Shown here piece by piece: positions 1 to 64,000 of a stretch of DNA of 64,000 bases. This DNA comes from Desulfobaculum xiamenense (GTDB taxonomy: Bacteria; Desulfobacterota; Desulfovibrionia; Desulfovibrionales; Desulfovibrionaceae), in contig NZ_JAATJA010000001.1 of the NCBI RefSeq assembly GCF_011927665.1, forward strand, positions 1,345,019 through 1,409,018, read 5' to 3'. The notes below the pieces were generated by a model. It saw only the letters and a list, made by a program, of their open reading frames with translations. It did not search any database and was not told the DNA's origin. Made by a program: the position numbers and the translations under genes. Every line of letters starts with the position of its first letter. The stretch's first letter is position 1.

Positions 1-1401
1 CAGACCGAAGAAAAGAATTTTGACGTCATCATCGTCGGCGGCGGTCCCGCCGGACTGTTCGCAGCCTATCATCTGGCCGAGAATTCCAACCTGAGCGTGC
101 TCATCCTCGAAAAGGGCAAGGCCCCCCTGAGCCGCAAGTGTCCCATCGGCCACGGCGAGGAATGCATCCGCTGCAAGCCGTGCAACATCCTTTCCGGCAT
201 GGGCGGAGCTGGCCTGTTCTCCGACGGCAAGCTCAACTACATCCCCATCCTCGGCAAGACGGACCTCACCCAGTTCATGCCCCTTGCGCAGGCGCAGGCG
301 CTCATCGACGAAACCGAGAGCATCTACAACGCCTACGGCATGGACGGACAGGTCTACCCCACCGACATGGCCGCCGCCCGCGAAATCCGCAAGAGCGCCA
401 TGAAGAACGGCGTGGACCTGCTCATCATCAAGCAGAAGCATCTGGGAAGCGACAAGCTGCCCCACCACATAAACGGCATGGTCGACGACCTGAAGAAGAA
501 GGGCGTCGTGGTCCGCACCTCCGAAGAGGTCAAGGACATCATCGTCGACGGCGACCGCGTCACCGGCGTGCTGACCAAGCATGGCGGCTTTTACGCCCCC
601 AACGTCATCCTCGCCCCGGGCCGCGTCGGCGCGGAGTGGGTGTCCCGCGTGGTGCAGAGCCACGGCCTCAGCGTGACCCAGCGTGGCATCGAAGTCGGCG
701 TGCGCGTGGAAGTGCACAACGAAATCATGCGCGACCTGTGCAACATCGTCTACGACCCCACCTTCTTCATCCGCACGCCCAAGTACGACGACCAGACCCG
801 CACGTTCTGCACGAACTTCGGCGGCTTCGTCGCCCTCGAAAACTATCAGGACTTCGTGTGCGTCAACGGCCACGCCAACATGGACCAGAAGTCCGAAAAC
901 ACGAACTTCGCGTTCCTGTCCAAGGTCGTGCTCACCGAGCCGGTCACGGACAATCAGGCCTACGGCGAGTCCATCGGCAAGCTGGCCACCATCATCGGCG
1001 GCGGCAAGCCCATCCTCCAGCGCTTCGGCGACCTCAAGCGCGGACGCCGCAGCACTTGGACCCGCATCAACAATAGCTACGTCGAGCCGACCATGAAAAA
1101 CGTCACCCCCGGCGACATCGCCATGGCGCTGCCCGAGCGCATCGTGACCAACCTCGTAGAAGGCCTCGAACAGTTGAACCTCGCCGTGCCCGGTGTGGCC
1201 AACGACGAAACCCTGCTCTACGCGCCCGAGATCAAGTTCTTCGCCACGCAGGTGGAGACCTCGAACATGCTGGAGACCCAAATCAAGGGCCTCTTCGTTG
1301 CGGGCGACGGTCCCGGCGTTGCTGGCAACATCGTTTCCGCCAGCGCCACCGGACTCATCCCCGCAAAGGAAATCGTCCGCAGGGGCGGCAAGGTCGAATA
1401 G
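1..1401 (+). CDS. FAD-dependent dehydrogenase (COG2509-like), 5' truncated
   Basis: The reading frame is open from base 1, so the true start lies outside the window. The visible N-terminus has a Rossmann dinucleotide motif (DVIIVGGGPAGLF), followed at about residues 46-60 by a cysteine-rich stretch (C-x5-GEEC-x2-C-x2-C) and a GMGGAGLFSDGKL segment. The C-terminus carries the second FAD contact, GLFVAGDGPGVAGN. This combination matches the uncharacterised FAD-dependent dehydrogenases of the COG2509 group; substrate and partner are unknown. It is followed by a strong terminator, so it ends a transcription unit. The cysteine cluster could bind a metal or a redox centre, which is inference only. 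Confidence 0.8.
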   Translation, partial: QTEEKNFDVIIVGGGPAGLFAAYHLAENSNLSVLILEKGKAPLSRKCPIGHGEECIRCKPCNILSGMGGAGLFSDGKLNYIPILGKTDLTQFMPLAQAQALIDETESIYNAYGMDGQVYPTDMAAAREIRKSAMKNGVDLLIIKQKHLGSDKLPHHINGMVDDLKKKGVVVRTSEEVKDIIVDGDRVTGVLTKHGGFYAPNVILAPGRVGAEWVSRVVQSHGLSVTQRGIEVGVRVEVHNEIMRDLCNIVYDPTFFIRTPKYDDQTRTFCTNFGGFVALENYQDFVCVNGHANMDQKSENTNFAFLSKVVLTEPVTDNQAYGESIGKLATIIGGGKPILQRFGDLKRGRRSTWTRINNSYVEPTMKNVTPGDIAMALPERIVTNLVEGLEQLNLAVPGVANDETLLYAPEIKFFATQVETSNMLETQIKGLFVAGDGPGVAGNIVSASATGLIPAKEIVRRGGKVE

Positions 1402-1440
1402 ACCACCACGCCCAGCGCTCGCTCTCCAAACGAGACGACA

Positions 1441-1471
1441 GGGGGAATTCCGCATGGAATTCCCCCTTTTT
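1441..1471 (+). terminator. Rho-independent terminator after the FAD dehydrogenase
   Basis: A perfect 11-bp stem (GGGGGAATTCC / GGAATTCCCCC) closed by a GCAT loop is followed directly by five T residues. It lies 40 bp after the stop codon of the dehydrogenase gene. Confidence 0.9.
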
Positions 1472-1623
1472 CGCGCCCGGGCCGCATCAGCCCCCGCGCC
1501 ACAGCGCGACAGGCGCGGACATGTTGCCCACCCCGCGCCATCCTGCTACGATCATTCGTCATCCAGGCGAAGACGCGCGGCCGTGCGCGTCGTGCCCATG
1601 GACCACACACGCGGGAGGTGCGC

Positions 1624-1851
1624 ATGATCATCTATGCCGTCGCCATTTTTCTCGTGCTTCTGCTGGCATGGCACTTCTTCCTGCACGGCCTGCTGACCGA
1701 CGCGGTCCACCCGCGCCTCATCCGGACCCCGTTCGCCGTCCGGGTGCTGTCGCTGGTGTGCTTCATCGTCGCGCTGATCATCGTATGGACTCTGGCTGGC
1801 ATTTCCGTGCTGACCTACCTCGCCGCCGTCCTCGGGTACGGCGGCGAATGA
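1624..1851 (+). CDS. Small membrane protein with two transmembrane helices
   Basis: A 75-residue protein with two hydrophobic segments (about residues 2-22 and 40-64) separated by a short polar stretch containing HPRLIRT. The ATG at 1624 was chosen because a GGGAGG ribosome site lies 5-6 bases upstream; a GTG two codons earlier overlaps that site. I recognise no family. It sits alone between a terminator and another unknown gene in the same direction, so its role cannot be inferred. Confidence 0.6.
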   Translation: MIIYAVAIFLVLLLAWHFFLHGLLTDAVHPRLIRTPFAVRVLSLVCFIVALIIVWTLAGISVLTYLAAVLGYGGE

Positions 1852-1916
1852 GCGCAGGCCGGCGCGAACGCCTCAACTGATCTCCGGCACAGCCGAAAGG
1901 AGCATGGATTCCACCC

Positions 1917-2405
1917 ATGGCACAACCACGCACTCTCCCAGCACCAGCCCTCAAAACGCTCGTCGAGTCCACGGAGCAGGCGAAGGAAACGGCCCGCGAG
2001 GAAATCGCGGCACTGCGCAAGGACCTCGCAGCCCTCGAACGTCTCCTCTCCGGCAAACGTAAGAGCCAACCGGAGGACGTCTCCCTGCACGACATCGTCC
2101 ACGGCGCTCTGGAAATTTTCCGCTGCGCGGCGCTGGCGCTGGAAAACGAGCGCCTGCTCGACGACATGCACGACGCCGTCGAACGCGCACTGGCCGAGGA
2201 CTTTCTCCATGCCAACGGAGCAACCCTCCTGCGCGAGCCGGAAGGCTGGCACTGGATTTCGCCAAAGGGCGTCATGCATCACCTCGCCACCGGCGACGCC
2301 CCGGCCGAGGCCGCCAAGAAACTCCGGCGGCACCTGCCGCGCGTACCGGCCCCCCAGCGCGGCGCACAGGCCGACACGGACGACGCCCCGGAATCCGACG
2401 CCTAG
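1917..2405 (+). CDS. Hypothetical protein with N-terminal coiled coil
   Basis: A 162-residue soluble protein. Residues about 12-45 are a charged heptad-like helix (TEQAKETAREEIAALRKDL) likely to form a coiled coil. A mixed domain follows with a WHWISP motif near residue 117, and the C-terminal tail is acidic and Ala/Pro-rich. No known family is recognised. A purine-rich AAAGGAG sequence lies about 14 bases upstream, rather far from the ATG. An ATG at 1904 sits closer but opens a different frame without a convincing protein. It ends at a terminator shared with the converging chemoreceptor gene. Confidence 0.6.
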   Translation: MAQPRTLPAPALKTLVESTEQAKETAREEIAALRKDLAALERLLSGKRKSQPEDVSLHDIVHGALEIFRCAALALENERLLDDMHDAVERALAEDFLHANGATLLREPEGWHWISPKGVMHHLATGDAPAEAAKKLRRHLPRVPAPQRGAQADTDDAPESDA

Positions 2406-2428
2406 CGCCGTCCCAATGTGCATAAAAT

Positions 2429-2463
2429 AAGGCCTGCGCAGTGCGAACCGCGCAGGCCTTTTC
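2429..2463. terminator. Bidirectional rho-independent terminator
   Basis: The inverted repeat AAGGCCTGCGC / GCGCAGGCCTT lies between two converging genes. T residues follow it on the plus strand (TTTT), and a T-rich tract (TTATTTTAT) follows on the minus strand. Confidence 0.85.
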
Positions 2464-2487
2464 GTAATGTCGCGACGTGCGTGAGGC

Positions 2488-4806
2488 TCAGCCTTCGCGC
2501 ATGCGGACGATGATGTCCTGAAGCCGCGTCGCCTGCTCGGCCAACCCCGCCACTGCACGGGCGGATTCGGTCATGGCTGCGGACGTCTCGTCGGCGATGG
2601 AGCGAATGCCTTCCGTGGCGCTGGCTATCTCCTCGCTAGCGGCGGACTGCTGTTCCGCCGCCGTAGCGATGGCACGCACCTGATCGGCCGTCTGCTCAAT
2701 CATCCCGACAATCTCCCCAAGCACCCCGCCGCTCTGCTGGGCCAGATCGCGGCTACGCTGCACGGCCTCCACGGTTTCCACCGTGGCCCGCACATTCTCG
2801 TCCGCGCTCCTCTGGATCAGCTTCACGGACTGAGTGACCTCGCGAGTGGCGGTCATGGTCCGCTCGGCCAGCTTACGCACCTCGTCGGCGACCACGGCGA
2901 AACCGCGTCCGGCGTCGCCTGCGCGGGCGGCCTCAATGGCGGCGTTGAGCGCCAGAAGATTGGTCTGATCCGCGATATCCTCGATGACGGTGACAACCTG
3001 CCCGACGGCTTCGGCCTGCCGTCCAAGCTCACTCATGCTGTCGCGCAGGGCAACGCTGCGCTCGGCGACCTCGCTGGAGATGGTCGCGGAATCCTCCACC
3101 ACGCGCGCGCCAGCCTGCGCCTTGCCACGCACCAACTCGGCCATTTCAGCGGCGCTCCCGGCGTTGCGGGCCACCTCGATGACCGTCGCGTTCATCTCCT
3201 CCATGGCCGTGGCCACTTCGGCGGTGCGGCGCTGCTGCTCTCCCGCGCCCTGATTGGACTGCTCCACCTGCGCAGAGAGTTCCTCGGCGGACGAGGACAC
3301 CATTCCCGAAACGTCCTGCGCATCCCCGGCGGCCATGGCCAGCCGTTCGTGCTGGGCGCGAATCCTCGCCTCCTGCGCGCGAATTTCCGTAAGATCGAAC
3401 CATATCGCCAGCGTACCGAGCAGATTGCCGTCCATGTCGAAGAACGGTGTGGACGCCACGTCCACCACGAGCTCCCGTCCGTCCGGCCGCACGTAGGGCA
3501 GTTCCTCGCGAATCTGACGCTGCTCCGCAAGTGCCCGACTGGACACCGTCGAGCGCGTGTCGTCATTCCAAAAGAAGCGCCCCGACGTCTGCCCGACGTA
3601 GGACTCCGGATCGCCGGGCCTGCCGAGGTAGTCGCACATGGCGGCATTGACATGCAGGATGCGGTTGTCCGGGCCGGTAATGGTGCAGGGCAGCGTGATG
3701 CCCCCCAGCACCCCCTCGGAAAAGCCGAGCTTGCGCTTGAGTTCCTCCACCATGGCTCGCACATGGTGCGCCAGCCCGGCGAACTCGAACCGATATTCCC
3801 CGTCGAGCTCGGCCCTGAAATCGCCCTCGGCCACGCGCCCGGCAAAGCGCTCCATGGCCGCCAGCGGCCGAAGCGCATAGGTCCGCACCAACAGCACGAT
3901 TCCCCCCGCCACGAGCAGAACCATCGCCGCCCCGGCCGCGATCATGAAATTGCGCTGCCCGATGGCCGTGGCCGCAAGATTGTCCTCGTACTCGCTCACA
4001 GCCACCAGCCACCCGGAAGCGGCAACTGTGTGCACGCTCATGAACTTGCGGCGGCCCTCCCACTCGTACCACAACTCGCCGCTGCCGCGTTCGATGGCCT
4101 CGCGGATGAAGGGCTGGTCGCCAATATTTTGGAGCAGCAGAGACTTGTCCGCGCCGTGGGCGAGCACGGTGCCCGTGGAGTCGAAAATGAAGCCGTACCC
4201 CTCCGCGCCGACGCGCACAGGATCGAGGAACCGGGCGGTGAACATGTCCCAGCGCGGAAACACCGCAAGCCCGCCGACCACATCGCCCGAGCCGTCCTTG
4301 ATGGCATGGGCGGCGGCGAAGACGAGCGCTCCATCCGCCGTACGGATCACGGACGGACTGACGAAGCGCTCCGCTCCGCCAATGATGGCCTTCACGTAAT
4401 CTGCATCTGCCCGCTGCTCTCCAGCGAGACTCGCGCCCTTGACGTCCACGCCGGACACAAAATTGCCCTGCGCGTCGAACACGGCGATGCCCCAACAGGA
4501 TTCATGCGCCTCCAGCACCTGCTTGAGACGCGTGAAGGCCTTATTCGCCCCATAGGACGAGGACAACGCATTCTGCACCGCATTCTCGCGCACGAGGCTT
4601 CCAGCCAGCACCTCGGCGGACTCCAGATAGCTCTCGATGGCCCGTACGGTCCCCTCGCAGCCCTGCTGCGCCGTCTGCGTGCCCAGTTCGAGCGCCATGT
4701 CGTAGCTCGAATGATTCACGTACCAGACCAGCCCGCCCACCGACGACGCAATGACCGCCACCACCAGAATCGACAGAAACGTATTGAGACTTCTGAACTT
4801 GAACAT
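2488..4806 (-). CDS. Methyl-accepting chemotaxis protein (Cache-HAMP-PAS-MCP)
   Basis: A 772-residue membrane chemoreceptor that would signal to CheA/CheW at the cell pole. It has a first transmembrane helix (about 12-30), a roughly 250-residue periplasmic domain of the double-Cache type (features such as [10 protein letters not shown] and [17 protein letters not shown]), and a second helix near 285-308. HAMP and PAS domains follow (PAS about 365-475, with [13 protein letters not shown]), then a full MCP signalling hairpin with the conserved tip ([19 protein letters not shown]). The ligand is unknown; Cache domains usually bind small organic molecules. Its cytoplasmic half is nearly the same as that of the next chemoreceptor upstream. 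No C-terminal CheR-binding pentapeptide is seen. A GAGAGGGG ribosome site precedes the start. Confidence 0.95.
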
Positions 4807-4868
4807 CGACGGCTTGAACCCCTCTCTATGCTTGCGGTATCAATGATGCGCGCACCCCAAGGAAGAAG

Positions 4869-4907
4869 AAAAGGGGGAAGCGAACCAGTCCGGTCCACCT
4901 CCCCCTT
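4869..4907 (-). terminator. Terminator after the heme chemoreceptor gene
   Basis: On the minus strand AAGGGGGA pairs with TCCCCCTTTT around an inner loop containing ACCGG/CCGGT-like complementarity, followed by a T-rich tract. It separates the two chemoreceptor genes into different transcription units. Confidence 0.75.
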
Positions 4908-4948
4908 GATGCTTCATGTGCAGTCGAGGCCGCGAGACGTCACTCCCC

Positions 4949-6973
4949 TCATTCGGACTGCATTTGCTCTATAACGGATTGCAACCTTTGCGCAAGTTCC
5001 GCAAGCTCCACAACAGCCCGCGACGACTCATCCATGGCGGATGACGTCTCTCCGGCGATCCTGTTGATATCGTCGGTGGAACGGGCGATCTGCTCGCTGG
5101 TGGCGGACTGCTGCTCCGCCGCAGTGGCAATGGCCCGCACCTGATCCGCCGTCTGCTCGATCATGGACACAATGTCCTTGAGCGCCGCGCCGGACTGGGC
5201 GGCCATGTCGCGGCTACGCTCCACGGCATCCACGGCGGCCTCGGTGCTACGCACGTTCTGCTGTGCGCTCTGCTGAATGGTCTTGATGGAGCTGGTCACT
5301 TCGCGGGTGGCGGCCATGGTCCGCTCGGCCAGCTTGCGCACCTCGTCGGCGACGACCGCGAAACCACGGCCCGCGTCACCGGCGCGGGCGGCCTCGATGG
5401 CCGCGTTGAGCGCCAGCAGGTTGGTCTGGTCCGCAATGTCCTCGATGACGGTGATGACCTGTCCCACGCCGTCGGCGCGCTCGCCAAGCTCGGTCATGCT
5501 TCCGCGAAGCGCCTGCGCCTGCTCGGAAACCACGTTGACCATCTCCACAGAGGCGGTGACGACCTCGTCGCCCTCATGGGCGCGCCTGCGGACGCGCTCG
5601 GCAAGTTCGGCGGCGTTGCCTGCGTTGCGGGCGACCTCGATGACCGTGGCGTTCATCTCCTCCATGGCCGTGGCCACTTCGGCGGTGCGGTGCTGCTGTT
5701 CGTCGGCACCCCGGTTGGACTGCTCGACCTGCGCGGCCAGCTCCTCGGAGGCGGCGGCGACCTGCGATGACACCTGCTCCGCGTCCACGGCGGCGTTGGC
5801 GATGCGCTGGTGCTGCTCGCGAATGCGGCGCTCCTGCGTGCGGACCTCGGTCAGGTCGAACCAGATGGCCAGCGTGCCGAGGAGCTTCCCATCCATGTCA
5901 AAGAACGGCGTGGACGTGATGTCGATGATCAGCTCGCTGCCGTCTGTAAAGGGATAGGATATCTCCTTGCGAACCTGCTTGCGGGTTTCCAAAGCGGACT
6001 CGGAAACGGTCTTGCGTTTGGGATCGTTGAAGAAGAACTGCCCGGAGGCCGCGCCAACGTGATCGGCTGGCGTACCGGACTTGCGCAGCAGGCGGCAGAT
6101 CTCGGCGTTGACGTGCACAATGCGGTTGTCCGGCCCGATGATCGCACAAGGCATGGTGATGCCTTCGAGCACGCCCTGCGAGAAGCCGAGCTGTGTCTTG
6201 AGCTTGCCGACCATTTCGGCCAGATTGTCGGCCATCTGCCCCAGTTCGTCACTGGTGCTCACGCGGAACTCGGCGTTGAGGTCACCGGCGCTGATGCGGT
6301 TCGAGGCATCGGCGATGGCCCGCACATTGCGCACCACCTGCCGCCGCAGGAACAGCACCACGGTCAGGACCAGCACCAGCATGCCCACGGCACACAGCCC
6401 CACGAACTCCACAAGCTGGGAATCGAGGGCCACCATGGCGGGCGTCACGTCCTGCACGAGAACCATCTCGCCGAGAATCTTCTGCGAAGCGCCGTGGCAG
6501 TGGTGACAGGACCGCTCGTTGGGAATGGCTGTGGCGTGCACGTAGAGGTGGCGTCCGTCGTCCTCGACGAGCCTTCCGACCTCCCCTTCACGTCCAAGCA
6601 GCCCGGAGGTGAGCGAAAGAATGTCCTCGTTGTCGAAGACCTGCGCCATATCCTTGCGTTCATCCGCTGTGCGCGTGCTGTAGGTCACGTTGCCGCGAAA
6701 GTTCGTGATGTGGACGGAGACGTCGGGATAGTTGTCGCGGATGAAGGAGAACTGGGCACGGGTACCCTTGTCGTCGCCCACGATCATGGGCTTGGCGATG
6801 GCGTGGTGGAACAGCTCCGCAGTCTGCCCCACGGACTCCGCGAGATTGGTGGTGAAGTCGGCCTTCTGCCAGCGGGCGCTCACGCTCGCCAGCACGGCGA
6901 ACACGACGAAGCTCACGCAAAAGACGAGCAGAGTTACCTTCGCGCCGAGACGATGTCTGAAATATCCGAACAT
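4949..6973 (-). CDS. Heme-binding methyl-accepting chemotaxis protein (DcrA type)
   Basis: A 674-residue chemoreceptor: first transmembrane helix about 12-30, periplasmic sensor 31-188, second helix about 190-209, HAMP 210-262, PAS about 270-385, then the MCP hairpin. The periplasmic part holds CHHCH at residues 156-160, a c-type heme attachment motif. In Desulfovibrio vulgaris, DcrA is a known heme-c MCP with a CHHCH site that responds to oxygen or redox potential, so this is very probably an orthologue or close paralogue. It starts 10 bases after a tetraheme cytochrome gene, with a GGAGG ribosome site in that gap, so the two form an operon. The PAS domain may add a second redox input. Confidence 0.92.
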
Positions 6974-6983
6974 GGCAGACCTC

Positions 6984-7433
6984 CTAATGCGCCCCGCTGT
7001 GAATCAGCGGCTTGAAGTCGAAATCCTGCACACGTTCTGCGTTGTGGCAGACCTGACACTGCTCCACTTCCGGCACCCGGCGGATGAGCGACGGATCGCC
7101 GCCATCGGCATGGGCAGCGCCCGCGCCGTGGCAGGTCTCGCAGCCCACATCGGCAAGCTCCGGCGTCGACTCGTAGCTCCGGAAGCCCCCCTTGCCGTAG
7201 CCGGTGGTATGACACTCGTAGCAGTTGGCCAGTTCCTTCTGCGTGAGATCAGAGGCCATCACCTTCACGCTCTCCCACGAATGCGCCTTCTTCGAATGCT
7301 TCTGAAAGCGGGCGTATTCCGCCTCATGACACTCGCCACAGGCCTTGGACCCCACATACCCCTCGGCCGAGGCCAGCGACACGGCACACAGCACGGCGAG
7401 CACCGCCGAGCCCAAGATACTCTTCCCTCTCAT
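6984..7433 (-). CDS. Periplasmic tetraheme cytochrome c (c554-like fold)
   Basis: A 149-residue exported cytochrome. A signal peptide (residues 1-23, ending ASA-E) is followed by four heme motifs: CGECH (32-36), CYECH (71-75), CETCH (98-102) and CQVCH (126-130). Spacing and the C-GECH...HS context resemble the cytochrome c554/multiheme family. The ATG at 7433 was chosen because it begins the signal peptide and has GGGGGA just upstream; an ORF extension to 7493 lacks these. It is the first gene of an operon with the heme chemoreceptor, suggesting it either reports periplasmic redox state to that receptor or serves the same respiratory condition. Confidence 0.9.
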
Positions 7434-7620
7434 TGTGTTCCCCCAATACCAATGTATTGATCCGGCGCATCGCAACAGCCGGACATCTGTCAAAGCCTCC
7501 GCCCAATGGGCGATGGTTCCGGTTTGTCATCCGGGCACAATCCGTAACGCAATTGTAAAGTTCTTGGAAAGCCCCATTTCGCCCATTTTTCCACCAATCG
7601 CAACCAACCCGGCGAATCCA

Positions 7621-7666
7621 CAAAAAAAGAGCAGGTGCGAAAACCCACTGGAGTTTCCGCACCTGT
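7621..7666 (-). terminator. Terminator after the small Cys-rich gene
   Basis: On the minus strand CAGGTGCG pairs with CGCACCTG, extended by GAAAC/GTTTT pairing, and is followed by TCTTTTTTT. Confidence 0.8.
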
Positions 7667-7703
7667 CCGATGGGCGACATTCGCGATTCGCCCGACCTGG
7701 ACA

Positions 7704-7910
7704 CTACTTGCCCCACCCCTGCAAGGCCTCGTCGATAGGGACGGGCTTACGCGTCAGCCATACGACATTACGTCGTTTATCCTCGGGCCGACACACGCTC
7801 AGTCCCTCCTCCACGATGCAGTCCCCACACACGGGGCCTCGCGGGCCGTTGACATAGATATCCCATTCGCCGAGTTCATGCCTGCAGCGGCAGCACTTCC
7901 TGTGTTTCAT
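7704..7910 (-). CDS. Small zinc-ribbon-like protein
   Basis: A 68-residue protein with two cysteine knuckles, CCRC (about residues 6-9) and CGDC (28-31), separated by about 18 residues. This suggests a single zinc ribbon. A further Cys lies near residue 40. A strong GGAGG site precedes the ATG and a clean terminator follows, supporting expression as a monocistronic gene. No family name can be given. Metal binding is inferred from cysteine spacing. Confidence 0.6.
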   Translation of the reverse strand: MKHRKCCRCRHELGEWDIYVNGPRGPVCGDCIVEEGLSVCRPEDKRRNVVWLTRKPVPIDEALQGWGK

Positions 7911-8069
7911 CCTTCCTCCGTCTTCCCTCTCGCCCTTGCGGGTCTATCCGTCGGTCATCATTCAATTTCCGTGCCGCCTCATTTTCTACTGACACAGATA
8001 CATCAACGATAACGGAGTGTTAGAAATAATCATAAAAATTCCGAGACATGCCCATCCCGCCAACGGGGC

Positions 8070-8096
8070 TAAAGCGCGGGACATTTCTGCCGATGA
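8070..8096 (+). promoter_or_regulatory. Sigma-28 (FliA) type promoter of the receiver-TPR gene
   Basis: TAAA is followed by exactly 15 bases and then GCCGATGA, matching the flagellar sigma-28 consensus TAAA-N15-GCCGATAA. The predicted start point lies about 20 bases before the ATG at 8122 and just upstream of its GGAGAA ribosome site. Confidence 0.7.
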
Positions 8097-8121
8097 AGCA
8101 GTTGCATCCCGGAGAAACATC

Positions 8122-9315
8122 ATGACCAGAAGCACACAGCACACCGAAGACCGTCACGAAACCGCCAGCGCCGTCATCCTTGCGGCGTCCATGGCCCATG
8201 CCCGCATGGACGCGGACTTTCTGCGCCGCTGTGGCGTGCGTCAGGTGGCAATTTTTGCCGACGCGGCGGGGGCTTTGGAGCATATGCAGACGCAGGTGCC
8301 CACTATCGTCATGTGCGACGAGAAACTTGAGGGCACAAGCGGACTTTCCTTCGTGGCCAGCATGCAGGCACACCCGTCACTGGCCGACATCCCCGTACTC
8401 ATGGTCAGCGCCGACGCCCGCGAGGAGGCCGTGCTCGACGCCATCGCCGCAGGATGCGCGGGCTACCTGCTACGCCCCTACTCCATGCAGTCCTTCCAGA
8501 CGCAACTCGACAACGTCCGCCGCGGCAGCGCCCCCAGCGCAGCACGCCGGGCCGCGCTGGCTCGGGCACAGCGACAGGCGGATGACGGCGAGCTGGATCG
8601 GGCCATCGCCAGATTCGAGGAAGTCGTAAACGACGCGGGCAGGCCGGAAGATTTCTACGAACGCGGATGCATGCGACTGGCGCGCAGGGACTGGGACGGG
8701 GCCATCGTGGATTTCCGAAGGGCAGTCACCCTCGACAGGCTCTATGCCGAGGCCTACGAGGGGCTTGGAAAGGCATGGGCGGGCAAGGGCAACGAGAAGG
8801 AAGCCCGCAAGTACATGCGGCTGGCGGCTGCGGCCTACTCGCGCATGGGGCGCTACAGCGAGGCCAGAACCGTTTTCGTGGAGACGCTCAAGGTCAACCC
8901 GGAGTCCGAGAATCCCTTCCTCGACCTCGGCTTCGCCATGGTCCGCCGTGGTGACTGGACCGGAGCTGGCCGCGCCTACGCGCAGGCCATGGAGCTCTGC
9001 GGCAGCGAGGCCCAGGTGTACGAAGCCATCGCCCGCGCCAGCCACTTCACGGACGCCCCCGAGCACGCCGCGCGGCAGATCGTCGCGGCGCTGACCCGCG
9101 AAAACGGCAGCCACGACGCCGAGCGCACCCTGAAGCGGATACTTGGCGACCCCGCCCGCATGCCGTCACGGCAGCGGCGGACCGGCGTCCCGTCGGTTCC
9201 GTCCTTCATTCCCGACGCGCTGGCCGATGCGTGGATGGTGCTGCGCTATACGCTGCGCGCCTACCACCGTGGCCCCGTTCGCGGCGAAGGAAGGATGTCT
9301 CTCGATTTTTCGTAG
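8122..9315 (+). CDS. Receiver-domain protein with TPR repeats
   Basis: A 397-residue cytoplasmic protein. Residues about 15-130 form a CheY-like receiver (phospho-acceptor Asp in VMCDEKL). The usual conserved lysine of the KPF/KPY motif is replaced by arginine (LLRPYS), so its phosphorylation chemistry may differ. Residues about 140-350 hold several TPR units (for example PEDFYERGCMRLARRDWDGA and AYEGLGKAWAGKGNEKEA), which mediate protein contacts. There is no output enzyme or DNA-binding domain. The ATG at 8122 follows GGAGAA and a sigma-28 promoter; an upstream GTG at 8017 would overlap that promoter. The promoter points to a role in motility or chemotaxis, which is inference. A related receiver-TPR-PilZ protein lies at 41 kb. 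Confidence 0.85.
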   Translation: MTRSTQHTEDRHETASAVILAASMAHARMDADFLRRCGVRQVAIFADAAGALEHMQTQVPTIVMCDEKLEGTSGLSFVASMQAHPSLADIPVLMVSADAREEAVLDAIAAGCAGYLLRPYSMQSFQTQLDNVRRGSAPSAARRAALARAQRQADDGELDRAIARFEEVVNDAGRPEDFYERGCMRLARRDWDGAIVDFRRAVTLDRLYAEAYEGLGKAWAGKGNEKEARKYMRLAAAAYSRMGRYSEARTVFVETLKVNPESENPFLDLGFAMVRRGDWTGAGRAYAQAMELCGSEAQVYEAIARASHFTDAPEHAARQIVAALTRENGSHDAERTLKRILGDPARMPSRQRRTGVPSVPSFIPDALADAWMVLRYTLRAYHRGPVRGEGRMSLDFS

Positions 9316-9349
9316 GCAGGAGAGAGGAGATGCCCGCAAGGGCGAAAAC

Positions 9350-9390
9350 GGACAGGCCCGCCATGGAATCTCACCACGGCGGGCCTGTTC
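9350..9390. terminator. Hairpin between converging genes
   Basis: GACAGGCCCGCC pairs with GGCGGGCCTGTT around a 15-base loop, with short T-rich flanks on both sides. It sits between the ends of the receiver-TPR gene and the ADH synthase gene and probably ends both. Confidence 0.6.
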
Positions 9391-9405
9391 ATTTGGACAC
9401 AGGAG

Positions 9406-10206
9406 CTAGACGCCCTGCGCCACGGAAACCGCGTCGTCCACGTCCCAACCCTTGTGGACGAGCCCGTGAAGGGCGCGAACCATGTTGAACGTGTCGTCCG
9501 CCTGAAAGATGTTGCGACCGATGGACAGGCCGCTGCCGCCCGCCTCAAGGGAGTCGGAGACCATCTGGAGCAGTTCGCGCGGGCTGTCCATCTTGGGACC
9601 GCCAGCGATGACCACGGGCACGCACGCCCCGGCCACGACACGGCGGAAGCTCTCCACGCTGCCGGTGTAGGGCACCTTGACCACGTCAGCGCCAAGCTCC
9701 ATACCCACGCGGGCACAGTGCGCCACGACATCGGGATCAAACTCGTTTTTGATCTTGGGACCACGGGCGTAGATCATGGCGAGAATGGGCATGCCCCACT
9801 CCGCCGCGCGGGCTGCGGTACGGCCGAGGTCGGCCAGCATCTCACGCTCGGTTTCGTCGCCGAGGTTCACGTGCACGCTCACGGCGTCGGCACCGAGGCG
9901 GATGGCGTCCTCCACGGTTCCGGTCAGCGTTTTGGCGTTGGGAAAGGGCGACAGGGACGTGCTGGCCGAAAGATGCACGATGAGGCCGATATCCGGTCCC
10001 TGCTGGCGATGGCCACAGGGCACGAGGCCCTTGTGCATAAGCACGGCGTTGGCTCCGCCCGAGGCGATGTGCGAGAGGGTCTCGCGCATGTCGATGAGGC
10101 CGTCCACCGGGCCGATGGTGGTGCCATGGTCCAGCGGGACGATGATGGCGCGGCCGGTGTTGCGGTTGAATATGCGTTCGAAGCGAATGGCTTTTCCGAT
10201 GTGCAT
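9406..10206 (-). CDS. 2-amino-3,7-dideoxy-D-threo-hept-6-ulosonate (ADH) synthase, DhnA-type class I aldolase
   Basis: A 266-residue class I aldolase of the archaeal/DhnA type. It has the phosphate-site segment [11 protein letters not shown], the catalytic Tyr in MIYARGPKI, the Schiff-base Lys in DVVKVPYTG, and the C-terminal phosphate loop [12 protein letters not shown]. The family contains both fructose-bisphosphate aldolases and ADH synthases; the latter start the alternative shikimate route used by archaea and Desulfovibrio in place of DAHP synthase. I favour ADH synthase because the gene is preceded by a Tyr/Trp-rich leader peptide and attenuator. No 3-dehydroquinate synthase II gene lies next to it. 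The start was set at the ATG with AGGAGG upstream rather than the longer frame. Confidence 0.8.
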
Positions 10207-10246
10207 GGCGTTCCTCCTGCGGACTCCCATATATGCAAAATGACAC

Positions 10247-10283
10247 AAAAAAAAGAGGCCGCTGGATGGTATCCAACGGCCTC
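10247..10283 (-). terminator. Attenuator (intrinsic terminator) of the ADH synthase leader
   Basis: On the minus strand GAGGCCGTTGGAT pairs with ATCCAGCGGCCTC around an ACC loop, followed by eight T residues. The single imperfect position is a G-U wobble in the minus-strand RNA but a C-A mismatch in the plus-strand RNA, which marks the minus strand as the functional one. It ends 41 bases before the ADH synthase start. No other gene lies upstream on that strand for it to terminate. Confidence 0.85.
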
Positions 10284-10309
10284 TCGGGTTTCAGCGGTAT
10301 TCGCGCGCC

Positions 10310-10399
10310 CTAGCGCGCAACGCACCAGCCCCCCCAGGCCCTGCCTGCGGAATAATAATAGCTGTAGGAAGCTGCGAGGATTTCGTGCGTGTTGTTCAT
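10310..10399 (-). CDS. Tyr/Trp-rich leader peptide of the aromatic attenuator
   Basis: A 29-codon ORF (ATG to TAG) on the minus strand, ending 26 bases before the attenuator stem. It contains the run SYSYYYS at residues 11-17 and WGGW at residues 22-25: four Tyr and two Trp codons in a tiny peptide. An in-frame TAG lies four codons upstream, so the frame cannot begin earlier. It is too short to be a normal enzyme and precedes an aromatic-pathway gene, the classic arrangement of translation-coupled attenuation. No Shine-Dalgarno sequence is visible. The spacing of the upstream promoter would place the transcript start at or next to the ATG, so leaderless translation is possible. The regulatory role is inference from layout. 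Confidence 0.7.
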   Translation of the reverse strand: MNNTHEILAASYSYYYSAGRAWGGWCVAR

Positions 10400-10405
10400 G
10401 CGTGG

Positions 10406-10435
10406 ACTCTAGAGCCGCGCCGAGGGCTTTGTCAA
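10406..10435 (-). promoter_or_regulatory. Sigma-70-type promoter of the leader-ADH synthase unit
   Basis: A consensus -35 TTGACA (10435-10430) is followed after 18 bases by TAGAGT (10411-10406). The predicted start point coincides with the leader peptide ATG at 10399. Confidence 0.5.
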
Positions 10436-10469
10436 GGCGCAAGGGTGACGCATATTTCTTCCAACGGAT

Positions 10470-10498
10470 TAGACACGCTCCCCCCGGGCTGGTATATA
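10470..10498 (+). promoter_or_regulatory. Sigma-70-type promoter of the FAH-family gene
   Basis: TAGACA, a 17-base spacer and TATATA lie 54 bases upstream of the ATG at 10552. It is divergent from the attenuator promoter. Confidence 0.5.
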
Positions 10499-10551
10499 GC
10501 TGTATGCATCTGCGGCCCATGCGGCCCGTCACCTCCAGCCAAGGCGGAAGC

Positions 10552-11319
10552 ATGCGCATAATCAGAATCGAACACTACGGAACCTCGTTCTATGCCCGCG
10601 TCACCGAGGAGGGCCTCATGTCCCTCGACAGGACGCGCGGAACGGGCGGGATAATTCCTCCGGAGCAGGCCCGACTGCTCCAGTTGGCCGTGCCGTCGAA
10701 GATCGTGCGCATCGACTGCTCACCCGGCGGATCGCGCACGCCCGACATCAGCCTCAAGCCGCCGTCGTGCATCATCAGCACGTCGCAGAGCGTCCTGTTG
10801 CCCGCAGGAACCACGGATGCGAGTTCCAGCGCATGCCTCGCCGTCCTCATGGGGCATCAGTGTAGGGAAACAACCCCCGCGGACGTCCGCAAGCTCATCT
10901 TCGGCTTCACATGCGCCAACGACATTTCCGCCACGGTCCCCGGCCTGTCGGCTCCCGGCTCGACGGCGGCGGGCGGATTCGATACATTCGCACCCATCGG
11001 TCCGTTTCTCGAAACGGATATCGACATGCCGGAGGAACTCGTGGTCACCACGAGCGTCAACGGCGAACCGCGCTGCGACATGCGGCTCGACGAGTTGGCC
11101 CTCTCCCCATTCGAGGCCATAAGCCGCATCTCGCGCATCATGACCCTGCAACCCGGCGACGTGGTACTCATCGGTTCGACGGGGATGGAAACCGCCATCG
11201 CCAATGGCGACCTGATCGAGGTGAACATCGCCGGAATCGGGACGCTCGAAAATTCCATCAAGGCACTTGCGACCGACACGCACGCCGGGCACGACACATC
11301 TTCCGCCCCCGTGCAGTAA
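10552..11319 (+). CDS. FAH-family protein with degenerate metal site
   Basis: A 255-residue protein with the overall fumarylacetoacetate hydrolase C-terminal fold: LKPPSCII, GFTCANDISA, GFDTFAPIGP, LQPGDVVLIGSTGME and GIGTLEN all match family landmarks. In active members an acidic DYExEL segment supplies metal ligands. Here the equivalent region reads TDASSSACLAVLMG, with the acidic ligands replaced by Ser, Ala or Cys. The protein may therefore be catalytically inactive or use another chemistry. The ATG at 10552 follows AAGGCGGAAG; longer upstream frames are an artefact of the gene on the opposite strand. It is a single gene upstream of the rpsB promoter. Confidence 0.8.
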   Translation: MRIIRIEHYGTSFYARVTEEGLMSLDRTRGTGGIIPPEQARLLQLAVPSKIVRIDCSPGGSRTPDISLKPPSCIISTSQSVLLPAGTTDASSSACLAVLMGHQCRETTPADVRKLIFGFTCANDISATVPGLSAPGSTAAGGFDTFAPIGPFLETDIDMPEELVVTTSVNGEPRCDMRLDELALSPFEAISRISRIMTLQPGDVVLIGSTGMETAIANGDLIEVNIAGIGTLENSIKALATDTHAGHDTSSAPVQ

Positions 11320-11351
11320 ACGAATCCGGCGGCGAAAGGCTTTCTTTGGGC

Positions 11352-11380
11352 TTGCCAAAGAGCTGCATTTCGCGTACAAC
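11352..11380 (+). promoter_or_regulatory. Promoter of rpsB-tsf
   Basis: TTGCCA, a 17-base spacer and TACAAC give a good sigma-70-type match. The transcript would have a leader of about 110 bases before rpsB. Confidence 0.6.
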
Positions 11381-11423
11381 GCCGCGATTTCAATCCCGCA
11401 CATCCCGGATACGCCCGTGGGTG

Positions 11424-11441
11424 CCCGTCCATGTGGACGGG
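11424..11441 (+). other. Stem-loop in the rpsB leader
   Basis: CCCGTCC pairs perfectly with GGACGGG around an ATGT loop, in the middle of the untranslated rpsB leader. Leaders of ribosomal protein operons often carry autoregulatory structures; whether S2 binds here is unknown. Confidence 0.5.
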
Positions 11442-11496
11442 TTCTGGACGTTATGCAACCGGGATGGAGGAAAACAACCCCCAGGAGGAATTATCC

Positions 11497-12282
11497 ATGG
11501 CTTACGTGAACATGAAGCAGATGCTGGAGACCGGCGTCCATTTCGGTCACCAGACCCGTCGTTGGAACCCCAAGATGCGTCCCTACATCTTCGGCGCTCG
11601 CAACGGCATCCATATCATGGACCTGCAGCAGACCGTCCGTCTGTTCCAGAAGGCCCACGATTTCATCGCTGACGCCGTCGCCAATGGCGGCAAGGTGCTC
11701 TTCATCGGCACCAAGCGTCAGGCCCAGGAAGCCATGACCCAGGAAGCCAACCGCGCTGGTCAGAACTACATGACCAACCGTTGGCCCGGTGGCACCCTGA
11801 CCAACTTCCAGACCATCCGTCACAGCATCGAGCGCCTGAAGAAGATCGAGGGCATGTTCGAGGACGGCACCATCAACAAGTTCCCCAAGCGCGAGATCGT
11901 GGGCATGACCCGCGAGGTCGAGAAGCTGAACCTCTCCCTCGGCGGCATCAAGGACATGGAGTCCGTGCCCGCCGTGGCCTTCATCATCGACCCCAAGCGC
12001 GAAGAGATCGCCGTTCGCGAGTGCCGCAAGCTCGGTATCCCGATCGTGGCCGTGTGCGACTCCAACTGCAATCCTGACATGATCGACTTCGTCATCCCCG
12101 GCAACGACGACGCCATCCGCGCCATCAAGCTGTTTGCCGCCGCCATCGCCGACGCCTGCCTCGAAGGCGCCGCCCGTCAGGAGGAAGTCCAGATGGCCAA
12201 GGCCGCCGATAACGCCAAGGAAGAGGACAAGACTGCGGCCGCCAAGGTCGAGGACGCTGAAGAATCCGCAGAGGAGAAGTAA
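11497..12282 (+). CDS. rpsB: 30S ribosomal protein S2
   Basis: A 261-residue S2 protein with the family N-terminus ([20 protein letters not shown]), the [11 protein letters not shown] segment and the C-terminal [20 protein letters not shown] signature. It has an acidic, Lys/Glu-rich C-terminal extension of about 25 residues (ends [10 protein letters not shown]). The ATG at 11497 has AGGAGGA seven bases upstream; the longer in-frame extension has no ribosome site. It is followed after two bases by tsf, the usual arrangement. Confidence 0.98.
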
Positions 12283-12284
12283 CG

Positions 12285-12896
12285 ATGGCTATCACCGCTT
12301 CTATGGTTAAGGACCTGCGCGAGATGACTGGCGCAGGCATGATGGACTGCAAGAAGGCTCTCTCCGAGTGCAACGGCGACACCGAAAAGGCTGTCGCTTG
12401 GCTGCGCGAGAAGGGTCTTGCCAAGGCCCAGAAGAAGGCTGGTCGCGCCACCTCCGAGGGTTTCATCGGCTCCTACATCCACTCCAACGGCAAGCTCGGC
12501 GTCATGGTCGAGATCAAGTGCGAGACCGACTTCGTCGCCAAGGCCGAGCGCTTCCAGGAATTTGCCAAGGACGTGGCCATGCAGATCGCTGCCATGAACC
12601 CCGTGTGCGTTTCCTCCGAAGAGGTGCCCCAGGACATGCTCGCCAAGGAGCGTGAGATCTACAAGCACCAGGCCATGGAAGAGGGCAAGCCCGAGCACAT
12701 CGCCGAGAAGATCGTCGATGGCCGCGTGCAGAAGTACTACAAGGAAGTTTGCCTGCTTGAGCAGCCTTTCGTGAAGGACGACAAGCGCACCATCAAGGAT
12801 CTGCTCAACGAGCTCATCGCCGTTCTCGGCGAGAACATACAGATTGGACGCTTCGCCCGCATCGCGTTGGGCGACGACGTCAAAGACGAAGAGTAG
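12285..12896 (+). CDS. tsf: Elongation factor Ts
   Basis: A 203-residue short-type EF-Ts, the nucleotide exchange factor for EF-Tu. The N-terminal UBA-like domain contains MVKDLREMTGAGMMDCKKAL, and the core carries VEIKCETDFVAK, which contacts EF-Tu. The short form lacks the second half of the dimerisation domain found in the E. coli protein, as in many bacteria. It is co-transcribed with rpsB and ends at a strong terminator. Confidence 0.97.
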   Translation: MAITASMVKDLREMTGAGMMDCKKALSECNGDTEKAVAWLREKGLAKAQKKAGRATSEGFIGSYIHSNGKLGVMVEIKCETDFVAKAERFQEFAKDVAMQIAAMNPVCVSSEEVPQDMLAKEREIYKHQAMEEGKPEHIAEKIVDGRVQKYYKEVCLLEQPFVKDDKRTIKDLLNELIAVLGENIQIGRFARIALGDDVKDEE

Positions 12897-12908
12897 ACGC
12901 TCCCACAA

Positions 12909-12933
12909 ACGGGCCGCAAGGCCCGTTTTTTTT
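12909..12933 (+). terminator. Terminator of rpsB-tsf
   Basis: ACGGGCC pairs with GGCCCGT around a GCAA loop, followed by eight T residues. Confidence 0.95.
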
Positions 12934-12952
12934 GGCCTTTTTTTCCCAATCT

Positions 12953-12986
12953 TTTGCGCGGGCGCACTCTTGTACGCCCGCGCAAA
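12953..12986 (+). other. Twelve-base-pair stem-loop upstream of pyrH
   Basis: TTTGCGCGGGCG pairs perfectly with CGCCCGCGCAAA around a 10-base loop. No T-tract follows on either strand, so it is not a standard terminator. It lies 30 bases before the pyrH start, in or next to its leader, and could be an operator or RNA element. Confidence 0.55.
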
Positions 12987-13016
12987 TCAACAACAAAAGC
13001 CCGGAAGGTGTTAAAA

Positions 13017-13739
13017 ATGAGTGAGTTGCGGTTCCAGAGGGTGCTGCTGAAGCTCAGCGGCGAGGCATTGGCGGGAAAGAAAAATTTCGGTATAGACCCC
13101 GAAACCGTCAGCGCATTCTGTCGCGAAATTGCGGAAGTCTCCCGGCTGGGAGTGCAGGTCGCCCTCGTCATCGGCGGCGGTAACATCTTCCGTGGCATGG
13201 CGGCCAGCGCAAAAGGCATGGACCGTGCCCAGGGTGACTACATGGGCATGCTGGCCACCGTGATGAACGCATTGGCTGTGCAGGACGGACTGGAAAAGGA
13301 AGGCGTGCAGACCCGGGTGATGAGCGCCATCTCCATGCAGGAGGTTTCCGAGCCGTACATCAGGCGTCGGGCCATCCGGCACCTCGAGAAGGGCCGCGTC
13401 GTCATCTGCGCCGCAGGAACCGGCAACCCGTATTTCACGACCGATACCGCAGCGGCGCTTCGGGCGGCGGAACTGCACACGCAGGCAATCCTCAAGGCAA
13501 CCAAGGTGGACGGTGTCTACGACAAGGACCCCATGGTGCATGAGGATGCCCAGCTGTTCCCGCGCCTGAGCTACATCGAAGTGCTGAACCGACGCCTCGG
13601 GGTCATGGATTCCACCGCCATCTCTCTGGCCATGGACAACAACCTCCCCATCGTCGTATTCAACCTCTTCGAGACCGGAAACATCAAGAAAGTCGTCTGC
13701 GGCGAAAATATCGGAACCATCGTCGAAGGAGGAGAATGA
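13017..13739 (+). CDS. pyrH: UMP kinase
   Basis: A 240-residue amino-acid-kinase-fold enzyme that phosphorylates UMP to UDP. It shows [11 protein letters not shown] at the N-terminus, [10 protein letters not shown], the [15 protein letters not shown] helix, [20 protein letters not shown] and the [13 protein letters not shown] lid. The ATG at 13017 follows a CCGGAAGG ribosome site; an in-frame extension to 12954 would run into the upstream hairpin. It is followed by frr after three bases, giving a pyrH-frr unit. Confidence 0.97.
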
Positions 13740-13742
13740 ACC

Positions 13743-14297
13743 ATGAAGTCCGTGATGGATGACTGTCGGGACAGAATGAAGAAGGCCTTGGCCAGCCTGG
13801 ACAAGGAGTTTGCAAGACTGCGCACCGGACGTGCGTCGACGAGCCTCGTGGACGACGTCCTCGTGGACTACTACGGCACGCCCACGCCCATCAAGCAGAT
13901 CGCTTCGGTCGCCGTGCCGGACAGCCGCTCCATCACCATCCAGCCCTGGGATCGTGGAGCCTTCGGCCCCATCGAGAAGGCGATCATGTCCTCCGACCTC
14001 GGCCTGAACCCGGTGAACGACGGCAAGCTCCTGCGCATCGCCATTCCCCCGCTCACGGAGGAACGCCGCAAGGACCTCGCCAAGGTCGCCAAGAAGTACA
14101 CCGAGGAATGCAAGGTCGCCGTGCGCAACATCCGTCGCGATGCCAACGAGGCACTCAAGAAGATGGAAAAGGACAAGACCATCACCGAGGATGACCTGCG
14201 CAAGGGCCAGGACGAGATCCAGAAGATCACCAACTCCATGGTTGAGGAAACCGAAAAGGCCCTCAAGAAGAAGGAAGCCGAGATCATGGAGATCTAG
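13743..14297 (+). CDS. frr: Ribosome recycling factor
   Basis: A 184-residue RRF of normal length that splits post-termination ribosomes together with EF-G. Family landmarks include [29 protein letters not shown], the [15 protein letters not shown] segment and [18 protein letters not shown]. The long helical bundle is rich in Lys and Glu as expected. It sits three bases after pyrH and before a strong terminator. Confidence 0.98.
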
Positions 14298-14321
14298 GCC
14301 TCCCCTGCGGAAACAGTTCCG

Positions 14322-14356
14322 TCCTGCCGCACCCGGCTGGGTGCGGCAGGATTTTC
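14322..14356 (+). terminator. Terminator of pyrH-frr
   Basis: TCCTGCCGCACCC pairs with GGGTGCGGCAGGA around GGCT, followed by TTTT. It lies in the short gap before uppS. Confidence 0.85.
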
Positions 14357-14393
14357 CGTTTCCGAAACCCTCCCCAAAAGGCATCTGCGGAGC

Positions 14394-15140
14394 ATGACAC
14401 CGACGTTCGACACCCTGCCCCGACATCTCGCGGTCATCATGGACGGCAATGGCCGGTGGGCCAAGGCCCGCGGCCTCTCGCGAAGCGACGGCCACAAGGC
14501 CGGAACCGAAGCCGCCAAGACGCTGGTCAGCGAATGCCGCACCCTCGGCATCGAGCACGTCACGCTGTACACGTTCTCCCGCGAGAACTGGGCCCGCCCC
14601 AAGGACGAGGTCGCCTTCCTCTTCGATCTGCTCGTGCGCTTCATGAAGCGCGAGATGCCATCACTCATCGAGCAGGGCATCCGCCTGCGCATCCTCGGCG
14701 AGCTTTCCGAACTGCCGCTGACCACCAGACAGGCCATCAAGATGGCTGTGGATCGGTCCGCCAAGGGCAACAGGATGACCCTCAATCTCGCGCTCAATTA
14801 TTCCGGGCGTGACGAAATCCTCCGTGCCTGCCGCGCCCTCGCCGCGAAGGGCCTAGCGCCCAGCGCCATCACCGAGGACGCCTTCGCCGCCGAGCTCTAC
14901 ACCGCCGGTCAACCCGATCCGGACCTCATCATCCGCACCAGCGGCGAACTGCGGCTCTCGAATTTTCTGCTATGGCAGGCGGCATACTCGGAATTCTACT
15001 TCACGGACACCTACTGGCCCGACTTCGGAACGGACGAACTGCACAAGGCGCTGGCGGCCTTCGCCACGCGCGCCCGCCGCTTCGGTGCCACTGGCGAGGA
15101 TGCCCAACACGACAGAGCCCCCGCCGGGGACGAATCCTAA
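14394..15140 (+). CDS. uppS: Undecaprenyl diphosphate synthase (cis-prenyltransferase)
   Basis: A 248-residue cis-prenyltransferase making the C55 carrier lipid for cell wall synthesis. It has the catalytic Asp motif VIMDGNGRWAK, TLYTFSRENW, and the C-terminal RTSGELRLSNFLLWQ followed by EFYFTDTYWPDF, all diagnostic. It starts the lipid/isoprenoid run uppS-cdsA-dxr-rseP. Confidence 0.97.
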   Translation: MTPTFDTLPRHLAVIMDGNGRWAKARGLSRSDGHKAGTEAAKTLVSECRTLGIEHVTLYTFSRENWARPKDEVAFLFDLLVRFMKREMPSLIEQGIRLRILGELSELPLTTRQAIKMAVDRSAKGNRMTLNLALNYSGRDEILRACRALAAKGLAPSAITEDAFAAELYTAGQPDPDLIIRTSGELRLSNFLLWQAAYSEFYFTDTYWPDFGTDELHKALAAFATRARRFGATGEDAQHDRAPAGDES

Positions 15141-15171
15141 CCCAGACCGCGCCAGCGGCCACATCACCACC

Positions 15172-16011
15172 ATGAACAGCTCTCACAAGAAACGAATCCT
15201 CACGGCCGTCATCCTTCTCCCCATCCTCGCCGGAGCCATCGCCGCACGCGGCTGGTTCGAATTCGCGGCGCTCGCGGCCATCGCCACGGTCGGCCTGTGG
15301 GAATTCTACGGCATGTTCTGGAAGGACGCCCGCCACACCTGGCTGCGGCTGTCTGGCGCTGCGCTTGGCGTGCTCATTCTCTGGGCGGGCAAGACCGGTC
15401 ACTACGGTCTCATCCTGGCTGCGCTCATCGGCGCGTTCTGGGTATCCAGCCTCGCCTTCCTGCTGCGCTTCTCGCGCCATCCCGAGGAACAGACGGAGGC
15501 GAACTCCTTCGGTCTCGCCTCCGTGCTGGTGACCGGTCTCATGTACGTCCCGGTCATGCTCCAGTTCTTCTTCAGCTTCCTGCGCGTGGAGATCGTGGTC
15601 GTGCTCGCGGCGGTCATGGCCGCCGACACCGGCGCGTTCTATGCGGGAAGCCTCGTCGGCGGGCCCAAGATCTGGCCCGTCATCAGCCCCAAGAAGACGT
15701 GGGCCGGTAGCATCGGCGGCATGACCGCTTCCGTGCTCGTGTGCCTCATCGCTGGCGGGGTGGATGAATACATGCTCGCCGGTGCGGGCGCAGGCCGTCC
15801 GTGGTGGATGTGGGCGCTTCTGGGCATGGGCCTCAACATTTCCTCGCAGTTCGGCGACTTCATCGAATCCGCCCTCAAGCGCAGGCAGTCCGTCAAGGAC
15901 TCCGGCACGCTCCTGCCCGGTCATGGCGGCGTGCTGGACCGCATCGACAGCCTGCTTCTGGCCGTGGCGACCTACGCGGGACTCGATGCCGTCTTCCACT
16001 TTTTCAGATAA
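15172..16011 (+). CDS. cdsA: Phosphatidate cytidylyltransferase (CDP-diglyceride synthase)
   Basis: A 279-residue integral membrane enzyme with several transmembrane segments that makes CDP-diacylglycerol from CTP and phosphatidate. The ISPKKTWAGSIGG motif and the family signature SALKRRQSVKDSG followed by LPGHGGVLDRIDS are intact. No strong ribosome site is visible for the ATG at 15172. An upstream GTG at 15085 and ATG at 15100 would overlap uppS and add a Pro/Asn-rich segment, so the start is uncertain. Translational coupling to uppS is likely. Confidence 0.93.
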   Translation: MNSSHKKRILTAVILLPILAGAIAARGWFEFAALAAIATVGLWEFYGMFWKDARHTWLRLSGAALGVLILWAGKTGHYGLILAALIGAFWVSSLAFLLRFSRHPEEQTEANSFGLASVLVTGLMYVPVMLQFFFSFLRVEIVVVLAAVMAADTGAFYAGSLVGGPKIWPVISPKKTWAGSIGGMTASVLVCLIAGGVDEYMLAGAGAGRPWWMWALLGMGLNISSQFGDFIESALKRRQSVKDSGTLLPGHGGVLDRIDSLLLAVATYAGLDAVFHFFR

Positions 16012-16074
16012 CCCCCAGCGCGAACGGCACGTGCGTCGCGCCGCCCACGTCGGTCAACGTTTCGAGACTCGATC

Positions 16075-17268
16075 ATGAGCTACATTTCCCCTCTCGTTCC
16101 CCACTCCGGCGAATCCCGGAGACTGGTGATCCTCGGCAGCACAGGGTCCATCGGCGTGAGCACCCTCAAGGTGCTGGCCGAGCACCCCGGAAAGTTCGAC
16201 GTGCTGGCGCTGGCCGGTGCGCGAAACGCACGCCTGCTGGCCGAACAGGCCACGCGCCTGCGTCCCCCGTTCCTCGCCGTGCTAAACGACGAAACGGCCG
16301 ACGAACTGCGCGCCCTGCTCCCCGGCGGCTACACCCCGGCCATCCTCGTGGGCCCGCAGGCCTATGTGGATCTGGCCACCATGCCCGAGGCGGACATCAT
16401 CCTCGCCGCGCAGGTCGGCGCTGCCGGGCTGCCCCCGGCGCTCGCCGCCGCCCGCGCCGGCAAGACCATCGCGCTGGCCAACAAGGAAGCCCTCGTCCTC
16501 GCCGGACACCTCTTCCGCACAGTCTGCCATGAGACCGGTGCCGTGATCCTGCCCGTGGACTCCGAGCACAACGCCCTGTTTCAGGGCATGTGCGGCCACA
16601 ACCCGCGCGACATCCGCCGCCTCGTGCTCACCGCGTCCGGCGGTCCATTCAGGGGCAAAAGCCTCGACGAACTGCGCAGCGTGACGCGCGAGCAGGCCCT
16701 GGCGCATCCCAACTGGTCCATGGGCGCGAAGATCAGCATCGACTCGGCGACGCTCATGAACAAGGGGCTGGAGGTCATCGAGGCCTACCACCTCTTCGGC
16801 CTGCCCCTCGAAAGCATAGACGTGGTCGTGCATCCGCAGAGCGTGGTCCACTCCCTCGTGGAGTACGAGGACCGCTCCATGCTGGCCCACATGGGCCCCA
16901 CCACCATGATGATCCCCATCGCCTACGCGCTGGGCTGGCCGGACAGGCTGGCCCTTTCGCTTGAGCCGCTCGATCTGGTCAAGGCTGGACACTTGACCTT
17001 CGAGGCACCTGCGTTAAATATATTTCCTTGTCTGGGCTACGCCTACGACGCTCTCAAGGCTGGCCCCAGCCACCCGGTGGTGCTCAACGCAGCCAACGAG
17101 GTTGCGGTGGAACTCTTTCTGGACGGACGCATCGGCTTTCTGGACATCCCGGCCATCATCCGGCAGGCGCTCGACGCCCACCGCGGCGCGGACGTCCAAA
17201 GCCTCGAAGCCATCCTCCATCTCGACCGGGAAACCCGGGCCGCCGTGCGCAGCCGCCTCCCCGCCTAG
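16075..17268 (+). CDS. dxr: 1-deoxy-D-xylulose-5-phosphate reductoisomerase
   Basis: A 397-residue enzyme of the MEP isoprenoid pathway (DXP to MEP, NADPH-dependent). It shows the NADPH loop LGSTGSIG, the ANKEALV motif, the metal and substrate site LPVDSEHNALFQ, and SATLMNKGLEVIEA. Its length is typical. It lies between cdsA and rseP, the order common in many bacteria. Confidence 0.98.
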   Translation: MSYISPLVPHSGESRRLVILGSTGSIGVSTLKVLAEHPGKFDVLALAGARNARLLAEQATRLRPPFLAVLNDETADELRALLPGGYTPAILVGPQAYVDLATMPEADIILAAQVGAAGLPPALAAARAGKTIALANKEALVLAGHLFRTVCHETGAVILPVDSEHNALFQGMCGHNPRDIRRLVLTASGGPFRGKSLDELRSVTREQALAHPNWSMGAKISIDSATLMNKGLEVIEAYHLFGLPLESIDVVVHPQSVVHSLVEYEDRSMLAHMGPTTMMIPIAYALGWPDRLALSLEPLDLVKAGHLTFEAPALNIFPCLGYAYDALKAGPSHPVVLNAANEVAVELFLDGRIGFLDIPAIIRQALDAHRGADVQSLEAILHLDRETRAAVRSRLPA

Positions 17269-17343
17269 GGGACGGGCCGCACCCGGCCGCCTCTTCACCC
17301 CAACCGGCGAAGCGCTTCGCGCACGCGCCGAGGCCACAGCAAC

Positions 17344-18420
17344 ATGCAAGGACCAATCGCGATCATTCTCGTCCTCGGGGCGCTCATCTTCTTCCACGAA
17401 CTCGGTCACTTCCTCGCCGCCCGCGTGCTCGGCATTGGCGTGCGGACCTTCTCCCTCGGCTTCGGACCGAAAATCTTCTCCTTCACACGCAACCACACGC
17501 GCTACCAGCTCTCGGCCATTCCGCTCGGCGGCTACGTGCAGCTTCTCGGCGACAACCTCGACGAGGAACTGCCCGAAGGCTTCACCAAGACGGAGAGCTT
17601 CGCGCATCGCCCGCCGCTGCACCGCATGCTCGTGGTCGCCGCAGGTCCGGTATTCAACTTCATTCTGGCGTGGGCCATCTACTCCGGCATCTTCATGTCC
17701 ACCGGGCTGGTGGAGCTGACGCCCTCCATCGGTGGCGTGCAGGCGGAAAGCTCCGCAGCCGTGGCCGGCATCGAGGCGGGCGACATGGTCACCGCCGTGG
17801 ACGGCCAGCCCATCGCCTACTGGCGCGAAATGGCCGAGGCCATCCGCACCAGCGAGGGCCGCTCCCTCGCCTTCACCGTGCGCCGTGGCGATCAGTCCCT
17901 TGAGCTGAACGTCGTTCCCCGGCTCATGGAGCGCAAGAACATCTTCGGCGAAACCATCACCACGCCCATGGTCGGCGTCAGCTCCTCGGGCGACACCGTC
18001 ACCATCCCCCTCGGGACGGGAATGGCGCTGGTGGAAGGCGCGAACCAGACGTGGGAAGTCATTGAGCTGACCATGCGCGGCATCGGCAAGCTCATCGAGC
18101 GCGTCGTCCCGCTGGACACCGTCGGCGGCCCCATCATGATCGCCCAGATGGTGAACCAGCAGGCGCAGCGCGGCTTCCTCGAAGTCCTGTTCCTCACCGC
18201 CATCATCAGCGTGAACCTCGGCCTGCTCAACCTGTTCCCCATCCCGGTCCTCGACGGCGGGCACATCCTGTTCCTGTCCCTCGAAATGATCTTCCGCAGG
18301 CCCGTTCCCGAACACTGGCAGGCCCTCACCACGCGCATCGGCATCTTCCTGCTCATCGCGCTGATGGCCCTTGCCACCTACAACGACATCTACCGCCTCT
18401 TCTTCAACTCGGCGATGTAG
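17344..18420 (+). CDS. rseP: RseP-type site-2 zinc metalloprotease
   Basis: A 358-residue membrane protease. The HELGH zinc site is at residues 18-22 in the first transmembrane helix, followed by GFGPK and a GGYV segment. One PDZ domain lies at about residues 120-200 (with GIEAGDMVTAVDGQPI), and the third zinc ligand motif NLFPIPVLDGGHI lies near residue 300. Relatives cut anti-sigma factors or clear signal-peptide remnants. The target here is not shown by the sequence. Confidence 0.95.
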   Translation: MQGPIAIILVLGALIFFHELGHFLAARVLGIGVRTFSLGFGPKIFSFTRNHTRYQLSAIPLGGYVQLLGDNLDEELPEGFTKTESFAHRPPLHRMLVVAAGPVFNFILAWAIYSGIFMSTGLVELTPSIGGVQAESSAAVAGIEAGDMVTAVDGQPIAYWREMAEAIRTSEGRSLAFTVRRGDQSLELNVVPRLMERKNIFGETITTPMVGVSSSGDTVTIPLGTGMALVEGANQTWEVIELTMRGIGKLIERVVPLDTVGGPIMIAQMVNQQAQRGFLEVLFLTAIISVNLGLLNLFPIPVLDGGHILFLSLEMIFRRPVPEHWQALTTRIGIFLLIALMALATYNDIYRLFFNSAM

Positions 18421-18430
18421 CATAGGCATC

Positions 18431-19234
18431 ATGGGTAAACCAAAGGCAGCACCCCGGTTCGACGAACCGGTCCTCATCCTCGACGGCACGGAGGACAGGC
18501 TCCAGCTTGTCCTCGCGCAGGACGGCATGGTCGGCGCGGCACAGGCATGGACGGTCCCCGGCCGCGCCATGCAGTTCCTCGCCCCGGCGCTCAAGGCGCT
18601 TCTCGACGGCATGGACCTCACCCCCCGCAATCTCTCCGGCGTGGCCTGCGTCCGCGGACCGGGCAGCTTCACCGGACTGCGCATGATTCTGGCGACGGCC
18701 CTCGGGATGTCGCGCGCGGCGCAGATTCCCACCGCAGGGCTTGACTACCTGCCCCTTCTGGCGGCCGGTCCGGCACCGCTCGTCTCCGGCACGGTGGCCG
18801 TCATCACGCACTCGCGCACCCGGCAGGTCTACATGCAGGCCTTTTGCGCTCACGATCTCACCGCGCTGGCTCCGGCTGTGGCGCTCTCCCTCGAAGACGC
18901 ACAGCGCGCGCTGGACGCCCTGCCCCGCCCGCTGCACATCCTCGGTAGCGGCATCGACCGCAACGGGGAATTCTTCGCGGAGCACGCGGGCGACGCCATC
19001 ATCCTTCCCGTGCGCTTCAACCACCTCTCGCCCGAGGTGCTGGCCGAGGCGGCATGCGCGGCGGACTTCACCCTTGCGCCCATCGAGCCGCTCTACCTGC
19101 GGGCCTCGGACGCGGAGGACAACCTGCGCACCATCGCCGCCGGACGCGGGCTCGACCCGGACGACGCGGCCCGACGCCTCATGGAAGCCACGACCAGCGT
19201 CAAAAGCCCGGATTGCCAACCCACGGAAAGTTGA
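18431..19234 (+). CDS. tsaB: tRNA threonylcarbamoyladenosine biosynthesis protein TsaB
   Basis: A 267-residue ASKHA-fold partner of TsaD in t6A modification of tRNA. The diagnostic GVACVRGPGSFTGLRM segment is present and the protein lacks the HxxxH metal site of TsaD, as expected. The ATG at 18431, 11 bases after rseP, begins the recognisable domain after a short polar lead. No strong ribosome site is seen, so coupling to rseP is likely. A perfect terminator follows. Confidence 0.88.
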   Translation: MGKPKAAPRFDEPVLILDGTEDRLQLVLAQDGMVGAAQAWTVPGRAMQFLAPALKALLDGMDLTPRNLSGVACVRGPGSFTGLRMILATALGMSRAAQIPTAGLDYLPLLAAGPAPLVSGTVAVITHSRTRQVYMQAFCAHDLTALAPAVALSLEDAQRALDALPRPLHILGSGIDRNGEFFAEHAGDAIILPVRFNHLSPEVLAEAACAADFTLAPIEPLYLRASDAEDNLRTIAAGRGLDPDDAARRLMEATTSVKSPDCQPTES

Positions 19235-19260
19235 CGGCATTCTCCCGACATCGTTGATGA

Positions 19261-19294
19261 AAGCGCCGCAGTGCATGCACTGCGGCGCTTTTTG
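19261..19294 (+). terminator. Terminator after tsaB
   Basis: A perfect 15-bp inverted repeat, AAGCGCCGCAGTGCA / TGCACTGCGGCGCTT, followed by further T residues and TTTC. It closes the housekeeping block before the flagellar genes. Confidence 0.92.
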
Positions 19295-19466
19295 TTTCCA
19301 TCTTACAGCCGCCATTTTCGATGCAAAATCAATAAAATAAACACGACCAGCAAAGCAAACACACAAATTTAAACATCAAATTCACAATCAGTACTTTTTA
19401 AAGAGTACAACCTTTCGCATTATCTACACATTACACACGGCGCAGCATCCAGCCAGCGTTGCAGTC
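19295..19466. other. AT-rich upstream region of the flagellin gene
   Basis: This stretch is strikingly AT-rich compared with the rest of the window (for example AATCAATAAAATAAAC) and contains no credible gene. It precedes the flagellin promoter and could act as an UP element or bend site. The bases from the promoter to the ATG at 19631 form a leader of about 130 bases, also without a credible gene. Confidence 0.6.
19391..19408. promoter_or_regulatory. Eighteen-base near-perfect palindrome upstream of flagellin
   Basis: GTACTTTTTAAAGAGTAC reads almost the same on both strands (the arms GTACT and AGTAC are perfect; one base-pair position is asymmetric in the core). It lies about 60 bases upstream of the sigma-28 -35 element, a plausible operator position. 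No binding protein is known to me. Confidence 0.4.
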
Positions 19467-19494
19467 TAAAGTTTGATGCATTCACCGTCGATAC
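19467..19494 (+). promoter_or_regulatory. Sigma-28 (FliA) promoter of the flagellin gene
   Basis: TAAAGTTT is followed by 12 bases and GTCGATAC, close to the FliA consensus TAAAGTTT-N11-GCCGATAA. The predicted leader is about 130 bases. It contains an unused AAGGAGGTGA sequence at 19527-19536 with no good ORF behind it. Confidence 0.75.
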
Positions 19495-19630
19495 AACATG
19501 CAAACAAACTGCACTACACAGGCCTCAAGGAGGTGACCCGGAACACGACCCCGGGCATTCAGCCCACCACATAATGGCAAGGACGCCAACGACAAGGGTA
19601 CGGACACACACTTTCAAGGAGGAAAGTAAC

Positions 19631-20521
19631 ATGTCTCTGGTTATCAATCATAACCTCATGGCGATGAACGCCGCCCGAAATCTGAGCACATCCTTCGGTG
19701 CTCTGAGCATCTCAACCAGACGTCTGTCCTCGGGCCTTCGCATCGGCAACGCGGCGGACGACGCGGCCGGACTGGCCGTCCGCGAACTCATGCGCGCAGA
19801 CATCGCGTCGCTCAACCAGGGCGTGCGAAACGCCAACGATGCCATTTCCCTCATCCAGACGGCCGACGGCGCGCTCGCCGTCATCGACGAAAAGCTGATC
19901 CGCATGAAGGAACTGGCCGAACAGGCTGCCACCGGCACATACAACTCGGACCAGCGCCTGATCATCGACTCCGAATATCAGGCCATGGCGTCGGAAATCA
20001 CCCGTATCGCAAACGCAACGGACTTCAACGGCATCCATCTGCTCAACGGCAACCTGTCCGGAACGCACGACGGCACAGGCCTGACGAGCACCGGCCAGAT
20101 GAAGGTCCACTTCGGTACTGAAAACGACAGCGCGGAAGACTACTACTACATCAAGATCGACACGGCTACGGCATCCGCACTCGGTCTCGGCAATCAGGCG
20201 GACACCACGGACAAGGGCTACAGCATCTCCACACAGTCCGCGGCGCAGAACGCCCTCGTGGGCATCAACGAAGCCATCGTGTCCAAGGACAACATCCGCG
20301 CAAAGCTCGGCGCACTGCAGAACAGGTTGCAGAACACCATCTCCAACCTCCAGATTCAGGCGGAGAACCTGCAGGCCTCCGAGTCCCGCATCTCGGACGT
20401 GGACGTCGCCCTCGAAATGACCGAATTCGTGCGGCAGCAGATTCTGTCGCAGGCGGCGGTGGCCATGCTCGCGCAGGCCAACTCCCTGCCCAGACTGGCC
20501 ATGCAGCTCCTCGGCGGCTAA
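19631..20521 (+). CDS. Flagellin
   Basis: A 296-residue flagellin, the filament subunit. The N-terminal D0/D1 region (SLVINHNLMAMNAARNLS, LSSGLRIGNAADDAAGLAV) and the C-terminal helix (LQIQAENLQASESRISDVD, ending LAQANSLPRLAMQLL) are intact, and the central variable region is short. The start at 19631 follows AAGGAGGAAAG; an in-frame ATG at 19574 adds 19 non-flagellin residues and is rejected. It is driven by a sigma-28 promoter. Downstream glycosyltransferases suggest it may be glycosylated. Confidence 0.97.
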   Translation: MSLVINHNLMAMNAARNLSTSFGALSISTRRLSSGLRIGNAADDAAGLAVRELMRADIASLNQGVRNANDAISLIQTADGALAVIDEKLIRMKELAEQAATGTYNSDQRLIIDSEYQAMASEITRIANATDFNGIHLLNGNLSGTHDGTGLTSTGQMKVHFGTENDSAEDYYYIKIDTATASALGLGNQADTTDKGYSISTQSAAQNALVGINEAIVSKDNIRAKLGALQNRLQNTISNLQIQAENLQASESRISDVDVALEMTEFVRQQILSQAAVAMLAQANSLPRLAMQLLGG

Positions 20522-20562
20522 TCCTGACCGGCTCCGGGAGTCGCATCGAGAACAAAACGGAT

Positions 20563-20589
20563 CGGGCCGTGCGCGAGGCGCACGGCCCG
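20563..20589 (+). terminator. Stem-loop after the flagellin gene
   Basis: CGGGCCGTGCG pairs perfectly with CGCACGGCCCG around a five-base loop. No T-tract follows, so it may protect the abundant flagellin mRNA 3' end or act as a weak terminator. Confidence 0.6.
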
Positions 20590-20604
20590 ACATGCTTGCC
20601 AAAA

Positions 20605-20620
20605 TGGCATCGCGATTGCA
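20605..20620 (+). promoter_or_regulatory. Sigma-54 promoter of fliD-fliS
   Basis: TGGCAT-N5-TTGCA matches the RpoN consensus TGGCAC-N5-TTGCA, with GG and GC separated by exactly 10 bases. It lies about 55 bases upstream of the fliD start, just beyond the flagellin hairpin. Confidence 0.7.
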
Positions 20621-20674
20621 TCATCCACGGCGGAGAGGACCATTTCCGGCAATTTTTTCCCGCGAGGCAATCCG

Positions 20675-22369
20675 ATGGCAGAGGACTTCACATCATCCGG
20701 AGCGATTCACTTCACCGGGCTTGGCAACGGCACCGACTTCGACTCCATCATTCAGGCCACCGTCAAGGCAGAGAGCTTCCACAAGAACCGCCTTGAAGTC
20801 TGGAAGGCCGATTGGGTCAAGAAGCAGGAATACTTCCAGGTGCTCAACACCGACCTCTTGACGCTCAAGTCGCACATGAGTTCCATGGACACCATGGACG
20901 AATTCCTGAAAAAGAGCGTCACCGTGGGCAACAGCGCCGTCCTGTCGGCCACCGCCAATAGCGAGGCCACGGAAGGCACGCACACCATCGAGGTCAACCA
21001 GCTCGCCAAGGTCGAGGTGGAGGCGGGAACCACCGCCTTCGCCGCCAAGACGGACGCCGTGAACTCCTCGGGCGGCGCGCTGGTCTTCTCCTTCGCCTAC
21101 GGTCCGGACACCACCGAACCCATCGACGCGGCCACCACCGACACCATGACCCTCAACGTGCCCAACGGCACGACGCTTGAGGGCCTGCGCGACCTCATCA
21201 ACAAGGACGCCAACAACCCCGGCGTGCGCGCGAGCATCCTCCACGACGGATCGAGCTACTACCTCCAACTCAAGGGGCTCGACCTCGGGCAGGACAACAA
21301 GGTCACCATCCTCTCCACGACCACGCTCACCGGCTTCGAATCCGCAGACTTCAGTGAGATTCAGGCCGCGCAGAACGCCGAGTTCCGCGTGGACGGCTGG
21401 CCTGCGGCAACGTGGATTTCCATCGCCTCCAACTCGTCCTCCGACGCCATCGAGGGCGTGACGCTGAACTTCCTCGACACGGGAACGACCGAGATCGGCG
21501 TCGCCAACGACGATGAAGCCATCATCGAACAGGTCCGCACCTTTGTGGACAAGGTCAACGAGGTGCGAAACACCATCCTCCAGATGACCAAGTTCGACGA
21601 CGTGAAGAAGCAGGGCGCACTGCTGCAGGGCAACTACGGCCTCCAGATCATCTCGTCCAAGCTCAAGAACGTCACCGCGCAGAAGGGCGTCGGCTTCGAC
21701 TACGACGACGACACCGTCTCCACCCTGTCCCAGCTCGGCATCACCACCGACGCGACGGAAGGCTCCCCCACGCGCGGCATGCTCCTCTTCGACGAATCCA
21801 TCTTCCGCGAGGCCATCACCGCGGACTCCGACGCCGTGGCCAAGCTCTTCGGCGCGGACTACCTCGGCGAATCGAACTCGCCCGATTTCTCCTACTCCTC
21901 GCACATCAAAAACTACACCGATCCGGGGACCTACAACATCGAATACACCGTGGACGGAGCGGGCAACATCACCTCCGCCACCATCGACGGACACGAGGCC
22001 TCCATCAGCGGCACCAGCATCACCGGCAAGTCGGGCTTTCCCGAGGCCGGTCTGGCCATCACCGTGAACAACCTTGCGGCGGGCAACTACAGCGGCGAGA
22101 TCAGGCTCAAGCAGGGCAAGGCCGCTGAAATGGTCTCCACCCTCGACGAGCTGACCAGCTCCACCAGCGGCCCGCTGGCCATTCTCGAACGCAACTATCA
22201 GGACATCGTCGACAACCTCGACAAAAAGATCGAGTACGAAGCGAAACGCCTCACGACTCTCGAACGGACGCTGCGCCTCAAGTTCGCGCGTCTGGAGTCA
22301 ACGCTCGGCTACTATGACCAGTTGAAGACCTCGCTTGAGAATCAGGTCAAGCAGCTCTCCACGAAGTAG
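20675..22369 (+). CDS. fliD: Flagellar filament cap protein FliD (hook-associated protein 2)
   Basis: A 564-residue cap protein that guides flagellin assembly at the filament tip. The N-terminal FliD domain starts GAIHFTGLGNGTDFDSII. The C-terminal domain carries long helices ending LGYYDQLKTSLENQVKQL, and the middle region is the variable outer domain. GCGAGGC lies upstream of the ATG. It is co-directional with flagellin but probably has its own sigma-54 promoter, and is followed by fliS. Confidence 0.95.
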   Translation: MAEDFTSSGAIHFTGLGNGTDFDSIIQATVKAESFHKNRLEVWKADWVKKQEYFQVLNTDLLTLKSHMSSMDTMDEFLKKSVTVGNSAVLSATANSEATEGTHTIEVNQLAKVEVEAGTTAFAAKTDAVNSSGGALVFSFAYGPDTTEPIDAATTDTMTLNVPNGTTLEGLRDLINKDANNPGVRASILHDGSSYYLQLKGLDLGQDNKVTILSTTTLTGFESADFSEIQAAQNAEFRVDGWPAATWISIASNSSSDAIEGVTLNFLDTGTTEIGVANDDEAIIEQVRTFVDKVNEVRNTILQMTKFDDVKKQGALLQGNYGLQIISSKLKNVTAQKGVGFDYDDDTVSTLSQLGITTDATEGSPTRGMLLFDESIFREAITADSDAVAKLFGADYLGESNSPDFSYSSHIKNYTDPGTYNIEYTVDGAGNITSATIDGHEASISGTSITGKSGFPEAGLAITVNNLAAGNYSGEIRLKQGKAAEMVSTLDELTSSTSGPLAILERNYQDIVDNLDKKIEYEAKRLTTLERTLRLKFARLESTLGYYDQLKTSLENQVKQLSTK

Positions 22370-22390
22370 CCGGTTCAACAGGAGCATTCC

Positions 22391-23194
22391 ATGCAGAAAG
22401 GCGCGAAGGCATATCTCAAGACACAGATCGGCACCACCTCGCAGGGTGATATCCTCATCCTGCTCTACGATGGTGCCATCAAATACCTGCGGCAGGCCAA
22501 GGAGAAGATCGCCGAGCGGGACTACGCCCAGAAGGGCATGCTCATCTCGCGGGCCATGGACGTCATCGCCGAGCTGGATCAGAGCCTCAACGCGGAAAAG
22601 GGCGGCGAAGTCGCCCAGAACCTCCACCAGCTCTACTTCTTCTGCAACACCCGGTTGCTGCGGGCAAACATGGACATGAACACGGAGATCATCGACGAAG
22701 TCATCCGCATTCTCGACGGCTTGAAGGACGCCTTCCGCGAGATTCAGGGCAAGCCGTCCGCTCCGGCCACGGCTTCGGAGACCACACCCACCGCGTCGGC
22801 CCCCGAAGCGCCGCAGCATGCCGAAGCGCAGCCGCACGTAGCACCATCCGCCCCCCAGCAGAGCGCCACGCAGGCAACGACGCCGCCCGCCGCGACGCCG
22901 CTCTTCGGCTTTTCGCGCCCCATCGGCGCGTCGTCCGTTCCTCCGCGCCCGGCTGTCGCTCCGGCCCCCGTAGCCCCCGCGACACCTCCCGAACCGGCTT
23001 CGCAACCGGCGCAGGAACAGCATGCGGCGCAGCAGCCGGAACCCGCGCAGCCCTCGGCTCCGGCCCCGGCACCCGGCCTGTTCCCCACGCAGCCCATCGG
23101 CCGCCCCGGCACCGGCACCATGCAGCCCCGCCCCCTGCGGCCGGGCCGCGCGGGCATGCCCGGAACCTACGGCCCCTCGGGCCTCGTCAAATAG
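22391..23194 (+). CDS. fliS: Flagellin chaperone FliS with long Pro/Ala-rich tail
   Basis: Residues 1-120 form a normal FliS chaperone (AKAYLKTQIGTTSQGDILIL, LYDGAIKYLRQAKEKI, IDEVIRILDGLKDAFREI), which binds flagellin C-termini before export. The protein then continues for about 145 residues rich in Pro, Ala and Gln, ending in RPLRPGRAGMPG. Typical FliS is only 120-135 residues. The tail is likely disordered. AACAGGAG lies upstream of the ATG. It is in an operon with fliD and followed 12 bases later by a glycosyltransferase. Confidence 0.93.
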   Translation: MQKGAKAYLKTQIGTTSQGDILILLYDGAIKYLRQAKEKIAERDYAQKGMLISRAMDVIAELDQSLNAEKGGEVAQNLHQLYFFCNTRLLRANMDMNTEIIDEVIRILDGLKDAFREIQGKPSAPATASETTPTASAPEAPQHAEAQPHVAPSAPQQSATQATTPPAATPLFGFSRPIGASSVPPRPAVAPAPVAPATPPEPASQPAQEQHAAQQPEPAQPSAPAPAPGLFPTQPIGRPGTGTMQPRPLRPGRAGMPGTYGPSGLVK

Positions 23195-23206
23195 CGCGGA
23201 GAAACC

Positions 23207-24319
23207 ATGCCCCGCCCCGCACGCATTCTCCATGTCGCCGCAGGTCTCGGCCTCGGCGGCACGGAGAAGACCATGCAACTCTTCGTCACGCACCTCGACC
23301 GCGCGCGCTTCCACGCCAGTGTATACAGCCCTGTTGACGGCGAACGTCGCCGCGCCCTGACCAACGCGGGCATTGAGGTCCTCGTCGGCGGGGATCTGCT
23401 CGGGCTCCTTGAGCGCCTGCGCCCGGACATCGTCCATCTGCACCGGGCAGGCTGGCCAGAACCGAAGCTCCTGCGCACCCTCGCCCTCGCCGAGGTGCCC
23501 TTCGTCGTCGAGACCAATGTCTTCGGGCGCTTCGACCCAAGCCCCCGCGCCGCCAGCATCGACCGCCACCTCTTCGTGTCGCGCTTCTGCCTTGAGCGCT
23601 ACCGCGCGATCAACGGCGTCCCGGCCGAGGCACCGCGCCATCAGGTGCTCTACAACCCCGTGGACACCGACGCCTTCGTGGCCTCCCCCACGCAGCGCGA
23701 CTTCGCTGCGCACACCGTGGGGCGCATCTCCCGCCCCGATCCCGGCAAGTGGTCCATGTTCGCCCTGCGCTTCATCCCGCGCGTGGCCGCCGCCCTACCC
23801 GATTTCCGCTACCGCATCATCGGCGCGACGCAAGACGCCCGCGAGTGGATTGCCAGCCGGGGGCTTGAGAAGCATGTGGAATTCTGCGACGCTGTCCACA
23901 CCGATGGCGAACTTGCGGCCTTCCTCGACACGCTGAGCGTGATGGCCCACGCCAACGACACGGGCGAGAGCTTCGGCCTGACCATCGCCGAGGCCATGGC
24001 ATCCGGCCTGCCCGTGGTCACGCATCCAGCCGAAGGCCTGCGCGACAACGCCCAGCTCGAACTCGTGGAGCATGGCGTCACGGGCTTCGTCGCCGCCACG
24101 GATGACGACTACGCCGCCGCCGTCATACGCCTGCTGACCAATCCGGAGGAAGCCCGCGCCATGGGCGAGGCCGGACGCGACAAGGCAACGCGGCTCTTCC
24201 GCGTGCAGACCGTGGTCCGCAGGCTGGAGATCATCTATCAGGAACTGCTCGACAGCCGAAGGCCCAATGACAGACACATCCCCGCTTTCGCCGACGCATC
24301 CGGCGGCCCATCCGTTTGA
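23207..24319 (+). CDS. Glycosyltransferase family 4 protein
   Basis: A 370-residue GT-B fold enzyme. The N-terminal nucleotide-side loop GLGLGGTEKTM and the C-terminal donor-site motif GESFGLTIAEAMASGLPVV, with its two Glu residues seven apart, are typical of GT4 enzymes using a nucleotide sugar. It starts 12 bases after fliS and overlaps the next gene by 53 bases, so it belongs to the flagellar operon. Modification of flagellin is the simplest role, but this rests on position only. Confidence 0.85.
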   Translation: MPRPARILHVAAGLGLGGTEKTMQLFVTHLDRARFHASVYSPVDGERRRALTNAGIEVLVGGDLLGLLERLRPDIVHLHRAGWPEPKLLRTLALAEVPFVVETNVFGRFDPSPRAASIDRHLFVSRFCLERYRAINGVPAEAPRHQVLYNPVDTDAFVASPTQRDFAAHTVGRISRPDPGKWSMFALRFIPRVAAALPDFRYRIIGATQDAREWIASRGLEKHVEFCDAVHTDGELAAFLDTLSVMAHANDTGESFGLTIAEAMASGLPVVTHPAEGLRDNAQLELVEHGVTGFVAATDDDYAAAVIRLLTNPEEARAMGEAGRDKATRLFRVQTVVRRLEIIYQELLDSRRPNDRHIPAFADASGGPSV

Positions 24320-25496
24320 CGCCTACACCGCGGAAATTCTTTCCTTCCGCATGCAGTCCCCTTGCGCCGAGCTTCCCGAAGCTCCGGACGACGACACCGC
24401 AGCGCGAAACATCCTCGCCTGCCTGCGCGCCATTCGCCCGCAACGGCATTCGACGCTTCTCGTTCTCGGCATCGGGTCGGGACGGCTGGTCACGGAACTC
24501 GACGCTGCGTTGCCGCAGGGCATCGCCATCGTGGTCAGCGAGACAAGCCCGGAGCGCCTGCGAGCGGTCCGCGCCACGGGGCGGCTCGACAGCCTCGCCG
24601 CCCGAGGGCGCACGCACATCCTCGCGGACACCTCGCCATGGGCGCATCTCGTCCTATGGGCGCTGTGCGGCCTGACGCCGGACAACACCGCCCTGCGCAT
24701 CAACCCCGAAGATCGCTCGGACGACCGGCGAAACGAACTTTCGCGCCTGTTCCACTCCGCCTCGTCCCTGTCCCTCGGCGCGGGCGTGGCAGAAGCACCG
24801 AGCATCGGCCTCGCGGCCATTCTCTCGCCCGAGGACTCCGGGCTACGCGGATTCTTCCGCCACCTGCCGCCGTGGCTCTCGGAGGTGGTGGCCGTCTGGG
24901 ACGCTGACGAACCGCCCGCTCGCGACTATCCCTGCGACGTGCCGGTACGCCACGTGGCGCGCAGGCTGGGCAACGATTTCGCAGCCCAGCGCAATGCCAT
25001 GCTCGCCGCGTGCACGACGGATTGGGTGCTTTCCCTCGACGCCGACGAACGCCTGACCGCCACGGGTTGGGACGCCGTCCGCCTGCTGGCCGCAGCGGGA
25101 CAGACCAACGACATCGGCGGCTATTTCTTCACCCGGCGCACCCTGTACCCGGACACCTCGGCCTTTCTGGCGGGCTACGGACTGTGGCCGGATCTCCAGT
25201 TGCGCCTGTATCGGCGAACGGAAGATTTGTCCTACGAGCGCCCCATCCACGAGCGGCTCACCTGCATCGAGGGAAAACTCGGCATCGTGCTCGACGCGCC
25301 AATCCTGCACCTTTCGCGCATCCTCAAGGACGACGCCCAGCTACGCCGCAAGCTCGACGTATTCGACGCAGCAGGCAACGGCAGCGTTCGCCACATGCTC
25401 AACGACGACTATCCCCGCGTGCCGTGCCCCCTTCTGCCCGATGCAGCGCAGGCGAGGGACGTCCGCGTGCTGACGCTTGCGCATCCCCCGGCTTGA
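24267..25496 (+). CDS. Glycosyltransferase family 2-like protein with extra N-terminal domain
   Basis: A 409-residue protein. Residues about 50-150 hold a Rossmann-like segment (TLLVLGIGSGRLVTELD, then IAIVVSETSPERLRAVRAT) resembling the start of motility-associated or methyltransferase-like domains. The C-terminal half has GT2 landmarks: an RNAMLAACTTDWVLSLDADE segment with a DxD-type motif, and RPIHERL. The long overlap with the preceding glycosyltransferase suggests translational coupling. Flagellin glycosylation is inferred from the cluster. The N-terminal domain assignment is weak. Confidence 0.7.
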   Translation: MTDTSPLSPTHPAAHPFDAYTAEILSFRMQSPCAELPEAPDDDTAARNILACLRAIRPQRHSTLLVLGIGSGRLVTELDAALPQGIAIVVSETSPERLRAVRATGRLDSLAARGRTHILADTSPWAHLVLWALCGLTPDNTALRINPEDRSDDRRNELSRLFHSASSLSLGAGVAEAPSIGLAAILSPEDSGLRGFFRHLPPWLSEVVAVWDADEPPARDYPCDVPVRHVARRLGNDFAAQRNAMLAACTTDWVLSLDADERLTATGWDAVRLLAAAGQTNDIGGYFFTRRTLYPDTSAFLAGYGLWPDLQLRLYRRTEDLSYERPIHERLTCIEGKLGIVLDAPILHLSRILKDDAQLRRKLDVFDAAGNGSVRHMLNDDYPRVPCPLLPDAAQARDVRVLTLAHPPA

Positions 25497-25569
25497 CACG
25501 CCCGGCTGGTTGATTATCCCATGCCTTGCGGTTACTGTTTTTCGATATGCAAATCCGAAAGGGTGTTAC

Positions 25570-26766
25570 ATGAACATACTCTGCCCCAACTGCCAATTTT
25601 CGCGCGAGGTGCCCGACGACAAGGTGCCCGCCCGTTCCGTAATGGCCACCTGCCCCAAGTGCGGGACCAAGTTCCGCTTCCGTGAGCTGGATTCCGAAGC
25701 GCAGGACTTCACGCTGGAGGAGGAACCCGCCGCCCAGACGGCGCAGGCCGCCACCATCGAGCCAACAGAGCCTCATGTCGCGCCCGATGTTACTCCCGAT
25801 GTCACACCCGACGCCGCCCCCGATGCGCCGGAAGCCCCACAGGCCGACGCGCCCACACAGGACATTGACGAACCGGCAACTTCGGCCAGCGAAACGCCCG
25901 CCGATGGTCCCATCCCGACAACGGACGCCACGCCTGTCGCCCCGGTAGCGGACGTCACGCCCAACGCCGCGTCAACGCCGCAGACCCCCACGCCCGAGGA
26001 GCAGCCCGCGCAGGCCGAATCCCCGACCGCCGAAAAGCCCCGCCGGGACATCTGGGTCAGCCTTGAGGATATGGGCGACAAAAACGACAACCGCGACGAG
26101 ACGCCATGGCGCGGGCACGCCCCCCGCGAGGACGAGCACCCCACGGTGGACGTGCCCTTCGAACGCCTCGACGAGCACGGCTTTTTCGGCGGTCTCAAGG
26201 AGACGGTCAAACGCGCGTGCCTGAGCCCCAAGCTGTTCTTCTCGACCATGCCGGTGAAGATGGGCCTTGCGCGGCCCATGGTCTTCTACCTGCTCGTCAG
26301 CGAAGTCTCGGCCCTGTTCCAGACCATCTGGCAGGTGCTCGGCCTCGACATCATGATGTACATCGGCGGCGGGCAGACCGACAGCACGGAACACGCCGTG
26401 GCAGGAGCCAGCGCCTTCGCGGTGCTTCTCGTCCTGCCGATCTTCATGACGCTGGCCATCATCGCGACCACGGGCATCATTCATCTCCTGCTCATGGCCT
26501 TCGGCGCGTCGAAGTCCGGCTTCGAGGCGACGTTCCGGGTCAACTGCTACGCGTCATCGCCGTCGCTTCTTGCGGTATTTCCCGTGCTCGGACCTCTGGC
26601 GGGCTCCCTGTGGTACATGGTACTCATGTGCATAGGGCTCAAGGAAGCGCACCGCACCAGCTACGCCCGCGTGTCGCTCGCGCTGTCGCTGCCGCTGTTC
26701 CTGCTGCTGGCCCTCGTCGCCGCCACGGTATTCTTCTCACCGGAGACGGCGCAGCAGATGTTCTAG
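25570..26766 (+). CDS. Zinc-ribbon (MJ0042) domain membrane protein with Yip1-like domain
   Basis: A 398-residue protein in three parts. First is an N-terminal MJ0042-type zinc ribbon (Cys 5, 8, 28, 31: CPNC...CPKC). Then comes a long Ala/Pro/Thr/Asp-rich linker (about 50-210) of low complexity, and finally a membrane domain of about five helices resembling the Yip1 family. Such zinc-ribbon proteins are common in deltaproteobacteria but have no settled function. The ATG at 25570 begins exactly at the ribbon; upstream in-frame codons have no homology. The next gene follows 20 bases later. Confidence 0.75.
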   Translation: MNILCPNCQFSREVPDDKVPARSVMATCPKCGTKFRFRELDSEAQDFTLEEEPAAQTAQAATIEPTEPHVAPDVTPDVTPDAAPDAPEAPQADAPTQDIDEPATSASETPADGPIPTTDATPVAPVADVTPNAASTPQTPTPEEQPAQAESPTAEKPRRDIWVSLEDMGDKNDNRDETPWRGHAPREDEHPTVDVPFERLDEHGFFGGLKETVKRACLSPKLFFSTMPVKMGLARPMVFYLLVSEVSALFQTIWQVLGLDIMMYIGGGQTDSTEHAVAGASAFAVLLVLPIFMTLAIIATTGIIHLLLMAFGASKSGFEATFRVNCYASSPSLLAVFPVLGPLAGSLWYMVLMCIGLKEAHRTSYARVSLALSLPLFLLLALVAATVFFSPETAQQMF

Positions 26767-26786
26767 TACCGACACAGGGGGAAGGC

Positions 26787-27122
26787 ATGTTCAAGGCCCT
26801 GAAGAGGCGCTGGAGAAATATCCTCAACGCCCGCCGCATGGCCCGCGACATCGATCCGCGCTCGTTCCTCGAGCTCTCGGCGGAGTTGCTTGATCTCGTG
26901 GATGCGGCGTCAAAACTCTGGCATAACGAGCCGCGATTTCAGGAGCGCATCCGTCGCCTGCGCGAAGAGATGGAGCAACTGGAATCGCTGGCGTCCAAGC
27001 CCGAGTTCAAACGCCTGTCCCCCCAAAAACGCCTCGAACTGCGCGAAAGCCTCATCTCCTCGCGCGATCAGCTTCTGGAGTCCATGCACTCCGCCCCGTC
27101 CCCGACGACGACCATCCAGTAG
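26787..27122 (+). CDS. Hypothetical helical protein
   Basis: A 111-residue, strongly charged protein predicted to be mostly helix, with a basic N-terminus (KALKRRWRNILNARRMARD) and a coiled-coil-like centre (ERIRRLREEMEQLESL). GGGGAAGG lies upstream of the ATG. It follows the zinc-ribbon membrane protein by 20 bases, so co-expression is likely. No family is recognised. Confidence 0.6.
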   Translation: MFKALKRRWRNILNARRMARDIDPRSFLELSAELLDLVDAASKLWHNEPRFQERIRRLREEMEQLESLASKPEFKRLSPQKRLELRESLISSRDQLLESMHSAPSPTTTIQ

Positions 27123-27153
27123 GCCGCCATCGCGGTACGCATCTTGCTTTCCC

Positions 27154-27191
27154 TTCTGTGCCGGAGGAGCGTCCAGCCCTCCGGCGCAGAA
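27154..27191 (+). terminator. Long stem-loop between the helical protein and lipoprotein genes
   Basis: TTCTGTGCCGGAGG pairs with CCTCCGGCGCAGAA (14 bp, one G-U wobble) around a 10-base loop. No T-tract follows, so termination is uncertain; it may be a processing or stability element. Confidence 0.5.
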
Positions 27192-27216
27192 ACCACCAGC
27201 AAGGAGACCCCTCCGC

Positions 27217-27903
27217 ATGAACGCGCGTCCCGCCCTTCTCGCCGCCCTCGCGGCTTCGCTGCTGCTCCTTTCCGCCTGCGCTGCGGACTTTGACCTGTCC
27301 GGTCCGGGCGACGTCTACATCGACGAGGCCGGAAGCCGTAGCGACGTGCAGATCATGATCCGCCCCGAAAACCGCCCCATGCGACCGTTGACGGCGGTGC
27401 TCGTTCCGTTTCGCGTGATGCAGCGCGTGGACGAGCCGCAGCACCTCGGACGCGAGCTGACCCGCGTCCTCTGGCAGCGCTGGTTGCAGGACAAGGTCTT
27501 CCCGGCGCTCATCTTCGCCGAGGACGCCCAGTGGTATACGGCCGAGGACGCCCAGCCCCTCGCCATGGTCGCAAACACGGACCTCATCGTGGGCGGCGAG
27601 ATCACGAACATCATGTTCGGCGGCACGCAGGGCGAGACGATTATTTCCCTGCGCCTCGAAATCCACGACGCCGCCACGGGCACACTCGTGTGGTCCATGG
27701 CCCAGACAGGGCAGATCGCGCCGGGACGCACGCGCGACTTCGTCTTCTTCACCCAGCACGACCGTCTGCCCATCGCTCCCGTTCAGGCCATCATGAACGC
27801 GCTGGCCGCGGACATGGGCAAGCCCGTACGCCACTGGAACAACGTCGAGGAGACGGACGAGACGGACAAGGAATCCGGCAAACCAGAGGAATCCGCCCTG
27901 TAG
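27217..27903 (+). CDS. Outer-membrane or periplasmic lipoprotein, unknown function
   Basis: A 228-residue protein with a signal peptide ending in a lipobox (LLLLSAC, Cys near residue 21). The mature part includes LTAVLVPFRVMQ, GRELTRVLWQRWL, ADLIVGGEITNIM-like and LEIHDAATGTLVWSM segments, the pattern of lipoproteins that combine a nucleotide-free TolB/CsgG-like fold. That resemblance is weak. AAGGAG lies upstream of the ATG. The C-terminal 20 residues are acidic and probably flexible. Confidence 0.7.
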   Translation: MNARPALLAALAASLLLLSACAADFDLSGPGDVYIDEAGSRSDVQIMIRPENRPMRPLTAVLVPFRVMQRVDEPQHLGRELTRVLWQRWLQDKVFPALIFAEDAQWYTAEDAQPLAMVANTDLIVGGEITNIMFGGTQGETIISLRLEIHDAATGTLVWSMAQTGQIAPGRTRDFVFFTQHDRLPIAPVQAIMNALAADMGKPVRHWNNVEETDETDKESGKPEESAL

Positions 27904-27955
27904 CGAACTGCATGAATCTTTCGATGCACTGGTGGCACAGCCCCGAGACTGGTGC

Positions 27956-27997
27956 CCCGACGCAGGCACCCCGACGCAGGGCCCCCGACGCAGGCTC
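27956..27997 (+). repeat. Three tandem 14-bp repeats upstream of the sulfite-reductase-like gene
   Basis: CCCGACGCAGG occurs at 27956, 27970 and 27984, giving a regular 14-base period with only the three linking bases varying. A G+C-rich dyad (CCCCGGCGGGG) follows. The array ends 16 bases before a palindrome of the FNR/CRP type. Confidence 0.7.
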
Positions 27998-28012
27998 CCC
28001 GGCGGGGGTTCC

Positions 28013-28026
28013 TTGACACAGGTCAA
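28013..28026. promoter_or_regulatory. FNR/CRP-family-type palindrome
   Basis: TTGACACAGGTCAA is a perfect TTGAC-N4-GTCAA dyad, the shape of sites used by CRP/FNR-family regulators such as FNR, DNR or HcpR. It is 35 bases upstream of the ferredoxin-like reductase gene. Which regulator binds is not known. Confidence 0.5.
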
Positions 28027-28060
28027 TGACAAGCGCCCGCCTTGCCGATACGCTGCGGGC

Positions 28061-28774
28061 ATGCACACCTCATCACACACCCCCGATTCTCCCCACTCGT
28101 CACATGCATCGGGCCACGGCCCCTGCGCGGGCCTGCGCATCACCGTCTGTCGCGGTGCCGAACATTGCCCGCACTGCGCGGTTCAGGCCCCGCACCTCGC
28201 CGACGCGCTTCGCGAAGCCCTCGACCCCGCGCACATCGCGGCCCGCCTTGCCGAACGCCTCGGCGAAACGCCAAAGCCGCACCACACCCTGCGCATCGCC
28301 ATATCCCACTGTCCCAACGGCTGCTCGCAGCCGCAGATCGTCGACCTCGGCCTGATCGGCGCGGCGGTTCCCGCCCTCGACGCCGACGCGTGTTCCGGCT
28401 GCGGCGCATGCGTGGAAACCTGCCGCGAGAACGCCCTTGTCATCCACGACGGACGCGTCACCGCCATCGACAGGGAGCGCTGCCTGTCTTGCGGCGAATG
28501 CGCCACGGCCTGCCCCAGCGACGCGCTCACCATCGAACGAACGGGACTGCGTGTCCTCGTCGGCGGCAAGCTCGGGCGGCACCCGCGCCTTGGCGAGCAA
28601 CTGCCCGGCATCTTCGATGTGCAGACCATTCCCCGCGTCGCCACGGCCCTCATCGACACCTATCTTGCACATATGGCACGCGGCGAACGGCTGGGCGACA
28701 CCGTCACCCGGCTTGGCATCGCCCCCTTCGCGCAGGCGGCGCACAGCGCGGCCGTAGACGCCCCGTGCCGCTGA
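28061..28774 (+). CDS. Small nitrite/sulfite-reductase-like 4Fe-4S ferredoxin protein
   Basis: A 237-residue protein built from one nitrite/sulfite reductase 4Fe-4S half-domain and an inserted two-cluster ferredoxin. The reductase half has GLRITVCRGAEHCPHC and HCPNGCSQPQIVDLGLIGA. The ferredoxin has CSGCGACVETC and CLSCGECATAC. It resembles small, monomeric relatives of dissimilatory sulfite reductase seen in anaerobes. Siroheme binding is possible but unproven. No good Shine-Dalgarno sequence is visible for the ATG at 28061. Tandem repeats and an FNR-type dyad lie just upstream. Confidence 0.8.
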   Translation: MHTSSHTPDSPHSSHASGHGPCAGLRITVCRGAEHCPHCAVQAPHLADALREALDPAHIAARLAERLGETPKPHHTLRIAISHCPNGCSQPQIVDLGLIGAAVPALDADACSGCGACVETCRENALVIHDGRVTAIDRERCLSCGECATACPSDALTIERTGLRVLVGGKLGRHPRLGEQLPGIFDVQTIPRVATALIDTYLAHMARGERLGDTVTRLGIAPFAQAAHSAAVDAPCR

Positions 28775-28907
28775 TTGCCGCACGCGTCGTGGCCTGCAAG
28801 CGTCCGACATCCCGCGCAACGCATGAACCGTCGCCCAGCGGACGCCCCCCTTCACAAGGCCCAATTCATACTTACTTGGTATAAATGTGCAGAATGCGCC
28901 TCGCGCT

Positions 28908-28936
28908 TTGACTCCCGGGGCCGTAAAGACTATGTT
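28908..28936 (+). promoter_or_regulatory. Promoter of the alternative heme cluster
   Basis: TTGACT, a 17-base spacer and TATGTT give a good sigma-70-type match about 100 bases before ahbC. The 260-base gap from the previous gene holds nothing else I recognise. Confidence 0.6.
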
Positions 28937-29035
28937 GCGTGTCGCCCGCGCCGGACGTGTCGGCGTTTGGCCCGAATCATCCGCCGGTACGCTCCTCTCG
29001 GCGCAAAGCCCGGTGAATCCATACGGAGGTCGTTC

Positions 29036-30217
29036 ATGATTGGCATCTCGAAACTGTACTGCGGCGCTGTGGAAGCGTCGGACGCCCTGCGCTACGGCCG
29101 CGAATCCGGCAAGCTGCCCTCGCACCTGCTGCAGTTCTCCAAGGATAAGAAGCCGGTCGTGGTCTGGAACATGACCCGCCGCTGCAACCTCAAGTGCGTT
29201 CACTGCTACGCCCAGGCCGTCGATCCCGAAGGCAAGGACGAAATCAGCACCGAACAGGCCAAGGTCATCATCAAGGACCTCGCCAATTACGGCGCACCGG
29301 TCATGCTCTTCTCCGGCGGCGAGCCGCTGGTCCGCGAAGACCTGCCCGACCTCGCAAAGTTCGCCACCGAACAAGGCATGCGTGCCGTCATCTCCACCAA
29401 CGGCACCCTCATCACCAAGGAAAAGGCCGCCGAACTCAAGAAGATCGGCCTGTCCTACGTGGGCATCTCCCTCGATGGCGGTGAGGAAATCCACGACAAA
29501 TTCCGTCAGGTGCCCGGTGCGTTCAAGCGCGCCATCCGCGGCATCGAGAACTGTAAGGCCGAGGGCCTGAAGGTCGGCCTGCGCTTCACCATCAACAAGC
29601 GCAATCAGGCCGAGATTCCCACCCTGTTCAAGCTCCTGCGCGAACTCGAAGTCCCCCGCATCTGCTTCTACCACCTTGTGTACTCGGGCCGCGGCTCCGA
29701 ACTCATCAAGGAAGACCTCGACCATCAGGAAACCCGCGAAGCGGTCAACCTGATCATGGACGAGACCCGCGCCTGCTTCAACGACGGGCTGGAGAAGGAA
29801 GTCCTCACCGTTGACAACCACGCCGACGGACCGCTGGTCTACCTGCGCCTGCTCAAGGAAGACCCCGAGCGCGCCAAGGAAGTCGAACAGCTCCTGCAGT
29901 TCAACGAAGGCAACAACTCCGGCCGAGGCATCGGCTGCATCTCCTGGGACGGTCAGGTCCACGCCGACCAGTTCTGGCGCAACCATACCTTCGGCAACGT
30001 TCTCGAACGGCCGTTCTCCGAAATCTGGGACGACCCCAACATCGAACTTCTTCACCAGCTCAAGGACAAGAAGAGCCACGTGAAAGGAAGGTGTGCCGAA
30101 TGCAAGTACCTCGGCATCTGCGCAGGCAATTTCAGGGCTCGGGCCGAAGCCTACTACGGGGACGTCTGGGCGCCCGACCCGGCGTGCTATTTAACAGACG
30201 ACGAGATCAGGCGGTAA
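29036..30217 (+). CDS. ahbC: AhbC, Fe-coproporphyrin III synthase (radical SAM)
   Basis: A 393-residue radical SAM enzyme that removes acetate side chains from 12,18-didecarboxysiroheme in the siroheme-dependent heme pathway. The radical SAM motif is RCNLKCVHCYAQA (Cys about 56, 60 and 63), with the GGEPL SAM-binding segment. The C-terminal SPASM-like cysteine set includes GRCAECKYLGICAGN, close to NirJ/AhbC proteins. The ATG has GGAGGT five bases upstream. Assignment to AhbC rather than AhbD rests on its length, its C-terminus and the presence of a second, AhbD-like enzyme downstream. Confidence 0.88.
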   Translation: MIGISKLYCGAVEASDALRYGRESGKLPSHLLQFSKDKKPVVVWNMTRRCNLKCVHCYAQAVDPEGKDEISTEQAKVIIKDLANYGAPVMLFSGGEPLVREDLPDLAKFATEQGMRAVISTNGTLITKEKAAELKKIGLSYVGISLDGGEEIHDKFRQVPGAFKRAIRGIENCKAEGLKVGLRFTINKRNQAEIPTLFKLLRELEVPRICFYHLVYSGRGSELIKEDLDHQETREAVNLIMDETRACFNDGLEKEVLTVDNHADGPLVYLRLLKEDPERAKEVEQLLQFNEGNNSGRGIGCISWDGQVHADQFWRNHTFGNVLERPFSEIWDDPNIELLHQLKDKKSHVKGRCAECKYLGICAGNFRARAEAYYGDVWAPDPACYLTDDEIRR

Positions 30218-30276
30218 CGCGCCTGTTCTACCACGCGCTTCAGGGCTTCCGCGCCAAGGCGGTTCTGGAGCAGGCG

Positions 30277-30435
30277 GTGGAGATCCATCAGCGCCGCTGC
30301 ACCAACGTCATGGAGCAGCGCGAGGATCAGGAACTGCGCGAAATGTTCGCCGCCCGTGAGGTCGAAGCCTCGAAGCGGCGAAACGTCGCCAAGATGGCCG
30401 AAGCCGCCAAGAACAGACACAACATCCCCGCTTAA
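30277..30435 (+). CDS. Possible small helical protein between ahbC and hemB
   Basis: After the ahbC stop, an open frame runs to 30435 with a composition typical of a charged helical protein ([34 protein letters not shown]). The GTG at 30277 with GGAG six bases upstream gives 52 residues. Protein-like sequence actually continues back to the ahbC stop ([16 protein letters not shown]), where only a CTG at 30223 could start. The start is therefore unresolved and a sequencing or real frameshift is possible. No family is recognised. Confidence 0.4.
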
Positions 30436-30496
30436 CACTCCCGCCGGGGTGCGCCCGCGCGCACCCCGGCATTCCCGCATGAGGAGGAACCAGTCC

Positions 30497-31492
30497 ATGG
30501 ACCTGCCTGCATTCTACCGGGGCCGCCGGCTGCGCCGCAGCGCCGCCATGCGCGACATCGTGCGCGAGACCATCGTGCGCCCCGAAGACCTGATGATGCT
30601 CTACTTCGTCGTCGAAACCGACGATGTGACCTTCAGGAAACCCATCGACTCCATGCCCGGCCAGTTCCAGCTGTCTCTCGACGAGCTTGAGAAACAGGTG
30701 GCCGCCGCCGTGGCCAACGGTCTGCGTTCCTGCATGCTCTTCGGCATTCCCGCCACGAAGGACCCCGTGGCCTCCGCCGCCTACGACGACAACGGCATCG
30801 TCCAGAAGGCCGTCCGTCGCCTCAAGGACCGCTTCCCCGAGCTGGTCGTCGTCACCGACGTGTGCCTGTGCGAGTACACCTCCCACGGCCACTGCGGCCT
30901 GCTGACGCAGGGCGACACCAAGGGCCTCGTCCAGAACGACGCCACCCTCGACCTTTTGGCGAAGACCGCCGTGTCCCACGCTCGTGCCGGAGCCGACATG
31001 GTGGCCCCGTCCGACATGATGGACGGCCGCGTGCTCGCCATCCGCACCGCCCTTGACGAGGCCGGATTCATCGACGTGCCCATCATGTCCTACGCGGTGA
31101 AGTTCGCATCCTCCTTCTACGGTCCCTTCCGCGACGCAGCGGAGTCCGCCCCCTCGCACGGCGACCGCCGCACCTACCAGATGGACCCGGCCAACGCCCG
31201 TGAGGCCATGCGCGAAGCCGCCGCCGACATTGAGGAAGGCGCGGACATCATCATGGTCAAACCCGCCATGCCCTATCTCGACCTCGTGCGCGCGGTGCGC
31301 GACAGCTTCGACGTGCCCGTGGCCGCCTATCAGGTCAGCGGCGAATACTCCATGATCAAGGCCGCCGCCATAAACGGCTGGATCGACGAAAAGGCCGTGA
31401 TGCTCGAATCCCTCACCGCCATCAAGCGCGCAGGTGCCGAGCTGATCATGACCTACTTCGCCGAGGACTTCCTGAAACTGCAGGGGAAGTAG
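30497..31492 (+). CDS. hemB: Delta-aminolevulinic acid dehydratase (porphobilinogen synthase)
   Basis: A 331-residue enzyme joining two ALA molecules to porphobilinogen, an early tetrapyrrole step. It has the Schiff-base Lys segment [15 protein letters not shown], the zinc-type cysteine set [14 protein letters not shown], and KPAMPYLD. The ATG at 30497 follows GAGGAGG. It lies within the alternative heme cluster, one base ahead of ahbD, tying the supply of precursor to the late steps. Confidence 0.98.
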
Positions 31493-31493
31493 C

Positions 31494-32678
31494 ATGAGCG
31501 ACGCGAAACACAGCTTCGAGCACCCCGCCGCCGCCCCCACCGGGCATCCCGGCGGCCATCCCAACGGCACGGGCGGCCACCCCGGCGGCTGCCCCCACGG
31601 TCAGACCTCCGGAAAGGACGGCGTGCCGCCGCTGCGGCTCATCGCGTGGGAGATCACCCGCTCCTGCAACCTCGCCTGCAAGCACTGCCGCGCCGAGGCG
31701 CACACCGAGCCCTACCCCGGCGAGCTTTCCACCGACGAGGCCAAGGCGCTCATCGACACCTTCCCCGAGACCGGCAGCCCCATCATCATCTTCACCGGTG
31801 GCGAACCGATGATGCGCAAGGACTGGCCGGAGCTGGTGCGCTATGCCAAGGGCAAGGACCTGCGCTGCGTCATGGCCCCCAACGGCACGCTCATCACCCC
31901 CGAAACCGCACGGGAGATGAAGGACGCGGGCATCGAGCGCGTGTCCATCTCCATCGACGGACCCGACGCCACCAGCCACGACGCCTTCCGCGGCGTGGAA
32001 GGTGCCTTCGCGGCCAGCATGCGCGGCATCGAGTACCTCAAGCAGGCCGGTCTGGAATTCCAGATCAACACCACGGTGACCAAGGGCAACCTCGGCATGT
32101 TCCGCGACATCTTCCACCTGTGCGAGAAGATCGGCGCGGCGGCGTGGCACATCTTCCTGCTGGTGCCCACCGGGCGCGGCGCGGAACTCGGCGAGGAGAT
32201 CATCTCCGCCGAGGAATACGAGGCCGTGCTCAACTGGTTCTACGACTTCCGCAAGACCACCGACATGCAGCTCAAGGCCACCTGCGCGCCGCACTACCAC
32301 CGCATCCTGCGCCAGCGGGCCAAGGAGGACGGCATCCCGGTGACCTTCGAGAACTTCGGGCTCGACGCCGTGTCCCGAGGCTGCCTCGGCGGCGTGGGCT
32401 TCTGTTTCATCTCGCACACCGGTCAGGTCCAGCCCTGCGGCTACCTCGAACTGGACTGCGGCAACATCCGCACCACGCCCTTCCCGGAAATATGGGCCAA
32501 GTCCAAGCACTTCCTCGAATTCCGCAATCAGGACTGCTTCGAGGGCAAGTGCGGCGTGTGCGAGTACCACAAGGTCTGCGCCGGTTGCCGCGCCCGTGCG
32601 TACACCATGAACGGGAGCCACCTCGCCGAGGAACCCTTGTGCTCCCATACCCCGCGCAGGGCCACCGGGAAGAGCTGA
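31494..32678 (+). CDS. ahbD: AhbD, heme synthase (radical SAM)
   Basis: A 394-residue radical SAM enzyme expected to convert the two propionates of Fe-coproporphyrin III to vinyl groups, giving heme b. Motifs: SCNLACKHCRAEA, TGGEPMMRKD, and a C-terminal auxiliary-cluster set (RGCLGGVGFCFIS, QPCGYL, KCGVCEYHKVCAGCRARAY). The first 40 residues are unusually rich in His, Gly and Pro (GHPGGHPNGTGGHPGG), which could bind metal. It starts one base after hemB and its stop overlaps the next start (TGATG), so translation is coupled. Confidence 0.9.
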   Translation: MSDAKHSFEHPAAAPTGHPGGHPNGTGGHPGGCPHGQTSGKDGVPPLRLIAWEITRSCNLACKHCRAEAHTEPYPGELSTDEAKALIDTFPETGSPIIIFTGGEPMMRKDWPELVRYAKGKDLRCVMAPNGTLITPETAREMKDAGIERVSISIDGPDATSHDAFRGVEGAFAASMRGIEYLKQAGLEFQINTTVTKGNLGMFRDIFHLCEKIGAAAWHIFLLVPTGRGAELGEEIISAEEYEAVLNWFYDFRKTTDMQLKATCAPHYHRILRQRAKEDGIPVTFENFGLDAVSRGCLGGVGFCFISHTGQVQPCGYLELDCGNIRTTPFPEIWAKSKHFLEFRNQDCFEGKCGVCEYHKVCAGCRARAYTMNGSHLAEEPLCSHTPRRATGKS

Positions 32679-33142
32679 TGGACCACTTCGACAAGCAGAT
32701 CCTCGACATCATCCAGTCCGGCTTTCCCATCGAGCCGCGCCCCTACGCCGTGGTCGGCGAGAACATTGGACTCACCGAGTCCGAGGTGCTGGCCCGCGTG
32801 CGCGCGCTCAAGGAGCAGGGCGTCATCCGGCGCATTGGCGGCAACTTCCAATCCCGCGAGCTGGGCTGGCATTCCACCCTGTGCGCGGCCTGCGTGCCGC
32901 AGGACAAGCTGGACGAGTTCGTGGCCGAGGTGAACGCGCATCCCGGAGTGACCCACAACTACCTGCGCAAGCACCACTACAACATCTGGTTCACCTTTAT
33001 CGGCGAGTCCGAGCAGATCGTCGCGGACACCCTCGCCGCCATCACGCGCAAGACGGGCATCGACATCCTCAACCTGCCCGCCGACATGATGTACAAGATC
33101 AAGGTGGACTTCAAAATGAACGCTAACGGCGGCGACGAATAG
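32678..33142 (+). CDS. Siroheme decarboxylase subunit (AhbA/AhbB, Lrp-like fold)
   Basis: A 154-residue protein of the NirD/AhbA/AhbB family: an AsnC/Lrp-type winged helix (LDIIQSGFPIEPRPYAVVG, VLARVRALKEQGVIRRIGG) joined to a RAM-like domain with NYLRKHHYNIWFTF. In this family the fold acts as an enzyme that decarboxylates siroheme to 12,18-didecarboxysiroheme rather than as a regulator. The active enzyme is usually a pair of AhbA and AhbB; only one subunit lies here and I cannot tell which. It overlaps ahbD by one base. Confidence 0.88.
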   Translation: MDHFDKQILDIIQSGFPIEPRPYAVVGENIGLTESEVLARVRALKEQGVIRRIGGNFQSRELGWHSTLCAACVPQDKLDEFVAEVNAHPGVTHNYLRKHHYNIWFTFIGESEQIVADTLAAITRKTGIDILNLPADMMYKIKVDFKMNANGGDE

Positions 33143-33159
33143 CCGACGCCGGAGGAACC

Positions 33160-33828
33160 ATGGAAAGAGAATTCATCCTGTCCCCGTCGCTTCTGTCCTG
33201 CGACTTCGGCCGCCTCGCCGACGAGCTGGCCGCGCTGGAGGAGGCAGGACTCAAGTGGGTGCACTGGGATGTGATGGACGGCCGCTTCGTGCCCAACATC
33301 ACCCTCGGCGCTCCCATCATCAAGGCGCTGCGCAAGCGCTCCAAGCTCTTCTTCGACGTGCATCTCATGATCGAGGAACCCGAGCGCTACATCGCGGACT
33401 TCATCGACGCAGGCGCGGACCTCATCTGCGTCCATGCGGAGGCGACCCGCCATCTGGAGCGCACCGTCAGCGAAATCCGCCGCATGGGTGCCAAGTGCGC
33501 CGTGGCCCTCAACCCGGCCACCTCGCTCTTCGACATCGAATACCTCATCCCCCAGCTGGACATGGCGCTCATCATGAGCGTGAACCCCGGCTTCGGCGGA
33601 CAGAAGTTCATTCCCTTCACCCTCGACAAGATCCACGAGCTGGCGCTCCTGCGCGACGACTGGAATCCCGAGATGCTCATTCAGGTGGACGGCGGCTGCG
33701 CGCCCGAGAACACCCCCGACCTCGTCGAGGCTGGCGCGGACGTTCTGGTCTCCGGCTCCGCCTTCTTCGGCTTCCCGCCCTACCGCGAGCGCCACGAGAC
33801 CTTCCTGCGCGCCGCCGGGGCCATCTAG
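33160..33828 (+). CDS. rpe: Ribulose-phosphate 3-epimerase
   Basis: A 222-residue TIM-barrel enzyme interconverting ribulose-5-P and xylulose-5-P. Landmarks: LSPSLLSCDFGRL, HWDVMDGRFVPNITLG, the metal-ligand VHLMIEEPERY, MSVNPGFGGQKFIP and QVDGGCAPEN. GGAGGAACC precedes the ATG. It is the last gene of the heme transcription unit, ending at a strong terminator. No metabolic link to heme synthesis is implied. Confidence 0.97.
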   Translation: MEREFILSPSLLSCDFGRLADELAALEEAGLKWVHWDVMDGRFVPNITLGAPIIKALRKRSKLFFDVHLMIEEPERYIADFIDAGADLICVHAEATRHLERTVSEIRRMGAKCAVALNPATSLFDIEYLIPQLDMALIMSVNPGFGGQKFIPFTLDKIHELALLRDDWNPEMLIQVDGGCAPENTPDLVEAGADVLVSGSAFFGFPPYRERHETFLRAAGAI

Positions 33829-33858
33829 CCGAAACGCTCCACGGTCTATGAACGACGA

Positions 33859-33892
33859 AACGCCCCTGCGCCTATGCGCGGGGGCGTTTTTT
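33859..33892 (+). terminator. Terminator of the ahb-hemB-rpe unit
   Basis: AACGCCCCTGCGC pairs with GCGCGGGGGCGTT around CTAT, followed by further T residues. Confidence 0.93.
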
Positions 33893-33986
33893 ACTTTGAA
33901 ATGGGCGGGGGGAGGTGAATCGGACCGCAGGCCGCGCGCGACCCGACGAGCCGCCAGAACCTCGCAACAAACAGCAACCGGTGCGT

Positions 33987-34373
33987 TCAGCGTTCGAAAT
34001 CCGCGTCGTCCTCGTCGCCGAAGCCGCCGGTCAACTGCTCCTCGTCGATAAGGTCGGCGTCCTCGGCCATGAGGCGCACCACATTGCGCAGATGGGCGTA
34101 GGAATCCGGGTCCATATTCTCGAAATCCACGGCCAGCACCTGTCCCTCGGCGCGGGCGATGATTCCGGACACCTCGATGACCGCCGACTCCGACAGAGTG
34201 ATGCGCATGATGCACGGCTCGCCAACGAGGCCATCCACGCTCTCATCGAGGACCTCGCACAACGCGCCCTTGAGGCTCAGATTCTCGGTGGCGATGGAAA
34301 AATCATCCCCACCGCAGAAGACAACTCCGGGAAATCTCGTGCGGACCCGGCTCCGCTTGCGCCTATCGTCCAT
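33987..34373 (-). CDS. PilZ domain protein (c-di-GMP receptor)
   Basis: A 128-residue single-domain PilZ protein. Both c-di-GMP contact motifs are visible: the basic RxxxR-type run near the start (RRKRSRVRTRF) and N-x-S-x-x-G as NLSLKGA at about residues 31-37. The C-terminal 25 residues are acidic (GGFGDEDDADFE). AAGGGAGAAG lies upstream of the ATG. Its output is unknown; the window has three c-di-GMP enzymes and a second PilZ protein it may work with. Confidence 0.88.
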   Translation of the reverse strand: MDDRRKRSRVRTRFPGVVFCGGDDFSIATENLSLKGALCEVLDESVDGLVGEPCIMRITLSESAVIEVSGIIARAEGQVLAVDFENMDPDSYAHLRNVVRLMAEDADLIDEEQLTGGFGDEDDADFER

Positions 34374-34448
34374 GTGCTTCTCCCTTCGTGCGAACGCACC
34401 TGAAGTGGAAAGGGGGATGCTTCAACCTACGACGAAAGGCCCCGTCTG

Positions 34449-34674
34449 TCAGCCCCGAGGTCGGGACCGATCCTCGTCGGGGCGGGACAGGTGCCGCGCC
34501 AGCATGACGGCCAGCCCCACCGCCCACAGGGCGAGGATGGGGAAACGCACCCAGAACGGCACAAAAAAACGGCTCAAGGGAATAAATACGATGCCCGCCG
34601 CGAAATAGGCGATTTTCAGGCCAAGGCGGCCTGCGCCCGTGGAGCGTACGACGGATTGCGAGGACGGTTTCAAC
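34449..34674 (-). CDS. Small membrane protein (coupled to the next upstream gene)
   Basis: About 74 residues with two hydrophobic helices (IAYFAAGIVFIPL and ILALWAVGLAVML) and an Arg/Asp-rich tail. I place the start at a TTG whose last base overlaps the upstream stop (TTGA), a coupling arrangement. A GTG at 34715 would give 88 residues but overlaps the previous gene by 46 bases. No family is recognised. Confidence 0.5.
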
Positions 34675-34897
34675 GCAGCTTGTCCGACAGCGCGTTCAAC
34701 CCGTAGACCAGACACACGCCGATCACCACGAGAATGAACGCGGTCACAGGGTTCTTATACGAACCGACGAGGCCGAGATAGGAGTCGATGACGTTCTCGA
34801 GCCGCAGGAAGCGAATCAGTCCCAGAAATCCATAGGTAATGAAAGGCACGGCCAGCACGAAGCCGAGCACCTTGATAAGAAGCTTCATCATCCGCAT
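34670..34897 (-). CDS. Small membrane protein
   Basis: A 75-residue protein with two transmembrane helices (about 5-30 and 50-68). The loop contains NVIDSYLGLVGSYKNP. GGAG lies six bases before the ATG, though the second or third Met could also be used. It is followed by another two-helix protein, and the pair may form a complex. Function unknown. Confidence 0.55.
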   Translation of the reverse strand: MRMMKLLIKVLGFVLAVPFITYGFLGLIRFLRLENVIDSYLGLVGSYKNPVTAFILVVIGVCLVYGLNALSDKLR

Positions 34898-35012
34898 CAG
34901 CTACTCCGTCTCTCTCCTGTTTGTCTGGCGGGCCGACAGTGCCCGCCTTGCCAATCCCCTGCCGTCACGCGGTCTTATGCACCAACACGCGGCGGGAGTA
35001 AAGACGGCGGGC

Positions 35013-35144
35013 CTACTCGCCGTCGCGCTCGGAGTGGTCCCGGTTGTGACGGCGGACGATGAGCGCCCCGCCCACAAGGGCGATAACCGAAAACAGGGCC
35101 GTGATGACGATGATCTGCATGCCTCGCGGCAGCGATTCCCACAT
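35013..35144 (-). CDS. Very small single-helix membrane protein
   Basis: A 43-residue protein with one transmembrane helix (IIVITALFSVIALVGGALIV) and a charged C-terminus (RRHNRDHSERDGE). The ATG at 35144 has AAAGGAGAG a short distance upstream; a longer in-frame reading to 35243 lacks a ribosome site and overlaps the upstream gene. Size and layout resemble accessory subunits of membrane complexes, but nothing identifies a partner. Confidence 0.5.
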   Translation of the reverse strand: MWESLPRGMQIIVITALFSVIALVGGALIVRRHNRDHSERDGE

Positions 35145-35223
35145 GTGATTCTCTCCTTTCGGCGTGGCAGGAAAGGCGCAGCCCCCTGCGGGCGATGCCA
35201 TCCCATCCCGCAACAGTCGGACG

Positions 35224-36036
35224 TCAGTCCATGCGACCGTCATGCCGGGTTGCGGAAGGCGTGGCGAAACCGGTCAGCAGCCGCTTCACTTCGTCGCGGT
35301 GCGCCGCGTACAGCGAGCGGGCGAAGGCGGTGACGGCACGCTTCACGGCTCGTAGCTCGGGCAGGTCCGGCGGATGGATGTAGTTCATGCCAAGGCACTC
35401 CACGGGCTTGAACTTCAGTTCCTCGTCGAGTTCCTGGCAGTAGTTGTCAAATGTCGCCCCGGACAGGCGCTGGCGTTCCAGAAGCGACGCGTCGAGCCCC
35501 TTGACGAAGCACAGCGTGCCCGAGGGCGAATGGTTCTCGTTCACGTCGCGGATTTTCTCGTTCAGCCGCCCGCACCACTTATGCAGGTGCGAATAGTTGG
35601 GCGTGATCAACTTGCGCCCCGAGCCGTCCGAGGCGTTGTAATAACGCCCGTGCAGATAGGCCTCCACCTCCGAGGCGAGGGCGGAATAGGCGTTTAGCAC
35701 CAGCCCTACGTAGCGTCCGCGTGTGGTCAGAACCAGCAGCGGTTCGAGATCGTCCGTGTCACGCACGGCCGGGTCCGGCATATCCACGAGATGCGGAGCC
35801 GACACGCCGATGGCGGTGTAGAAGTCCGCCACGGCCCGCCCTTCGAGCAAAAGATAGTTGAGCGCGCCAGCCTTGCGCAGGACCACGGCCTCCACCGCCG
35901 CAAAATCGTCGGCGGCCTTGCGGTAGGCCTCGATCTCCTCGTCGAGGTTCTTGCGCGCACCGAAGAAGGTGTTCGCCGCCTCGACGAGCGTTTCCTGCAC
36001 CAGGCCATCGGCCAGTTCATCGAATTCCCTGCCCAT
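35224..36036 (-). CDS. Hypothetical protein
   Basis: A 270-residue soluble protein with no recognised family. Visible features are an N-terminal helical region (VEAANTFFGARKNLDEEIE), the central segments GRYVGLVLNAYSALASEVEAY and KLITPNYSHLHKWCGRLNEKI, and a basic C-terminus. No signal peptide or membrane helix is evident. It is the last gene of a minus-strand run with the LysE exporter 18 bases upstream, so they may be co-transcribed. Confidence 0.65.
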   Translation of the reverse strand: MGREFDELADGLVQETLVEAANTFFGARKNLDEEIEAYRKAADDFAAVEAVVLRKAGALNYLLLEGRAVADFYTAIGVSAPHLVDMPDPAVRDTDDLEPLLVLTTRGRYVGLVLNAYSALASEVEAYLHGRYYNASDGSGRKLITPNYSHLHKWCGRLNEKIRDVNENHSPSGTLCFVKGLDASLLERQRLSGATFDNYCQELDEELKFKPVECLGMNYIHPPDLPELRAVKRAVTAFARSLYAAHRDEVKRLLTGFATPSATRHDGRMD

Positions 36037-36054
36037 GCGAACCTCCCAAACGCG

Positions 36055-36684
36055 CTAGCGCTCCGCGAGACCGAGGCACAGCCCCATGGTCACGAACACG
36101 CCGCCCGTGGCGCGGGTCTGGAAACGACGCAGGCCCGGACGGCCCGAGGCCCACGCATTCACACACCCGAAGCACAGGGCGATGGTCGTCATCACCGCGA
36201 GGCCCGTGGCACAGAACGTGAGCCCCAGAACCAGCACCTGCACGGCGAAGTCCGCCGAGGCCGGATTGGCAAACTGCGGCAAAAACGACAGGAAGAACAG
36301 GGCGACCTTGGGATTGAAAATGGCGACCACCAGCCCCTGCCGGAAAATCTTCCCCACGGGGGCATCGGGCAGGCGCTTGTGCGCGTCGGCCTCCGGACGG
36401 GAGAGGATGAGCCGAAGCCCCATCCAGACCAGATACACCGCGCCGGCCCAGCGCACGATGTCGAAGGCCAGCGCGGAATGCGCCAGCACGGCGGAAAGCC
36501 CGAGCGACGCAGCCATGGTGTGCACCACACCGCCGCAGGCGATGGCCAGCGCGGAGGCCACTCCGGCCGCGCGCCCCTGCCCGGCGCTACGCGTGGCCAC
36601 ATAGAACATGTCCGGCCCCGGCGTCACATTGAGCAGAATCCCCGCAGCCATGAACACAAAAAAATTCTCGATACCGAACAGCAT
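36055..36684 (-). CDS. LysE/RhtB family amino-acid exporter
   Basis: A 209-residue inner membrane protein with about six helices. The family N-terminus is clear (GILLNVTPGPDMFYV), along with a GAVYLVWMGLRLI segment and FRQGLVVAIFNPKVALFFLSFLPQF. RhtB-type proteins export threonine, homoserine or other amino acids; the substrate cannot be read from the sequence. CAGGAA lies upstream of the ATG. Confidence 0.9.
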   Translation of the reverse strand: MLFGIENFFVFMAAGILLNVTPGPDMFYVATRSAGQGRAAGVASALAIACGGVVHTMAASLGLSAVLAHSALAFDIVRWAGAVYLVWMGLRLILSRPEADAHKRLPDAPVGKIFRQGLVVAIFNPKVALFFLSFLPQFANPASADFAVQVLVLGLTFCATGLAVMTTIALCFGCVNAWASGRPGLRRFQTRATGGVFVTMGLCLGLAER

Positions 36685-36708
36685 GCCCGCATTCCTGCCA
36701 TCGAAGCC

Positions 36709-36960
36709 CTAACGGCTTCCGTCATCGTCCTGCCACCGTTTCCGGAGGCGTTCCCATTCCCGACGCACGGCGGACTTCACGGCCGGGCCGTGCTCGCGCC
36801 ACATTTCCTTCGCTTCCCCGCCCTTTTCCGCGGCGTAGGTCTTGGCATCCGCAACACTGCGAATGGACTTCACCCGGTCCACCTCGGCCCGCAGCTCGTC
36901 GGAATGCTCCTCGAACTGCTTACGGATCAGGCTTCCAAGCAACTGAGTCCTCAATCCCAT
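36709..36960 (-). CDS. Small charged helical protein
   Basis: An 83-residue protein, mostly charged helix (EEHSDELRAEVDRVKSI, AAEKGGEAKEMWREHG, AVRREWERLRKRWQDD), no membrane segment. The ATG at 36960 was chosen because GGAGG lies five bases upstream; the ATG at 36978 would place that site inside the gene. No family is recognised. Confidence 0.55.
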   Translation of the reverse strand: MGLRTQLLGSLIRKQFEEHSDELRAEVDRVKSIRSVADAKTYAAEKGGEAKEMWREHGPAVKSAVRREWERLRKRWQDDDGSR

Positions 36961-37117
36961 GACGACCTCCATGCGCACGCAACCGCGCTACGCGAAAGAC
37001 AATCTGTACCAGAACTCGCCAGCCCCCGCCAGCGCCCCCGCATGGAGAAAATGCCAACGGCCCACGCAAGCGCGGATGCGTGTTGTGCAGAACCCCCGCG
37101 TGACATAGTGTTGGAAG

Positions 37118-40100
37118 ATGGCCACCTCCACACCTCCGGAAACGCGCCGCACCGAAGGGACGGCAGTGCCGGGTGCCAATCTGCGCACCAGCATTGCCTT
37201 CCGCTTCTTCGTCGCATTCGCGGCCATCTTCATCGTCGCCCTCGGCTCCGTGGCGGCCACGCTCGAACTGTCCCTGCGCCATACGGACAGACTGCGGCTC
37301 GACGCAGAACTGGAGCACTGCGCCTCCTCCATCGTCACGCTGGTCCGGACCACCTCGTCCACGGCCGTCAAGGAGAATCTGCGCACCGTGGCCGAAGAGC
37401 AACTCCGTATCCTGAACATTCTCTTCAATCGAGCGGCCCAGGGCGAACTGACCGAGGCCGAGGCGCAGAAACGCGCCCACGACATCCTGCGCAACCACAG
37501 GATCGGCCCCACCGGCTACATCCACATCCTGACCGGACGCGGAAAGGTCGTCCTGCACCCCCGCAAGGAAATCGAAGGGCGGGACGCAAGCGCCCTCCCG
37601 TTCATCCGTGAACAGCTCCGGCGCAAGACCGGATACCTCGAATACGAACTGCTCGACGAATTCCACCCGAAACCGGTGCCCAAGATGCTATACATGGTCC
37701 ACTTCCTGCCGTGGGACTGGATCGTCTCCGTCAGCGTCGAGCGCTCCGCCATGCAGAACCTCGTGAACCCGGAGGACATGCGCGCTGGCGTCATGGCCAA
37801 CACCATCAGTCCCATCGGTTTCTCGGCCATCATCACGACCTCGGGTTCCGTCGTCATCCACCCGTGGCTCAAGGCCAACATGAAGCACCTGCGCGACGTG
37901 AACGGCGTACCCTACATACATAACGCCCTCGATTCCCCCGCCGGATTTCAGGACATCATGGCCATACTGCCATCATCCCCAGCGCCTCGGCACCTGCGGC
38001 TACACCACCTGCACATGCCGGAATCCGGATGGGTCGTGCTCACCTGCGGTGCGCCGGACGCCCTCGGGGCAAACCTCGGACCACTGCGCACTGCCGTATT
38101 CGGCGTCACCGGCGCAGGACTGGCTACCGGGCTGCTCATGGCCCTTCTGATCGCGACACGCACCCAGGCCCGCATGGGACGCCTGCTCGCCACCATGCAG
38201 CGTGCGGCCATGGGCGACTATACCGCCCATGCCGCCGAGAATACGCCGAAAATCCGTACCGACGAGCTCGGGACCATCGCCCGACACTTCAACGTGCTGA
38301 TGACCAGACTGCGCGACGCAGCAAGCGAAAACACCCGCGCCCACCGCCTGCTCGAAGAACGCGTGGAGCAACGCACACACGAGATCGAACAGCGCGAACG
38401 CCTCTACAGAATCATCTTCGAGGCGGTCTCCGACGGGCTGCTCATCCTCGACGACTCGGGCACCGTGCGCGAGGCGAACAGCGCGGCGCAGAAACTCTTC
38501 CGGGCTGGGGAAGGCGACCTCGCCGGGCGCCCGCTCGCGGAGATCATCCACCCCGAGGACTGCGAAACAGCATCACGAATCCTCAAGAGCATCGCGGCAT
38601 ACGACGAACGCTCCGCATCCCCGCGATGCAGGCGCACGGACGACACCTTCTTCGAATCGGACCTGCGGGCGACCAGCCTCGACTACGGCGGGCGTCACCA
38701 CCTTCTCCTCATGTTGCGCGACGTCACGGAAGAGCGCCGCATTGAGCGCGAACGCCGTGCCCTCGCCCGCTTTCCGGACGAGAACCCCGCCCCGATCATG
38801 CGCATGTCCACCACCGGAACGGTGCTCTACGCCAACGCTCCCGCCCGCGACGCGATCTGGCCCAACATGTCACCCGACATGCAACCAGACATGCAACTCG
38901 ACGCGCTTCCCGAAGCGTTCGCCAGCGCCATTGGCGCCTGCCTGCACCACAATGACGTGGTGCAGGAGGAAATGGTCATCGGTGACAGGGCTTTCGCCTT
39001 CATCTTCGCCCCAGTTCCCGATCAGGGGTACGTCAACGTCTACGGGCAGGACATCACCGAGCGCAAACGCATGGAACACATCCTACGCTTGAATGAGCAA
39101 CGCATGGCGCTGGCGCTGGAGACCAGCGGAGCCGTCGTCTACGAGCACACGATTCCCCCACGGCGGGATACCGGCTATCTCGATCCGCGCATCGCCCCGC
39201 TCATGGGCCTTCCCCTTGGCGGACTTCCGGTCGAAGCCTTCGACGCGGGCTGGTGGATGGAGCGCATCGCCCCGGAGGACCGCCCAAGCCTGCAACAGGA
39301 ATACCGGGATTTCGTCTCCGGAACGGATCAGGATATTCATACCCGCTTCCGGCTCCGACACGAGGATGGGCACTGGATGCATCTGGAAATTTACGCCAAG
39401 GCCGTTGATTTCGACGAATACGGCCGGGCCAGCCGGGTGGTGGGCCTCGCGCTGGACGTGACGCGACAGCGCATGGTGGAGCGTAGCCTAAGCGAAAGCG
39501 AAAAATGGCTGCGAACCATCTTCAACAGCATGCAGGCGGGGATCATCGTCGCAGACATCGACACCTTCGACATCCTGGACGTAAACCCCGTGGCCTCAGC
39601 GCTCATCGGCCTCGCGCGGGAGGAACTGATCGGCCGCGACTTCTCGGCCTTCATCGTTCCGGGGCAGCACACGCTATGCATCAGCGAGGGGGCGGCCATC
39701 AGGGGATTGTCCGGGCAAGGCACGCTCGTTACCGCCACGGGGGAAAACGTGCCCATCCTCGGCAACGAGATCGTTGCCCTGCTTGGCGGCAAGCGCTCCA
39801 TCGTCCACAACTTCATCGACATAACGGCCCTCAAGGAGACAGAGCGCGAACTGCGCACGGCCAATGCGGAACTCGAACTGCTGCTGTCGTCCATCTCGTC
39901 CATCCTCATAAGCGTGGACCAGAAGGAGCACATACGCCACTGGAACCAGAAGGCCGTGGAAACCTTCGGCATCACCCCCACCGACGCATCGGGGAAAACG
40001 CTCGACGAACTGCAACTCGCATGGAATCAGCAGATGGTCGGCGCAGCCGTCACCCTCTGCCAGACGCAGGGCGAATCCTCCCGGCTGGACGAAGTCCATT

Positions 40101-41053
40101 TCACCCGCGCCGACGGGCGCAAACGCATCCTCGGCCTCTCCCTGCATCCCATCCGGGACATCGGCGAGCAGCGCCACGGCTGCCTGCTGCTCGGCAGCGA
40201 CATCACGGACCTCGTGCTCATGCAGCACCAATCCCTGCAAGCGCAGAAGCTCGAATCCATCGGCCAGCTCGCGGCGGGCATCGCCCACGAAATCAACACC
40301 CCCACGCAGTACGTGGGGGACAACACGCGCTTTCTGCGCGACGCCTTCGACGACTACGCCAGACTCATCGAGCGTTACGACGCCGTGGCCGAGGCCGCTC
40401 GCGAGGCGCAGGCCGCCGTGCGCGAACTGACAGAACTCGACGCCATCAAGGACGAGGTAGACCTCGACTACCTGCACGAGGAAATTCCCTCGGCCTTTGC
40501 GCAAACAATGGAAGGCATCGAACGCGTCACGAAAATCGTGCAATCCATGAAAACCTTCTCCCACCCCGGCGCGCGCGAAAAGGTTCCGGTGGACCTCGGG
40601 CAGGCCATCGAAAGCACCGTGACCATCTCACGAAACGAATGGAAATACGTGGCTGATCTGGAACTGGACATCGCGCCGGGCATGCCGCCCGTGGTCTGCC
40701 TGCCGGACGAGTTCAATCAGGTCATCCTGAACATGATCATCAACGCGGCCCACGCCATCGAGTCCGTGGTAGGCAAGGGCTCAGAGGCGAAGGGACTCAT
40801 CACCCTGCGCGTGCGCGCGGAAGACGGCCATGCCGTCATCGCCATCACCGACACGGGCTGCGGCATCCCGCCCGAAATCCAGCCCTACATCTTCGACCCG
40901 TTCTTCACCACCAAGGAGGTCGGCAAGGGCACAGGCCAAGGGCTGAACATCGCCCACTCGGTCATCGTGGAAAAGCACGGCGGGACGATTTCCGTCGAAT
41001 CGGAACCGGGCAGGGGCACCACGTTCACCATCCGCCTGCCCCTATCACCCTGA
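37118..41053 (+). CDS. Multi-PAS membrane sensor histidine kinase
   Basis: A 1,311-residue kinase. It has a first transmembrane helix (about 27-47), a periplasmic Cache-type sensor to about 320, and a second helix at 327-346, then HAMP. Five PAS-like domains follow (about 428-545, 550-655, 660-788, 790-905, 908-1030). The phospho-acceptor helix has His1057 in GIAHEINTPTQYVGDN, and the HATPase has NMIINAAHAIES, DTGCGIPPEIQ and GKGTGQGLNIAHS. There is no receiver domain of its own. Its stop overlaps by nine bases the end of a converging receiver-TPR-PilZ gene, a candidate partner. The signal is unknown. Confidence 0.93.
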   Translation: MATSTPPETRRTEGTAVPGANLRTSIAFRFFVAFAAIFIVALGSVAATLELSLRHTDRLRLDAELEHCASSIVTLVRTTSSTAVKENLRTVAEEQLRILNILFNRAAQGELTEAEAQKRAHDILRNHRIGPTGYIHILTGRGKVVLHPRKEIEGRDASALPFIREQLRRKTGYLEYELLDEFHPKPVPKMLYMVHFLPWDWIVSVSVERSAMQNLVNPEDMRAGVMANTISPIGFSAIITTSGSVVIHPWLKANMKHLRDVNGVPYIHNALDSPAGFQDIMAILPSSPAPRHLRLHHLHMPESGWVVLTCGAPDALGANLGPLRTAVFGVTGAGLATGLLMALLIATRTQARMGRLLATMQRAAMGDYTAHAAENTPKIRTDELGTIARHFNVLMTRLRDAASENTRAHRLLEERVEQRTHEIEQRERLYRIIFEAVSDGLLILDDSGTVREANSAAQKLFRAGEGDLAGRPLAEIIHPEDCETASRILKSIAAYDERSASPRCRRTDDTFFESDLRATSLDYGGRHHLLLMLRDVTEERRIERERRALARFPDENPAPIMRMSTTGTVLYANAPARDAIWPNMSPDMQPDMQLDALPEAFASAIGACLHHNDVVQEEMVIGDRAFAFIFAPVPDQGYVNVYGQDITERKRMEHILRLNEQRMALALETSGAVVYEHTIPPRRDTGYLDPRIAPLMGLPLGGLPVEAFDAGWWMERIAPEDRPSLQQEYRDFVSGTDQDIHTRFRLRHEDGHWMHLEIYAKAVDFDEYGRASRVVGLALDVTRQRMVERSLSESEKWLRTIFNSMQAGIIVADIDTFDILDVNPVASALIGLAREELIGRDFSAFIVPGQHTLCISEGAAIRGLSGQGTLVTATGENVPILGNEIVALLGGKRSIVHNFIDITALKETERELRTANAELELLLSSISSILISVDQKEHIRHWNQKAVETFGITPTDASGKTLDELQLAWNQQMVGAAVTLCQTQGESSRLDEVHFTRADGRKRILGLSLHPIRDIGEQRHGCLLLGSDITDLVLMQHQSLQAQKLESIGQLAAGIAHEINTPTQYVGDNTRFLRDAFDDYARLIERYDAVAEAAREAQAAVRELTELDAIKDEVDLDYLHEEIPSAFAQTMEGIERVTKIVQSMKTFSHPGAREKVPVDLGQAIESTVTISRNEWKYVADLELDIAPGMPPVVCLPDEFNQVILNMIINAAHAIESVVGKGSEAKGLITLRVRAEDGHAVIAITDTGCGIPPEIQPYIFDPFFTTKEVGKGTGQGLNIAHSVIVEKHGGTISVESEPGRGTTFTIRLPLSP

Positions 41054-42439
41054 CGCGCCCTCTCCGGATTCGTCGCAGGGAATGACACCCGCATACTGTT
41101 CCTTCTGATCCTGCGACAGCCCCTGCAATTCGCACCCCACCACAAGGGGTGTGACGCGCCGGACCACGGCCCCCATCTTGCGAACCTTCACGCCGCTCAT
41201 CGACACAAGATCGAAAACCAATTCCTCGCCGATTTCAAAGGACTCGCCCCCGTGCTTGAAGCTCACGCCCAGCGCACTGGCATCGATCATGTGGAAATTC
41301 TGCTCGCGCTGGGGGAGTCGCGCGGCATATTCCGCCAGCGGGATCCGCTTCACCCGGCGCTTCTCCGGCCCGTCGAAGGCCGCTGCCGTCTCGATGAAGT
41401 CCACCCGTGCGCCCGTTGATGCCGTGGCCCGCGCATCGGCCCTCGTCACGGAAAGCACCAGTTCCCGCAACTCCTCGGGCACATCGCCGCGTGACGACAA
41501 CTGGGAAAGCACCCCGGCCGCCTCGTCGCGCCGTCCGGCCTCCATGTGCACACGGGCAAGGGCGAGGCGCACGGCATCGTTGTGCGGGTCCAACTCCAGC
41601 GCGCGGGTGTAGAGGCGCTCCAGCTCGCTCGCATTGCGCTGCCCTGCCATATGGTCGGCCACGGTTTTGAAGGGATTCGGCGCCGTGGCGTCGAGCTTGC
41701 GCGTTTTGGCGAAGATGTCCGAAGCGGCGGCGTCCCTATCGAGCCACGCACAGGTCTCCGCAGCCTTGCTCATGAACTGCCCCCAGCGCTCCAGATTGCC
41801 CTGCCCGCGAAAGGCCTCGGCCAGCCCAACGTACGCCTCCGGATAGAGCATGTGCACGCGCACGGCCGCGGCGAACTTGGCAATGGCCCGGTCGTACTTG
41901 CGCAACTCCAGAAGGTTCAGGCCCTCCTCGTACAGCTTGCGGGCCTGCTCTATCTGCAATGTCACATGCTCGGAACGCGGCGTAAGTTCCGGATGTGTGG
42001 CATCCGGACCATTGACGCCCTTTTCCTTGAAGATGGTCCTGCGGATGGGCTCACGCGGGCCGAAGAGAATCTTCTCGATACGGACCATGAGCAGATAGGG
42101 CGTAAACGGCTTGTTGATGTAGTCGCGCCCGCCAAGGCGCAGGGCCTCGGCCACCATGGCGGCGGACGCCCCCCGCCCCATGAGCAGGAGCGGCAGGTGA
42201 TAGAGCTCGCGGTCCGTGGCGATGCGGTCGATGAGTTCAAAGCGGTCCGCCACGGCGAGGTCGAAGTCGAGAAGCGCGATGTCCGTCTCGCGCTTCTTGA
42301 GGATGACGAATATCTCGTCGCGATCGGTGGAGTAGGCGATCTTCCGGTAGCCGTTATCCGCGAGTATCTTCGCGATGATATTGGCCACGGGGACGCACGG
42401 TTCACCAACAAGAATGCCTATGTTCTGCTTGGCCGACAT
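41045..42439 (-). CDS. Receiver-TPR-PilZ protein
   Basis: A 464-residue cytoplasmic protein with three parts. The N-terminal receiver (about 5-120) has the phospho-acceptor Asp in ALLDFDLA and the conserved Lys in YINKPF. TPR repeats occupy about 150-340 (KLYEEGLNLLELRKYDRAI, LYTRALELDPHNDA). The C-terminal PilZ domain has KRRVKRIPL and D-x-S-x-x-G as DASALGVSF. It could integrate phosphorylation with c-di-GMP. GGGAG lies upstream of the ATG at 42439. The gene faces the large histidine kinase and their 3' ends overlap by nine bases. A related receiver-TPR protein without PilZ is at 8.1 kb. Confidence 0.88.
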   Translation of the reverse strand: MSAKQNIGILVGEPCVPVANIIAKILADNGYRKIAYSTDRDEIFVILKKRETDIALLDFDLAVADRFELIDRIATDRELYHLPLLLMGRGASAAMVAEALRLGGRDYINKPFTPYLLMVRIEKILFGPREPIRRTIFKEKGVNGPDATHPELTPRSEHVTLQIEQARKLYEEGLNLLELRKYDRAIAKFAAAVRVHMLYPEAYVGLAEAFRGQGNLERWGQFMSKAAETCAWLDRDAAASDIFAKTRKLDATAPNPFKTVADHMAGQRNASELERLYTRALELDPHNDAVRLALARVHMEAGRRDEAAGVLSQLSSRGDVPEELRELVLSVTRADARATASTGARVDFIETAAAFDGPEKRRVKRIPLAEYAARLPQREQNFHMIDASALGVSFKHGGESFEIGEELVFDLVSMSGVKVRKMGAVVRRVTPLVVGCELQGLSQDQKEQYAGVIPCDESGEGASG

Positions 42440-42543
42440 GATGCGCTCCCATCCTTCTTCCGTGACCGCTCTTGGCGGCATGCGAGGCCGACCGTCCGGG
42501 CTTCCCCGCGAAGGCGGACGGTCGGCCCTCCCCGACAGATGCC

Positions 42544-45500
42544 CTAGGTCGGGGCAAGCACGTCGATATCCCCCGCTGTGACGGCATCACCCGCCACGGT
42601 GGCGATCATGGTCTGTCCGCCCGCGCTGTCGCCGTTGGAGTCGTACCAGAGTTGCCCGCTCGACGAATCCCACACGAAGGTTGCGGAGCTGCTTCCGATG
42701 GAGCCGTTGGTACCGTCGTAGCCGCCAATGGCCGCGCTCTGGAATCCGGCGCTCTGCGAGAACGATGCGCCGTCGAACTGGAAGACGTCGTCCTGCCCAG
42801 TGTTGCTGAAGTCGCTCACGTAGTCCCCGCCATCCGACGGAGAGGCATAGTAGAAGGTGTCGTTGCCCGTGCCGCCGGTCAGGGTGTCCGCGCCGCCTGC
42901 GCCTTCGAGGAGGTTGTCCGAGGTGTTGCCCACCATGGTATCGGCGAGGGATGTTCCGATCACGCCCTCGATGCCCGCATAGCTGTTGGTTTCACTGTTG
43001 TAGGTCACGCTGCCGGAGCCGCCCGCGCCAAGCGTGATGTTCAACGCGATGGTCCCTTCCTCGAAGCTGAAGATGTCGAATTCCGTTCCGCCGTCGTAGG
43101 AATCGCCGCCGGGAGCGTAGAGCAGCAGGTCGTTACCCGCCTGCCCGGCAAGGTTATCCACGCCGTTTCCGCCAGAGAGGGTGTCATCGCCCGCGCCGCC
43201 GAAGAGCAGGTCGTTGCCGTCCATGCCCATCAGCACGTTGGCGTCGGCATTGCCGGTAAAGGTGTCATTCTGCAGGGAACCGTAGAGCCCCTCGATGCCT
43301 GTATAGGTCCCCGTGTAGGTATTGTAGGAAAAGGTGCCGGAACCGCCCGTGCCAAGCGTAACGGACGCCCCGGACGCTCCATTGACGAAATCGAGATGAT
43401 CGATGCCCGTGCCGCCGTCGTAGGTGTCGTTGCCGTCGCTCACCACAAGCTTGTCATCATCGGCATCGCCGTAGAGGACGTCCACTCCACTGCCGCCATC
43501 GAGGATGTCATTCCCCGCGCCGCCGTCGAGGGTATCCGTACCGTCATACCCGAAGAGCGTGTCGTCTCCTCCGCCGCCCCCAAGCTCGTTGGCGTACATG
43601 TTTCCAGCAATGCTATCGGCGTAGTTGGTACCAGCCACCCCTTCGAAATTCTGGTAGGTGATGGTGTAGCCCGCGTAGGAGAGGGTGTCATAGCTGAAGC
43701 CGAGGGTCATATTCAGGGCGGTGGTTCCGTAGACGAAGGACAGGATGTCGGTGTGGTCGCCGCCGTCGAGGGTATCGGTACCGCCGACGTAGAGAATCTC
43801 GTCGTAGCCGATGCCACCATAGACGTAGTCGTTGCCCGCGCCTCCGGAGAGCGTGTCGTCGCCGGAATCGCCGGAAACGGTATCGTTGCCCTCACCACCG
43901 TCGATGGAGTCGTTGTCATCGGCCCCGTAGAGCATATCCGCCCCGGAGCGTCCGAAGATGGTGTCGTTGCCGAAGCCGCCGTAGATGGAATCGTTTCCGC
44001 CGCCGCTCAGGCTGTAGGTCAGGCCGTCGCCGTCCATGTAGTCGTCGTGCAGCCCGCCATCCATGGTGTCATTGCCAGTGCCGCCGATCATGGAATCGTT
44101 GCCATCGTCGCCGTACATCATGTCCAGCCCCTGCCCGCCGTACATGGTGTCGTTGCCGAAGCCACCGACCATGGAGTCGTCACCCGTGGTGGTGTTCAAT
44201 GAATCGTCGCCGTAGAGGATATCGTTGTCGTCGCCGCCGAGGACGGTGTCGTTCCCGGCCCCACCCTCCATGGAATCCGCGCCGAAGCCGCCGACTATGG
44301 TGTCGTTGCCCGCGTCGCCGCGCAGGGTGTCGTTACCGTCGTCGCCGTAGATGCTGTCAGCCCCGGCTCCGCCGCTGACGGAGTCGTCACCGAAGCCGCC
44401 ATTCAGGGAATCCAGCCCGGCGTTGCCATAGATGGTGTCGTTGCCGTCCCAGCCTTCCACGGTGTCGTTGCCGCCGAGGGTCGACAGGGAGTCGTCGCCG
44501 TAGAGCAGGTCGTTATCGAGATCGCCGCTTATATAGTCGTTGCCGAGGCCGCCCTCGATGGTGTCGAGCCCGTCGCCGCCGTGGAGCTGGTCATCGCCAG
44601 TGCCGCCGTAGATCTTGTCGTTACCGAAGTCGCCGCCAATCTCGTCGTTGCCGCCCTCGCCGTAGATGGTGTCGTCGCCGTCGCCGCCGAAGAGCGCGTC
44701 GCTATGCTTGGCCATCTCGACGAATTCGCCATTGATGATCTGGAAGTACCAGAACCCGGGCGACCCCACGTTGCCGCCCTGCATGGCGAGATCGAAGAGG
44801 TCGTCGGCGGTGCCGGACTCCTTGGGTTCGTCGAATCCGCCCTGCCCGTCGGTCCAGCCGATGCGGGCGGGATTCTCCTCGGCGGCTGTGTCGCCAAGGG
44901 GGTCGAGGTTGTCCACCCAGCCGATGTCCTCGTAGCGGATGATGACGTCATAGTCGCCAGCGCCGCGATCACTGCGGTTGATAATCTGAATCTGGAAGGC
45001 GTTGAGTTTGTCGATGCGCCCCGGAGCGTAGCCCACGTCGTCCCAGGTCACGGTCAGCGTGCCGTGCGTGGAATCCACGTCGTACCACACGAGGTTGGTG
45101 CCCTCGGAATTGCCGTCCATGAGGTCCGCATAGGGAGACGGTCCGCCGCTGGTGTCGATGTATGCCCAGAACGGCGCGATGACCGGAACGGTAACGAGCG
45201 AAAGCGGGCTGGTCTGCGTCTGCGTGAAGGCGGAGCCGAAGCTCAGCGTGCCGTTGGTGTTGACGTACAGCCCGGTGTACGTCTGCCCGCCGAAGGAAAG
45301 CCCCGTCGCAAAGGCGGAAGTAAGGTCCACATACTGCGAAGCGGTCGTGCCTCGGGCGAGGCTATTCTCGCCGAATCCGGCAGCTCCGCCAAGGCCGCTT
45401 TCAAGCGCATTATGCGGGTCGAACATCGTACCCAGGAAGCCGGACGTAGGATCGCCGGGATCGGCGGTCTCGTTGCCGCCGTAGATGAGGTCGTTGCCGG

Positions 45501-47430
45501 AGCCGCCGGAAATCTGATCGAATCCGCTTTCGGTTCCGGTTCCGCCGATGAGTGTGTCGTTACCCTCGCCACCATCGATGTAGTCCGAACCGCCCGCGCC
45601 GTTGATGCTGTCCTCAAGCTCAAGGCCGATCAACTCGTTGTCGGCGGAGTTGCCGATGATCGTGTCGCGGAAGAAGCCGCCGATCACGCCTTCGATGCCG
45701 ATGAGCGTATCGGTGTCTCCCCACTCGTCGATGGCGTAACCGTGCCCGGAGCCGACCACGGTTCCGTCGCCAAGCTGGACGTAGACGCCTGTACCGTCGC
45801 CGTTACGACCGTAGGTATAATCGCCCTCCATGTCGCGGTCGTACTCGATCCAGTCGAAATTGTCGTAGGGGCTGTCGCCGTAGTAGAGGTCGTTGCCCGC
45901 GCCGCTCATGATGAAGTCCGAGCCGTCGCCGCCGTGGACCACGTCATCGCCCGCGCCGCCCTCAAGGTAGTCGCTCCCCGCGCCGCCATCGAGGGTATCG
46001 TTGCCGTCGCCGCCGAAGATGGCGTCGCCGCCCGAAGTTCCGGGCAGGCAGTCGCTTCCGGAGGTGCCCACAATCTTGTTCAGCTGGCTGAAATCGAAAT
46101 CGTGATCATCATCGAAATCGCCGGACACCTGCGTGTCACTTGCGGGAGTCGTATCCACCGACGGAAGTGTGTCGTCGGCCAGTATGGGGATGATGTCGTC
46201 ATCGTCGTCGAAGGTGGTCGTTGGCAGTGTCGGTACGAAAAGTATGGTGTCGGCAAGGGTGCCGGGCACGGTGCTTGTGCCAGGGACCGTAGAAACAAAG
46301 GGTTGCGTGCCGAACGCGTCACCTTCGCCGAAGCCTTGGTCCCCGTCCGGGATTCCAAAATCGCCCTGCCCCAAATCCCCCGTGAATCCGTCAAGACCGA
46401 ATTCATCGCCGAAATCGCCCGCATCGCCCAATTCATCCCCAAGGGCGGGGCCTTCCGGTCCTTCCGGCCCCTCGTCGGGGCCAAGGTCCCCCTCGTCGCC
46501 AAGGGCCGTCAGTTCGTCCCCGAACTCGTCGCCCTCCCCCTCGCCGGGAAGTTCTTCGCCCTCGAAGTCGTCCGCGGCCAGTTCGTCCCCAAGCTCGGGA
46601 GCCTCGTCCACGAGGTCCCCCTCGCCCTCGCCGGGCAGTTCCTCGCCGAGTTCCTCTCCCTCGGCTAGCTCATCGCCTTCGCCGGGTTCGCCTTCTCCTT
46701 CGCCCTCACCATCGCCCTCTCCCTCGCCTCCTTCACCTTCACCATCACCTTCGGGCGCGGCCTCCTCGCCTTCGCCCTCACCCTGCCCCTCCTCGCCGCC
46801 TTCACCCTCTGGGCCTGCATCCTCGGGCGGAGCGTCCGGAGCCTGATACAAGCCGGGAACGATGGTGATCGGCGCGATGCTGCGCAGGAACTGCTTTTCC
46901 GTGGGAGTGTAGGGACGCGGCATGCCCATGCTTCCGTCCATGAAAACGTCCACAATGACGCCCGCCCCGGTGATGAACCTCGTCCCCTGCTCGGTGGTGA
47001 TGACGAGATCCATGTCGTGATAATCGAAGATGCCGTACTTCTCGCTGCCGTCCGAGCCTATGAGAAAGTCCGCGCCCGTGCCGCGAATGCCTATGGTGGC
47101 CAGAGGCGATTGCACCGAGATCCCTTCGGGGTTGTCTTCGACGATCTTTCCGGTCACCATGCGGAAGGTGCCTTTGGCCATGTTGACCAGCAGCGTCGAA
47201 GCCGCGGGATTGCCCGCTTCGTAGACGAATTCGTCCACGGTGAGCCGCGCGTCCGGTCCCTGCGACAGCACAGAGTCGTCCGCGAATCTGATTTCCATAT
47301 GCGCTCCGCCGGACGTCACGAGGACATCGTCGGCGTAGATGGGACTTCCCACCGAAAGGGAGCGCATTCCCTCAGCCGATTCCGCGTTGGCCTGCCCGCT
47401 CAGGGCGGCCACTTCGCCGATCTGCTGCAT
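42544..47430 (-). CDS. Giant FecR-NIDO-RTX calcium-binding surface protein
   Basis: A 1,628-residue protein. Residues about 1-190 contain a FecR domain (SPLATIGIRGTGADFLIG). A Gly/Glu/Asp-rich low-complexity region spans about 200-370, and a block of RTX repeats comes next. A NIDO-type domain at about 680-900 follows (LYVNTNGTLSFGSAF, VPVIAPFWAYIDTS, FQIQIINRSDR). Then come many GGxGxDxxx nonapeptides, three larger repeats of about 110 residues, and a C-terminal DVFQFDGASF/LWYDSNGDSAGG region typical of type I secretion substrates. No N-terminal signal peptide. Likely a calcium-dependent adhesin or cell-surface protein; no type I exporter genes lie in the window. GGAG lies eight bases upstream of the ATG at 47430. 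Confidence 0.88.
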   Translation of the reverse strand: MQQIGEVAALSGQANAESAEGMRSLSVGSPIYADDVLVTSGGAHMEIRFADDSVLSQGPDARLTVDEFVYEAGNPAASTLLVNMAKGTFRMVTGKIVEDNPEGISVQSPLATIGIRGTGADFLIGSDGSEKYGIFDYHDMDLVITTEQGTRFITGAGVIVDVFMDGSMGMPRPYTPTEKQFLRSIAPITIVPGLYQAPDAPPEDAGPEGEGGEEGQGEGEGEEAAPEGDGEGEGGEGEGDGEGEGEGEPGEGDELAEGEELGEELPGEGEGDLVDEAPELGDELAADDFEGEELPGEGEGDEFGDELTALGDEGDLGPDEGPEGPEGPALGDELGDAGDFGDEFGLDGFTGDLGQGDFGIPDGDQGFGEGDAFGTQPFVSTVPGTSTVPGTLADTILFVPTLPTTTFDDDDDIIPILADDTLPSVDTTPASDTQVSGDFDDDHDFDFSQLNKIVGTSGSDCLPGTSGGDAIFGGDGNDTLDGGAGSDYLEGGAGDDVVHGGDGSDFIMSGAGNDLYYGDSPYDNFDWIEYDRDMEGDYTYGRNGDGTGVYVQLGDGTVVGSGHGYAIDEWGDTDTLIGIEGVIGGFFRDTIIGNSADNELIGLELEDSINGAGGSDYIDGGEGNDTLIGGTGTESGFDQISGGSGNDLIYGGNETADPGDPTSGFLGTMFDPHNALESGLGGAAGFGENSLARGTTASQYVDLTSAFATGLSFGGQTYTGLYVNTNGTLSFGSAFTQTQTSPLSLVTVPVIAPFWAYIDTSGGPSPYADLMDGNSEGTNLVWYDVDSTHGTLTVTWDDVGYAPGRIDKLNAFQIQIINRSDRGAGDYDVIIRYEDIGWVDNLDPLGDTAAEENPARIGWTDGQGGFDEPKESGTADDLFDLAMQGGNVGSPGFWYFQIINGEFVEMAKHSDALFGGDGDDTIYGEGGNDEIGGDFGNDKIYGGTGDDQLHGGDGLDTIEGGLGNDYISGDLDNDLLYGDDSLSTLGGNDTVEGWDGNDTIYGNAGLDSLNGGFGDDSVSGGAGADSIYGDDGNDTLRGDAGNDTIVGGFGADSMEGGAGNDTVLGGDDNDILYGDDSLNTTTGDDSMVGGFGNDTMYGGQGLDMMYGDDGNDSMIGGTGNDTMDGGLHDDYMDGDGLTYSLSGGGNDSIYGGFGNDTIFGRSGADMLYGADDNDSIDGGEGNDTVSGDSGDDTLSGGAGNDYVYGGIGYDEILYVGGTDTLDGGDHTDILSFVYGTTALNMTLGFSYDTLSYAGYTITYQNFEGVAGTNYADSIAGNMYANELGGGGGDDTLFGYDGTDTLDGGAGNDILDGGSGVDVLYGDADDDKLVVSDGNDTYDGGTGIDHLDFVNGASGASVTLGTGGSGTFSYNTYTGTYTGIEGLYGSLQNDTFTGNADANVLMGMDGNDLLFGGAGDDTLSGGNGVDNLAGQAGNDLLLYAPGGDSYDGGTEFDIFSFEEGTIALNITLGAGGSGSVTYNSETNSYAGIEGVIGTSLADTMVGNTSDNLLEGAGGADTLTGGTGNDTFYYASPSDGGDYVSDFSNTGQDDVFQFDGASFSQSAGFQSAAIGGYDGTNGSIGSSSATFVWDSSSGQLWYDSNGDSAGGQTMIATVAGDAVTAGDIDVLAPT
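42840..44690 (-). repeat. RTX nonapeptide repeats (main block)
   Basis: Within the giant surface protein, codons for GGxGxDxxx units recur almost without break. The part nearest 42.8-43.8 kb holds three longer copies containing YxxxxGIEGVxG(T/S) and a GTxALNxTLG strand. They would form calcium-loaded beta rolls outside the cell. Confidence 0.85.
45880..46070 (-). repeat. RTX nonapeptide repeats (first block)
   Basis: A short run of glycine-aspartate nonapeptides (GGDGNDTLDGGAGSDYLEGG) before the NIDO-type domain. Confidence 0.8.
46390..46840 (-). repeat. Acidic Gly/Glu low-complexity region
   Basis: The coding strand is an irregular repeat of GAG/GGC/GGN codons, translating to stretches such as EGEGEGEPGEGDE. 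The sequence is so simple that replication slippage and length change between strains are likely. Confidence 0.8.
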
Positions 47431-47481
47431 GATCAGCTCCGGGGTTCGGATGGATGAAAATGCTTCGCCACGCCTACCCCG

Positions 47482-47510
47482 AGTATAAGCACCGAACGCC
47501 CTACGCAAAA
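47482..47510 (-). promoter_or_regulatory. Possible promoter of the giant surface protein
   Basis: A good -10 TATACT (47487-47482) with a weak -35 (TTTTGC at 17 bases or TTGCGT at 15). It would give a leader of about 45 bases. Confidence 0.4.
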
Positions 47511-47569
47511 GGGGAATTCCGCATTTTAACCCGTCACAGGCGCATTTTCAGTCTATCACGCTGAAACGC

Positions 47570-47597
47570 TTGCCATTCGGCGGCAAATGGGTATACC
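47570..47597 (+). promoter_or_regulatory. Promoter of the marC-family gene
   Basis: TTGCCA, a 16-base spacer and TATACC, about 65 bases before the ATG at 47664. It is divergent from the surface-protein promoter. Confidence 0.5.
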
Positions 47598-47663
47598 GCG
47601 TCCTCCCGTAGCGTCCGCATCTTCAACACCGCGCGGACGCCAACACACTTCCGGAGCCTCTTC

Positions 47664-48272
47664 ATGAACAATTACGAGCTTATCAGATCCATATTCGAAC
47701 TGGCCTTCCCGCTGTTTCTCATCATGGACCCCATCGGCAACGGTGCGGTATCGCTCTCGCTTCTGCGCAACTACACGCCCGGACGCCAGCGGGCCATCAT
47801 CGTGCGCGAATGCGTCTTCGCGCTCATGGTCGTGATGCTCTTCCAGTATCTGGGTGAGGGACTGCTCGGAATGCTCGACATCGGCCAGTCCACCTTGCGC
47901 ATGGCTGGCGGCGTCATTCTCTTCGTCATCTCCATGAAGATGGTCTTCCCTCCCTCGGAAGGCGAAACGCCCGAAAGCTCCGCGACGGACCCCTTCATCG
48001 TGCCCATTGCCGTCCCACTCATCGCCGGGCCGTCGCTTCTGGCCGCCGTGATGCTCTATGCCCACCGCCCGGAAAGTAGCGCCATACTGCTTCCGGCCAT
48101 TGTGGTCTCGTGGACGGCAACGGTCGTGATCATGCTGCTCATCCCGGTGCTCACACGGCTTCTGGGCAGACGGGGGCTTCGCGCTGCGGAACGCCTGATG
48201 GGGCTCATCCTCATCCTCATGTCGTTCCAGATGCTCGAAGACGGTGTGCGCCTATTCATCCAGTCCCTGTAA
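47664..48272 (+). CDS. MarC family integral membrane protein
   Basis: A 202-residue inner membrane protein with about six helices. MarC/UPF0056 landmarks are present: FLIMDPIGNGAVSLSLL near the start, MAGGVILFVISMKMV and PIAVPLIAGPSLL in the middle, and RLMGLILILMSFQML near the end. The family's transport role is not established. It is a single gene ending in a long hairpin. Confidence 0.9.
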   Translation: MNNYELIRSIFELAFPLFLIMDPIGNGAVSLSLLRNYTPGRQRAIIVRECVFALMVVMLFQYLGEGLLGMLDIGQSTLRMAGGVILFVISMKMVFPPSEGETPESSATDPFIVPIAVPLIAGPSLLAAVMLYAHRPESSAILLPAIVVSWTATVVIMLLIPVLTRLLGRRGLRAAERLMGLILILMSFQMLEDGVRLFIQSL

Positions 48273-48280
48273 TTTTCACA

Positions 48281-48314
48281 CGGGGTGGCGCTTTCGACGG
48301 AAAGCGCCACCCCG
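48281..48314 (+). terminator. Long hairpin after the marC-family gene
   Basis: A perfect 15-bp stem, CGGGGTGGCGCTTTC / GAAAGCGCCACCCCG, with loop GACG. No T-tract follows, so it may end transcription weakly or with Rho. Confidence 0.65.
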
Positions 48315-48394
48315 CTCCCGCCTTCCCGATTCCCCTTTTCCTGCAAATCTCCTAGGATGGCATGATCGATCCCCCCAAACGTCCCGGAGGACCA

Positions 48395-49915
48395 ATGCCA
48401 CCAAGAGAAGCTTACGACTGGCTGCGCAACCACTGCATGGAAACGGCCCGTCTCGAATCGACCATATCGCTCCTGCACTGGGATCAGGGCACCAACATCC
48501 CCGCCGCAGGGCACAACCACCGCGCCGAACAGATCGCCGCGCTCACCCGCGTGGTCCACGCGCGCAGAACCGACGAACGCATCGGCGAGGCGCTGGAATC
48601 CTGCGTTCCCCTCGAACTGGCGGACGGCCCGGAGTCCGACCTCGCCGCCAACCTGCGCGGCTGGCGGCGCGAGTTCACCCGCGCGTCGCGCATTCCGGCG
48701 AACCTCGCCGTGGCCATCGCGCGCACCGCGTCCGAAGGCGAAAGCGCATGGGAACGCCTGCGCCCGGAAAACAACTGGGCCGCCTTCCTGCCCTACCTCG
48801 ACGAACTGGTGAAGCTGCGCCGCGAGGAGGCCGAAGCCGTGGGTTACGAAAGCGAACCCTACGACGCGCTCCTCGACGAGTACGAACCCGGCGAGACAAC
48901 GGCGTCCATCACCCCCCTGTTCGCCGAACTCAAGCGCACCACCGTCTCCCTGCTCGACCGCATCCTCGGCTCCGGCAAGGAACCGAAGATAGCGCTCGTG
49001 GGCCGCCGCTATCCGCTGGCCGATCAGGAACGCCTCGTGCGCCACGTCATCCGCACCCTCGGCTTCGACTTCACCGGCGGGCGCATGGACACCACTGTCC
49101 ACCCCTTCTGCACACGCATCGGTCCCGGCGACATCCGCATCACCACCCGCTATCGCGAGGACGACTTCGCCGAATCCTTCTTCGGGGCGATCCACGAATG
49201 CGGGCATGCGCTCTACAGCCAGGGCCTGCCCGGCGCGCACTTCGGCACGCCCTGCGGACGTTCGGCGTCGCTCGGCATCCACGAGTCGCAGTCGCGGATG
49301 TGGGAGAACATGGTGGCGCGCTCGCGGGGATTCTGGGTCCATTTCCTCCCCCTCGCCTCCTACGCGCTGGACTCCCTGCGCGGCATCGGCACGGACGCCT
49401 TCCACTTCGCGGTCAACACCGTGCAGCCCGGCCTCATCAGAACCGACGCCGACGAGGTGACCTACAATCTGCACATCCTGTTGCGCTTCGATCTGGAGTT
49501 GGCGCTCCTGCGCGGCGACCTGCGCGCCGCCGACATCCCCGACGCGTGGAACGAAGGCATGCGCGAACTGCTGGGCCTCACCCCGCCGGATCACGCTTCC
49601 GGAGCCATGCAGGACGTCCACTGGGCCTCGGGGCTTATCGGCTACTTCCCGACCTATGCCCTCGGCAACATCTACGCCGCGCAGTTCATGGAAACCATCC
49701 GCGCGGGCATCGGCAATCCGGACGCCATGTTCGCGCGCGGAGAATTCGCCCCGCTTCTCGACTGGCTGCGGACAAACATCCACTCCCGCGCGGCCCGCCA
49801 GACCCCGCGTGAGATCGTCCGCGCCGTCACCGGGCAGGACCCCACACCGGCACCACTGGCGGCACACCTCGCCCGCAAGTACGAAACCCTGTACGGCCTG
49901 CGCCCATCGGCCTAG
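48395..49915 (+). CDS. M32 family metallocarboxypeptidase (thermostable carboxypeptidase Taq type)
   Basis: A 506-residue zinc carboxypeptidase releasing C-terminal residues from peptides in the cytoplasm. The zinc motif is HECGH at residues 267-271, followed by the third-ligand region GIHESQSRMWENMVARS. It also has DVHWASGLIGYFPTYALGN, typical of M32. The ATG at 48395 has GGAGG four bases upstream, so it is preferred over the ATG at 48362. It is a single gene. Confidence 0.93.
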   Translation: MPPREAYDWLRNHCMETARLESTISLLHWDQGTNIPAAGHNHRAEQIAALTRVVHARRTDERIGEALESCVPLELADGPESDLAANLRGWRREFTRASRIPANLAVAIARTASEGESAWERLRPENNWAAFLPYLDELVKLRREEAEAVGYESEPYDALLDEYEPGETTASITPLFAELKRTTVSLLDRILGSGKEPKIALVGRRYPLADQERLVRHVIRTLGFDFTGGRMDTTVHPFCTRIGPGDIRITTRYREDDFAESFFGAIHECGHALYSQGLPGAHFGTPCGRSASLGIHESQSRMWENMVARSRGFWVHFLPLASYALDSLRGIGTDAFHFAVNTVQPGLIRTDADEVTYNLHILLRFDLELALLRGDLRAADIPDAWNEGMRELLGLTPPDHASGAMQDVHWASGLIGYFPTYALGNIYAAQFMETIRAGIGNPDAMFARGEFAPLLDWLRTNIHSRAARQTPREIVRAVTGQDPTPAPLAAHLARKYETLYGLRPSA

Positions 49916-50043
49916 CAGGCTCCACAACGCATCACCCCGTGATGCATGATATTTTCCAAAGCACCACAACAGCGAGGCCGAACAGAAAGGACCAACCAAA
50001 CAAAATTGACGCTCCCCCCTTTACATTCCTTCGCATTTCTGCT

Positions 50044-50058
50044 TTAGACTTGGTCTAA
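50044..50058. promoter_or_regulatory. Palindromic operator-like site upstream of the Cys-containing unknown gene
   Basis: TTAGACTTGGTCTAA is a perfect TTAGAC-N3-GTCTAA dyad about 70 bases before the ATG at 50130. A possible promoter (TTTACA-N17-TTTAGA at 50018-50046) runs up to and overlaps it. Its binding protein is unknown. Confidence 0.45.
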
Positions 50059-50129
50059 GTCTCGTTATCCCGACTCCGGCATGCATGAAGGACTTTCAAT
50101 CGTCACGGACATGTAAAGGGGGGAGCAAC

Positions 50130-50513
50130 ATGGAACAGTTCACGTTGAAGAGAAACGGCAAACCGGACCTCGTCTTCAACGGCGCCCAGCTCGCGCAGGT
50201 GGATGAACGCGAGTTCGTCGGCTTCAAGGAAGACTGGATGGACACCTGCCTCTACCGCACGGCCTTCGGGCAGTATGTCCTGTCCTCGATCTTCCACATC
50301 ACGAGCTGCGGCAAACGCGACATGACCTCCGCCCTCGTATTTTCCTGCGCGCAGGACCTGCTGGACTACCTCGAAATCGGCACGCGGCCCCTGTCGCCGC
50401 TGTCTCTCGAACTCCTCCGGCAGGCATCGCTGGAGGACGAGGCCTTCACCCTGTGCACGACGTTCTGCACGGTGCGCCTCAAGGTCCCGCACAAGACGCT
50501 CTGCGCGCAGTAG
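50130..50513 (+). CDS. Hypothetical protein with several cysteines
   Basis: A 127-residue protein with six cysteines, including CLYRTAFGQYVLSSI near residue 40 and CTTFCTVRLKVPHKTLC at the C-terminus. No signal peptide or membrane helix. AAGGGGGGAG precedes the ATG, a strong ribosome site. A long upstream region with a 15-base palindrome suggests it is regulated on its own. No family is recognised. Confidence 0.6.
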   Translation: MEQFTLKRNGKPDLVFNGAQLAQVDEREFVGFKEDWMDTCLYRTAFGQYVLSSIFHITSCGKRDMTSALVFSCAQDLLDYLEIGTRPLSPLSLELLRQASLEDEAFTLCTTFCTVRLKVPHKTLCAQ

Positions 50514-50560
50514 CACAACCCCGGCCCCCCTCGCGGCCGGTGGCATCCCCCTGAACGCAC

Positions 50561-50594
50561 GACGAGGCAGCCGCCTTCCGGCGACTGCCTCGTC
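50561..50594. terminator. Hairpin between converging genes
   Basis: GACGAGGCAG pairs with CTGCCTCGTC, extended inside by CGCC/GGCG around TTCC. It lies between the cysteine protein gene and the repressor gene and probably ends both, although T-tracts are lacking. Confidence 0.6.
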
Positions 50595-50636
50595 ACGCAT
50601 CCTCGGCACGTCGGTGTGCCGAACCATTCGAAACCG

Positions 50637-51368
50637 CTACATCAACTCGCGGGCCATCCAGATGACGCGCCCCAGCACTTCGACATTGATCTGATCGCCC
50701 ACCGGCACCTCCAGCGGCTCATAGAAGCGACGGTTGTCGCTGACCAGAACAAGCTTGCCCGGCTTGCGCTCCAGCCGCTTGACCACGATCTCGTCGTCCA
50801 TGCGCACGGCGTATATCTTACCGACCAGAATGTCGCACTGCGACAGGTCCACGAGGACCACGTCCTCATCCTCCAGCGTCGGCTCCATGCTCTCGCCCGT
50901 CACGCGCATGAGGCGCATGTCGTCGATGCTGCCCTTGCCGCGCAGCCACGAGCGACGAAAGGCGTAATATCCCACCACACGGTCGCTGGTCTCCGCGCTA
51001 CCGCCGCCCCCGGCAAGGCGCGCCGCCACCAGCGGAATGAATTCGTACTCGCCCTGTCGTCCCTGTTCCGGCGTATCGGCGACGTTCTCGCGCACCACGT
51101 CCTCGCGCAGAAACTTGGCCCCGCGCCCCGTCTCCAGCCAGAAGGGGTTGATGGAATGCGCACGAAAAAGCTTGAGCAGCCATTCGGCCGGAACCTTGTT
51201 CTTGGCCTTGGCATCGGATATGGCCCCACGGCTCACGCCAAGCTCGCGGGCAAGGGCGCTCTGGGTGGCAAGGCCCAGCGCGTCGATCATACGCTCCACC
51301 ACCTGCGTGGCCCCGACCCCCGCCGCGTGCGCTCCAAGCGCCGCCACACCGTTTCTCTCCACAGGCAT
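50637..51368 (-). CDS. Phage-repressor-like transcription regulator (HTH plus S24 peptidase domain)
   Basis: A 243-residue CI/LexA-like protein. The N-terminal helix-turn-helix includes TQSALARELGVSRGAISDAK. The C-terminal S24 domain has the catalytic Ser in VTGESMEPTLEDEDVVLVD and the Lys in EIVVKRLERKPGK. It could self-cleave in response to RecA, or act as a stable repressor. AAGGAGG precedes the ATG. No phage genes surround it, so it is either a domesticated repressor or a host stress regulator. Its operator is not identified. Confidence 0.9.
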   Translation of the reverse strand: MPVERNGVAALGAHAAGVGATQVVERMIDALGLATQSALARELGVSRGAISDAKAKNKVPAEWLLKLFRAHSINPFWLETGRGAKFLREDVVRENVADTPEQGRQGEYEFIPLVAARLAGGGGSAETSDRVVGYYAFRRSWLRGKGSIDDMRLMRVTGESMEPTLEDEDVVLVDLSQCDILVGKIYAVRMDDEIVVKRLERKPGKLVLVSDNRRFYEPLEVPVGDQINVEVLGRVIWMARELM

Positions 51369-51538
51369 GTCGATCCTCCTTCGTCATTGCCAGTCATGTA
51401 AACGACATAGAGAATAAAGCTGTGCTAAACACTCGTCAAGCATGGCATTAACATTTCAACATCCAGAACAGCCTTCCCAAACGCTCCGAAATGATTCATG
51501 CTCCGCCAACGGAAATCCGAACGGGAGAAAAACGAACC

Positions 51539-51934
51539 ATGCTCTTCAAGCTTTTCGCGGCCTTCGCCGTCATACCGCTCGTGGAAATCTACCTGCTCAT
51601 GAAGGTCGGCTCGTGGCTCGGCGCGGAGACGACCATCGCCATCGTGCTGCTCACGGGCTTCGTCGGGGCATGGCTCGCCAGGCAGCAGGGTACGTCTGTG
51701 CTCATGCGCATCCGGGAAGACATGTCGCGCGGCATTCCGCCCACCGGCCAGCTCGTGGACGCCATGCTCATCCTCGTGGCGGGCGTCATGCTGCTCACGC
51801 CCGGCTTCGCCACGGACATCGCGGGCATGCTTCTGCTGGTGCCCCCGGTGCGCGCGCAGCTCAAGGAAGCCCTGCGCCGCAAGCTGGAACTCTGGGCCAG
51901 AAGCGGCAGCGTGACCATCATCCATCGCTACTGA
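51539..51934 (+). CDS. fxsA: FxsA family membrane protein
   Basis: A 131-residue inner membrane protein. The N-terminus (FAVIPLVEIYLLMKVGSWLG) and the TIAIVLLTGFVGAWLARQQG and LTPGFATDIAGMLLLVPPVR segments are diagnostic of FxsA, known in E. coli for its effect on phage T7 exclusion by F; its normal role is unclear. GGGAG lies upstream of the ATG. The rhomboid gene follows 10 bases later. Confidence 0.92.
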   Translation: MLFKLFAAFAVIPLVEIYLLMKVGSWLGAETTIAIVLLTGFVGAWLARQQGTSVLMRIREDMSRGIPPTGQLVDAMLILVAGVMLLTPGFATDIAGMLLLVPPVRAQLKEALRRKLELWARSGSVTIIHRY

Positions 51935-51944
51935 TCCCACCGCC

Positions 51945-52910
51945 ATGCCCACCACGGACCACCCCGACGCAGGCACCCCCACGAAAGACCGCGCAGCGTG
52001 GGTCGATCTGCTGGACGTGCTGCCCGACGGCATGGCGCGGCGCCCCCTCGATGGCGACACCGCGCGGGACTGGTCCCTCGCCCTCGGCGCGGCGGAGATT
52101 CCGCATCGGCTCATGCCGCTGGCACGCGGCTGGCGCATCGTCATCCGTGGCGACTGGGCCGAACGCGCCCGCGAGGAAATTTCCGCCTTCGCCAACGAAA
52201 ATCCGCACCCACGCACCAGACGGGCAGCGCCCCGCCCCTTCCGCTCCGCAGCGGCATGGACCGCGGCGACGGTCATGACCCTCGGCGCGCTGTTCCACAC
52301 GCTCATCACCCGCCCATGGCCGAAGTACGGACTGTATCCTGATCTGTGGCTCGACAATGGGCGCGCCGATTCCGCCGCCATACTCGCCGGGCAGTGGTGG
52401 CGGACACTCACGGCCCTGACCCTGCACGCCGACGCCGGGCACATGCTCGCCAACGCGGCGCTCGGCGGGGTGATCATGACCATCTTCTGCGCCGAGGCAG
52501 GCTCTGGCGCGGGCTGGCTCGTCTTCGTGCTCGGCGGCGCGTTCGGCAACCTCGCCAACGCCGCATTCCACGGACCGGGGCACTTGAGCATCGGCGCATC
52601 CACGGCCGTATTCGCCGCCGTGGGAGCACTCGGCACGCTACGCGCCGTGCGCGACAGAAGCATCGACCTGCGGCGCACCGTGGCCCCGGTGGTGGCGTGT
52701 CTGGGAATTCTGGCCATGCTCGGCACCGGCGGAGAACGCACGGACCTCGGCGCACACGCCTTCGGATTCCTCGCGGGGCTACCGCTCGGCGCGCTTACCG
52801 CATACGCCCTTCCCCGCCCCGCCGCGACACCCACCGGAGCGGACCGCCTCCTCGGCCTCACGGCGTTCACCGCCATGGCCAGCGCGTGGGCCTTGGCCTT
52901 CGCGCCCTAG
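51945..52910 (+). CDS. Rhomboid family intramembrane serine protease
   Basis: A 321-residue protein with a cytoplasmic N-terminal domain of about 100 residues and six to seven membrane helices. The catalytic pair is visible: Ser219 in IGASTAVF and His271 in DLGAHAFGF. The TLHADAGHMLANA segment carries the conserved His and Asn of the oxyanion region. Its substrates are unknown; rhomboids can release surface proteins, but no link to the RTX protein is shown. It is coupled to fxsA. Confidence 0.9.
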   Translation: MPTTDHPDAGTPTKDRAAWVDLLDVLPDGMARRPLDGDTARDWSLALGAAEIPHRLMPLARGWRIVIRGDWAERAREEISAFANENPHPRTRRAAPRPFRSAAAWTAATVMTLGALFHTLITRPWPKYGLYPDLWLDNGRADSAAILAGQWWRTLTALTLHADAGHMLANAALGGVIMTIFCAEAGSGAGWLVFVLGGAFGNLANAAFHGPGHLSIGASTAVFAAVGALGTLRAVRDRSIDLRRTVAPVVACLGILAMLGTGGERTDLGAHAFGFLAGLPLGALTAYALPRPAATPTGADRLLGLTAFTAMASAWALAFAP

Positions 52911-52930
52911 CCTCTTCCCATCCCACTTTT

Positions 52931-52972
52931 GAAAACGAAAACGCCCCGCCCCGGACGAACCGGAGCGGGGCG
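52931..52972 (-). terminator. Terminator of the CoA-disulfide-reductase-like gene
   Basis: On the minus strand CGCCCCGCTCCGG pairs with CCGGGGCGGGGCG and is followed by TTTTCGTTTTC. Confidence 0.85.
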
Positions 52973-53000
52973 CTGAAATCACGGCCTTCGAATCGCGCCG

Positions 53001-54719
53001 CTAGGCTTCGTCGGGCACGATGGTCGGATCGAGCATGCGGGCGAAAAGATAGCCGCCATGCACGTTCACGAGGTCGGTGAATCCCTTGGCGCGCAGCAGA
53101 ACCTGACTCTCGTAGGAACGCAGGCCCGTGTTGCAGATGACGTGCAGCGTGACATCGCGCGGCAGTTCGTCATAGCGACGCGGCAGCTCGTCCTGCGGGA
53201 TGTTGATCCAGCGCTTGCCGTACTTGCGGGTCATGGGTTCGCCCTGCTTGGCCGAGCGCACGTCGAGGATGATCTTCGACTCATCGGGCAGGATATCGCG
53301 CAGGAACACGCTCGGCTCCACGGGATGGCTGAAACCGTCGAGGACGTTCTTCAGGGCGTTGCCAGCGGCGTTGACGATGTCCATGGCCGAGGCGAACGGC
53401 GGAGCGTAGCCCACTTCGAGGTTCGACACGTCGTCGAGGTCCGGATGATGTCCCAGAAGCGCGGCCACGGCATCCACGCGTGCCTTCACCGCGTCCCCAG
53501 CCTCGCCTACGGCCTCCACGCCGAGCACGCGGCGGGTCTTGCGGTCGGCGACGAGCTTCAGGAACATCCACTTGTGGCCGGGATAGAAATGCGCACGGTC
53601 GGCCTGCACGGCAAGGCCCTCCACCGCGTCGAAGCCAGCGGCCTTCGCCTGCGCGAGGGTCAGACCGGCGGTGGCCACAGCCATGTCGAAGGCCTTGAGG
53701 CAGAAGGTGCCCACCGCGCCATCGAAGCGCTCGTTGCCGCCAGCGATGTTGGTGCCGATGACGCGTCCCTGCCTGTTGGCCAGCGAACCGAGGGGCAGAT
53801 ACATGCTGCCGCCGGTGATAAGGTTACGCACCTCCACGCAGTCGCCACCCGCATAGATGTTGGGGTCCGAGGTGCGCATGCGGGCGTCCACCAGCAATCC
53901 GCCGAAGGGACCGACGGCCAGCCCTGCCTCGCGGGCGATGGCGGTGTTGGGCCGCGCTCCCGCGCCGAAGATGACCAGATCGCAGGGGATGGTGCCCTTG
54001 TCCGTCTCCACGGCGGTGACGCCGTCCTCGTCGCCCACGATGCGCTGCACGCGGGTGGAGGCCATGACACTCACGCCATTGTCTTCGAGGTGGCGGGTCA
54101 GAAGCCCGGCGAGATCCGGTCCGATGGCCTGCGGCAGCACGTGGTCGCACATCTCGACGAGAGTGGTCTCCACGCCCCACAGCGCGGTAAGCGCCTCGGC
54201 CATTTCAAGACCGATGGCACCGCCGCCGACGACCACTGCGGAGCCGATCTTGCCCGCGGCGATCTGATCCTTGAGCATGATGGCCTTGTGCAGATTGGAA
54301 ATGCTCACCACGCCCGGCAGATCGACCCCCTCGACCGGCGGGACGAAGGGCGTGGAACCGGTGGCCAGCACCAGCGTGTCGTAGGCAATGTCGCTTTCCT
54401 CGCCGGTCTTCAGGTCACGCACGCGCACGGACTTCGCCTTGCGGTCGATGGACAGGGCCTCGGTGGCGGTGCGCACGTTCACGCGCTTGTACACGTCGAA
54501 GAATTCCGGATCGCGCACGGCGTGGAAGACCGTGGAGAACAGCTCGTCAACGTTGGCGATGTCGCCACTAACGTAATAGGGAATGCCGCATCCGCCGTAG
54601 GAGATGATGGTGTCCCTGTCGATGAGGGTTATCTCCGCTTCGGGGTCGAGACGGCGGGCGCGGCAGGCGGCCTTGGGCCCGAGCGCCACGGCACCGATGA
54701 TGACTATCCTTCTGCCCAT
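53001..54719 (-). CDS. CoA-disulfide reductase-like flavoprotein with C-terminal rhodanese domain
   Basis: A 572-residue pyridine nucleotide-disulfide oxidoreductase of the single-cysteine type: the redox Cys is at residue 44 in SYGGCGIPYY. A NAD-binding loop VVVGGGAIGLEMAEAL lies near residue 155 and the FAD motif IYAGGDCVEV near 280. The C-terminal ~100 residues form a rhodanese domain with its Cys in HVICNTGLRS. Related CoADR-rhodanese fusions reduce CoA disulfide, persulfide or polysulfide. The N-terminal loop reads IIGAVALGPKAA instead of the usual GGVAAG pattern. AAAGGAG precedes the ATG at 54719. Confidence 0.9.
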   Translation of the reverse strand: MGRRIVIIGAVALGPKAACRARRLDPEAEITLIDRDTIISYGGCGIPYYVSGDIANVDELFSTVFHAVRDPEFFDVYKRVNVRTATEALSIDRKAKSVRVRDLKTGEESDIAYDTLVLATGSTPFVPPVEGVDLPGVVSISNLHKAIMLKDQIAAGKIGSAVVVGGGAIGLEMAEALTALWGVETTLVEMCDHVLPQAIGPDLAGLLTRHLEDNGVSVMASTRVQRIVGDEDGVTAVETDKGTIPCDLVIFGAGARPNTAIAREAGLAVGPFGGLLVDARMRTSDPNIYAGGDCVEVRNLITGGSMYLPLGSLANRQGRVIGTNIAGGNERFDGAVGTFCLKAFDMAVATAGLTLAQAKAAGFDAVEGLAVQADRAHFYPGHKWMFLKLVADRKTRRVLGVEAVGEAGDAVKARVDAVAALLGHHPDLDDVSNLEVGYAPPFASAMDIVNAAGNALKNVLDGFSHPVEPSVFLRDILPDESKIILDVRSAKQGEPMTRKYGKRWINIPQDELPRRYDELPRDVTLHVICNTGLRSYESQVLLRAKGFTDLVNVHGGYLFARMLDPTIVPDEA

Positions 54720-54924
54720 TGATTTCTCCTTTGCGTGGTGACGCGCCACTGCCGCACACATCCCTTCGTCTGCGTCCGGCGGAGTGTTCGCGCGAATGAT
54801 CTTATAGATATGGAGCCGCAATCTCACTGGCGCGCCATCCGGACCGTCGCGCTGTCATGGCACGCCAATCCGCACAACCGCACGCCCCGCATGAGCAGGG
54901 GGAAACGGCCCCGCCCTGCGCGGT

Positions 54925-55143
54925 TCAGAACTCGGGATGCGTGATACGCAAGAGCGCCACGGAAAAGCAGACCGCAGACACGAAGACCTGAAAGCCTATG
55001 GCGGACCAGAACCCGAAGGCCGAGTTGCTGCGTCTGATTCTGAAGAATCGGGACTGGACCTCGCCCACGTCGATCCCGACCCGGATGAGATTCACATTCA
55101 CCAGTCCAAGCAGGATCAGAACGGCGGGGATGACGTATTCCAT
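54925..55143 (-). CDS. Small membrane protein
   Basis: A 72-residue protein with two hydrophobic helices (YVIPAVLILLGLVNVNLI and GFQVFVSAVCFSVALL) around a basic loop (SRFFRIRRSN). AGGGAGAATATT precedes the ATG at 55143; the longer in-frame reading to 55398 overlaps the acetyltransferase region and lacks a site. No family is recognised. Confidence 0.6.
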   Translation of the reverse strand: MEYVIPAVLILLGLVNVNLIRVGIDVGEVQSRFFRIRRSNSAFGFWSAIGFQVFVSAVCFSVALLRITHPEF

Positions 55144-55290
55144 AATATTCTCCCTGTAATTGTCCCAGTTCCGCAAACGGTTGCGGCGTCCGGCCTTCAT
55201 ACACCGCAGCGCCCGTGTTCTCAACCCCGCCGCACGGACCGGAATTGCAAAAAGCCGCACCCTGAAGTACGTTGCCTGCAGGGAGGAAAC

Positions 55291-55713
55291 GTGGACATCG
55301 CATTTCATTCCGACTGCGCTGGTATCAATTGGGAAGAAGCGGCATCGGTCTTTCGACGCGCCCCACTCGGGGAACGCGAACCGCAACCGCTCCGCCAAGC
55401 CTTCGAATCAAGCCAAATCGTCTGTTTCGCCTTTGCCGACGGGCAACTGGTGGGTTTGGGCCGCGCCCTGACGGACGGAATCTTTCAGGCGGCAATCTAC
55501 GACATCTGCGTTCTTCCCGAATATCAGGGCCGCGGAATCGGCCACGGCATCGTGGACAACATCCTCTCGCGCCTCGACGTGCGTACCGTGCTACTCTTCT
55601 CCGCTCCCGGCAAGGAACCCTTCTACGCAAAACTCGGCTTCCGCCGGCTACGCACCGGCATGGGCCTATTCAGCGACGTGACCACCGCACTCGATAACGG
55701 ATACATCGAATGA
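55291..55713 (+). CDS. GNAT family N-acetyltransferase
   Basis: A 140-residue acetyl-CoA-dependent acetyltransferase. The acetyl-CoA binding motif A is ICVLPEYQGRGIGHGIVD, and the C-terminal PFYAKLGFRR is typical. The start is a GTG with GGGAGG a few bases upstream. Its stop overlaps the next start (ATGA), so it is translationally coupled to the diguanylate cyclase gene, an arrangement that may be merely economical. Substrate unknown. Confidence 0.85.
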   Translation: MDIAFHSDCAGINWEEAASVFRRAPLGEREPQPLRQAFESSQIVCFAFADGQLVGLGRALTDGIFQAAIYDICVLPEYQGRGIGHGIVDNILSRLDVRTVLLFSAPGKEPFYAKLGFRRLRTGMGLFSDVTTALDNGYIE

Positions 55714-57629
55714 CCCTGCCCGAGCGCCCCGAAGACATGCCGCAGCACATCCAGCGTATGCGGCCTTACATCTGCCTCGCCCTCGCCGCCGTCTATCTCG
55801 GGGCAGCGCGCGGGGCCATCGTCTTCACCCAGACCGACGGCTTCGCCCACATCTGGCCCGCGGCTGGCATCGGCCTTGCGGCGATGCACCTGTGCGGCCT
55901 GCGCATCTGGCCCGCAATCCTCCTCGCGGACATGGCCTCGGCCGTCATGGCTGGCCAGCCCCTCGACACGGCCTTCGTCTGGTCCGGCGGCAATACCGCC
56001 GCGCTTGGCGTCTCCTCCCTGCTGTTACGCCGATTCGTCCCCGGATGTGCCTTTCAGAAAAGCGCCCGGGGCATGGTGCTGTTCATCGCCTTCGGCCCCC
56101 TCGTCGCCAGCCTTTTGAGCGCCTCCACAGGCTGGCTCGGGGCCGAATTCACCTCGCGCCCCATCCCGTCCGGCTTTCCGCACCTGATCTGGGCGTGGTT
56201 TTTGTCCGACTTCAGCGGCATCGTCGTGCTCACGCCTCTGGTGCTCGGCTGGCTAAGCGAGCGCCCAAGCGTCCCCCCGCGGCTCGTTTCCGTGGAAGGA
56301 CTAGCGCTGTGCGCCAGTCTGGCCTTCATGTCATGGCTCATCTTCGGCGTCGGCGCTGGCAGCGACGTGCTGGAATACCCGCTCAGCTTCGGCCTGTTTC
56401 CCTTCCTCGCATGGGCGACATTCCGGCTGGACACGCGTTCCCTCACGCTGGTGCATCTGCTCCTCGCCGGATACGCCCTGATGCCAACCATGGAAGGATA
56501 TGGTCCCTTCGCCATCATCGAGCACCCGCATTCCATCCACCTGCTGCAACTCTTCGTCTCCGGCATCGCCTCGACCTCGCTGATCATCCACGCCATCCTC
56601 CACGAACGCGCGCAGGCCGAAACCGCCCTGCGCGCCAGCCGCGACGAATTGCAGCAGTTGAACGACCGGCTCGAAGAGCGCGTGGCCGAACGCACGGCAG
56701 AACTCACCACGGCCCTTGCCGACCTGCGCACCGCAGGAGAAATCTACCGCAACATCTTCACCCACGCCGTGGACGGCATCTTCCAGACCGACGCCGAGGG
56801 CCGCGTGACCCACGCCAACGCGTCTCTGGCGCACATCCTCGGCTACGACGACGCAAATGACCTCCTGCGCGAGGTGAACACGCTTCCCCACGCCATCATG
56901 CTCGCCTCGGAGGACGACGCACCACGCTTCCACGCGCTCATCAGCGCCAAAGGCGCGGCGGAGACCTTTGAATTTCTAGCACGCAAGGCCGACGGCGGCC
57001 ATGCATGGCTGTCCATGAGCGTCCGTGCGGCGCTCGACAGTGCAGGGCGCGTCACGGGCATGAACGGCATCGTGCGCGACATCACGGATCAGAAGCGCTC
57101 GCAGCAAGCCCTTGCCCGCCGCGCCACACACGACGAACTGACCGGCATTGCCAATCGTTCTCTGTTCCACGAGGCATTCGCCCGCATGCTGACCCTCGCG
57201 CAACGCAACGGGACGGGGCTGGGCCTGCTCTACATCGACATGGACAACTTCAAGCACGTCAACGACACCTACGGGCACAACGCGGGAGATGCCGTGCTCG
57301 TGGAGGCTGTCGCACGCATGCGCTCCCGCCTGCGCAAGTCGGACCTCATGGCGCGCATCGGCGGCGACGAATTCGCCATCCTGCTTCCAGACACGACAAC
57401 CCGCGAGCAGGCCGAGGCCGTCGCTCACGACATCCTCGCCACCCTTGACCGCCCCTTCGACCTCGACTGCGGGCGCATCGACATCCATGCAAGCATCGGG
57501 GCAAGCCTCTACCCGCAGGACGCCGATACGGCACAGGGGCTTCTCGAACAGGCCGACGCGGCGATGTACCGCGCCAAACGCAACGCCCGAAACGCATCAG
57601 GTCCAACATCAGGCAGCAGGAAAGAATGA
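55710..57629 (+). CDS. Membrane diguanylate cyclase (MASE1-PAS-GGDEF)
   Basis: A 639-residue enzyme. The N-terminal half is a MASE1 sensor with about eight membrane helices (FAHIWPAAGIGLAAMHLC, LIWAWFLSDFSGIVVLTPL). A short coiled coil (about 305-335), a PAS domain (about 345-470) and a GGDEF domain follow. The active motif GGDEF at residues 551-555 is intact, and the product-inhibition I-site RKSD lies five residues before it, so c-di-GMP synthesis with feedback control is expected. It overlaps the genes on both sides by four bases (ATGA), forming a three-gene unit. Confidence 0.93.
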   Translation: MTLPERPEDMPQHIQRMRPYICLALAAVYLGAARGAIVFTQTDGFAHIWPAAGIGLAAMHLCGLRIWPAILLADMASAVMAGQPLDTAFVWSGGNTAALGVSSLLLRRFVPGCAFQKSARGMVLFIAFGPLVASLLSASTGWLGAEFTSRPIPSGFPHLIWAWFLSDFSGIVVLTPLVLGWLSERPSVPPRLVSVEGLALCASLAFMSWLIFGVGAGSDVLEYPLSFGLFPFLAWATFRLDTRSLTLVHLLLAGYALMPTMEGYGPFAIIEHPHSIHLLQLFVSGIASTSLIIHAILHERAQAETALRASRDELQQLNDRLEERVAERTAELTTALADLRTAGEIYRNIFTHAVDGIFQTDAEGRVTHANASLAHILGYDDANDLLREVNTLPHAIMLASEDDAPRFHALISAKGAAETFEFLARKADGGHAWLSMSVRAALDSAGRVTGMNGIVRDITDQKRSQQALARRATHDELTGIANRSLFHEAFARMLTLAQRNGTGLGLLYIDMDNFKHVNDTYGHNAGDAVLVEAVARMRSRLRKSDLMARIGGDEFAILLPDTTTREQAEAVAHDILATLDRPFDLDCGRIDIHASIGASLYPQDADTAQGLLEQADAAMYRAKRNARNASGPTSGSRKE

Positions 57630-60600
57630 CCGCATCCGTCCCGTCATCCCCGAACGATTCCCGCAGACACACTGGACCGGGCTCGTGGCTTCTGACCGTT
57701 CTCTCCGCCGCCGGAGCGCTACTTGCCCTCGCGGCGCTAGCGGTCATCCTCCGCCCGCAACACTCCACGAACGTCGTGCTCAACAACGCGGAGCGACACT
57801 TCCTGCATGAGCACCCCTACCTGCGCGTGGGCATCGACCGAGAATTCGTCCCGCTGCAATTCACCGACGCCAACGGCAAGGCCCGCGGCTTCAGTGTCGA
57901 CTATCTGAACCTGCTCGGCGTCAACATCGGCGCGAACTTCGAATTCGTGGGCGACACATGGGAGAACCTCCCCGGCAGGCTCGAACGCGGAGAAATCGAC
58001 CTCATCGCCGACATGACGCCCACCCCGGAACGCCAAAAGCGCTTCGCCTTCACGGAACCGGTCAGCAGTCACACCACGCACATCTATGTCCCCACACATA
58101 TCGTAGAAGTGGAGAATCTCGACGATCTGGCCGGGCGCAAGGTCGGCGTTCCCGCAGGCACGGCGCTGGCGGACGTCGTCTCGCGCCATGGCGGCTTTGC
58201 CGTCATCCCCTACCGGGGCGCGGCTCAGGGCCTCTCCGGTCTCACGAACGGAGACTTCGACGCCGTGGTGGACTACACCTTCGCGTTCCGGCACACCCTG
58301 TTCAAAACGGAAACGCAAGGCTTCAAGGAGGTCGGCCAGCCCGTAACGCGCGAGGACGGCTGCCTCGCCGTGACACGCAACAACTCGGTGCTCCTCTCCA
58401 TTCTCGACAAAGGCATCCTGTCCATTCGCGAGGAGCAAAAGCTCAGCATCGAGCGCAAGTGGGTGGGAGCCATCACGCACACGGATTCCATCCGCCACCT
58501 GCTGCAAACGCATGCGGCATGGCTCGCGCTGGCCGCAGCGGCCGTGGCGGGCATCGCCCTGTGGAACCTGTTCCTGCAAATCGGCATACGCCGCCGCATC
58601 GCGGACGCGAAGTCCAACGAGGCACGCTTTACGGCCATCTACGCCAACTCACACGACGCCATCCTCATCCTGCGCAACATGCTGGTGGTGGACGCGAACC
58701 CGACCACCCAGCGCCTGCTCGACATGTCGCGCAAGGAGCTTGAAGGCCAACGTATGACGTCCGTCATTCCGGGCATTCCCGAAGCCGGTCCCTACTCCCG
58801 CCAGGTCGCGCAGGACCACTACCGGCGCGCAGCGGCGGGACATCCGCAATCTTTCGAATGGCGGCTCAATCGTCCGGACGAAAAGCCTCTCGACCTCGAA
58901 ATAGACCTCCACAGCTTCCATACGGACGAAGGCAGCTTTGTGGTGGCGCAGATGCGCGACATCACTTCGCGCAAGAGGGCGGAACGCGAACTGCGCAAGC
59001 AGCGCGCGCTACTGCGCCAGTTGTTCGAGAATTCCCCACTGGCCGTGGTCATGGTGGATACGGACGTCAACGTCCTCGACGCCAACGGAGCCTTCGAGGA
59101 ACTCTTCCAGTTTTCGCGAAGCGATGTGCAGGGGCAACACCTCGACAGCCTCATCGTATCCCCGGAACTCATGGGCGAGGCATCGAGCTTCAACGCGTCC
59201 ATCCGCACCGGCGGAACCGTGCAGCACGAAACCATGCGCCGACGGCGCGACGGCGCGGACGTCCACGTCGCCATCGCCGCGTCACCCATCATGTTCGAGG
59301 GCAACTACATCGGCTCGTACTGCATCTACGCGGACATCACCGACCGCAAGATCGCCGAGCGCCAACTCACGCACATGGCCTTCTACGACAGGCTGACCGG
59401 ACTGCCCAACCGCTCGATGCTGCTGGACCGCCTTACACAGGCCATATCGCACGCCACGGCGGACCCGCACTACGCCTTCGCCCTGCTCTACCTCGACCTC
59501 GACCGCTTCAAGGTCATAAACGACAGCCTCGGGCACTCCACCGGCGACCTCGTCATCGAGGCCACGGCCGGACGCCTGCGCGACACCCTGCCCAACGTGG
59601 ACACGATTAGCCGTGTCGCGGGGGACGAATTCGCCGTGTTGCTGACCGGCTCCATCACTGCCGATGTGGCCGCGCAGGCGGCACGCGGCATCCAGCTCGC
59701 CCTGCGCAGACCGCTGACCGTGGGCGGGCATGTCATCCAGACCTCGGCGGGCGTTGGCGTCGTCATGGGACCGCAGCCCCACGCCAGCGCGGAATTCATG
59801 CTCCGCGACGCGGAAATAGCCCTCTATAGGGCCAAGGAACGCGGACTGGGCGGCCTTGAGACCTTCACCCCGCAGATGCACACGCAGGCCATGCATGTCC
59901 TCGAAATGGAAGCTGACTTGCGCCGGGCCGTGGAACAGCGCGAATTCGTCATGCACTACCAGCCCATCATCGACCTCGACACCAAGCATCTTGCCGGGTT
60001 CGAGGCGCTGATCCGCTGGGAGCATCCCACGCGAGGCCTCATCTCCCCCGGAGACTTCATCCAGACCGCCGAGGAGACGGGGCTCATCATCCCCATTGGT
60101 CAGCAGGTTCTCGAAATGTCGCTGCGTAGACTCGCCGACTGGCGCAAGCGCTTCCCCGCGCACGATGACATGTTCATGAGCATCAACCTTTCCGCGCGCC
60201 AGTTCACACTGCACGACCTCGACGAACGCATCCGCGCCACGGCGGAAGCCGCAAACGCGCCACTGGGAGCGGTCAAGCTCGAAATCACCGAAAGCGTCGT
60301 CATGGAGAACGCCCTCTCCGCCGCCCGCCAGCTCGCCCGGCTCAAACGCCTCGGCGTCAGCCTCTCCGTGGACGACTTCGGCACGGGCTACTCCTCGCTG
60401 TCGTACCTCTACGACTTCCCCGTGGACACCATCAAGGTGGACCGCTCCTTCGTCACTCGCATCGGCGCGGGAGACGAAAAGTCCAAGATCGTCCACGCCA
60501 TCATCCAGATGGCGCACGCCCTCAACATGAACGTCATCGCCGAGGGCGTGGAGCTGCCCGCGCAGGCGGAACTGCTTGGGACTCTGGGCTGCGACCTTGC

Positions 60601-60706
60601 GCAGGGCTATCTCTACGCGCGTCCGCTGACCTCCGTTCAGGCCGAGGCGCTCATCGTGAGGATGGCCTCCACCTCATCCACGCTCCGGACCTCCGCCACA
60701 GGTTGA
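57626..60706 (+). CDS. SBP3-PAS-PAS-GGDEF-EAL c-di-GMP enzyme
   Basis: A 1,026-residue membrane protein. The order is: transmembrane helix (about 20-42), a periplasmic family 3 solute-binding domain (about 65-280, with YLRVGIDREFVPLQF and IDLIADMTPTPERQKRF), and a second helix near 295-315. Two PAS domains, a GGDEF domain and an EAL domain follow. The GGDEF motif is AGDEF (665-669), a variant that is active in some proteins. The EAL site is complete (EAL 793-795, EITESVVMEN, VDDFGTGYSS, IKVDRSF), so c-di-GMP breakdown is likely. The sensor suggests control by an amino-acid-like ligand. Starts in an ATGA overlap. Confidence 0.93.
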   Translation: MTASVPSSPNDSRRHTGPGSWLLTVLSAAGALLALAALAVILRPQHSTNVVLNNAERHFLHEHPYLRVGIDREFVPLQFTDANGKARGFSVDYLNLLGVNIGANFEFVGDTWENLPGRLERGEIDLIADMTPTPERQKRFAFTEPVSSHTTHIYVPTHIVEVENLDDLAGRKVGVPAGTALADVVSRHGGFAVIPYRGAAQGLSGLTNGDFDAVVDYTFAFRHTLFKTETQGFKEVGQPVTREDGCLAVTRNNSVLLSILDKGILSIREEQKLSIERKWVGAITHTDSIRHLLQTHAAWLALAAAAVAGIALWNLFLQIGIRRRIADAKSNEARFTAIYANSHDAILILRNMLVVDANPTTQRLLDMSRKELEGQRMTSVIPGIPEAGPYSRQVAQDHYRRAAAGHPQSFEWRLNRPDEKPLDLEIDLHSFHTDEGSFVVAQMRDITSRKRAERELRKQRALLRQLFENSPLAVVMVDTDVNVLDANGAFEELFQFSRSDVQGQHLDSLIVSPELMGEASSFNASIRTGGTVQHETMRRRRDGADVHVAIAASPIMFEGNYIGSYCIYADITDRKIAERQLTHMAFYDRLTGLPNRSMLLDRLTQAISHATADPHYAFALLYLDLDRFKVINDSLGHSTGDLVIEATAGRLRDTLPNVDTISRVAGDEFAVLLTGSITADVAAQAARGIQLALRRPLTVGGHVIQTSAGVGVVMGPQPHASAEFMLRDAEIALYRAKERGLGGLETFTPQMHTQAMHVLEMEADLRRAVEQREFVMHYQPIIDLDTKHLAGFEALIRWEHPTRGLISPGDFIQTAEETGLIIPIGQQVLEMSLRRLADWRKRFPAHDDMFMSINLSARQFTLHDLDERIRATAEAANAPLGAVKLEITESVVMENALSAARQLARLKRLGVSLSVDDFGTGYSSLSYLYDFPVDTIKVDRSFVTRIGAGDEKSKIVHAIIQMAHALNMNVIAEGVELPAQAELLGTLGCDLAQGYLYARPLTSVQAEALIVRMASTSSTLRTSATG

Positions 60707-60730
60707 CCCCGAAACGCATTCGAGTATCTT
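60703..60730 (+). promoter_or_regulatory. Promoter of the TPR gene
   Basis: TTGACC, a 16-base spacer and TATCTT, overlapping the stop codon of the preceding gene and about 28 bases before the GTG start at 60758. Confidence 0.5.
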
Positions 60731-60757
60731 GTCCGCAACACGACCAAGGAGGACAAC

Positions 60758-61354
60758 GTGGCAGCATCAAGGGACAATTCAGGTCTCTCCCGCCGCGATT
60801 TCATGTTCGGCGGACTGCGCAAACTGCGCGAGCGCACCAGCACGGTACTCGACGAAAAAACCGATGACGCGCCTGAGGCCAATGGCGACATCACCCCGCA
60901 GGACGCCATGCTCGGGCGCGACGCCTTCGTCAGCGGCAACGCGGCATACGCCCGCTCCGACTACGAAACAGCCATCCCCGAATATCGCGAATGCCTGCGC
61001 ATCCTGCCCCGCCACTCCGAAGCGCGGCAACGGCTGGGCTATTGCCTCTACCGCGCGGGACAGCACCTGCAGGCGAAAATCGAATTCGAACGCGTCCTGC
61101 GCGAACGCGGCGGCCGTGACAACTTCTCCTCCCTCTACCTCGGGCTGACGCTTGCGCAAATGGGCAAGCGCGACAAGGCCGCCGAAGCCTGGCGCGGCTA
61201 CTTCAACCCCGAGGAGGTCCGCATCATGCGCGAACTCAACGTGCAGACCGCACTCATCGAATCCTCCGAGGACTACCCGCTGGAAGACGCCGTCGAGTGT
61301 GTCGAGGAAGCCATCGCCGCGCGCAAGGAAGAACTGCTCGCCGGTGAAGGCTGA
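60758..61354 (+). CDS. TPR-repeat protein
   Basis: A 198-residue protein. Residues about 55-150 form roughly three TPR units (GNAAYARSDYETAIPEYREC, RLGYCLYRAGQHLQAKIEF, YLGLTLAQMGKRDKAAEAW). The N-terminus has SRRDFMFGGLRKLRER, which looks like a twin-arginine motif but lacks the following hydrophobic stretch, so it is probably cytoplasmic. The start is a GTG with AAGGAGG five bases upstream. It lies between two c-di-GMP enzyme genes with its own promoter; a role with them is possible but not shown. Confidence 0.75.
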   Translation: MAASRDNSGLSRRDFMFGGLRKLRERTSTVLDEKTDDAPEANGDITPQDAMLGRDAFVSGNAAYARSDYETAIPEYRECLRILPRHSEARQRLGYCLYRAGQHLQAKIEFERVLRERGGRDNFSSLYLGLTLAQMGKRDKAAEAWRGYFNPEEVRIMRELNVQTALIESSEDYPLEDAVECVEEAIAARKEELLAGEG

Positions 61355-61402
61355 TCGTGACAAAGCTTGCCAGCGCCCACGCAAAACGGATAATCCTGTA
61401 GT

Positions 61403-64000
61403 ATGCTCCGCTCTGTGCTGATCGTTCTTCTTGCGGTGTCCGCACTGCTCTGCGTCCCTGCGCAGCCACTTGGCGCGCAGGGTCTAGAGCCCGTCACCCT
61501 GCAACTCAAATTCCGGCATCAGTTCCAGTTTGCGGGCTACTACGCCGCCGTCGAAAAAGGCTTCTACAGGGAGGAAGGACTCCAGGTCGATCTGCGGGAA
61601 GGATCATCCGGCACGTCCCCCATCACTGCGCTCCTGTCGGACGACGCGCAGTTTGCCGTCCACAATACCGAGGCGCTACTCGACTTTCTCGACGGCAGGC
61701 CCATCGTGGCTCTCGCCGCCATCATCCAACATTCCCCGGCGGTGCTCCTTGTCAATCCGAACTCCGGAGTCACCCGCCCGGCGGACCTCGTCGGCAAGCG
61801 CATCATGCTCTACAAGGGGCACGACGCGGAAATCCTCGCCATGCTCATGGCCGCTGGCGTCGGCTACGACAACGCGACCATCATCCCCCACAGCTGGAGC
61901 AGCGACGCATTGTCCACCGCCGGAATCGACGCCATGTCCGGCTACGCCACCAACGAACCGCTCGAACTCATGGACCGCAACGAGCGATTCATCCTGTTCG
62001 ACCCCAAGGCCTACGGCATAGACTTCTATGGTGACTGCCTATTCACCACGCGACAGGAGATATCCAACCATCCGCAACGCGTGCAGGCCTTCCTGCGCGC
62101 ATCGCTTCGCGGCTGGGAATACGCGCTGGAGCATCCCGAGGAAATGGCCGACCTCATCCGCTCGCGCTACGCTCCGAACAAGACGCGCGCCCAGCTCCTG
62201 CTGGAAGCCGAAATCCTGCGCGGATTCATCCTGCCGGAACTCGTCCCCCTCGGCACCATGAACCCGCTGCGCTGGCGGCACATCGCGGACAAATTCGCCT
62301 CGCTCGGCATGGCCCCGCCAGCCGCCAACATCGACGATTTCATATACGAGCCGGAGGTCATGCTCCATTCGGAGACGCTACGTCTCGTTTTGAGCGCAGG
62401 CACTGCCCTGGCCGCCGTGGCGCTGGCCGCCGTGCTTGCGCTCTATCTGTTCAACCGCAGGCTGAGAAACGCCGTTGCCGCGCGCACCGTGGAGCTTGAC
62501 GAACAGCGCCAAACCCTCGAAACGATCCTGCAGGTCTCGCCCTTCGGCCTCATCCTCGGGCGGGGCAGAGTCGTCGAATGGGCCAACGCCGCCATGGCCC
62601 GCATGCTCGATCGCGAGGAAACGTCCTTCGCGGGAATGGACTCCCGCCAGCTCTATCCGAACGGCGCGGAATACCGCAGGGCGGGCTCCCTTCTCGTCGA
62701 ATCCCTCGAAAATACCGGAATAGCCGCGGTGGACACGATCATGCTGCGCGGCGACGAAACGCCCGTGGACGTGCATCTCGTCATGCGCCATCTCGATTTC
62801 GACAATCCGGACCGGGGCTACATCGCCGCACTGATGGACATCACCGAACGCAAGCGCAACGAGGAGAGCAACCGCCTCGCGGCGCAGGTTTTCGAGCAAA
62901 GCAACGAATCCATCATCATCACCGACAGCTCCAACACCATCGTCGACGTCAACCGGACCTTCACCCTGCTCACCGGGTACACCCCGGCGGAGGCGCTTGG
63001 AAAGAAGCCGAACGTACTGAAGAGCGGACGGCACTCGTCGGAATTCTACACCGCCATGTGGCGCGCGATCATGGACGACGGACACTGGAGCGGCGAGATA
63101 TGGAACCGTAAGAAGGACGGCGAACTCTTCCCCGCATGGCTGCGCATCACCACCCTGCGCGACGCCGAGGGACGCGTGGTGAACTTCATCGGCACCTTCT
63201 CGGACCTCACGCGGGAAAAGAAGAGCGACGAGAGCATCTACCGTCTCAACAACTACGACGTGCTCACCGAGCTGCCCAACCGGGCGCTGTTCCTGAACCT
63301 GCTCGAACAGGAACTGGCCCACGCAAAGACCAACGACAGCGGCGTGGGCGTCATCCTCTTCGATCTGGACAACTTCAAGACTGTCAATGAATCCATGGGT
63401 ATAGCCAGCGGTGACGAACTGCTCCTGCAGACAGGCCAGCGTCTGACTGCCGCCTTCGGCGGCGTCTTCACCGCCGCGCGCCTCGGCAGCGACGAATTCG
63501 CGCTCCTCGTGCCCGGCGTGAAGACCACCGAATCCATCGCTCCGCTCATCCCGCGCCTTCAGGACGCCATTACCCCGCCCTACCAGTTGCCCCACGGCGA
63601 GGCCTTCATGAGTTGCTCCATGGGCATTTCCCTGTACCCCACGGACGCGTCCAGTGCGGAGGAGTTGATGCGCAACGCAGAAAACGCCCTGCACCACGCC
63701 CGTCAGACAAGCCCCAAGAGCTATGCATTCTTCTCCACGGAGATGACGCTTCGCGCGTCGGAGCGGCTGCGGCTCGAAACGGCCCTGCGCCACGCCGTGG
63801 ACAGGGGCGAATTCGTGCTCTTCTATCAGCCCAAGGTCGAGGCGGACACCGGCCGCGTCGAAGGCGCGGAGGCGCTCATCCGCTGGATGCATCCGGAATG
63901 GGGCATCGTGCCGCCGGACCGATTCATCCCCGCCCTCGAAGAGGGCGACCTCATCCACCCCGTGGGCGAATGGGTCCTGCGCGAGGCCTGCGCCGCGTGC
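61403..64000 (+). CDS. NMT1-like sensor-PAS-PAS-GGDEF-EAL protein, 3' truncated by window end
   Basis: The frame is open from the ATG at 61403 to the end of the window (866 codons seen). A signal-like hydrophobic N-terminus is followed by a periplasmic NMT1/THI5-SsuA type binding domain (TLQLKFRHQFQFAGYYAAVE at about 31-50). A transmembrane helix near 330-355, two PAS domains, GGDEF and the start of an EAL domain follow. The GGDEF motif is GSDEF (695-699), so cyclase activity is doubtful. The EAL segment begins normally (EALIRW, 823 onward). Binding domains of this type recognise pyrimidine precursors of thiamin or sulfonates. No clear ribosome site precedes the ATG. Confidence 0.9.
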   Translation, partial: MLRSVLIVLLAVSALLCVPAQPLGAQGLEPVTLQLKFRHQFQFAGYYAAVEKGFYREEGLQVDLREGSSGTSPITALLSDDAQFAVHNTEALLDFLDGRPIVALAAIIQHSPAVLLVNPNSGVTRPADLVGKRIMLYKGHDAEILAMLMAAGVGYDNATIIPHSWSSDALSTAGIDAMSGYATNEPLELMDRNERFILFDPKAYGIDFYGDCLFTTRQEISNHPQRVQAFLRASLRGWEYALEHPEEMADLIRSRYAPNKTRAQLLLEAEILRGFILPELVPLGTMNPLRWRHIADKFASLGMAPPAANIDDFIYEPEVMLHSETLRLVLSAGTALAAVALAAVLALYLFNRRLRNAVAARTVELDEQRQTLETILQVSPFGLILGRGRVVEWANAAMARMLDREETSFAGMDSRQLYPNGAEYRRAGSLLVESLENTGIAAVDTIMLRGDETPVDVHLVMRHLDFDNPDRGYIAALMDITERKRNEESNRLAAQVFEQSNESIIITDSSNTIVDVNRTFTLLTGYTPAEALGKKPNVLKSGRHSSEFYTAMWRAIMDDGHWSGEIWNRKKDGELFPAWLRITTLRDAEGRVVNFIGTFSDLTREKKSDESIYRLNNYDVLTELPNRALFLNLLEQELAHAKTNDSGVGVILFDLDNFKTVNESMGIASGDELLLQTGQRLTAAFGGVFTAARLGSDEFALLVPGVKTTESIAPLIPRLQDAITPPYQLPHGEAFMSCSMGISLYPTDASSAEELMRNAENALHHARQTSPKSYAFFSTEMTLRASERLRLETALRHAVDRGEFVLFYQPKVEADTGRVEGAEALIRWMHPEWGIVPPDRFIPALEEGDLIHPVGEWVLREACAAC

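Follow-up and report, generated by a model that had tools for sequence, protein, structure and literature searches.

The stand-alone 2-amino-3,7-dideoxy-D-threo-hept-6-ulosonate (ADH) synthase gene in the window, a stretch of 64,000 nucleotides from Desulfobaculum xiamenense, is very probably preceded by a ribosome-mediated transcription attenuator, which would raise expression of the gene when charged tRNA-Tyr is scarce. On the minus strand a promoter, a 29-codon ORF, an intrinsic terminator and the ADH synthase gene follow one another in this order. The preliminary description had placed the leader ORF, the terminator and the gene on this strand, and all three were recovered there. From promoter to gene, the features are:

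10406 to 10435, minus strand: predicted leader promoter, sigma-70-like (TTGACA-18-TAGAGT), 6 bases before the leader ATG; same layout in relatives.
10310 to 10399, minus strand: leader peptide ORF of 29 codons, ATG to TAG, MNNTHEILAASYSYYYSAGRAWGGWCVAR, read from the sequence; 29 codons also in orthologues L035, L037 and L039.
10352 to 10366, minus strand: putative control codons Tyr12 and Tyr14-16 (TAC AGC TAT TAT TAT); a modelled stall leaves the antiterminator arm wholly or partly exposed.
10336 to 10341, minus strand: putative antiterminator 5' arm GGGCCT, pairing with AGGCC of the terminator 5' arm (10282-10278); U-A to C-G change in orthologues L037/L039, weak at the window locus alone.
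10325 to 10336, minus strand: codons Trp22 and Trp25, judged not to be control codons; not conserved, and at or downstream of the antiterminator arm.
10247 to 10285, minus strand: intrinsic terminator with a 15-pair stem and 3-base loop (10285-10253) and eight T (10254-10247), from sequence and folding.
9406 to 10206, minus strand: ADH synthase, stand-alone paralogue, above the cut-offs of TIGR01949 and PRK07226.

A recount of the distances gave 24 bases from the end of the ORF to the full terminator stem and 40 bases between the T run and the ADH synthase start codon (ATG, 10206), in place of the 26 and 41 given earlier. AGGAGG is found at 10218-10213. The gene is identified as an ADH synthase by two curated models, TIGR01949 (386.6 bits, cut-off 299.45) and PRK07226, and by its similarity to M. 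jannaschii MJ0400 (2qjg; 322 bits). A response-regulator/TPR gene lies convergent behind it, and a fumarylacetoacetate-hydrolase-like gene lies divergent in front. No aro or trp genes were found downstream in the stretch searched.

The genome contains two ADH synthases over the family cut-off. The second, on contig 2, is 68% identical to the window copy and is the first gene of an aroA'-aroB'-pheA-aroA-tyrA-trpE operon. Behind it are genes for 3-dehydroquinate synthase II, chorismate mutase/prephenate dehydratase, EPSP synthase, prephenate dehydrogenase and anthranilate synthase. Its leader contains Phe, Tyr and Trp codons (...MFSLMYFWLFFMYFMPACGQGWRGL). The most plausible reading of the window copy is a Tyr-responsive isozyme gene that accompanies this all-aromatic operon copy. 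The two paralogues appear to be split by their leader codons, much as the three DAHP synthases of E. coli are by repressor and feedback. A third DhnA-type aldolase in this genome (L033, G000:C2:102729-103481) scores 235 bits to TIGR01949, under the cut-off.

In the proposed mechanism, transcription would begin at the leader ATG or beside it, and translation of the leader would need no Shine-Dalgarno sequence. When Tyr is ample, the ribosome would reach the stop codon and cover or pass the antiterminator arm, and the terminator (10285-10247) would form. A stall at Tyr12-Tyr16 would leave GGGCCU just ahead free to pair with the terminator 5' arm, allowing the polymerase to enter the gene.

The promoter layout bears on the first of these steps. 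Among 73 parsed loci, 67 have an exact TTGACA, 65 have a spacer of 17-18 and 59 have the ATG 6-8 bases past the -10 element; most of these loci were chosen with the promoter as a criterion, and this choice accounts in part for the spacing count. The contrast in Shine-Dalgarno sequences does not depend on it. A Shine-Dalgarno-like 4-mer is found at 13 of 84 leader ATGs, compared to 73 of 84 ADH synthase ATGs. An ATG 6-8 bases behind the -10 element places the start site at the ATG or within a base or two of it, and in the window the probable start of transcription is at the leader ATG or immediately beside it (about 10399). The spacing and the Shine-Dalgarno contrast are best read as indicating that the leader is probably leaderless and translated without such a sequence. 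The window arrangement stands above chance because the same arrangement is found upstream of orthologues and paralogues across the order, and because the locus scores 41.1 bits with a covariance model of the element.

The preliminary description took the region for a translation-coupled transcription attenuator in front of the ADH synthase gene, with the Tyr codons as its sensor, and comparison with relatives upheld this. The predicted short ORF contains a run of codons for a product amino acid (Tyr12, 14-16). The run is kept in the same-genus orthologue (AYAYYYYY) and is composed of Phe and Tyr in sister genera (FFGFYYF, GFTGFYY), and the flanking residues drift. In the family, aromatic codons make up 34% of the control region, compared to 3% behind it. 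In a protein tree, the window copy groups with copies having Tyr or Phe/Tyr leaders at 100/97 support. The folding energy of the leader is 3.2 sd better than that of shuffled sequences.

Trp had also been proposed as a sensed amino acid, together with Tyr. We consider such a double sensor very unlikely. The window ORF does contain two Trp codons, Trp25 is kept in the same-genus orthologue, and Trp codons do occur in operon-type leaders. However, residues 22 and 25 are Trp/Trp only in the window, and are Cys/Trp in L035, Arg/Asp in L037 and Pro/Gly in L039. Trp22 is found in no orthologue, and Trp25 is common only to the window and the same-genus orthologue. In addition, both codons are at the antiterminator arm or downstream of it, and a ribosome stalled there would hide the arm; the control regions of the stand-alone copies are all without Trp. 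Trp was rejected as a control codon of the window leader on its non-conservation and its position. Conservation in relatives is thus found for the Tyr codons and not for the Trp codons.

The intrinsic terminator is located between the leader ORF and the ADH synthase gene, as attenuators of the trp, phe and his type require. An internal G-U pair and the T run indicate that it acts on the minus strand, in agreement with the minus-strand terminator with eight T described earlier. In the family, the control region ends in GCCYGYGGTC, which pairs with GGCCGCRGGC in the terminator 5' arm, and this antiterminator is 10-12 bp long with compensatory changes. In an alignment of 46 distinct sequences, the antiterminator cells are paired in 92%, compared to 36-41% with slid partners. 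The pair counts at one position are UA 27, CG 11, UG 4 and AU 2, with 13 two-sided changes. The terminator helix also covaries. In 31 of the 46 sequences the terminator is mismatched at the very column where the antiterminator varies between UA, CG, UG and AU, suggesting that this base is held by the antiterminator. A terminator that is weak at the exact base needed by the antiterminator is expected from selection for two alternative folds, and the conserved mismatch points to such selection. In the window, the putative antiterminator has shrunk to about 6 bp. The search for an antiterminator that includes the terminator 5' arm recovered the GGGCCT-AGGCC pairing, but not a strength above shuffles at this locus.

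To model the switch, a ribosome was placed at each codon, the RNA ahead of it was folded after being cut before the terminator 3' arm, and sequestration of the terminator arm was scored. Mean sequestration was 0.91 for a stall at the core aromatic codons and 0.32 for a ribosome at the stop codon; this drop is partly expected since less RNA is free at the stop, and shuffled spacers are the fairer test. Sequestration at the aromatic stall was 0.93, compared to 0.64 in shuffled spacers, and it was above the shuffle mean in 82 of the 84 loci. In 83 of the 84 loci a modelled stall at the control codons leaves the arm free and a ribosome further on hides it, in the window weakly (0.62 vs 0.42). Sequestration in the window was 0.81 at Tyr12, 0.43 at Tyr16 and 0.01 at Ala18. 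The Trp codons gave 0.3-0.4, there via unrelated pairing. The Tyr stalls therefore precede the hiding of the arm in this model, and Trp22 and Trp25 come after it. The Tyr-stall value in the window (0.61) is not above shuffles, 18 of 40 being at least as high, and neither is that of L035 (25 of 40). As modelled, the evidence for this single locus is weakest at this point.

A short antiterminator, no better than shuffles and shorter than that of the operon family, could also belong to a degenerate relic, an inherited family attenuator whose antiterminator has decayed and which now only lowers basal expression. This is highly improbable in our view. The same-genus orthologue retains the Tyr run, the 29-codon length, the frame, the promoter spacing and the terminator, and in sister genera a compensatory U-A to C-G change is seen in the short arm.

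Similar leaders are found across the order. In about 100 genomes, an aromatic-rich leader ORF and a GGCCGC-type terminator precede 84 of about 107 ADH synthase genes, including nearly all operon copies and most stand-alone copies. The control region was defined as the codons before the antiterminator arm, and this was used instead of a 14-residue segment, which took in non-control Trp in the window locus and in L060/L063. Trp is present in the control region of all 50 copies with trpE downstream (aro-pheA-tyrA-trpE operon), of none of the 21 stand-alone copies, and of 4 of 9 operons without trpE in reach; L127 was scored as Trp-containing solely via a Trp far upstream of the core run. The contrast between stand-alone and trpE-operon leaders speaks against the Trp sensing proposed earlier. 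The association between Trp codons and trpE operons is strong (Fisher 3.6e-17 versus all others, 2.5e-5 among operons, with counts that ignore relatedness). Trp loss and specialisation for Tyr or Phe are spread over several separate clades.

We searched for trpE genome-wide in ten genomes of operons without trpE in reach. It is absent from G009, G004, G039, G042 and G090, less surely from G004 as this genome is 89% complete, and all five of their leaders (L131, L132, L121, L105, L059) are without Trp. The other five have trpE elsewhere in the genome, and counter to the match, three of their leaders keep the core Trp. Stand-alone leaders, the one in the window included, have Tyr runs (SYYYYG, SQYYYSYG, SYSYYY), Phe runs (RFFFFSFFY, NFFFVFFFF) or both. 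Cultured relatives carrying a Tyr-type copy include Solidesulfovibrio aerotolerans DSM 16695 (L261), S. alcoholivorans DSM 5433 (L279) and Fundidesulfovibrio agrisoli SG106 (L220). In the protein tree, Tyr-type copies are located in two separate supported groups, and the Phe-type group is supported at 95/95.

Two further arrangements of the gene were observed. At L056, L108, L114, L115 and L116, ADH synthase genes are in tandem, with a leader on the first copy only. The second ADH synthase of genus g48 (L045, L047, L049, L051, L069) is without a leader, and a 363-370-codon ORF downstream of it shares 11 bases with it; tblastn gave no match between this ORF and the DHQ synthase II of the operon.

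The covariance model was trained without the window, but with the same-genus orthologue. The window element is its second-best match in its own 3.6 Mb genome. At E 1e-6 the model detects the element in 295 of the 348 genomes of the order, and in 227 of 246 good genomes. The window element is a member of a large and mostly undescribed switch family, in which the codons match the genes behind them. An Rfam search to E 10 gave no match to a Trp, Phe, His, Leu or Thr leader or to a T-box, and only chance-level sRNA matches. Aromatic leaders before ADH synthase are also found in records labelled Desulfobacteraceae or other Desulfobacterales (e.g. L228, L230, L238, L239), and in another family of the phylum (L153). 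Weaker matches elsewhere in the phylum include many chance ones, and some resemble attenuators for other amino acids.

In other families of the phylum, Trp-run leaders of the same architecture precede anthranilate synthase (L160, whose gene was checked as trpE, and L162, L163, L165, L166 and L169, read by eye). Leu-run leaders precede 2-isopropylmalate synthase (leuA) at L164, which was checked, and at L170, read by eye. At L168 the gene behind a Leu-run leader encodes a 2-oxoacid:acceptor oxidoreductase gamma subunit, and a branched-chain 2-oxoacid enzyme is suggested. L154, L155 and L158 have Ala-rich leaders of the same architecture (e.g. DAAAAAAWL), possibly an alanine attenuator, and at L154 and L155 a PRK06855-family aminotransferase is located about 200 bases behind. 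Phe-only leaders (MNSHHNRFGFFFFFGFRFFRSASGLGVCE and relatives) with the same antiterminator and terminator precede a sodium:solute symporter (PF00474) at L198 (G005:C1:50500-54000), L200 and L204; a candidate phenylalanine transporter is suggested. Short aromatic-containing ORFs are also present at L145, a model match before an EamA transporter, and at L157, where two elements in tandem precede an iron alcohol dehydrogenase.

It is likely, in our judgement, that in the Desulfovibrionales, as in some related orders, paralogous ADH synthases run shikimate entry, that the codons of a leaderless attenuator peptide dedicate each of them to Tyr, Phe or the full set of three aromatics, and that these codons are lost with the matching pathway. 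The leader would then be a readable label of the role of the gene behind it, even where that gene encodes a Na+ symporter and the leader is Phe-only. Little has been described of how sulfate reducers regulate the archaeal-type shikimate entry. Where leader codons tell the end product of an isozyme, isozyme roles become testable from sequence. The series from operons with trpE through operons without it to stand-alone genes provides a direct evolutionary test of attenuation logic.

The preliminary description regarded a leader of this kind as undescribed, which holds only in part. An attenuator was predicted before the D. vulgaris aroA'-aroB'-pheA-aroF-tyrA-trp operon (Merino database; Song et al., 2005, Table 7, PMC1173090), that is, in a sulfate reducer and upstream of the same first-gene family. 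That entry concerns the operon copy only and is a structure prediction; the available text notes no leader codons, leaderless start or stand-alone Tyr/Phe copies. None of the open-access papers searched describes Tyr- or Phe-specific leaders in front of stand-alone ADH synthase genes. Open-access papers likewise gave no description of Desulfovibrio leader peptides, DVU0460 or tyrosine-codon leaders. The second precedent, and the nearest one that has been tested, is Corynebacterium glutamicum, where the Phe-Tyr-Phe leader aroR attenuates aroF (Neshat et al., 2014, via PMC11802643; the leader also in PMC4046766). As proposed for the window leader, it combines leader-peptide attenuation, a first shikimate-pathway enzyme and Phe and Tyr codons in the leader. 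It differs in phylum, in its enzyme, which is a DAHP rather than an ADH synthase, and in its response, which according to the available account is to Phe and not to Tyr (PMC11802643). Codon content thus need not give the response.

In Sinorhizobium meliloti trpL (peTrpL, rnTrpL), the leader ATG forms the 5' end of the RNA (PMC7298713), and promoter spacing suggests the same for the window leader; unlike the window leader, trpL is a Trp sensor of trpE(G). In S. meliloti, leaderless leader ORFs are carried on attenuator RNAs that act in trans (PMC7298713), and the window is predicted to produce a transcript of that kind. The terminated short transcript could therefore work in trans, either through the RNA or through the peptide, as a small RNA or a leaderless mini-mRNA. 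We think this unlikely, as nothing tested points to a trans role and the leader peptide is not conserved outside the aromatic run; were there such a role, attenuation would still be possible alongside it. The paralogue split has a functional parallel in E. coli AroF, AroG and AroH, which are inhibited by Tyr, Phe and Trp, respectively (PMC5343134); the TrpR and TyrR regulons have been reconstructed in gammaproteobacteria (PMC5343134). Compared to E. coli trpL and pheL, the window leader has the same set of elements, with control codons, a putative antiterminator, an intrinsic terminator and a gene of the matching pathway. It differs from them in its Tyr-type sensor, in having no Shine-Dalgarno sequence and in matching no Rfam leader family.
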